Source of the DNA: a virus
IMG/VR virus record: IMGVR_UViG_3300030098_003696
Coordinates: 1-32,630 of that record
Reading direction: 5' to 3' (one strand)
DNA length: 32,630 nt
Under the pieces are notes generated by a model. That model did no database searches, had not been told where the DNA came from, and was given only the letters and a program-made list of their open reading frames with translations. Shown here piece after piece: positions 1 through 32,630 of the stretch. Within the stretch, counting starts at the first letter, position 1. Every line of letters starts with the position of its first letter. A program made the position numbers and the translations under genes.

Positions 1-1698
1 GTTTATAAGTTAGTATATGAAAAGAAGGTTTTACCAAGTATGCGTAGTTTACAGTTCGGTGGCAAACCGATTGAGATATCTCCTAACAGAGTATACAACT
101 GCGCTTATCTCCCTATTGACCATGTAGATTCATTTCATGAAGTAATGTTTTTACTTCTTGGAGGAACTGGAGTAGGGTATTCTGTTCAAAAACACCATGT
201 TAGTAAATTACCTCCTATAAATAAACCTTATGAAAAACGTAGGAGAAGATTTTTAATTGGTGATTCAATTGAAGGTTGGGCTGATGCAATTAAAGTATTA
301 ATGAAGTCTTATCTTAATGGTAAGAGTTCACGGATTGAATTTGATTACTCAGACATACGGCCTAAAGGAGCTCAACTGGTAACATCAGGTGGTAAAGCTC
401 CAGGTCCTCAACCTTTGAAAGAGTGTATTGTAAAGATCACAGGTTTACTTAGTGAGAAAGAAGATGGTGATCAGTTAACAACGTTGGAAGTACATGACAT
501 TGTTTGTCATATTGCTGATGCAGTGTTAGCTGGTGGTATACGTAGAGCAGCTTTAATAAGCTTGTTTTCCGCTGATGATCACGAAATGATTGCTTGCAAA
601 TCAGGTAATTGGTGGGAGACTAATCCGCAACGTGGTAGAGCTAATAACTCAGCATGTTTAATGAGGCATAAGATAACTAAAGAATTCTTTATGGACTTAT
701 GGAAACGTGTGGAGCTGTCAGGCGCAGGTGAACCAGGTATTTATTTAAACAATGATAAAGACTGGGGAACTAATCCATGTTGTGAGATTGCTTTACGTCC
801 ATACCAGTTTTGTAACCTATGTGAAGTTAATGCTTCAAATATAGAAAGTCAAGATGATTTCAATGCTAGGGTTAAAGCCGCTGCATTTATAGGGACGTTA
901 CAAGCTGGTTATACAGACTTCCATTATTTAAGGGAAGTATGGCAAGATACAACTGAGAAGGATGCGTTGATTGGAGTAAGTATGACAGGGATTGCTAGTG
1001 GTAGAGTATTAGGTTATGACATGACTGAAGCAGCTAATATTGTTAAAAAAGAAAACGCAAGGGTTGCAAGGAATATTGGGATTAAATCTGCAGCACGATG
1101 TACAACCGTGAAGCCTGCTGGGACAACATCTCTGGCATTAGGAACATCATCTGGTATACATGCATGGCATAACAAATATTATGTCCGTAGGATCAGGGTT
1201 GGGAAGAATGAATCTATATATAATTACTTAAATACTTATCATAGTAATTTAGTTGAAGATGATTATTTTCGACCACATGATACTGCTGTAATATCTATTC
1301 CACAGAAAGCTCCTGCTGGTTCTATACTTAGAACTGAATCTCCATTTGAACTATTAGAGAGAATAAAGAAAGTTGCTACAGAATGGGTTACACCTGGACA
1401 TCGTAAAGGTTCAAACACTCATAATGTATCAGCTACAGTTTCTCTTAAAGAAAACGAATGGGAGACTGCTGGAGAATGGATGTGGGATAATAGAGATCAT
1501 TATAATGGATTGTCTGTTTTACCTTACGATGGTGGTACATATGTACAAGCGCCATTTGAAGATATAAACGCAACCACTTATAATGAAATGTTAAAAGATC
1601 TTGAGTCAATAGATTTAACTCAGATAAAAGAAGTTGAAGACAATACAGATCTTTCAGGTGAATTAGCTTGTGCTGGTGGTGCTTGTGAAATTACTTAG
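1..1698 (+). CDS. nrdJ: Adenosylcobalamin-dependent (class II) ribonucleoside triphosphate reductase, 5' partial
   Basis: This enzyme reduces ribonucleotides to deoxyribonucleotides with a B12-derived radical, supplying precursors for phage DNA synthesis. The frame is open from base 1, so the ATG at 40 (VLPSMRSL) is internal and the true start lies outside the window. Numbering codons from base 1, all radical-chemistry residues are visible: C34 (NCAYL) and C271 as the buried redox pair, the NPCCE motif with N258, thiyl-radical C260 and E262, the phosphate-binding KPAGTTSL motif, and the C-terminal CAGGAC reducing pair (C557, C562) just before the stop. The 11-residue spacing C260-C271 and the C-x4-C tail match the monomeric Lactobacillus leichmannii type (about 739 residues). 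Here 565 codons are present, so at least about 85 N-terminal residues are missing. It ends in TAG and converges on the late operon. No intein or frameshift was seen. Confidence 0.96.
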   Translation, partial: VYKLVYEKKVLPSMRSLQFGGKPIEISPNRVYNCAYLPIDHVDSFHEVMFLLLGGTGVGYSVQKHHVSKLPPINKPYEKRRRRFLIGDSIEGWADAIKVLMKSYLNGKSSRIEFDYSDIRPKGAQLVTSGGKAPGPQPLKECIVKITGLLSEKEDGDQLTTLEVHDIVCHIADAVLAGGIRRAALISLFSADDHEMIACKSGNWWETNPQRGRANNSACLMRHKITKEFFMDLWKRVELSGAGEPGIYLNNDKDWGTNPCCEIALRPYQFCNLCEVNASNIESQDDFNARVKAAAFIGTLQAGYTDFHYLREVWQDTTEKDALIGVSMTGIASGRVLGYDMTEAANIVKKENARVARNIGIKSAARCTTVKPAGTTSLALGTSSGIHAWHNKYYVRRIRVGKNESIYNYLNTYHSNLVEDDYFRPHDTAVISIPQKAPAGSILRTESPFELLERIKKVATEWVTPGHRKGSNTHNVSATVSLKENEWETAGEWMWDNRDHYNGLSVLPYDGGTYVQAPFEDINATTYNEMLKDLESIDLTQIKEVEDNTDLSGELACAGGACEIT

Positions 1699-1716
1699 AC
1701 TTAATAACTGTAAAAT

Positions 1717-1749
1717 AAAAAGGGGACCTCGTTTTGAGATCCCCTTTTT
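1717..1749. terminator. Bidirectional intrinsic terminator between convergent transcription units
   Basis: A hairpin with arms 1717-1730 and 1736-1749 and loop GTTTT starts 18 bases after the reductase stop. The stem core is GGGGA-CTC/GAG-TCCCC, flanked by an A-run on the left and a T-run on the right, so it can act on both strands. One position (1727/1739) is a C-A mismatch when read rightward but a U-G wobble when read leftward. The leftward RNA hairpin is therefore uninterrupted. Confidence 0.9.
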
Positions 1750-1756
1750 TGGTTAC

Positions 1757-1796
1757 AGGAACATTTGGGTATGGTGCCCATTTTTATCGTGTTCCT
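1757..1796. other. Second hairpin in the convergent junction
   Basis: A 7-bp inverted repeat (AGGAACA at 1757-1763, TGTTCCT at 1790-1796) encloses a small TGGG/CCCA stem (1766-1769/1777-1780). It is followed by TTTTA on the plus strand. It lies 7 bases beyond the leftward 90-aa gene's stop codon and could be a back-up terminator or a 3' RNA-stabilising structure. The inner loop region is A/T-rich, so the fold would be weaker than its neighbour at 1717-1749. Confidence 0.45.
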
Positions 1797-1803
1797 TTTA
1801 ATA

Positions 1804-2076
1804 CTACCACTTAACTTTATCAGCCCAATAAGCAGCTGACATTTTACCTTTAGCTATATTTTTTCTATGTCTAGACTTAAAACTTTTCCTTTTCATTTTC
1901 ATTCTTTTAGATTCACCTGCCTTAGGTTTACCAGCTGTACTAGCTCCTTGTTCTCCGAATCTAATTATTTTTTCCTTACCACCTTCACAAGCTTTAACTA
2001 CATGAGATTTAGTTTTGTGCTTAGGAGTTTTCCTTGGTTTATTACAAGGTAAATCTTTTTTAATTAACCTACTCAT
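1804..2076 (-). CDS. Small basic protein of unknown function (90 aa), last gene of the late operon
   Basis: The protein is rich in Lys and Arg, especially between about residues 50 and 76, with two cysteines (C11 in DLPCN, C30 in KACEGG) and the segment IIRFGEQG. It ends in an aromatic tail, AAYWADKVKW. Charge and size suggest nucleic-acid binding or a small virion component, but no motif fixes a role. I recall similar small proteins with a RFG motif and a C-terminal Tyr-Trp tail in marine phage genomes, so it is probably conserved. Its ATG overlaps the stop of the preceding 78-aa gene in an ATGA, which implies translational coupling. It ends in TAG and faces the bidirectional terminator. Confidence 0.6.
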   Translation of the reverse strand: MSRLIKKDLPCNKPRKTPKHKTKSHVVKACEGGKEKIIRFGEQGASTAGKPKAGESKRMKMKRKSFKSRHRKNIAKGKMSAAYWADKVKW

Positions 2077-2309
2077 TTCTTTTTATTTTTTTCCATCCAT
2101 AAGCGTTGACCGGGTACATCTGTTTTATATCCTTTATACACAGTTCTTTTTCCGTTCCATACTTCAACAGCTCTATTTCTAAATGGCCCTTCTCTCCATG
2201 ATCTATCACCTAACTCGTCAGTCCATTTAGCCTTTTTAAATTCTCCTGTATATAATCCTGCAGATTCTTTATATTTACCTTCTTTTTTTAATTTTCGTTT
2301 CTTACTCAT
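2073..2309 (-). CDS. Small basic hypothetical protein (78 aa)
   Basis: Not recognised. The protein is highly charged, with Lys-rich ends (MSKKRKLKKEGK at the start, MEKNKKK at the end) around a Trp-rich centre (W29, W38, W51 and, near the end, W71). There is no signal peptide or membrane segment. The start overlaps the end of the T9SS-type gene by 8 bases and the stop overlaps the next ATG by 4 bases, so it is locked into a coupled late cluster. That tight packing is the main evidence that it is a real gene. A role as a small virion or nucleic-acid-associated protein is only a guess. Confidence 0.52.
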   Translation of the reverse strand: MSKKRKLKKEGKYKESAGLYTGEFKKAKWTDELGDRSWREGPFRNRAVEVWNGKRTVYKGYKTDVPGQRLWMEKNKKK

Positions 2310-3726
2310 AATATTTCTTTACATATGTACCATCTTGGTATATTTCTAATACCATACCTTTATAATACTGGTTTACTTCTTGCCCCATAAAGTTAACTAC
2401 TTTATCTATAATTCTTTCTGGTGAAACTATAATAACTGATATAGGATGAAATGACTCATATTGACCGTCATAATCTGTTTGTTTTAAACGATAATAAGAT
2501 AGTCCTTTTAAAGGTGAATCATCAACCGCGTTATATGACATCATTGTGTTAGTAGTACCTGCACCTTCTATAGTTTCAATTGTTTTCCATTGCTCTCCAT
2601 GTTCACTTCTTTGTATTTCAAAGTAATTATTATTTGTTTGTGAAGCTGTCACCCATTCAAGTAAAACAATAGGGTTAATATCTCCACCTAATACTTCACT
2701 GGTAAACGAAATAAGTTCTATAGGTAAAGCGTTACCACCTCCACCAAATCCAAACCTAGTATTGGGTCTTATAGAGTTTCTATATCCTATAGGTCCAGGG
2801 AAAACTCCATCATCGTAGTTATATACTACAGAGTTTGATTTAGTTGTATATTGAAACTCAGGATAACTTGAAGCCCATGATCCATGATTATTAACTACTT
2901 TAACTAGTAAGTTTCTAAACCCATCAAATTCATAAATTGTTTGCAAAGGTATTTCGTTCCAACCAGAAGCAAAATCTATTGACCCATCATAAACTTTTTT
3001 CCAAGTATCCCATGGTCCTACTCCAGGTTCAGGCATAGTAGCATCTGGAAACTCTTCTTCCAATGTCATTGCCATCCACACTTCTTGATTAGTCATTAGC
3101 ATATTTGCTCCATTAGTTACATTCCAACTTATTTTCTCTATGTCAAGTGGAGCATCACCTAATTCAGCAGCTGTATATATAGAAGCACTCCAGCTGTAAT
3201 CATAGTAACCATAACTAGGAACTCTACCATCATCTAATGCAGAGTTAGGATCACCAACCGTTACAGTATTAGGATCAACTATAACACCACCACCTCCAGA
3301 TGCGGGAGTTTTTTGTATCATTACTTCTGTCAATGTGGAATTTGAAGCACAATTATATTCATTTAAGTGTATATATAAAACACCTGTGTATCCAGCAGTA
3401 TATTTAACATATGAAGTAAAACCAGAGCATCCAGTAAAGTCATCATTAAAACCTAATAAATTACCCGCCGCATCTCTTAATGTTAATTGAGTGTCATATG
3501 AAGCTAACACACCACCAAACCCATCACACGTAGAAAATTGATACTCATCACCTGCAATTATATTAACTTGTATAACTTCACCTGCATAATTCCAAGCTGT
3601 AGCAGAACCCCAAACATTATCAGCGGGAGTATATACAGAACTTGGATAATAGTTAGTACCATTATCACACTGAGAATAAATAATTCCAGCAAGTAGTATT
3701 AATATAATTGTTACAAATCTTTTCAT
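2302..3726 (-). CDS. Secreted multi-domain protein with T9SS-cargo architecture (474 aa)
   Basis: Residues 1-19 form a Sec signal peptide ending IIYSQ, typical of flavobacterial exported proteins. Residues about 20-140 form a beta-rich domain with four cysteines (20, 67, 100, 126), similar to the PPC-like adhesion domains of Bacteroidetes surface proteins. A Gly linker (143-147) leads to a second beta domain (about 155-328) of a kind seen in Bacteroidetes secreted proteins, and a second Gly linker (327-331) follows. Residues 333-432 begin ALPIELISFTSEV and continue through NNYFEIQRS and LSYYRLKQTDYDG, the segment that commonly precedes type IX sorting tails. The last 38 residues (MGQEV, LEIYQDGTYVKKYYE) resemble the end of such a tail, but the usual PNP-containing first half is missing. 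The ATG overlaps the upstream TGA by 4 bases. It could be a host-surface modifier, an exclusion factor or a virion adhesin; which one is not decided by sequence. Confidence 0.85.
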   Translation of the reverse strand: MKRFVTIILILLAGIIYSQCDNGTNYYPSSVYTPADNVWGSATAWNYAGEVIQVNIIAGDEYQFSTCDGFGGVLASYDTQLTLRDAAGNLLGFNDDFTGCSGFTSYVKYTAGYTGVLYIHLNEYNCASNSTLTEVMIQKTPASGGGGVIVDPNTVTVGDPNSALDDGRVPSYGYYDYSWSASIYTAAELGDAPLDIEKISWNVTNGANMLMTNQEVWMAMTLEEEFPDATMPEPGVGPWDTWKKVYDGSIDFASGWNEIPLQTIYEFDGFRNLLVKVVNNHGSWASSYPEFQYTTKSNSVVYNYDDGVFPGPIGYRNSIRPNTRFGFGGGGNALPIELISFTSEVLGGDINPIVLLEWVTASQTNNNYFEIQRSEHGEQWKTIETIEGAGTTNTMMSYNAVDDSPLKGLSYYRLKQTDYDGQYESFHPISVIIVSPERIIDKVVNFMGQEVNQYYKGMVLEIYQDGTYVKKYYE

Positions 3727-4100
3727 CTTCTTTTCTTTTTCTTTGAGTTATTAGACATGATCTTACGTTCAACTTCTTTTATTTTTATTTCCATTTCATT
3801 GTCATAATCTTTATCTAACTTATGAAGCTCTTTGTCTAGTTCAACTCCTAGTTTAAACATTGTTTCCAATACTTCTTCTGCTTCATCTATCCTCTCATTA
3901 ATATCTAGTATCTCATCATTTATGGATTTATTCTTTAGATCATATTCAATCCTATTAATTTCACTAGGTGGAAGTTTCTTAGCTTCTTCAATGTCAGACT
4001 GTAAAGTAAAATACATCCCTACAAAAGATGCTGTAATTACAATAACAGCAATCACTGTTTTAAGGTCAAGTTTTAATTCAGTGTTTTCGTTTATTTTCAT
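3723..4100 (-). CDS. Small single-pass membrane protein with coiled coil (125 aa)
   Basis: A charged 14-residue N-terminus is followed by one strong membrane segment (about 15-33, VIAVIVITASFVGMYF). Then come PPSEI and a long, heptad-like, Glu/Lys-rich helix (about 45-118) and a very basic tail (KKKKRR). The layout fits a bitopic inner-membrane protein with a coiled coil on one side. Small proteins of this shape occur next to tail and ejection genes in marine phages. A holin or an inner-membrane spanin is possible, but there is no partner endolysin or outer-membrane spanin in the window. The start overlaps the giant gene's stop as TAATG, and the stop overlaps the next ATG as ATGA. Confidence 0.65.
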   Translation of the reverse strand: MKINENTELKLDLKTVIAVIVITASFVGMYFTLQSDIEEAKKLPPSEINRIEYDLKNKSINDEILDINERIDEAEEVLETMFKLGVELDKELHKLDKDYDNEMEIKIKEVERKIMSNNSKKKKRR

Positions 4101-7100
4101 TACTTATATTTTTTTCTAAGTTTAATAATGGCACGAATTCTTTTATCTTCATTGTTTAATCTACTAATCATTGAAGAACTTACTTTAAAGTCTTTTAACA
4201 TTTTGATTTGCTCATCTTTATTAGTCTTTGCTAATTCAGCATACTCTGGAGTTAACATAACAGCAGAAGGAGTATAAGTTTTATTAGTTTTATTTTTTAA
4301 TTTTTCAATTGCTTTAGCTCTTTTTTCTTTAGTATTAAGTTTCTTTATCATATTTTCAGAAACTTTATATTGTCTAAGAATATCTTTTTGTTCAGTTTCT
4401 GTCCATTTAGTTGGATCTTGTTTACCTTCAAATACTCTTCTTTCTATTTTCTCCTCTTGTTTTCTAGTCTCTCTATCTGCAGTGCTTTCCAACTCCCATT
4501 CAGCCCAACCAGATAACATAGCAACTCGTTTCCACCATTCTTGATCTGACTCCATTGCACCTCTTACATTATCCATTTTTTTAACTAACCTATCTAAAGG
4601 AATATTAGTTAAAGCAGAGATAACATATGCCCCTGATAACCAAGAGGGATCATCTAAACTCCAAGGATCTTTATCATGTTTCCAATTATTATACTCCCAA
4701 TTCTTAGCAGCTTGTCTTAACTTCCTAGCTTTAATAGATATTGGTGGAGAAAAATCTAATATATGCCAAGCTGATTCTGCATAGTCAGGTTGTTTGTCAT
4801 AATAAGAAGCATCGGGTGCAACTGATTTTTGATACTTATCATAAACATCCATTCCAATATTCTTAACAGTTAACACTGCTTGACCACCTACACCTATTCC
4901 ACGAAGCAAGTTATCTAACATGCTATTACCTATTTTATAATATTTTTCTTTCTTAGCTTCTTCCTCCTCATCATCTCCGAATCCCATAGCAAATATTGCT
5001 TGTTGTAGTGCGGTAAATAATAAATTTTGTACCATACCATAATAAACTATTTTAGATAAATTAGCTTTATAATCTCCTCTTCCGTTTATTAAATCTAATG
5101 TAGCTTTCTTTATTATTCTATTATACTGCATTGGAGTATTTGCGAATGCTAAAATAACTCTACCTAATCCACTTGCTTGTTGTTGTGATATTTTATCTGG
5201 ACGAGCAGACTGTTGAGATTCTTCAGCTGTTTCTCTAAAATCTTGGAATGCTTGAGCTTCAGCTTCTTCTTTACTCATTCCACCTTTCATTAAAGACTTA
5301 ATTCTATTCCTGTAAAAAGTAGCACCACCAGAAGCAATAGCAAAACTATCCATGATTTGTGTTACAGTAAAACCTTTTTTCAATAAGTAATTAACAACTG
5401 CTCTAGCTTTGTTCTTTTCATTTCTTGCTGCTTCAAAAATCTCAGATTCTGCTACGTTTATCTTTAAACCTTTTCTTCTATCTACTAGAAAATCAGAGTT
5501 CATTAATGTCATAAAGTCACTCCAATATTGTTTTTGATTAGCAAAAGCTCTACCTGCTCTTAATGGATTGTTATCTCCCCAATTTAAAAAGTTAATGGCA
5601 GATATAGTTTGAAGAACACCAGATCGCATGTTTAAGAACATTACAGTACCAACAGAGTTATTAATATAATCTAATAATCTATTTTCTAATCTATTCCCAG
5701 TGGAAGTTCTATTCTTACCACTCTTCATTCTACGTATACTATCTTCCAATGCTTCTCTATATCTAGTACCAAATAAAGCTTCAATTTTATTTAAGTTCTT
5801 TTCAGAAAATATAAGATCTACATTTTCTCTCCATTGTTCTAAATACTTATCTCTTTTATTTGTATTTAATCCTTCAACCAGATCAGTTGTTATACTACCA
5901 GCTAACCAATTCTTACCTGGATAAGCATAACCATCACCTTTGTTAATAGCAATTAATTGATCTACAAACACTTGTAATCCTGGATTATCTTCCATGAATT
6001 TTCTAAACTCTGCCATATCTCTTTTAGATAGATCAGCTACTTCTATTCCTTGCTGATCCCAAGCCATCACTCTTGCTACATCTTCATATGTAAAGTTGTC
6101 TATAGCTTTTTTCTTTAAGTTTTTAGGTATAGATCCAGATTTAATTAACTCTTTTTTCAAAGCGTTAAAGTCGTTCATCATTGTAACTCTATCAGTAGAT
6201 AAGTCATTCATACCTCTTGCGTATGGATTTAATAAATGCTCTTTAAACCAAGCCATCTGAGCATCCCCTACTTTTCCTTTACCTAAAAATCTATATAATA
6301 ACCCAGTGAAATCTTCTGCTGATGGCGGTATTAAGAATTTAAACTTACCTTTACCCGCACCCATTGTTTGTGCTCTAGCAGCTGAATATTCTTTATACCA
6401 ATCAACACCAGTTTTTTGTTCTATTATTTTGTTAAAATCTTTATCTACATTTTTACTAAATTTAACTTTAGCTTGCTGAACTTTAGATTTTACATCGATA
6501 ACATCTAATACTTTTTTAACTGCATTTACGTTTTTTATAGCATCATCTGCAAAATAAAAATCATTATATCCATCTGCAGCTTTATCTACAATCCAACCTG
6601 ATTTAGCTAATGGAGAACTATCTCCTAATCCAGTTATATTTTTTAATGGTATTTCTAATCCTATACTATCTAAAAATTCTTTAATTGCTGGTGCAGCTTC
6701 CATAGCTCTTGCCGTAAGAACAAATACATCTTCTGTACCTCTTGCATCTTGAATCTTTTTAGCCACTTCAAATAATGGACCTTTCTTACCTTCCATTACT
6801 TTGTTAAATTCAGAGAAATCAAACTCAGCTCCTTGCTCTAACATTTCCGTACCACGTTTAGCAAATTCTTCTGCTGTTAATTTTCCTTTTTTACCATCCG
6901 GCATTGTATATAATACATTACTTTTAGTCTGAGCTAATGTATCATCAAAATCAAATACCCTAATCTTTTTAACTGGAGCATTAGGATCACGAGCTATATT
7001 TAAAGCTTTATCCATTATCCCTGCTTCTCTAAGTATTTCAGAGTTAGGTAATGACTTAGACATTTTCACTACACCGCTACCATCTAATGATTTTATATTA

Positions 7101-10100
7101 GATCTACTTGCTTTGTATTTTAATTTTGCTAAAGGAAGTTGTCTTGTAAATTCTTTAGTTGCTTCTTTTTTAGTTATATTTTCTTTTATCTGAGCTATAA
7201 TTAAGGAATTTTGCAATTCAATAATCTCCGGAGTAATTTTTGTTCCTTTAGGAGGTTTTACTCCATAGTAATCAGTCAGAATTATCTTGTTACCATTTTC
7301 ATCTAGTATTTCAATAGTGTTTAAATCAATACCAGCTTTAGCATATCTAATCCATCCACTTTCTACACCCATTAATACATTATAAAGATCTTCTTTTTGA
7401 GGACCTTCTTTCATGCCAAGTTCTTTAATATTTACTTTGTCATCATTAATTTCTGATAAAGGACCTTGAAAATAATTTAATTGTATACCTGTAAAATTAT
7501 CATCAACAACTTTTTCATAAGCCAAAAACAACCCTTGTTTAGCAGTTAAACTAGCTCCTAATGCGTGTTCTTCTGTTATTTGTCCTGAAGTTAATGATTG
7601 CATTCCTAATTCTCTAAAAGTTATAGGAGCAATTTTTCTCATAAAATGAGCTTGTTCAGCAGCTGTTGTTCTTAACATACCAACTGCGGCTGGAATTATA
7701 TTACCATCTGCATTTTGAATTCTTAAAAATATTTCTTTTAATACTCTGTCTTTTATATTATTATTTTCAATATTTTCTTTACTACCAAAATAAGCATTAA
7801 ACTTATCTGATAATCCTAATTTTCCTTTTGTACCATGTTTTTTTAGAGCTATAGGTAAAGGATCAAACTTAACTTTTTTACCATTTACTTCTTTTTCAAA
7901 TTCAAAAGGAGGACCATAGTCAGAATCTTCAAATTTTTCATTTAAATAATCTATAAAAGCTTGCTTATGATTAGCTTGTAATTTTCCTTGTTTATTTTTT
8001 TTAGGATTTGTGTCTTTAAAAGGAAAACCTCTATATCCATAAAATGCTCCAGAATTTATTAAAAAATCTTTTGGAAATATCTTTACAAGTTTAGGAAATT
8101 CTTTTTCTTTCCATTCTTCTAATTGTTTAGGGTCATTAAAATCATAATTTTTACCACCCATTTCTCTAGAAAACTTACTCCAAAATCTTTGATCGCTAAT
8201 ATAATTTTCATATACCCTTTGTTCTATAGCATTATCTAATATACCTTGCTCAATTTTATTATTAAATCTAATTGTCTTGGATTTTTGTCTAGTAAATTTA
8301 GTACGGGGATCTACTTGTAATTTTTTACTTATTTGAGGAAGTTTTTCTTTAACTCCTTTTCTTTTAACTTTTTCAATTGCAGTAGGAGAAACTTGTCTAC
8401 CAAATAAATCAACTAAACCTTCTGCAAGACCAGTTTTTCTAGTACCTCTTGTTCCACTTTTTTTACCTGTAGTAGGATTAACTAATGGAGCTAAAATAAA
8501 ATCTGCTAGTTCTTTAGCTGTAAAATCTTTAAATTCATAAATATTAACTCCTTGTGAAGTTACTTCTACGTATACTTTATCATCTAACATAGCTTTATCT
8601 ATATCAGTTTGCTTTGTTAATCTTTTTGGTGGAGATGTAAATTTCTTTTCATTCACTGGAGTTGATCCTTCCATCCTTACAAACCACTGTATAGGTAGAT
8701 TTTCTTTTAGTTTTGCTGCTAATTTTTTAACATTAAATTCATACGTTTTACCTGCACCTAATTTTTTCTTTACTTTAGCAGTTGTTTTACCTCTAAACGC
8801 TTCAGTTACAAATCTTTTAAATTCCTTACCTTCTACTTCTGGTGTTGGACTTTCAAATATTTCTAATCCAGCAGTTTCAAAATCTTCTTTTAATTCTTGA
8901 TCAAATATCTCTGGAAAATCTCTAATAAGTTTAGCTCTTGGAGTCACCCTATCTTTTTTATCTTGAGATTCTTTAGATATTAATCTTTCTTCAGGAGTAG
9001 GATCTGTTGAAGCTATATCAAACTCCCTTTGTCCTTCACCAACAACTTCTCCTATTCGCTGTTCTTTGCCTTCAAATTTACCACGTTTAGCTTGTTGAAG
9101 TATTTGATTATACCTTCTTTTTAAATTCCTTTGCATGTAAGCACCAAAAGGTATACGTTTACCATCTACCACTGGTCTATACGTATCTATTAGTCTACCT
9201 AATTGCTCATCATAACCTGATTTAAATTCTGCTTCAGATACTCTTTTACTAGGATCTAATGCCATAGCCCCAGCACTTTTTGCAGCTCTACCTGCTAAAA
9301 CTTCAGCTGCTTTTTTATTATTTTCATAAAGCTCATCTTTTATCTGCTGTTGTAAATCTGCATCTTTTATATCTCTTACTCTAACATCTCCAGCTTCAAT
9401 TATTTTTTCTTCAATACTAGTATTACGATCTGCAATTGCTTTATTAGATTCTGATACTTTTTTTGAATACTCTTCTTTTTCTACTACTAAGTCTTTATCA
9501 AAAGCTTCAGTAATAGCTTGCTTTGTCTTTTTACCTAATTCACCTCTTTTATATTGTGCACCGTAATCTTTAGCAAAATTATAAACTTGTCTACCACTCT
9601 TAAAATTAAGATTGTTGTAGCCAAAAGGTTTAAACAATACCTCTCTTATCCAATCACCTACACTAACCCAAAAACCTTCATTACTAGCATCTAGTTCTCC
9701 ACTTGCAACCAGATCAAAAAACGCTGTTGCCCATTCATCTGAATATTCAGCTTGTTCTTCAGTAAGTATTCCAGCATCTACATATTCAGTTTTAATTCTT
9801 TTTTTTATTGTATCAAAAGCCTGTTTTTGTCTTTTTTCTAATATTTGTTTAAATTGACGTATTGCTTTTTTCTCTTGTTTTTCAAGATTGTTTCTTTCTT
9901 TTTGAAATTCTTTTAAAGATTTTTTTCTGTTTTCTTTTTTATTTTTCCAAGTATCAAATTTTTCAATTTTCCACTTAGCAGCAAGTAATCTATGAAACAC
10001 TTCATGTCCCACTGCACTAACATCATTAACTTCACGTGCTCTTTGTTTATCAATTATAATATCTCCTTCTGGTGTTATTACGGCAGTAGGTGCAGTTCCT

Positions 10101-13100
10101 TCTTCAATATCTTTTTGAGATAATTTAATACCTTCTTTTTCTGCTGTCTCATAAAAATCTGTTGAAGTATCAGTTGATTGTATTTTACCAGTTGGAGTTA
10201 TTTCTTCCATCATCTCAATTCTTTCTTCAGTTACTTTGTCTGGAGAAAGTAATTCAGACTCTTGTATTTTATTTTTAATATTTTGTGAAGCTCCTAATAC
10301 AGTATATGATGCTTCACCTTTACTAACAGCTTCTATAAATTCTTTATCTTCAAGTAATTTTTCAAACTCTCTTTGTGAAACTAATTTATTATTTACAATA
10401 AAATAAGATTGATCACTTACGTTTTGGTTTTTTACACCTTTTAATCGAGATTCATTAGCAGCTTGCTTTTGAGATTGAATTTCTACTAATGTTTTAAGAG
10501 CCATATCTTGATTCATAAAGATATCAGCACCTGTAGCAACGTTATTAACAGCATTATTTAATTGTGCTATTTCTCTTGCTGCAGCAGTATTATTTTCTTT
10601 AATTAATTGTTCTTCTATTTTACTTAATTCAGTGGAAAATCTCACCACATCTTGAGTGTCCATCTTTCTATCTAACATGCTTCTTCCTTCTAATATCTCC
10701 TTGATAGTTTCAATTTGCTTATTAGATAGATTAGATTGAACCCTACCTGTTAATAATTTAGAAATACTACGTAAAGTACCTATATCAGTAGAATTTTCTT
10801 TTGCATATATAGATATTTCTGATAACTCCGCTTCAATTTCTTTAACTCTTTGAACTTCCCAAGCAGCGTTATCTTTACCTTTTTGCTCTATTGTATTTTT
10901 TAAATCTTGTTTTTCTAATATTAAATCATAAGCTATTTTTTGATCAACTCCATCTAGTCCAGCTTCCATTTGTTTAAATACTCCACCAGCAATAGCTAAT
11001 GCTCTTTTATTTTCTTCTAATTCTTTAGGTGTAAGTTTTCCATTTGCTGCTTGTGCTTCTAACATTTCTTCTAAAGACTTCAAACTATTCTTATTCCTAA
11101 TCATAGCTTTAGCATATTCAAATGCTAATAAATCTGTATCTTTACCAAAGGAATATGTTTGATTTCCATTTGCTACATGTCCAATTATAGAATAACCACC
11201 TCCACCAATTGCTCCAGCTCTCATAGCTGTTAGAATATCTATTACAACTTCTTGTGCTCCTTGGTCCATGGCTGTGCTCCATATATTAGGTTCTTGATAT
11301 CCCACAACTTTACCATCTTCATCAAAAATAGGTTTACTTTTCATACCTATTTCTTCTAAAGCCTCAAACATTTCTTTAAAGCTTACCTCTACTAATTGCT
11401 GTGTTCCTTCTGTAACACCTTCTACTAGCGCTCCATCAACAACTCTTACAACTCCTCTTGCTATCCAATTATCTAATTCTTCGGCAACTAAACCAGGTAA
11501 AATTGCTTTACTTGCAAATTTACCTTGATTTTTTTTAAGAACTTTCATCATTAAAGAGTTGACTATCCAACCTTTTCCAGGAGTAATTCTATCTACACCA
11601 AACTTTTCTAATGCAGAAACTGTAGCTACTGTAGGTAATATAACAGACCACTTTTTCCACTCAGGCATATTAGCTAAATAGTGATTTCCATCTTGATCAA
11701 CAGCATTATCTATCTCCTCCATCATATGAGCCGTGTGGTACAAAGCAAAAGGAGTGGATGATAATAAAAAACCACCACCTAATCCACCTGTAGCTATAGA
11801 TGCTAACATAGCTGGGGCATTTTCTACTAAACTTAATAAATCCCCATATAACCAATCATCCATTAACGCTCTTCCATATTCAGTATCAGAAGCACCAGTT
11901 CCTATTACTCTTGAAAAAGGTGAGCGCATATTTTTATTGTAAACTTCTCGCATGAATTTTATTTTTTCATCTGTAGAAGTTCCTGGCATAAAAGCATCTA
12001 ATGCACCACCATAATTACCCACATAACCAGAGAGTGCTATCCCATATTCAAAGGCTCCATCAACCATTTTATCTACACCAGATACAAACTTATCAACAAC
12101 AATAGATTCCCATGTACCATAATTAGATAACATGTCATTTACACCCTCAATTACTTTTATAGAGTTGGAATTTATAAGTAATTCATTTGCGGCTTTAAGA
12201 TTAGACATGTCAGCTTGTGTACTATACCAATCACTAAATTGTTTATATTCTTGCTGTATTTGTTGATTAAAGTTATTAACCTCTTGTTCATATTGTTTAG
12301 AAGTCCAACCTTCTACAATAGCTGTATTTTTAACTTCTTCACTAAACGTGTTGATTTTTTTAGTAAGTTCATTTTCAAAGTTTTGTCTAATTTTTGTAAA
12401 CTCTTTTTCTTTGTTATTTATTTCTTCTAAAGCTAGTTGACTTTGCTTAATTTGTTCTCGTTGCCAATCTGTATTAATTAAGTTTTTTGTAAATGGACTT
12501 AAGTTGCTATTAAGTAGTTCATCTGGTGTCATAGGTGGAACAAAAGAACCATAATCTTTCACATAATTAAAAAGCTTATCCATTGTAGTCCTAGCAAATT
12601 CATCAGCAAACTTACCAGTATGATTAGTGTATAATACTAAATCTGGACCATTTTTAGAACTAATAGTTACAGCATTGCTTAATCTAGCCATGTTGTCTCT
12701 ACGTTCATCATAAAACCAATTATAATCAGCAGATTCTCCAGCGGTTGCATATATATTTATTCCCCATGCATTTAAAAACCCTTCCCAATCTTCTGCAAAC
12801 TTTTCTTCTGTCTGTCCTTTAGCATGTGTTGTTTTAAAAATTGCATTCTTTACATCTTCATCAAAAAACTTTTCTCTCCATTCAGGATCATTCATGTTTA
12901 AGTTACGTAACTTATTAACATAAATTTGTTTTTGATCTTGATATTGAGTACCTAAATCAAACATAGCGGACTCTGGAGTAGTAAAAGTTAATCTATCTAA
13001 CTCTTTAAGATGATGATTTACATATTTTTCTTTTTGTCTTGCTTTTTCTTTCCCTATTTGTATAGCTGTATATGTCTTTTGAAAATCGTTTAATTCTTCT

Positions 13101-14326
13101 AAAGTAAATCCAGTTTCTTCCATTACCTCTAAAGCTCCTTCGGGTGTTTGAGCTTTTACTAAAATTGAATTTAACGGATTATCTGTATTCTCTCTGTTTA
13201 CTAAATTATTAAATACTTGGTCAATCTGTTCCTCTCTATCAACGCCTTCTTCAGGTTCTACATATATTTCAATAAGCTTTTTAGCGGTTGGTTCAAAGTT
13301 ATCTATATCAGCTTTTTGTTTTTCTAATAAATCAACTTGTATGTCTGCTCTTTTTGCAAGAGACATATCCATACCTTCTCTTTCTTCTATTAAAAACTCT
13401 GCCACACCACTTACTATATTACTTAAAAAACCATCTGCTTCATCATAATCTTTTGCTAAATTAGTTAAATAATCTACAATAGGTGTTTCTTCTAATTCTA
13501 CATCTTCTGTTACGGTTACTGGTGTAGTTGGATCAAATTTCTTAGCTTCTTCTAAAAGTTTTTTCTTATCTTTTAAGTCCTGGTCATGGAATTTGTCTTG
13601 AAAAAATATAATTTCTTTTCTTACACGGTGAACATCTTCCATAGTAGTATTTTCTCCAAAAATATCTTTAAATTCTTGTGTTGGTTGAATTCGATAACCT
13701 CCTGGAATTGTAGAAGATCGATAAACCTCAGTCATCCAAGTGCTTCCATCTTCCACCTTACGACCGGATTTGTTTTCTGGTACATATGACATAAATACTT
13801 CAAGTAATTTGTCATCTGTTAAATTTGGGTAATATACTTTATTTACACCTTTTATTACATCTACAAATTCCTCAAGTACCTCTATTTTATTATTATAAGG
13901 TTTATTTTCAGCTTGATATACGGGATCATAAATACTAACTAACCCCATGTCTTGAGTTACAACTTTATCTTTAGGTCTATCATAAAAATTAGAGTCTATT
14001 CTTGCTTGTTCAATAGTTTTAGTTTGATCAGGTATAATTGTAGTTATTCTATCTATTGTCTCTGTAGCTATTTCGTCAGGAGTTTTTAATTTTATAGACT
14101 TAAATCCGCCTCCTGTACTTGTAACACCTCCTCTAATTCCTGTATCAAAGTTAATATCTACTTTAAATGTTTCAAAATCTGGAAGTTCAAAATATTCAGA
14201 CATGTCATCTCTAAATCCTCTAAGACGGTCCTCGTCTTGCATGTCCACTTTAAACGTTTCAAAATCTGGTAACTCGAAATATTCATTACCATCTTCCCAT
14301 AACCCTAATAGAAGTTCTTCGTTCAT
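4100..14326 (-). CDS. Giant polyvalent virion protein with metallopeptidase and HAD-phosphatase domains (3408 aa)
   Basis: This is by far the largest gene, lying after the tail and internal-protein genes, where short-tailed phages encode ejected internal proteins. In order: an N-terminal 14-residue peptide duplicated at 15-28 and 44-57; long charged helical stretches; Gly-rich hydrophobic segments near 828-870 and 1026-1050; a zinc-peptidase motif HEVFH at 1441-1445 with a candidate third ligand E1531; a sigma-region-2-like stretch near 1700-1787; a HAD phosphatase domain (DFDDT 2459-2463, LTAR 2537-2540, FADD 2592-2595); a C-terminal region near 2890-3120 that I recall as shared by giant proteins of marine phages, with a hydrophobic stretch before an acidic GDDEEEE; and a helical module repeated at 3312-3346 and 3372-3406. 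This layout fits the large polyvalent protein class, probably packaged and injected to protect or reprogram the incoming genome. The T7 counterpart gp16 is only about 1300 residues. The start is 10 bases after the previous gene. Confidence 0.82.
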   Translation of the reverse strand: MNEELLLGLWEDGNEYFELPDFETFKVDMQDEDRLRGFRDDMSEYFELPDFETFKVDINFDTGIRGGVTSTGGGFKSIKLKTPDEIATETIDRITTIIPDQTKTIEQARIDSNFYDRPKDKVVTQDMGLVSIYDPVYQAENKPYNNKIEVLEEFVDVIKGVNKVYYPNLTDDKLLEVFMSYVPENKSGRKVEDGSTWMTEVYRSSTIPGGYRIQPTQEFKDIFGENTTMEDVHRVRKEIIFFQDKFHDQDLKDKKKLLEEAKKFDPTTPVTVTEDVELEETPIVDYLTNLAKDYDEADGFLSNIVSGVAEFLIEEREGMDMSLAKRADIQVDLLEKQKADIDNFEPTAKKLIEIYVEPEEGVDREEQIDQVFNNLVNRENTDNPLNSILVKAQTPEGALEVMEETGFTLEELNDFQKTYTAIQIGKEKARQKEKYVNHHLKELDRLTFTTPESAMFDLGTQYQDQKQIYVNKLRNLNMNDPEWREKFFDEDVKNAIFKTTHAKGQTEEKFAEDWEGFLNAWGINIYATAGESADYNWFYDERRDNMARLSNAVTISSKNGPDLVLYTNHTGKFADEFARTTMDKLFNYVKDYGSFVPPMTPDELLNSNLSPFTKNLINTDWQREQIKQSQLALEEINNKEKEFTKIRQNFENELTKKINTFSEEVKNTAIVEGWTSKQYEQEVNNFNQQIQQEYKQFSDWYSTQADMSNLKAANELLINSNSIKVIEGVNDMLSNYGTWESIVVDKFVSGVDKMVDGAFEYGIALSGYVGNYGGALDAFMPGTSTDEKIKFMREVYNKNMRSPFSRVIGTGASDTEYGRALMDDWLYGDLLSLVENAPAMLASIATGGLGGGFLLSSTPFALYHTAHMMEEIDNAVDQDGNHYLANMPEWKKWSVILPTVATVSALEKFGVDRITPGKGWIVNSLMMKVLKKNQGKFASKAILPGLVAEELDNWIARGVVRVVDGALVEGVTEGTQQLVEVSFKEMFEALEEIGMKSKPIFDEDGKVVGYQEPNIWSTAMDQGAQEVVIDILTAMRAGAIGGGGYSIIGHVANGNQTYSFGKDTDLLAFEYAKAMIRNKNSLKSLEEMLEAQAANGKLTPKELEENKRALAIAGGVFKQMEAGLDGVDQKIAYDLILEKQDLKNTIEQKGKDNAAWEVQRVKEIEAELSEISIYAKENSTDIGTLRSISKLLTGRVQSNLSNKQIETIKEILEGRSMLDRKMDTQDVVRFSTELSKIEEQLIKENNTAAAREIAQLNNAVNNVATGADIFMNQDMALKTLVEIQSQKQAANESRLKGVKNQNVSDQSYFIVNNKLVSQREFEKLLEDKEFIEAVSKGEASYTVLGASQNIKNKIQESELLSPDKVTEERIEMMEEITPTGKIQSTDTSTDFYETAEKEGIKLSQKDIEEGTAPTAVITPEGDIIIDKQRAREVNDVSAVGHEVFHRLLAAKWKIEKFDTWKNKKENRKKSLKEFQKERNNLEKQEKKAIRQFKQILEKRQKQAFDTIKKRIKTEYVDAGILTEEQAEYSDEWATAFFDLVASGELDASNEGFWVSVGDWIREVLFKPFGYNNLNFKSGRQVYNFAKDYGAQYKRGELGKKTKQAITEAFDKDLVVEKEEYSKKVSESNKAIADRNTSIEEKIIEAGDVRVRDIKDADLQQQIKDELYENNKKAAEVLAGRAAKSAGAMALDPSKRVSEAEFKSGYDEQLGRLIDTYRPVVDGKRIPFGAYMQRNLKRRYNQILQQAKRGKFEGKEQRIGEVVGEGQREFDIASTDPTPEERLISKESQDKKDRVTPRAKLIRDFPEIFDQELKEDFETAGLEIFESPTPEVEGKEFKRFVTEAFRGKTTAKVKKKLGAGKTYEFNVKKLAAKLKENLPIQWFVRMEGSTPVNEKKFTSPPKRLTKQTDIDKAMLDDKVYVEVTSQGVNIYEFKDFTAKELADFILAPLVNPTTGKKSGTRGTRKTGLAEGLVDLFGRQVSPTAIEKVKRKGVKEKLPQISKKLQVDPRTKFTRQKSKTIRFNNKIEQGILDNAIEQRVYENYISDQRFWSKFSREMGGKNYDFNDPKQLEEWKEKEFPKLVKIFPKDFLINSGAFYGYRGFPFKDTNPKKNKQGKLQANHKQAFIDYLNEKFEDSDYGPPFEFEKEVNGKKVKFDPLPIALKKHGTKGKLGLSDKFNAYFGSKENIENNNIKDRVLKEIFLRIQNADGNIIPAAVGMLRTTAAEQAHFMRKIAPITFRELGMQSLTSGQITEEHALGASLTAKQGLFLAYEKVVDDNFTGIQLNYFQGPLSEINDDKVNIKELGMKEGPQKEDLYNVLMGVESGWIRYAKAGIDLNTIEILDENGNKIILTDYYGVKPPKGTKITPEIIELQNSLIIAQIKENITKKEATKEFTRQLPLAKLKYKASRSNIKSLDGSGVVKMSKSLPNSEILREAGIMDKALNIARDPNAPVKKIRVFDFDDTLAQTKSNVLYTMPDGKKGKLTAEEFAKRGTEMLEQGAEFDFSEFNKVMEGKKGPLFEVAKKIQDARGTEDVFVLTARAMEAAPAIKEFLDSIGLEIPLKNITGLGDSSPLAKSGWIVDKAADGYNDFYFADDAIKNVNAVKKVLDVIDVKSKVQQAKVKFSKNVDKDFNKIIEQKTGVDWYKEYSAARAQTMGAGKGKFKFLIPPSAEDFTGLLYRFLGKGKVGDAQMAWFKEHLLNPYARGMNDLSTDRVTMMNDFNALKKELIKSGSIPKNLKKKAIDNFTYEDVARVMAWDQQGIEVADLSKRDMAEFRKFMEDNPGLQVFVDQLIAINKGDGYAYPGKNWLAGSITTDLVEGLNTNKRDKYLEQWRENVDLIFSEKNLNKIEALFGTRYREALEDSIRRMKSGKNRTSTGNRLENRLLDYINNSVGTVMFLNMRSGVLQTISAINFLNWGDNNPLRAGRAFANQKQYWSDFMTLMNSDFLVDRRKGLKINVAESEIFEAARNEKNKARAVVNYLLKKGFTVTQIMDSFAIASGGATFYRNRIKSLMKGGMSKEEAEAQAFQDFRETAEESQQSARPDKISQQQASGLGRVILAFANTPMQYNRIIKKATLDLINGRGDYKANLSKIVYYGMVQNLLFTALQQAIFAMGFGDDEEEEAKKEKYYKIGNSMLDNLLRGIGVGGQAVLTVKNIGMDVYDKYQKSVAPDASYYDKQPDYAESAWHILDFSPPISIKARKLRQAAKNWEYNNWKHDKDPWSLDDPSWLSGAYVISALTNIPLDRLVKKMDNVRGAMESDQEWWKRVAMLSGWAEWELESTADRETRKQEEKIERRVFEGKQDPTKWTETEQKDILRQYKVSENMIKKLNTKEKRAKAIEKLKNKTNKTYTPSAVMLTPEYAELAKTNKDEQIKMLKDFKVSSSMISRLNNEDKRIRAIIKLRKKYK
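4109..4393 (-). repeat. Duplicated C-terminal helical module in the giant protein
   Basis: Residues 3312-3346 (4289-4393) and 3372-3406 (4109-4213) align without gaps. Both begin EQ, share the [RK]-x-[YF]-K-V-S core, then LN-x-[ED/KE]-KR and a KL-x-K ending. The two copies are separated by 25 residues containing LTPEYAEL. The second copy runs almost to the stop codon. This is an internal protein duplication, probably of a small helical protein- or nucleic-acid-binding unit. Confidence 0.8.
14156..14284 (-). repeat. Duplicated 14-residue N-terminal peptide of the giant protein
   Basis: The peptide EYFELPDFETFKVD occurs at residues 15-28 (14243-14284) and again at 44-57 (14156-14197), identical in all 14 positions. 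At the DNA level the two copies differ at 7 of 42 bases and every difference is synonymous. The peptide is therefore under selection and is not a recent copying accident. A short docking motif for another virion protein is the likeliest role. Confidence 0.93.
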
Positions 14327-14336
14327 ATAATTTTAT

Positions 14337-15959
14337 TTATCCTTGTTTTTTTCTTGCATATCCAGATTTACCTTTATCTGAACCACTTGAAGTTGGAGCA
14401 AATGTAGTTTCACTTTTATCTTTTTCAGTAGTTTGTTTTTTATCTTGACCACCATAAAGTGTACTTAAATTATAAATTATTTTTTCATCACCTATTGTTT
14501 GTTGGTTAAGAAAATTTAACATTACTTCTGGATCATTGAAATCTAATGGTATAACTTTTGGTTTACCATTAGCGTCTATAAATACTATAGTATTATTATC
14601 AACACTAACTTCTTCTCCAGCGATATTTTTTACGTCTTGATCACGTTCATTTTGAGTCATTTCGCTAGCTAATTTAAATCCACCAAACTTAGTAAAATCA
14701 ATAAACTTATTTAACTCTTTTACTAAATCTTTTAAACCTACTTGATCAGGAAATTTACCTATATCTTGAAATTTAGGTTCAGCAAATATTTCATTTACTA
14801 ATTTTACATTAGCATCATATTGAGGCTTATATTGCGCTATATTTTTTAACTCCGCATTTGTAAATGCAGCACTTCCACCACCTCCACCAGGATCTCCACT
14901 TTTCCTACTCATTCCAGTAACCTGTGTACCAGTTAAATTCTTATCAACAGCTTTTGTAGCTAACCAACGATGTAAAATATCTATTTGCTCTTGATTTTCA
15001 TCATCAAATATACTATCTTGTCCAAAACCTTCTTGATCACCTATTGTAACACAATCTTGCCATAAAGCCTGTCTTTCATTTGCTCTATTAGGATTTGTTA
15101 ATAAATCTTCAAACTGTTGTAGTTCAATAATTTTGTCTATAGCTCTTTTTCTATTTTCATCAGTGATTTGTACTGTAGAAAAATCTATACCTCCCTCAGT
15201 AGTTGTATCATAAGTATAATACAGTCCATCCACTATTTTTGGTTGTCCAGGAGTACCTATTACAACTTCAGCAGCGGCTGTAAGTTCATCATCTATATCA
15301 GGAATAGCAGTAAAAAACTCTTGACCTTGTTCTATATATTTACCATATTGGTTTAAATTAAATCTTATAGGTTTACCATCTTCTCCTTTACCAAGCATCA
15401 CTAGTTCTAATTCTCCATCCTCTGTAAATTCCCATGTCACATTATTATTGTTATTAACAGCCATAACTATTTCTTGAGCGGTAGTAGGAACTATTGAACT
15501 CATCGCGCCTTTACTTTCATCATATCCTAAATTAGATGGTTTTAAAATCATTTTCCTTAATTCAGGTAATAAATCTTTACTTAGTTGGTTATTAAAGAAA
15601 GCTATGTCATTTGCTTGTTCTTCTATTTGTCTTAAAGCATCCATCCCAAGTTGTGTAGAAACATACCCTTCTTCGCCTTCACTTTTCATCATTCCATTTT
15701 TTATTACAATATAATCATCAACTAAAGAATTTAAAGCTAAATTAGTATTTTTATCAAAAGTATAAGTTGTTTCTCCTTGAAGCTTACCCATTACTTTTTC
15801 TTGTTGAGTAATTCTATCTTGTATAAGTTTTTTTCTTAATTGTTCTTGAGATTTTTTTTCTTGTCTAATTCTATCATATACATTAGTATCCACCTGTTTA
15901 GTAGGAGATTTATATTGTTGTATTTGTAGATTTGGATTTTCGTAACTACTGTTTGCCAT
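14337..15959 (-). CDS. Probable internal virion or tail-associated protein (540 aa)
   Basis: No catalytic motif was recognised. The N-terminal 60 residues are polar and Gln/Lys-rich (RIRQEKKSQEQLRKK) and predicted helical. The middle is acidic and Asn-rich (NNNNN near 170). A flexible Gly run (DPGGGGGS, near residue 357) separates a second helical part. The last 35 residues are Lys/Ser/Thr-rich and look disordered (TTEKDKSETT, KGKSGYARKKQG). It sits between a coiled-coil 223-aa protein and the giant protein, in the place where T7-like phages encode internal core proteins. It is therefore probably a structural component ejected with the genome, but this rests on context only. Its stop is 10 bases before the giant gene's start, and AAGGA at its own end is the nearest thing to a Shine-Dalgarno for that gene. 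Confidence 0.62.
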   Translation of the reverse strand: MANSSYENPNLQIQQYKSPTKQVDTNVYDRIRQEKKSQEQLRKKLIQDRITQQEKVMGKLQGETTYTFDKNTNLALNSLVDDYIVIKNGMMKSEGEEGYVSTQLGMDALRQIEEQANDIAFFNNQLSKDLLPELRKMILKPSNLGYDESKGAMSSIVPTTAQEIVMAVNNNNNVTWEFTEDGELELVMLGKGEDGKPIRFNLNQYGKYIEQGQEFFTAIPDIDDELTAAAEVVIGTPGQPKIVDGLYYTYDTTTEGGIDFSTVQITDENRKRAIDKIIELQQFEDLLTNPNRANERQALWQDCVTIGDQEGFGQDSIFDDENQEQIDILHRWLATKAVDKNLTGTQVTGMSRKSGDPGGGGGSAAFTNAELKNIAQYKPQYDANVKLVNEIFAEPKFQDIGKFPDQVGLKDLVKELNKFIDFTKFGGFKLASEMTQNERDQDVKNIAGEEVSVDNNTIVFIDANGKPKVIPLDFNDPEVMLNFLNQQTIGDEKIIYNLSTLYGGQDKKQTTEKDKSETTFAPTSSGSDKGKSGYARKKQG

Positions 15960-15972
15960 AATATTTTTTTTA

Positions 15973-16644
15973 CTATTGGATGTTTTCTAGCATCTGTGTT
16001 CCAATTTTACCAGCTGCTTGTTCTGCAAATTTTCCAAAAGGTGCTTCAAACGCACCAACCCCTTCACTTATAGCAGACATCTGACTTAATCGCATAGCAT
16101 TGGCATAATTTTCATAATTATTAATTAAGGAAGCTTGTCTATTTTCATCTCTAAATTGCCTTGCTTCTCCTTTTTCAAACTCATACATTCTTCCTTGAGC
16201 TTCTGCTTCTTGAACTCGTTGCTTCTCTTGAGTTTGCAATTGTTGTTTTTGCATTTCACCAGCCGCTTTCAATTTTTGATTTTGAACCTCTTGTTGCTCA
16301 ATATTAGCAGAGATTTCTTTTTTACTTTGTAAAGCTGCTTGAGCTAAAGCAGTTGCACCTCCAGCACCCATACCTACTTGTCGTATAGTATCTAACGTAT
16401 TAGCTAAAGCTATATCTGCTTGTTCTGCTTGCATTTCAGCTGCTCCAGTAGCCACAGAAAGATTCGCATATGGATTAGTAATCATTCCGCTTAAATCTTT
16501 AACTTTATCATATGGATTTATTAAAGCTTGTCTATTGGCTGTTAATCTATCTAAACGACTTTGTGCTGCTGCTCTTTTTGTTTCTGCCTTATTTCTTTCC
16601 TTTCTTAACGCAAAAGCTTCGTATGTTTTTTGAAATATACCCAT
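15973..16644 (-). CDS. Probable internal virion protein, coiled-coil type (223 aa)
   Basis: The protein is almost entirely alpha-helical by composition. It has a basic N-terminal helix (residues 1-40, many Lys/Arg), an Ala/Gly-rich central part (ANTLDTIRQVGMGAGGATALAQAALQ, here split: ANTLDTIRQ, then VGMGAGGATALAQAAL, near 80-107), then a Gln/Glu/Lys coiled coil (about 108-165) and an Ala-rich tail. T7 gp14-like internal virion proteins have a similar size and Ala/Gln-rich helical character, and the gene lies just upstream of two further candidate ejected proteins. I recall close relatives in marine phages, but function is inferred from position and composition. It ends in TAG. The upstream gene's stop is only 4 bases away. 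Confidence 0.65.
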   Translation of the reverse strand: MGIFQKTYEAFALRKERNKAETKRAAAQSRLDRLTANRQALINPYDKVKDLSGMITNPYANLSVATGAAEMQAEQADIALANTLDTIRQVGMGAGGATALAQAALQSKKEISANIEQQEVQNQKLKAAGEMQKQQLQTQEKQRVQEAEAQGRMYEFEKGEARQFRDENRQASLINNYENYANAMRLSQMSAISEGVGAFEAPFGKFAEQAAGKIGTQMLENIQ

Positions 16645-16648
16645 TTTT

Positions 16649-18334
16649 TTAATATGATGATGTTACAAAATGTGATGAAACAGCGAATAATTCCTTTGTT
16701 CCACCTGGTTGCGTTTTAGCATCTGTTGATATTTTTACTGTAGCAAAGTAACCTTTAATCCCACTCATGGCATCTCCAAATACTACCTCTCCAATAGTTT
16801 GAGTTGAATTGTTAACTAAATTTGCTACATACTTGTTTTCTTTTCTATCAAAACCAGATCTATACGTTACCCCTCCGTCAGTAAACTCTCCTTCTTCATA
16901 ACTTTTCACAGTTACAACGCTGTCTGATGTATTAACATAAGTTCCATTAACTAAATCAGGTCCAGTCTCACTACCAACAAAACTATCAATTTCCCAACCA
17001 TTACTACCTTCATAATTAACTGTTAAAAAGTTTTTAGTTATCGAAGGTGATGGATTGAAAATAAACGTTATATTAGCGTCATTGCTAGTTCCGTAAAAGT
17101 TACATCTATTATTGTCTATAGTAGTGTCATTATGTGCCCATATCTCTCCATCATTAAAAGAATAAAAAGTACTTCTTAAACTATCAATCCACATTGGTTT
17201 GTAACTATGGAAACTTGTCCATCCTAATGAGGATTCATCAAATATTACTGTATCGTAATCAGTGGTAGGATAAAGATATGATGGAGTACCCTGCATAGAT
17301 AAAACATAATTCTTGTTGTAATTATCCCATGCGCCTATTGCTTTTTCTTTAATATAAGTTATAAAGGTTATTTCTGTTTCCCCTGCGAAAGTAATACTAC
17401 TAGAAAATGTAACTTCACAAGTATCTGGTTTAGCCGTAATTGTAATATTATTACCATCAGAATCAGTATAAGGAATAAAATTAGTATTAGCAACTATATA
17501 TCCTTTACCTAATTGACAACATGTAAAATTTATAGGTACCATTTCAAGGGTAGTATATGCTCCTGTAATAGCTCCACCAAGACTATACTTCATCCTTACT
17601 TCCACCCAATCTGTTTCTAAAGTAGAAAGATAATCTCTAAAATAATCTTTCATCCCATAACCAGATATTTCAGTTATACCGTCTTTAGAAAGTCTAAGTA
17701 CCACTCCATTGTTTTTATCAGTGAAATATTTTCTATACCCATATACAGCGAATGATTCGGGATTTTGACTAATGCCATATTCACCTGCATAAGGAATTAA
17801 CTGACCTATAACTTGACCTGCTGCTTGGGTTTGCGTACCACCTTCAGCAGTATAAATAACATCTTTATCTATTAAAGCTCTATTAACTTTATGTTCTTGA
17901 AATACAACTAAGTTAGTATCTTCTGCATATAGTTTTTGTATACTACCATTCACTGGATCTAAGGACCTAGATATAGATTCTGCTATAGAAAATACATTAG
18001 TTTCATTTACACGATTTCCACTATTATAAATACCTGAATATATTATACTACTTTTTCTATGTTTCTGTTTAAAATAAGGTTCTGTTATATAAGCTTTAAC
18101 TCCAAAATCTACACTTGTATTATTATAACCACCTCGTATTCTAGCTTCTTCTACATACCACGGTGTATAATTTGTAGCTGCAGGAGTAGCCACTCCATTT
18201 GTGTAAAATGGAAATTGAGGGTAACCATTTGGTCTCCAAGGTAGCCCAGGCCACGATGGGATTGTTTCATCAACTTCCACTACTTTTTTTAACCAAAAAG
18301 AGTTAAAGTATTTTACCTCAATTGCATATGCCAT
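16649..18334 (-). CDS. Tail-associated beta-rich structural protein (561 aa)
   Basis: The protein is dominated by beta-strand-like sequence with many Thr, Asn, Tyr and Gly and no membrane segment or signal peptide. A Trp/Pro-rich N-terminal stretch (PSWPGLPWRPNGYPQFPFY, near 27-45) and an adjacent Cys pair (FTCCQL) stand out. The C-terminal 80 residues (GFDRKENKYVANLVNN, GIKGYFATVKISTD, KELFAVSSHFVTSSY) resemble what I recall as a conserved ending of marine phage tail proteins. It follows the large nozzle/stabilisation gene in the same reading frame, but four stop codons separate them, so it is an independent gene. It is probably part of the tail tip or nozzle assembly. No receptor-binding fold can be named from sequence. 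Confidence 0.66.
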   Translation of the reverse strand: MAYAIEVKYFNSFWLKKVVEVDETIPSWPGLPWRPNGYPQFPFYTNGVATPAATNYTPWYVEEARIRGGYNNTSVDFGVKAYITEPYFKQKHRKSSIIYSGIYNSGNRVNETNVFSIAESISRSLDPVNGSIQKLYAEDTNLVVFQEHKVNRALIDKDVIYTAEGGTQTQAAGQVIGQLIPYAGEYGISQNPESFAVYGYRKYFTDKNNGVVLRLSKDGITEISGYGMKDYFRDYLSTLETDWVEVRMKYSLGGAITGAYTTLEMVPINFTCCQLGKGYIVANTNFIPYTDSDGNNITITAKPDTCEVTFSSSITFAGETEITFITYIKEKAIGAWDNYNKNYVLSMQGTPSYLYPTTDYDTVIFDESSLGWTSFHSYKPMWIDSLRSTFYSFNDGEIWAHNDTTIDNNRCNFYGTSNDANITFIFNPSPSITKNFLTVNYEGSNGWEIDSFVGSETGPDLVNGTYVNTSDSVVTVKSYEEGEFTDGGVTYRSGFDRKENKYVANLVNNSTQTIGEVVFGDAMSGIKGYFATVKISTDAKTQPGGTKELFAVSSHFVTSSY

Positions 18335-18367
18335 AATTAATTATCACTTATTTTAAAACTTTATTAC

Positions 18368-21300
18368 TTACGATGCTGTAATTGTATAAGTCACAGTATC
18401 TGTTAGTCCACCAGCACCAGTAACATCTATTGCTACTGTATACGTATCTGCATCTTCAATTTCGTAATTTAGTAATGAACATTTACCCGTACCTAATGGG
18501 TTTAAATAAAAACTTGTAACAGTAGCGCCACTACTATTTGTTTGAGATGTTATTGCCCAAGTTAATTCTCTTCCTTGATCTGATGTATTAGCACTACCAT
18601 TATTAGCTATCATTTTATCAATAGATCCAGCTGCTAAGGAAATAGATTTAGAAGGTGTTGCAGAAGCCGGCGTTGTAATAGTAGGTCCAGTATTACCCAT
18701 AAGACCTAAAAAGCCTATATTGTTAGAAATACTTCCATTAGTAACTTGTATTGTTATACCAAACATTCTTAAATTAGGATCTGCACTCCACCAAAATGTA
18801 CCATTAGTTTCTAAATGATAAGCTCCAGATCCATCTGATACTAATGTAAATTCACTTGATCTATTTGTTCCATAATTATCTACTATACTATAAATACTCA
18901 TTGTAGCTGCAGTTAATACCGTTGTACCATCTGGAGCTAACGCCGCAAATGATGATGTTATAGTAGTACCCGAAGCCATATTTTCATTTAAATTAAAATT
19001 AATGGCTTGAAATGACATTGGGATAGTATTGTCATTATTTAATATATTATTATTCAATTCAATCACACTACCACAAGTACCAGTCTCCCAAAATAAATCT
19101 AAATTAGAAATACCTGGTTCTGTCTCATATACAGCTAAAGCAGGTCGCATAGACACGTTAGATAAACCTAAATACCCGGTTCCGCCTTCTGCTGCAGCTC
19201 CTATTGTAATATCTTTTACTTCAACTTTCCCAACAAGAGGATTACTCTCCCAGCTATAAAGTTCAGGGGCTGTATCAGATCCAGTAACTTGAGGATCCCA
19301 CAATCCTTGATCAATACCTGTACCAATTGTTATTACATTATCTTTTTTAGTTCCAGGATTTACTCTTTTATTTAATGTGGCCTGAAAATTAGCTTCTGTT
19401 AAAGTTACTTCTTGATTAGCACTTCCTCCAAAAGTACCAGTAGCAAACGTAATAGTATCACCAATAGCGTAACTTGTACCTGGATCAGTTACTGTTAATA
19501 TAGTTGCCACTCCTCCAGACACAGTCATTGATAATTTCATACCACTTCCACTACCACTCGTACTTACACCAGCACTAACTCCTGGTGTTAAATCAGTATA
19601 TGTATCATTAGTAGCACCATTAAAAGGGGTGGTAATACTATCAATTAAGCTAGATGGATAATTCAATATTGACGTGTTGGGTACATAATTAGTAACACGT
19701 GGACTTAAAAATACACTAGCATTTTCTGTAACTAAATCTTTTTTACCCACAAACCAAGTGGTTAATAAGTTTTGATATTCAGCTTCTCTTGCCGCATCAA
19801 TACCATCCATTAAGAAATCTTCTATAGTAGGTGAAATCATCGAATTACTATTGTCAAGGAGGAATTGCATGTCAGTAACACTTACTCCTTCAAATGATAA
19901 ACCAGCGTCTTTTACATCTTCAAATGTAGGGCGAGCTGTAACAAATTCTTTTTGCTCCGGTCCTACTTTAGTAAGATCTCTAGGTATTTTATTTATATTA
20001 TCACTAGCTATAGTAAAATAACAAATTGGATTATCATTAGTTGCTGCGTAGTTTCCAAAACCAGCATCAGCAATAGGATTGATATATCCATTTAATATAC
20101 CTGGAAAATATACGTTATAATAATCTTGTTCACTTTGTTTTACAACAATTTTATAAGTATGCCATCCTAATACATTAGGTTCATTTAAAGCAGTAACTTG
20201 TATACGAGCATATCCATTACCCCCTAAAATCTGTAAAGTATCTCCTACAGCATATCCTTCTCCAGGATTTTTTATACTCACTGCCGTTACTGGACCAGCA
20301 CCAGCCGTAATATCTACAATAAGACCAGTACCATTCTCACTACCAGATACATAAGCCGTAGCTACATCATCAGTAGTAGTATATCCAGTACCTGGAATGG
20401 TAATATTAACTGCACTAATACTTCCAACTGCAGCATATATACCAGGATAACCACTTTCACTTAATATAGAAGTAGGGATAATATTATTAAAAGTAATTTT
20501 CATTGAATCACCTGGCCATGTATCTGTATTACTAATTAAATCAGAACTAGTAAATGTAGAATCTTTATATGGGTGATATATAGTATCTCCTTTTAAAGTT
20601 GTAGATACACTAGATGTAGCTGAAGATAATATTACATTTGATTGTCTACCGTAACGATCAGCTAATATTATTGCAGCTTGATAATTCCTGTTTTGTTTAA
20701 GTGTATGATTTTGATATTCTTTTCTCACATACGACGGAGGTGTAGCTGCTTCTGTATTTTTTTCACTTATTGAAACGTTATAATCTAAATTGGGAGGCGG
20801 TGTATGGTTTTCTATAAAATTCCCATACATAACTCTATTACCTGAAACTTCTTGTCCTAATGCTCTAATAGGTACTCTATCATATACTCTAACTGTTTCT
20901 TTTTCTGGTAAAGTTTTCCAAGGTTTGGTAGATTGATATTTATATTCTAATAAAGATCCTCTTGTTGGAAATTCTTCTTTTGGAATTGTTTCAATAATTC
21001 TTATTACTGCTCCGTTGGATTCTTTGTATAGTATATCTATTGCATTAATTTTTAGTTCATCTGCTATAGTATTCCAAGTATATCCATGTGGAGTATTTAT
21101 TATTAATCCTATTTCATTAACTTTATTTCTCATGAAATCTACTTCTGTGCTTTTGAAAGTTTTATCTTCATCAAATTGAAGAAAATAACCATCATTTTCA
21201 GGTATGAATGCTATTTGAGTAAAAGGAGCAATTAATGAATTTTCATTATCCTCAAACCTAAATCTATAACTAAATCTTACTAATTTATCTTTGAGATATT

Positions 21301-22438
21301 GAGAGTCTCCAGGGTAGTCACTATTGTAATAAGGATTTGCAGTTCCTACAGCTGGAATAGTTAATACAGCATCACTATTTCCACCTATTACTTGTACAGT
21401 ATCACCAGCTTCATATCCATGACCTAACTTTACTGGAGTAGCTGTAGCAACAGCTCCAGCAGCTACAGTTATTGTAACGGTCAGTCCTTGTCCATTACCA
21501 GTTAGTGTAGTCGTAGCTACAGTAGCTGCAGTATAACCTGTACCCGCTGTTGTTACCCAAGCAGCGGTATCAGTTACGTTTACTGTAGTAGGATCTGGTA
21601 GCTTTTCACTAACTACATCACGCATTGTGCTTTGGTAAGTAGTAGTAAGGGTTAATGTCGCATTAGCTCCTCCAGTAGTTACTGTTACTATATCTCCATT
21701 TTGATACCCAACCCCAGATTCTATTATAGTTAATGTAGCTATAGCACCACCACCACCAATAGTATCTATATTAATCAACATACCTTCTCCACTTCCTCCT
21801 GTAACAGGAATATTTATACCAGTAGAATATCCAGTATTAGTACCACCAAGGACATAAGTAGAAACGGCTTCTTTATATAAATCTATAGGTTTCCATGGAT
21901 AATATTTTGCTACACTAATTTGATCTTCTTTAGTATAATAAGTAGCATCATTTTCAGCTTTTAATATATTAATTTTTCTAGGTTGATTCCTGTTGTCAGT
22001 CCAAAAAAGTAAGTCTTCTAGTAAATTAATACCGTATATAGGGTGAGTTTTGGAAAAATTAAGGAAATAACCACTGACTAGAGTATTGACAGTGTTTGTA
22101 TTAGGATAATAAGCCATTATATAACATAAAGAATTTGCTGAAGCAAAGTTACTTAACTTATCTGCGGAAGTGTCTGTGTAGTCAGTGAGAAGTACTATAA
22201 TTCTATTATTAGTATCATCCATAAACTTACCAATAACATTCAAACCACATTCAGCACTTAATCCTAAATCAGTGGCAATAACATTACCTAAAACATTTTC
22301 TAATGCTCCAACATCTGCTCCTTCTGATTTACTAATAGCTATATTTTGAGCATCTCTATATTCACCATTAGGAACTATTCTATGATCCAAGTCCTTATTC
22401 ATTTTGGACTTGAGGAATGTGTTTTTTATTTCAGCCAT
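18368..22438 (-). CDS. Large tail nozzle/stabilisation protein with inserted beta repeats (1356 aa)
   Basis: The N-terminus (FLKSKMNKDLDHRIVPNGEY, then RDAQNIAIS and GALENVLGN) matches the pattern I know from phage stabilisation proteins of marine and crAss-like phages, functionally analogous to P22 gp10 and T7 gp12. These close the DNA channel below the connector rings. A second typical block is YLKDKLVRFSYRFRFEDNE followed by LIAPFTQIAFIP (about 381-413). Four copies of a GxGYxxGDT beta module are inserted (about 202-265, 297-363, 682-748, 945-1015). The last 100 residues end ADTYTVAIDVT and LTDTVTYTITAS, like a cadherin- or Ig-type domain that may face outward. The start follows the ring-protein stop by 4 bases. 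It is longer than T7 gp12 (about 800), mostly because of the inserts. Confidence 0.77.
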   Translation of the reverse strand: MAEIKNTFLKSKMNKDLDHRIVPNGEYRDAQNIAISKSEGADVGALENVLGNVIATDLGLSAECGLNVIGKFMDDTNNRIIVLLTDYTDTSADKLSNFASANSLCYIMAYYPNTNTVNTLVSGYFLNFSKTHPIYGINLLEDLLFWTDNRNQPRKINILKAENDATYYTKEDQISVAKYYPWKPIDLYKEAVSTYVLGGTNTGYSTGINIPVTGGSGEGMLINIDTIGGGGAIATLTIIESGVGYQNGDIVTVTTGGANATLTLTTTYQSTMRDVVSEKLPDPTTVNVTDTAAWVTTAGTGYTAATVATTTLTGNGQGLTVTITVAAGAVATATPVKLGHGYEAGDTVQVIGGNSDAVLTIPAVGTANPYYNSDYPGDSQYLKDKLVRFSYRFRFEDNENSLIAPFTQIAFIPENDGYFLQFDEDKTFKSTEVDFMRNKVNEIGLIINTPHGYTWNTIADELKINAIDILYKESNGAVIRIIETIPKEEFPTRGSLLEYKYQSTKPWKTLPEKETVRVYDRVPIRALGQEVSGNRVMYGNFIENHTPPPNLDYNVSISEKNTEAATPPSYVRKEYQNHTLKQNRNYQAAIILADRYGRQSNVILSSATSSVSTTLKGDTIYHPYKDSTFTSSDLISNTDTWPGDSMKITFNNIIPTSILSESGYPGIYAAVGSISAVNITIPGTGYTTTDDVATAYVSGSENGTGLIVDITAGAGPVTAVSIKNPGEGYAVGDTLQILGGNGYARIQVTALNEPNVLGWHTYKIVVKQSEQDYYNVYFPGILNGYINPIADAGFGNYAATNDNPICYFTIASDNINKIPRDLTKVGPEQKEFVTARPTFEDVKDAGLSFEGVSVTDMQFLLDNSNSMISPTIEDFLMDGIDAAREAEYQNLLTTWFVGKKDLVTENASVFLSPRVTNYVPNTSILNYPSSLIDSITTPFNGATNDTYTDLTPGVSAGVSTSGSGSGMKLSMTVSGGVATILTVTDPGTSYAIGDTITFATGTFGGSANQEVTLTEANFQATLNKRVNPGTKKDNVITIGTGIDQGLWDPQVTGSDTAPELYSWESNPLVGKVEVKDITIGAAAEGGTGYLGLSNVSMRPALAVYETEPGISNLDLFWETGTCGSVIELNNNILNNDNTIPMSFQAINFNLNENMASGTTITSSFAALAPDGTTVLTAATMSIYSIVDNYGTNRSSEFTLVSDGSGAYHLETNGTFWWSADPNLRMFGITIQVTNGSISNNIGFLGLMGNTGPTITTPASATPSKSISLAAGSIDKMIANNGSANTSDQGRELTWAITSQTNSSGATVTSFYLNPLGTGKCSLLNYEIEDADTYTVAIDVTGAGGLTDTVTYTITAS
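19394..21835 (-). repeat. Four GxGYxxGDT beta modules within the nozzle protein
   Basis: Copies lie at about 21644-21835, 21350-21550, 20195-20395 and 19394-19606. Their cores are SGVGYQNGDIVTV, LGHGYEAGDTVQV, PGEGYAVGDTLQI and PGTSYAIGDTITF (residues 241-253, 338-350, 725-737, 986-998). The third copy is preceded by a GTGY half-module and GTGL-x-VDIT, and the second by GTGY and GQGLTVTIT. Such modules are frequent in phage fibres and surface proteins. Confidence 0.85.
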
Positions 22439-22442
22439 TTAA

Positions 22443-23579
22443 TTAGTGTTTAATCCATTTAGATTTACCTCTCATCACTTGAACTATTTCATTTAATTTA
22501 ATATTTGATAACCTTATCTTAGCGTTTCTTAATGCAGCTCTTCTATCTCTTTTATATCGTTGAACTACGTATTCTGGTTGATTTGCTCTCCCTGCTAATA
22601 TAGAATAAGCTATATGTAAATACATTGCTTCTTCTGCCATCTTAGGTACTTTAGTGTCAGCATCTACAGATAAACCATCTGATATATATTCTAATATAAT
22701 TAATTGACCACTTAAATTACTACTAAAAGAAAATTTACCTTCTCTTTCATTTATAGTAAACCATCCATTTTTTTGTGAAGTTTGAGGCTCTAATCCATAT
22801 CTTTGACCAAATGCTAATTTATTCCAAGTCCAATCATATACTCCAGTATTATAATCTTCTACTGTGTAGTCTCCTGATAATCGAGTATCATTAGCACTTC
22901 TCCACCTTTCATCCGTTAAAGAAGATCCTTGTATATTATCTCCTAAACTATCTTGAGTGGGAACACCATCACTATCTTGAACTGGTACTCTATATGGATT
23001 ACTTGTTAATTGAGTTGGATATATAATATGTTTTACTCCATAATCATCTATCCAAGATAAATTAACATAGTTAACATAGTCTTGGGGTATGATCAAAGAT
23101 AAACTATCTGGAATAGTTAATTCTTGTGATTTAATACTTTTAAGTGTATCATAACTAAATTCTTGCAAACCTCGTTTAGCATGAAACATTACGTCGGTTC
23201 TTTTTACTAATGGTATTAGTTTACCTTCTCCTACATAAGCTACTAAAAAGTTATTTATAATATTATCTAACGATATATAAGAATAACTACCATTATTACT
23301 CCATTTAGCTTCATCTGTTAGTTCTATCACTACAATATCTCCAAGTACAGTAGGAGTATTCATAGTAACTATATTGTTGGCCATAGAGTAAGCAGCGGGC
23401 AATAAAGTTATACCATTTAATTTTATATTAAAATTAGAAAAAGTAGTGGCGGTTGTATTTACTAAAGTAACATCTCCACCCCAAGCAGTCATTACTTCAT
23501 TAGGAGATGCTGTACCAGTTGCAACCATTGCTTGTTGACCAGCGTAGTATTGTTCATTAGTTTCTGTTAATAATCCCAT
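22443..23579 (-). CDS. Head-tail connector / tail tubular (ring) protein (378 aa)
   Basis: After a beta-rich N-terminal 100 residues comes the diagnostic part: SLDNIINNFLVAYVGEGKLI, VKRTDVMFHAKRGLQEFSYD, then IPDSLSLIIPQDYVNYVNLS. This pattern I recall from connector proteins of marine podoviruses and crAss-like phages, which form dodecameric rings under the portal like T7 gp11. The C-terminal 60 residues form a basic helix pair (VVQRYKRDRRAALRNAKIRL). Phage connector genes usually sit, as here, between the capsid genes and the nozzle. The spacing to both neighbours is 4-6 bases, so it is cotranscribed with them. Confidence 0.78.
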   Translation of the reverse strand: MGLLTETNEQYYAGQQAMVATGTASPNEVMTAWGGDVTLVNTTATTFSNFNIKLNGITLLPAAYSMANNIVTMNTPTVLGDIVVIELTDEAKWSNNGSYSYISLDNIINNFLVAYVGEGKLIPLVKRTDVMFHAKRGLQEFSYDTLKSIKSQELTIPDSLSLIIPQDYVNYVNLSWIDDYGVKHIIYPTQLTSNPYRVPVQDSDGVPTQDSLGDNIQGSSLTDERWRSANDTRLSGDYTVEDYNTGVYDWTWNKLAFGQRYGLEPQTSQKNGWFTINEREGKFSFSSNLSGQLIILEYISDGLSVDADTKVPKMAEEAMYLHIAYSILAGRANQPEYVVQRYKRDRRAALRNAKIRLSNIKLNEIVQVMRGKSKWIKH

Positions 23580-23585
23580 GTTTTA

Positions 23586-24326
23586 TTAGCTTTTTTCGTT
23601 AGCTTTTTCTTGCGCAACCATTGATGCGGCCGTTTGTACTATTTGAGGATCTCTAATCACAACCCCTGAGTAAAGTAAAATTTGCATTATAATATTAACT
23701 TGCTCTGAAGGATGAAGCTCAAATTCAGTTGAAGTAGCAGCATTATAAATGTAACCACCTGTATTTACATCAACAGTATAACCCCACACAGGATTACTAG
23801 GTCGTTTTACATAAGTTATTTTTATATCTGATTGTATAGATTCGGGAAGGACAATGAATTTTTGCCTCATAGCAGGGGGAGGTCCTGCAGATACTGTATG
23901 TTCACCTTCTAGTATATATAAAGGATATGTTGTAGAAGGTTTTGTTAAAGGAGATTTATTTACCAAAAGATATTCATTTCTTTGAATTTCTTCTAATTCG
24001 GTTGTATTATTATAGATAATTGTACCTATTCTATGTACACCACCTGGTGCGTACCAATAAGATCCAGGAGCATGATATATAGCGTCAGTCGGACCATGTT
24101 GAAAAATATCTATTTTTTCATATAAATTTTTTACACGATTAGCGTATTCACTATTATTTTCTGGAATACGTAGTTGTTGATTTAAATCTTCAAAATAATT
24201 TTCAAATATTTCAAGTTGTACTTGTTCCCCAATTTTATTAAATTCAGCCGGAGTAATATATCCTCTCTGCTCTTTATTAAGAATTAATAAAACGGTTTTA
24301 TATACTGTGTCTACACTTACTGCCAT
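23586..24326 (-). CDS. Head-tail connector / ring protein (246 aa)
   Basis: The N-terminus reads VDTVYKTVLLILNKEQRGYI and TPAEFNKIGEQVQLEIFENY, a helical signature I associate with adaptor or ring proteins next to the tubular protein in marine phages and crAss-like phages. The rest is mixed alpha/beta with a Pro-rich loop (SAGPPPAMR) and a C-terminal helix (VNIIMQILLYSGVVIRDPQI). It likely forms the first ring below the portal, with the 378-aa protein next. Its start is only 22 bases after the terminator stem at 24349-24370. Its transcription therefore needs either readthrough or a promoter inside the preceding gene. Confidence 0.7.
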   Translation of the reverse strand: MAVSVDTVYKTVLLILNKEQRGYITPAEFNKIGEQVQLEIFENYFEDLNQQLRIPENNSEYANRVKNLYEKIDIFQHGPTDAIYHAPGSYWYAPGGVHRIGTIIYNNTTELEEIQRNEYLLVNKSPLTKPSTTYPLYILEGEHTVSAGPPPAMRQKFIVLPESIQSDIKITYVKRPSNPVWGYTVDVNTGGYIYNAATSTEFELHPSEQVNIIMQILLYSGVVIRDPQIVQTAASMVAQEKANEKS

Positions 24327-24348
24327 TATAAAGTTGTTTTAAATAAAA

Positions 24349-24370
24349 AAGGCGGCCGCATTGCCGCCTT
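24349..24370 (-). terminator. Intrinsic terminator after the 256-aa gene
   Basis: In the leftward direction the RNA has an 8-bp stem (AAGGCGGC/GCCGCCTT) with a 6-base loop, followed directly by a run of T. It is strikingly GC-rich for this genome and lies 16 bases after the stop codon of the 256-aa gene. The stem incidentally contains the 8-base palindrome GCGGCCGC. Confidence 0.92.
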
Positions 24371-24385
24371 ATTTATAATCACTTG

Positions 24386-25156
24386 TTATTCAAGTTTTTT
24401 ATCTATAGACTTATAAACTTCTAACCCTTCATCTGTTTTAAACCACGCAGCCATAGCTGAATATGGATTTTCATCAAATGGAACAGTCATTAATTTACGA
24501 CCATTAGTAGCCCAAGTAAAAGTTCTTTGATCATCTGATAGTTTTATTATTCCATGTTCTCTTGCTTTAATTGCAAAATTCCTTAAAATAACATTTTCAT
24601 CATTAGCTAGATTAAGAAATAAAGCTGGATTTTTTTTAGCAAATAAAATGCCATCTCTTTTTAACTCTTTAGTAGTTAAATTAGATACTCCTGATCCAAA
24701 TTCAACTCTTAATATAGCTTCTATTTGTTCTATATCCATTGTTCTAGCAATACCAACTGCGTCATCTTGTAATTCTAAATATTCTAACTCATCTACTGCT
24801 TCTATTTCTCTATCTAATTCTTGAAAAATATAACCTCTATGAGGATGTTTATTTAAAAATTCTTGTAAATTTCTTTTTTCTTTAGGAACATGTAATACTC
24901 CATCTACAAAAACAATATGTTTAAGAGTGGCTGGTCCTTCTTGTTCATCTACAAAAATACTTTTTTGATTAGTAGCATATCTTAATTCTCTTTCATACCC
25001 CATTTCAGGATCAAACCAAGTTAATGGATATTTTTGAGTGTGTCTACTAGGTATTGTGTATGATAACGGTTCTCTACCATTAGCTAAATAATAATGTCTA
25101 TCTTTATATTCCCAAGTATCTTTTACTTGAGGAATTTCTTTTTTTGTTTTTTCCAT
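24386..25156 (-). CDS. Conserved-looking protein of unknown function between two terminators (256 aa)
   Basis: Not recognised with confidence. The protein is soluble and charged. The first 110 residues are mixed with aromatic and Pro residues (YTIPSRH, YPLTWFDPEMGYERELRY), including a beta part (ATLKHIVFVDGVLHVPKEK) that resembles the start of small head or completion proteins in marine phages. The second half is helical with acidic patches (QELDREIEAVDELEYLEL) and ends ENPYSAMAAWFKTDEGLEVY. It lies between the capsid genes and the connector rings, so a head-completion, gatekeeper or virion accessory role is plausible. An intrinsic terminator precedes it and another follows it, making it the only gene in the block with its own transcriptional borders. 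Only 26 A/T-rich bases separate the first terminator from the ATG. Confidence 0.65.
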   Translation of the reverse strand: MEKTKKEIPQVKDTWEYKDRHYYLANGREPLSYTIPSRHTQKYPLTWFDPEMGYERELRYATNQKSIFVDEQEGPATLKHIVFVDGVLHVPKEKRNLQEFLNKHPHRGYIFQELDREIEAVDELEYLELQDDAVGIARTMDIEQIEAILRVEFGSGVSNLTTKELKRDGILFAKKNPALFLNLANDENVILRNFAIKAREHGIIKLSDDQRTFTWATNGRKLMTVPFDENPYSAMAAWFKTDEGLEVYKSIDKKLE

Positions 25157-25182
25157 GATATAATATAATATAAATAATTAAA
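25157..25182 (-). promoter_or_regulatory. A/T-only leader, possible promoter or unstructured ribosome landing site
   Basis: Almost all bases between the terminator and the 256-aa gene start are A or T, with ATATT repeated. On the minus strand it reads TTAATTATTTATATTATATT before ATATC-ATG. TATATT could serve as a -10 box, but no Bacteroidetes-type TAnnTTTG or -33 TTTG is present. A role as an unstructured leader for initiation without Shine-Dalgarno is as likely. Confidence 0.22.
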
Positions 25183-25206
25183 AAGACCCCGCCGAAGCGG
25201 GATCTT
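25183..25206 (-). terminator. Intrinsic terminator with UUCG tetraloop after the capsid genes
   Basis: In the leftward RNA, AAGATCCCGC, loop TTCG, then GCGGGGTCTT forms a 10-bp stem closed by C(UUCG)G, an exceptionally stable tetraloop, followed by T-rich sequence. It lies 15 bases after the stop of the 114-aa gene. The 25187/25202 pair is a U-G wobble leftward but a C-A mismatch rightward. Confidence 0.93.
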
Positions 25207-25220
25207 ATTATTGTTACTTA

Positions 25221-25565
25221 TTAAATTGCAACTGCATCAGGTGCAATAGAAGTAATAAGCTGTGGAGCAGCTCCATCTATTCCATACTCGAATAAATAAG
25301 GACAACTTCCTGGGTTTTGCTGTGCAGCAAGAACCGCTTTTTGAGCAGCAGCTAAATTTTTAGCTGAGCTAGATCCAGCAGCAACAACAACAGTAACTGC
25401 TACATTACTAGCTGTAGTAGCACCTGTTGCGTTTCTGTACACAAATTGTAAATCAGTAGCATCACTTGAAGTTATATGAACTATATCATCAGTTGGTATT
25501 AAGTCTACAATTTCAGCAGCTGTTGAACTAGCTACTGTTTTTACGGCTTTAATGTAATTACTCAT
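25221..25565 (-). CDS. Small probable capsid accessory protein (114 aa)
   Basis: This Ala/Val/Ser/Thr-rich, beta-prone small protein (VAVTVVVAAGSSSAKNLAAAQ near 55-75, here the first part VAVTVVVAAG) has a single cysteine (PGSCPYLF) and no membrane segment or signal peptide. It follows the major capsid gene by 27 bases and shares its transcript, ending at a strong terminator. Genes in this position and of this size often encode head decoration, cement or head-fibre subunits needed in high copy. The assignment is contextual. No known decoration-protein family could be recognised. Confidence 0.62.
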   Translation of the reverse strand: MSNYIKAVKTVASSTAAEIVDLIPTDDIVHITSSDATDLQFVYRNATGATTASNVAVTVVVAAGSSSAKNLAAAQKAVLAAQQNPGSCPYLFEYGIDGAAPQLITSIAPDAVAI

Positions 25566-25592
25566 AATTTCTAAATTTAAAATGTTAATAAA

Positions 25593-27062
25593 TTAAACTG
25601 CTTTAAATAACACAAAGTTATTAGCAGCTTGTGTTACTAAACATCTCTCAGTTAAGAAATGTACGCTCATAGCATCAACGCCATCAGTGTAAGCACCGCC
25701 TACAGAACCAGTAATCCAATTCTTGTATCGTCTATCTTCAGTTTCAGAAGCTCTATATCTTACGTGTAAGAAAGGACGTCTGATATTTGATCCAAGCATT
25801 TGATCATATACTGTTGAAGTTCCAGCAGGAACTAAAACACCATCAATTTGCTTAGATAAACCTCTAGTAGAAGCATCATTTAGATATTTCCAATCAGTTT
25901 TGTAGAAGTCATAAGAACCTCTTCTAAAACCAGAAAATCCAAAGTTAAGTGCCATTTCTTCTTCATTATCAAATAGACCATAAGAAGCTGAAGCAGTAGA
26001 AGCATAACCTCCACCAGCCATAGCCGCGATCATATCATCAAAATCTAAAGCAGTTGATCTTTGTAAGAAAAGCATGTTTTCTTCAATAGCACCTTGCTTA
26101 TCTAGGTTTTTAAGGATTTCATCGAAATCCGCCATTGCACCAGAACCTGGAGCAGCAGCGCCTGCAAAACCTTGATATACATTACCTCTACCTTCAATAG
26201 CAGCAAATAAACCTTGTGTACCTTTTAAAGTAGCAGAAGTCCAAGAAGCTGGAGTTACCGCACCAGTACCAGCAGCTAATTCACCTTCAACTAAAGCCAT
26301 TTCCATATAATCTTCAAATCTTAATCTTGTTTCAGATTCGGCTTTTAGATACCATAAAAATCCAGATGTTCCGTCTTCAGTAGCAACTTCAATCCAACCA
26401 ATTTGAGCAGCATCAGATCCATTGATTTGATACTTATCTCTAATTATAATTGGAGAGTTAGAGTACTCTTGGAATCCAGGAGTAATTGATCCTAAAGTAG
26501 CATCATTTGATCCTTTCTCCCATTCTGAACCAGACACATACATAGATAGATCACTAGCACCTGTTAAAGCCTGCATAGCAGCACTTTGAGAGAAAGTAGT
26601 ATATCCTTGAACTGTAATACCAGCCATAGTTGCCGGAACCGTAGGTTGATTAACTGCAGTTACAATAAATTTTTCTACAATCAATCCAGTAGCATTATCA
26701 CTAACTACAATTGTTTGATTCACTTTAATTGCACATGTGGTAGAACTAGTACCAGCAAGTTCAATATTGAACCCATTAGCACCGTTACTTCCGCAATTGT
26801 CATAAGCTACATGCAATCTATTTTGTTCAGACCATATAATTTGATCCGAGGTCATTGGCATTTCTGCTCCGACCATTCTTAAGAAACCTGATAACGTCCT
26901 GTTACCATATCTTTCTACTTCCTGTTCATATAACTCAGGTAAATATTGCTGAGCCCAGTCTGACGTACCATCTGCAAAATTCAGATAGTTGTTGTTTAAC
27001 GTCATTCTCTGTTGAGCAGGAACTAATGAAGCGGGAAAACTCCCACCTGTTACAAATCCCAT
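25593..27062 (-). CDS. Major capsid protein (489 aa)
   Basis: The product builds the icosahedral shell, probably with the HK97 fold used by all tailed phages. It lies directly after the probable scaffold and portal genes, is close in length to crAss-like capsid proteins (about 490 residues) and ends at the best terminator in the block, consistent with high expression. The N-terminus (GGSFPASLVPAQQRMTLNNN, then DWAQQYLPELYEQEVERYGN) gives a long helix followed by a loop, compatible with an N-arm and E-loop. The C-terminal part (FLHVRYRASETEDRRYKNW, SVHFLTERCLVTQAANNFVL) resembles marine Bacteroidetes-phage capsid proteins as I remember them. There is no protease gene nearby and no obvious delta domain, so maturation cleavage cannot be inferred. 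The 11-base A-rich leader (ACTCAAAATT) lacks a Shine-Dalgarno. Confidence 0.85.
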   Translation of the reverse strand: MGFVTGGSFPASLVPAQQRMTLNNNYLNFADGTSDWAQQYLPELYEQEVERYGNRTLSGFLRMVGAEMPMTSDQIIWSEQNRLHVAYDNCGSNGANGFNIELAGTSSTTCAIKVNQTIVVSDNATGLIVEKFIVTAVNQPTVPATMAGITVQGYTTFSQSAAMQALTGASDLSMYVSGSEWEKGSNDATLGSITPGFQEYSNSPIIIRDKYQINGSDAAQIGWIEVATEDGTSGFLWYLKAESETRLRFEDYMEMALVEGELAAGTGAVTPASWTSATLKGTQGLFAAIEGRGNVYQGFAGAAAPGSGAMADFDEILKNLDKQGAIEENMLFLQRSTALDFDDMIAAMAGGGYASTASASYGLFDNEEEMALNFGFSGFRRGSYDFYKTDWKYLNDASTRGLSKQIDGVLVPAGTSTVYDQMLGSNIRRPFLHVRYRASETEDRRYKNWITGSVGGAYTDGVDAMSVHFLTERCLVTQAANNFVLFKAV

Positions 27063-27073
27063 AATTTTGAGTT

Positions 27074-28255
27074 TTAAGTGTTAAACTTTCGTTTTTTAAT
27101 TTTCAACTTAGAACTATCTACACCGTTTATTGCTTTAACCTTTAATCCATTAATAAATATATCATCAGGAGTCGCTACTCTTGAGTCATTATTTATGTTC
27201 TTAGAATCTGCAACCATTTTTTTAGTACCATCGGCAACGCCTTGGTCGTAAAAATGTTTAGCAATTTGGTCAGCATTTCTAGCGGCGAAAATAGCTTTAT
27301 GATAGCCTTCGTAATCTTTTACACTTCCGTCTTCATTTAAGAACTTCTTAACAAACGTTGATAAGTTAGATTGTGATTGAGCCACTTCACTAGGATTACT
27401 TACACCATATCTAAATTTCTTTTCCCCTAATTTAAAATCAAAACCTTTGAAATCATTAGTGAAATATTGATTAGTGGTGTTTTTAAACTCCTCGTGTTGT
27501 TTAGCTGTTTTCTCTTGTTCTTTGTTGTATCTATTGAAAAAATCCATAGCTTTTCTTTGTTCTTGAGTAACGCCCGGTCTCAACTTGATCTCGTCGTAAT
27601 ATTTACTCTTTGTTTCCTCCAAAAAGTTTCTGGCTTTTGCAATTTCTTCTTTTTTAGCAAGTTTCTTTTTGCGAATATCTCGCTCCTCATCTAAATCTTC
27701 ATCATATGAAAATTTATCATCCATTAAAAAATTTATTTCATCAGCATCTAAATGAGGTTTAGCTTGCTTATAATATTCTTGTAATAATACATTTTCGTTT
27801 ACATTACTATAATCTGCATTCAATCGTACATAATCTTCTACAGTACCACCAGTATCTCTCATAAAATCTACTAGTTTTTCTACATTTTCTGGTAATTCAA
27901 TAGTAGTTTCTGTAGTGGATGTTGGTGGTGTTGGCGTAGGAGTAGATTCTTCAGTATCAGTTATTTCCTGAATTACAGGTGTATCTTCTACTTTATTTTC
28001 TACTATTTCCTTTTCTTCACTCTTTTCGGGAGTTTTGTTTTCGATGTGTGTTTCTCCCATCTTTTCGCCATCTCCGGGTGTGTCATGTACATCCACTTTC
28101 GTTGTGCTTGGCTCTTGAACGGCATCTTTTACCTCCTCTTTTTTGTTTAAATCTACTTTAGTAACATTATCTTTTGTATTCAATTTTTTCATTGAAGGTT
28201 TCTTTTTCTTTTTTAATTTAAAGTCACCTTCTTGTTTTACTTCTTCTTCTGCCAT
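27074..28255 (-). CDS. Probable capsid scaffolding protein (393 aa)
   Basis: The gene lies between portal and major capsid genes, the standard scaffold position. The first 135 residues are low-complexity and highly charged (KLKKKKKPSMKKLN; runs of Glu/Lys) with a Thr/Pro stretch (ESTPTPTPPTSTTETT), so probably disordered. The middle is acidic and helical (DEDLDEERDIRKKKLAKKEE, about 183-203), followed by coiled-coil-type sequence. The last residues form a short basic cluster (SKLKIKKRKFNT), the kind of C-terminal tail with which scaffolds bind the capsid protein. No enzyme motif is present. An alternative is a non-scaffold internal capsid protein. It starts 26 bases after the portal stop. Confidence 0.7.
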   Translation of the reverse strand: MAEEEVKQEGDFKLKKKKKPSMKKLNTKDNVTKVDLNKKEEVKDAVQEPSTTKVDVHDTPGDGEKMGETHIENKTPEKSEEKEIVENKVEDTPVIQEITDTEESTPTPTPPTSTTETTIELPENVEKLVDFMRDTGGTVEDYVRLNADYSNVNENVLLQEYYKQAKPHLDADEINFLMDDKFSYDEDLDEERDIRKKKLAKKEEIAKARNFLEETKSKYYDEIKLRPGVTQEQRKAMDFFNRYNKEQEKTAKQHEEFKNTTNQYFTNDFKGFDFKLGEKKFRYGVSNPSEVAQSQSNLSTFVKKFLNEDGSVKDYEGYHKAIFAARNADQIAKHFYDQGVADGTKKMVADSKNINNDSRVATPDDIFINGLKVKAINGVDSSKLKIKKRKFNT

Positions 28256-28281
28256 GATAAAATATTATATAATTAATAAAA

Positions 28282-30720
28282 CTATTGAGGTCCAAATTGG
28301 TCCATTCCAAATCCACCTAAAGTATCATTACCTGCTGATTCAAAACTTGTAGGCATTTCTGCAGTTGGGGTTTCAAAATCTATTGGTAATAAGTTGTTTT
28401 TTCTTTGGTCAATCATTTGACTTTGTTGTGTTCCCTCAATTTTGGTTCTTTGATCTTTACGATCTTCAATGAATTGTTCTTTTTCTTTTTCTCTTTTAAG
28501 TTTAGCTTGAGCCAGTTGCATGTTATAATTAAACTCTTGCTCCATCAATTGTTTCTTTAGTTCTGTTTCCTCTCGCAATTTACCTATTTCAAATTGACTT
28601 TTAGCTTTTTCATATTCTATATTCTGCTCTGTCAATACTTGTTGTTTTTGGGTTTCTGCTAACGCGGCTGCTTCTGCAGTTTCTTGATTAGCTTTAGCTT
28701 GTGCAGCAATATTTTGTTGAGCTACTTGTTGATCATATGCTTGTTTTTCTTTACGTTTTAGTTTCAACATTTGATTAGCCAGTTTTAAATTGTTTATCTG
28801 TCTAATCTCAATTGCATCTTCTAAATTTATAGACTGTTGCTGTAAAGCCATTTGAATGTTTTGCTCTAACTGTGCTTTTTCTTCTTCATCTGGAACTAAC
28901 TCTAAGAATATACCAAAGTCATATAAATGTAAATTATGTACATCTTCTAAAGTACCTACATTAAATGAACTAATACTAGCTTCTAATGCTTCTTTAGTTA
29001 ATGGATATTCTAAAGAATCAGATATTCTTAAAGCAACATTTTCACATGTTTTAGCTGCTAAATATAAACTTGCTTGTAATACATGTCTTGTAGCTGTATT
29101 AGAATTCGCAGCTGCTAATTTTTGTAAACCTACTAAAGAGTTAGGATCAGGCGTGCTACCATCTCTAGCTTCATTTAATCCGGTTACATCCCTTATCATT
29201 TGTAAGTAATACTGATAAGTTTGTATTAATGACTGTAGTTTAGCACCAGCACTAGATGTTTGTAATTCTTGTATAGGTACTTTCCCACGATTTATATCAC
29301 CATCTTGAGTGAGGGATCTACCTATAATACTACCAGTTTGAAAATACATATTTAATGCTTCAGCTGGATTATAATTGGTGCCATTACCTAAATCTACCTC
29401 TGCTAAACCATCTGCATCTAAAAATACTCCATCAGGTACCATTCTAGACAGTATCTGTTGCATTTTTAAATGAGTTAGTTGAATCATATCTGCAAAACCA
29501 GTGATCCTACTTACTATAGACTCAATTCTTCCTTTATACATTCTTGGAGCACAAAGAGTATAATTCATATTAACTCTTACAAGATTTGATTTAGGACGTG
29601 TCATGTTTTCACATAACTCCCATCTTAACATTTTGTTATATCCTAATACTTTTGCTCCTGAGTATAATACTTCTATTGTTCTAGATACTCTTTCAAAATT
29701 ATCATTCTCAGGTGGGTTAAAAGTATCAGGCTTTTCTAATGCTTTTTCTAAACCAGTTGCAGTTTGCTTGATTTTAAATACTTGGTTATTATAGGTTTTA
29801 TATTCAAAATACAATACTTGTATAATGTTTTCATCTGATCTACCCGTCCAATTCCTAAGATAATTACTATTACCTCTAAAATTTTTTAACTCTTCTAGTT
29901 CACTATCTGTTAAGTTTGGAAACTCTTTTTTAACTTCTTGTAAAGTTAAACCTTTAACTTCACCCACATACCAAATATCTTCAAAGTTAGGATCTTCTGT
30001 ATATGAGTATACTAAAGCTGCAGGATCTACATATTCAACTCTAACTCCCTCTGCTTTATTCCAACTAGTTTTTGCGCAAGCAATACCTAATACAGTTAAA
30101 TCATAATTTAATCTTCTCTTAGTTAGCTCCCATCTATTTCTATCTAACGTATTATTTATAGCTTCTTCTTCAGCTATTTCAACTGATTGCTTGTAACTTA
30201 ATTGCATATGAAGATCTAACTCTTCTCTATTAGCTGGTAAGTTTTCAGGATCTTGAGAGGAATAAAAACTTTGACCTGTTAATTGTTGTATTTGTTGCAA
30301 AAACTCTTGAGCTTGCATATCCCTAAAAATAGCTTCGGCATATTCAGTTCTACGTTTTAATGATTCAGGATCTTGCGCGTAAGCTTTTATGTCATACTGT
30401 TTGTCAGACATTCCATTTACTACAATGTCTACAAACTTAGGTATTACTGGAACAGGTTTCCAATCTAAGTTTAAGTATGATAAATCACCATTAATAGATA
30501 ATTCATCTTTATATTTTTGAATTGATTGTTCACCTCTAGCATATAATCTAAGTTGGTGGTAATTTTGGAAATTAGTATAGTATCTACTCCCTACTCGGTT
30601 GTATCCAAACCATTCTCCTTCTATAGCTCTACCAACTTGTTTTCCGTAATCCCATCCATTTTTAACTTCATCAGGTACCACCTGATCAGGAAATGAACTT
30701 TTACCGTTTGTCTCAATCAT
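28282..30720 (-). CDS. Portal protein (812 aa)
   Basis: The product forms the ring at the packaging vertex through which DNA enters and leaves. It follows the large terminase and precedes scaffold and capsid genes. Matching patterns include FVDIVVNGMSDKQYDIKAYA, the helical YKQSVEIAEEEAINN, and NYDLTVLGIACAKTSW followed by YVDPAALVYSYT, which I recall as typical of portals in crAss-like and related marine Bacteroidetes phages, with the same length of about 800 residues. A tail of about 150 residues (roughly 610-765) is a Gln/Glu/Lys-rich coiled coil, suited to the barrel or crown projecting into the head. The final 45 residues are Pro/Gly-rich (FGMDQFGPQ). The start is 12 bases after the terminase stop in an A/T-rich leader. 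Confidence 0.92.
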   Translation of the reverse strand: MIETNGKSSFPDQVVPDEVKNGWDYGKQVGRAIEGEWFGYNRVGSRYYTNFQNYHQLRLYARGEQSIQKYKDELSINGDLSYLNLDWKPVPVIPKFVDIVVNGMSDKQYDIKAYAQDPESLKRRTEYAEAIFRDMQAQEFLQQIQQLTGQSFYSSQDPENLPANREELDLHMQLSYKQSVEIAEEEAINNTLDRNRWELTKRRLNYDLTVLGIACAKTSWNKAEGVRVEYVDPAALVYSYTEDPNFEDIWYVGEVKGLTLQEVKKEFPNLTDSELEELKNFRGNSNYLRNWTGRSDENIIQVLYFEYKTYNNQVFKIKQTATGLEKALEKPDTFNPPENDNFERVSRTIEVLYSGAKVLGYNKMLRWELCENMTRPKSNLVRVNMNYTLCAPRMYKGRIESIVSRITGFADMIQLTHLKMQQILSRMVPDGVFLDADGLAEVDLGNGTNYNPAEALNMYFQTGSIIGRSLTQDGDINRGKVPIQELQTSSAGAKLQSLIQTYQYYLQMIRDVTGLNEARDGSTPDPNSLVGLQKLAAANSNTATRHVLQASLYLAAKTCENVALRISDSLEYPLTKEALEASISSFNVGTLEDVHNLHLYDFGIFLELVPDEEEKAQLEQNIQMALQQQSINLEDAIEIRQINNLKLANQMLKLKRKEKQAYDQQVAQQNIAAQAKANQETAEAAALAETQKQQVLTEQNIEYEKAKSQFEIGKLREETELKKQLMEQEFNYNMQLAQAKLKREKEKEQFIEDRKDQRTKIEGTQQSQMIDQRKNNLLPIDFETPTAEMPTSFESAGNDTLGGFGMDQFGPQ

Positions 30721-30732
30721 TTACTAATTGTA

Positions 30733-32630
30733 TTATTGTTCTATTATCTTTGATACGGCACCACTGTTGTCATATCGTTTTATACCTAAATCAATTTTTT
30801 TAACTGTTCTATCAGCTATAGGTTTATATAAGTTTTTATTACAAGCCATAATAGCTAACCCTGAACTTATTGAAGCATCATGTTTGGTTCTTTTATTAAT
30901 ATCAAACCTCGCCCAATCTTCTAATGTTTTTTGAAAATACATGTCACCTAATTGCCCATCCTTCATTCCTACGTATGTTTCTATATACGATTCAATTGCT
31001 GCTGCATGTGCTTGTTTAACATCTTCACTTGAATTAGGAATACCACCTATTTCTCTTTCTGTCACTGATAATTTATTCCAAACTTTATCTGGTCTATTCA
31101 TACTAAAACCTCTATATCCTCTTCTATTTAAATAGTAAAGTAACCTAGGTTTATTGTTTTCTGCTAGTATTGGCATTCCATAAAAAGCTAACGCCATTAA
31201 TACTTCTTCAAAAAATATTTCAGCAGTTTGTGGTCGTGCTATATATTCTAAAAAAAACTGATTAGCTGGAGCATCTTCCATACTAAATTTAGTTAAACCG
31301 TGTAAAGCTCCATTAGATCCTCTTCTATCTACCGTACCTGAAATATCGTAACTATCACAGCCAAACGCTCCAATGTGTTCATTAGCAGGATATTTAATAC
31401 CATTTTTTATAATCACTTGATTTTGTAAATGTTTAGGTGGAACCCATGATACATTAAATCTTCCATCTCTATTTGGTACAAATATAACTTTAGTATCTTT
31501 AATTCCGTTCTCCCAATGGAAACTACCAGTTGTAACATTAGCTAGATTATTTAAGTCATGGTTATAATCTATTTGTTCGTATATTTTTACAAGATTAAAT
31601 ATACTTTCTTTTGTTTCATCTCTAAAAGCATGAGCTTCTGTTCTTGGAAATTGACGATAGTATTCATTCAACCCATCTTTATCATCTTTTAATCCATCAA
31701 CTTCATTTTCCCAGTGTTCTATCACACCTACACTTATCCAGCCATTATCAATACCTTTTATTGGTTTTTTAGGGGTGTCAAATACTGGTTGTCCGTATAT
31801 GTCAATAAAACCTTCATAGTTCCATTCCATTGGTATAAATAATGAATATAACCCTTCTTTTGTTTGACCATTTTTGTTACGTTTTAAAACATCTGAACCG
31901 TAATAAATATCTTTGAAGTTTTGACCACCTTTATCTAAAGCATTAGAAGTTGAACCCATCATACACTTACCAACAATTCTACTACCTAATCTTAAACATG
32001 TTTTAGTTACTTTCCAGTTGTTTTTAATATTATCAGGTCTCTCCCATTTACCACTTTCATCATGCCCTAATAGTTTTAACTTTTCACCATCATAACTATT
32101 ATCACCAGTGTTTTTCCAATCTATTGTTGTGTCAAGTCCTTGTAGTTCCCTAAGTTCTTCATTAACTTCAATTTTTCTACGTGTAAGTTTTGAAGCTGGA
32201 ACTCTATAGGCCAGTTCGGTTTTAGGACGATCCATACCATCTTGGATGGGTTTGAAGAAAAATGGATAGTTAATCGAGATTGGTACAACTTTATCCGTGA
32301 ACATTTTCTTAGCATCTGCACCTGTTTTGGATAGTATACCAAATCTTGCATCACTGGATATTGTTGCTTGGTTAACCATTTCTGCAGAACACATAAACGA
32401 AAATCCTGATCGTCTGTTTTTAAGGTAACACATTCCATAGCATCTGGTGTCTGCTTTGCAAGCTTCCCAGAAAATAAAGAATAATCTATTTGATTCTCTG
32501 TAGTCTGGTGCTCCAACGTCAATCTTTGACCATTGCAAATACATGTAGTGAGTACCAGTGATATAAGTAGGAATACCGTTATTATAAAAGAAAAAACCTT
32601 CTTCACGTCTATTAAATTCATCATCTATAT
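30733..32630 (-). CDS. terL: Large terminase subunit, 5' partial
   Basis: The product is the ATP-driven DNA-packaging motor and nuclease. The frame stays open to the right edge; 28 further residues (including RREEGFFFYNNGIPTYITGT) precede the Met at 32544, which is therefore internal. Numbering from that Met, a deviant Walker A KNRRSGFS lies at 42-49, Walker B LLGHDES with D162-E163, and the coupling motif MGSTSNAL at 196-203. The C-terminal nuclease domain shows GCDSYD (D397) and KHDAS (D556), likely metal ligands. The length of the ATPase-nuclease core fits tailed-phage terminases of about 600-700 residues. It is the first gene of the visible late block; no small terminase gene is within the window. 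Confidence 0.94.
   Translation of the reverse strand, partial: IDDEFNRREEGFFFYNNGIPTYITGTHYMYLQWSKIDVGAPDYRESNRLFFIFWEACKADTRCYGMCYLKNRRSGFSFMCSAEMVNQATISSDARFGILSKTGADAKKMFTDKVVPISINYPFFFKPIQDGMDRPKTELAYRVPASKLTRRKIEVNEELRELQGLDTTIDWKNTGDNSYDGEKLKLLGHDESGKWERPDNIKNNWKVTKTCLRLGSRIVGKCMMGSTSNALDKGGQNFKDIYYGSDVLKRNKNGQTKEGLYSLFIPMEWNYEGFIDIYGQPVFDTPKKPIKGIDNGWISVGVIEHWENEVDGLKDDKDGLNEYYRQFPRTEAHAFRDETKESIFNLVKIYEQIDYNHDLNNLANVTTGSFHWENGIKDTKVIFVPNRDGRFNVSWVPPKHLQNQVIIKNGIKYPANEHIGAFGCDSYDISGTVDRRGSNGALHGLTKFSMEDAPANQFFLEYIARPQTAEIFFEEVLMALAFYGMPILAENNKPRLLYYLNRRGYRGFSMNRPDKVWNKLSVTEREIGGIPNSSEDVKQAHAAAIESYIETYVGMKDGQLGDMYFQKTLEDWARFDINKRTKHDASISSGLAIMACNKNLYKPIADRTVKKIDLGIKRYDNSGAVSKIIEQ

Follow-up and report, generated by a model that had tools for sequence, protein, structure and literature searches.

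The stretch of DNA analysed here, called the window hereafter (32,630 nucleotides, IMG/VR virus record IMGVR_UViG_3300030098_003696), belongs to a phage that is related to elemoviruses and carries in its late operon a gene (the target) whose product is, with high probability, a phage-encoded cargo of the host type IX secretion system (T9SS), fitted with a short C-terminal domain (CTD) and displayed or released late in infection. The predicted protein brings together a signal peptide, beta domains and a C-terminal tail that is common to host exported proteins, and its gene combines a late-operon position with signs of purifying selection. That the T9SS would recognise the tail is suggested by relatives in which a canonical sorting domain takes its place at this locus.

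The identity of the phage is firm, as PHROG searches matched the terminase with 512 bits, the portal with 472 bits and a structural/capsid protein with 290 bits. Among named phages, the relatives of the portal and terminase were Flavobacterium elemoviruses and phages of Cellulophaga, Tenacibaculum and Maribacter, which makes it almost certain that the host belongs to the Flavobacteriia. An earlier note on this DNA had placed an open reading frame at 2302-3726; the ORF is real and its coordinates are correct, but the coding strand is the minus strand, the plus strand being full of stops across this interval. The genes at and around the target are the following:

1..1698, plus strand: ribonucleotide reductase (RNR), convergent, phrog_367 with 429 bits; the other border of the accessory slot
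2073..2309, minus strand: small basic ORF downstream of the target, 78 aa, with a homologue in contig L008
2302..3726, minus strand: target ORF, complete, 474 aa, phage-encoded candidate T9SS cargo, aligned with 13 viral homologues
3723..4100, minus strand: upstream gene, 125 aa, with one transmembrane segment and a coiled coil
4100..14326, minus strand: gene of a giant 3408-aa protein, which closes the virion-type part of the late operon ahead of the accessory slot

The start of the target overlaps the stop of the upstream gene by 4 nt (ATGA, 3723-3726) and its end is overlapped by the small basic ORF by 8 nt, so that the target is built into the late transcription unit, which begins at the terminase (32.6 kb) and ends near 1.8 kb. 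The giant gene takes the position of the last late gene in an elemovirus, and its product, for which no Pfam match was found, is 28-58% conserved, mainly in the C-terminal third. For the upstream gene, the PHROG search gave no more than weak similarity to families that are unknown or Rz-like; its product is kept beside the slot in many phages, and a lysis or envelope role is possible.

All the elements quoted in the earlier note were present in the target, namely the signal peptide (MKRFVTIILILLAGIIYS, followed by QCDNG), the Gly linkers, ALPIELISFTSEV, YYRLKQTDYDG and the end ...LEIYQDGTYVKKYYE. The protein can be divided as follows:

3673..3726, minus strand: predicted Sec/SPI signal peptide (residues 1-18), then the invariant Gln19 (Bacteroidetes Q-rule)
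3301..3672, minus strand: N-terminal beta domain (residues 19-142) with four invariant cysteines
2731..3264, minus strand: middle beta domain (residues 155-332), which L011-L013 and L328 do not have
2443..2730, minus strand: C-module (residues 333-428), ALPIELISF...YYRLKQTDYDG, a beta sandwich that precedes the sorting domain in cellular relatives
2305..2442, minus strand: short C-terminal tail (residues 429-474), with predicted strands at 440-445, 457-463 and 468-473

By a hydrophobicity heuristic, the target has the strongest N-terminal hydrophobic stretch of all ORFs in the window (KD 3.5) and this, together with the invariant Gln at the predicted cleavage point, points to the N-terminal Sec signal peptide expected of T9SS cargo. 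Gln after signal peptide cleavage is the Q-rule of the Bacteroidetes (PMC5837995, PMC10653852), and Q-rule signal peptides are known in P. gingivalis phages (PMC10367356). A lipoprotein reading was considered and rejected, because Gln19 precedes Cys20 and there is no lipobox. In the alignment of 14 sequences, which includes homologues from 13 IMG/VR contigs at 51-75% identity, Q19 as well as C20, C67, C100 and C126 were invariant. The N-terminal domain is separated by a Gly-rich linker from the middle beta domain, which three of the aligned phages lack entirely. Codon comparison of six pairs gave pN/pS values of 0.14-0.29 for the whole gene and 0.06-0.26 for the N-domain, with relaxed selection confined to the signal peptide; the tail (0.09-0.24) was among the most constrained parts of the protein. 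A PDB sequence search with the target and Foldseek searches with the full-length model (pLDDT 65) and the model of C-module plus tail (pLDDT 82) returned nothing or generic beta-sandwich matches, and no catalytic domain was recognised either with sorting-domain and family models or in the PDB sequence search.

Against TIGR04183, TIGR04131 and PF18962 the window protein gave no score, and the description of its tail in the earlier note, as compact and devoid of the usual PNP half, was borne out. The tail is 36-46 aa long and comprises segments resembling motif B (NFMGQEV), motif D (KGMVLEIY) and motif E (GTYVKKYYE). The structure prediction that had been called for produced a three-stranded tail sheet: in the model of C-module plus tail, AlphaFold2 placed exactly three strands within 36 aa (residues 107-112, 124-130 and 135-140 of that model), with a block pLDDT of about 78-89, and the full-length model agrees. 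The tail thus has three strands and not the seven-stranded sandwich of about 70-100 aa that defines type A domains. In our tail profile (A4) positions G9, G18 and K31 were invariant, motif D read GMV, GIV or GLV instead of GxY (or GxN), and no PT/GI cleavage consensus preceded the tail. Alignment of the short tail with 72 long CTDs by hhalign was weak (probability 2-30%), and homology to the long sorting domain is for this reason left unclaimed.

Comparison with known systems is instructive in both directions. Like the target, type A cargo (TIGR04183/PF18962) has a Sec signal peptide, a beta-sandwich body and an LPI...YYRLKQ module before the terminal domain, and this domain shares with the target tail two Gly and a basic residue at the motif B, D and E positions. 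In contrast, the type A domain measures about 70-100 aa with seven strands, whereas the target tail, with 36-46 aa and three strands, lacks the PNP half and stays below detection by either model. The short CTDs of Prevotella intermedia have 43-55 aa and a predicted three-stranded sheet equivalent to strands 3, 6 and 7 of the long CTDs; motifs B and D each keep a conserved Gly and motif E a basic residue, and these CTDs support cleavage and glycosylation like the long ones, some of the cleavage having been determined experimentally; P. intermedia was called the only species reported with both CTD classes (PMC11969387). The target tail falls in the same length class (40-55 aa), is modelled as a single three-stranded sheet, keeps the invariant motif B and D Gly and the motif E basic residue, and has a motif B-D spacing of 4 residues, within the published P. 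intermedia range of 1-6. Unlike these CTDs, however, it occurs in Flavobacteriales and phages and has neither the GxY of motif D nor the PT/GI consensus. We infer from the published description that the tail works like a short CTD but, because those two features are missing, we do not file it as a member of the short-CTD class or of TIGR04183.

Tails of this kind proved to be frequent in cellular proteins. The A4 profile matched 96 of 299 Flavobacteriales genomes, with up to 9 copies per genome, and across 395 genomes of the phylum it found strong matches in only one. In all the 34 ORFs examined the tail lay 0-6 residues from the stop, and most of the apparently complete ones had a signal-peptide-like start, often with Gln next. 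The tail therefore behaves as an extreme C-terminal signal common to different bodies, an esterase and a P-domain protein among these 34 ORFs included, as is expected of T9SS cargo. It occurred without a preceding C-module in 2 of 21 bodies, one of which was a PHB-depolymerase-type esterase. The C-module is common in exported proteins of Bacteroidota, where it is usually followed by the long type A domain, and some Flavobacteriales chromosomal proteins end instead in the short tail of the target. With regard to the C-terminal 140 residues, for which a match to T9SS cargo had been anticipated, the window protein falls outside the T9SS families, but its module and tail recur in cellular exported proteins.

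The other domains are shared as well. In the cellular proteins L122, L127 and L132 the phage middle domain (26-29% identity, E 1.6e-9 to 1.7e-14) is joined to C-module and tail, and the cellular Flavobacteriales exported protein L119 combines the phage N-domain (34% identity, E 2.5e-10) with the tail, so that the phage protein looks like a shuffle of parts of host surface proteins. In G101, G166, G197, G176 and about 90 other Flavobacteriales genomes, exported proteins carry a tail of the form x-N-[LM]-[LM]-G-Q-E-V-[DN]...[YN]-G-[IL]-V-[IL]...Y-x-D-G-T..K. On sequence grounds, tails of this type apparently make up an undescribed class of T9SS signals that is missed by TIGR04183 and PF18962. 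PorU was present in 60 of 60 tail-positive and in 48 of 50 tail-negative Flavobacteriales genomes and, the base rate being the same, its co-occurrence was dropped as support for the tail.

The viral relatives were scored at the curated cut-offs of 23 bits for TIGR04183, 27 for PF18962 and 35 for TIGR04131. Contig G698, whose TerL, portal and capsid protein are 84, 67 and 74% identical to those of the window, carries in the slot between the giant gene and RNR (the small gene included) an orthologue of 1042 aa that shares the N-domain at 54% and the C-module and whose C-terminus is a canonical type A domain (TIGR04183, 36.9 bits; PF18962, 40.8 bits). In L007 and L010, which represent another phage type, the first 430 residues are kept at 54-70% identity and the ends are type A domains scoring 26.6 and 26.8 bits with TIGR04183; this model recognised L007, L010, L234, L235 and L319. 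A third possibility is found in L294 (1722-2165), of the window lineage, where a 148-aa protein beside RNR scores 57.8 bits with TIGR04131. This protein consists of little beyond a signal peptide and a type B domain. PorV is needed for type A CTDs, and PorP/SprF-like shuttles serve the type B ones (PMC12618676, PMC11205867). That three kinds of T9SS signal are used repeatedly would be difficult to account for if the host T9SS did not handle these proteins. With same-locus orthologues carrying TIGR04183/PF18962 domains, there is good support for the original identification of a T9SS-type exported protein encoded among the late genes of a phage.

The target family is accessory within the lineage. 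Among 14 RNR-anchored loci of the window lineage that also hold the giant gene, the slot survey found an intact family member in four, a broken fragment in one and none in nine. The fragment (L236:6423-6824) lies upstream of RNR, on the side opposite to the usual slot, a position that suggests gain and loss of the family. Other occupants of the slot included L139, which has a signal peptide, the lipoprotein-like L140 and the type B protein of L294, and in the elemovirus examined no such gene was annotated up to the last late (giant) gene. The family extends to the 112-kb contig L009 and to L007 and L010, two contigs of another phage group that have neighbours in common with L009. Moreover, a second phage family (L322:3032-4105, L329:1175-2287 and L330:3017-4093), from phages unrelated to the window phage, has a different body (starting YDYMETW...) arranged as signal peptide, C-module and short tail. 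The huge phages LR745206.1, LR756500.1, LR756502.1 and LR756504.1 (L316-L319, 462-642 kb) carry the LPI...YYRL module with short or type A tails, LR745206 joining the C-module to a short tail and LR756500 to a type A domain; in two of the four, several places were similar to the type B protein. A tblastn search with the L007 CTD among named phages gave nothing and, consequently, isolates with such cargo were not found; beyond the IMG/VR homologues, the target protein itself matched only four records, all of metagenomic huge phages.

Phage export of T9SS cargo, which the earlier note had considered unusual, is indeed so but not without precedent (PMC7468147, PMC6949934). Cryophage T9SS cargo has been reported together with the hypothesis that host secretion is hijacked; as in our case, these are phage-encoded proteins with T9SS sorting domains that vary between variants (PMC7468147). 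Cryophage cargo, from a cryoconite phage, consists of enzymes (glycoside hydrolases) or PA14 proteins with type A domains (PMC7468147), whereas the target has non-enzymatic beta domains, belongs to a family with short tails and occupies a late-operon slot of marine elemovirus-like phages. The BACON cluster 2 proteins of crAss-like phages are likewise phage gene products with T9SS domains, encoded near the head module, but they differ from the target in their BACON repeats, gut phages and canonical domain (PMC6949934). Within the searchable literature, the short CTDs of Flavobacteriales, those of phages with their repeated use in several lineages, and the swapping between short, type A and type B signals at a single phage locus seem to be new.

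On these grounds we propose that the target would be made late in infection and exported by Sec, and that Q-rule cleavage would leave an N-terminal (pyro)glutamine. The protein would then fold as disulfide-bonded beta domains, and recognition of the three-stranded short C-terminal signal would take it through the T9SS translocon across the outer membrane, where it may be handed over to PorV and attached to the cell surface or released. Once bound to the surface, it would change the contacts that infected cells and debris make with other phages or surfaces. A late exported protein of this kind, in which no catalytic domain was recognised, most plausibly alters the surface of the infected cell and its debris, so that late in infection the host is probably redecorated by the virus; attachment to particles is possible, as are effects on competitors. 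As to purpose, if export is granted, the likeliest candidate is a masking of receptors that would spare progeny from being wasted on dying cells, to which we would give somewhat less than even chances.

Three other explanations were weighed. According to the first, the protein is T9SS cargo but serves attachment to particles or polysaccharides (aggregation, nutrient binding) and not receptor masking or superinfection exclusion. The homology of its middle and N-terminal domains to host surface-protein domains and the glycoside hydrolases among Cryophage cargo (PMC7468147) agree with this, but no catalytic domain was recognised in the target and, with the gene in the late operon, hardly any time would remain to feed the host, so we regard it as rather unlikely. 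According to the second, the product is exported by Sec and acts in the periplasm or in lysis, its tail being the relic of a sorting signal that no longer functions, close to the decoy or partly functional tail that the earlier note had envisaged. A short tail unmatched by T9SS models would fit, as would the neighbouring transmembrane/coiled-coil gene with its weak Rz-like match; against it, the tail is among the most constrained parts of the protein (pN/pS 0.09-0.24), many host exported proteins finish in this same kind of tail, and the relatives swap it for complete T9SS domains and do not lose it. The tail appears instead as a complete, conserved cellular C-terminal module that fits the published short-CTD architecture (PMC11969387), and a decoy is improbable. 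Finally, a virion adhesin or fibre, in which domains borrowed from a host surface protein would serve as structural decoration with an incidental signal peptide, would suit the place of the gene directly behind the virion genes and the resemblance of its beta domains to binding domains, but with an invariant Q-rule signal peptide and cysteines that indicate export, absence of the family from 9 of 14 sampled slots and from the annotation of the elemovirus examined, C-terminal signals swapping among short, type A and type B, and family members in unrelated phages, it is very improbable and, given these export features and the dispensability of the protein within the lineage, the least likely of the roles previously suggested (anti-superinfection coat, debris capture, virion adhesin).

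Recognition of T9SS cargo is taken to require a domain with seven strands and about 100 aa and, to our knowledge, short T9SS signals have been reported from one oral species only. The 36-46 aa tail is a natural signal candidate in about a third of the sampled Flavobacteriales genomes and, being invisible to TIGR04183 and PF18962, it implies that the cargo repertoires of marine flavobacteria are probably under-counted. Taking cellular and viral data together, we favour, with moderate confidence, the view that the Flavobacteriales hold widespread, undescribed, minimal three-stranded T9SS signals and that several unrelated phage lineages (among them lytic marine podophages, large myophage-like contigs and 600-kb phages) use a late or accessory cargo slot to exchange short, type A or type B-tagged cargo by which the infected host would be given a different surface. 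As lytic phages draw on T9SS signals repeatedly, it becomes testable whether they redecorate the flavobacterial surface late in infection and whether progeny are thereby protected or rivals excluded.

In more distant phages (L142:4754-6674, L144:6291-7712 and L235:5109-6800) the homologue of the upstream transmembrane/coiled-coil gene was flanked by a thioredoxin-like ORF with a signal peptide and, at the same loci, by a second signal-peptide ORF resembling an outer-membrane beta-barrel, which looks like another set of exported genes near this homologue.
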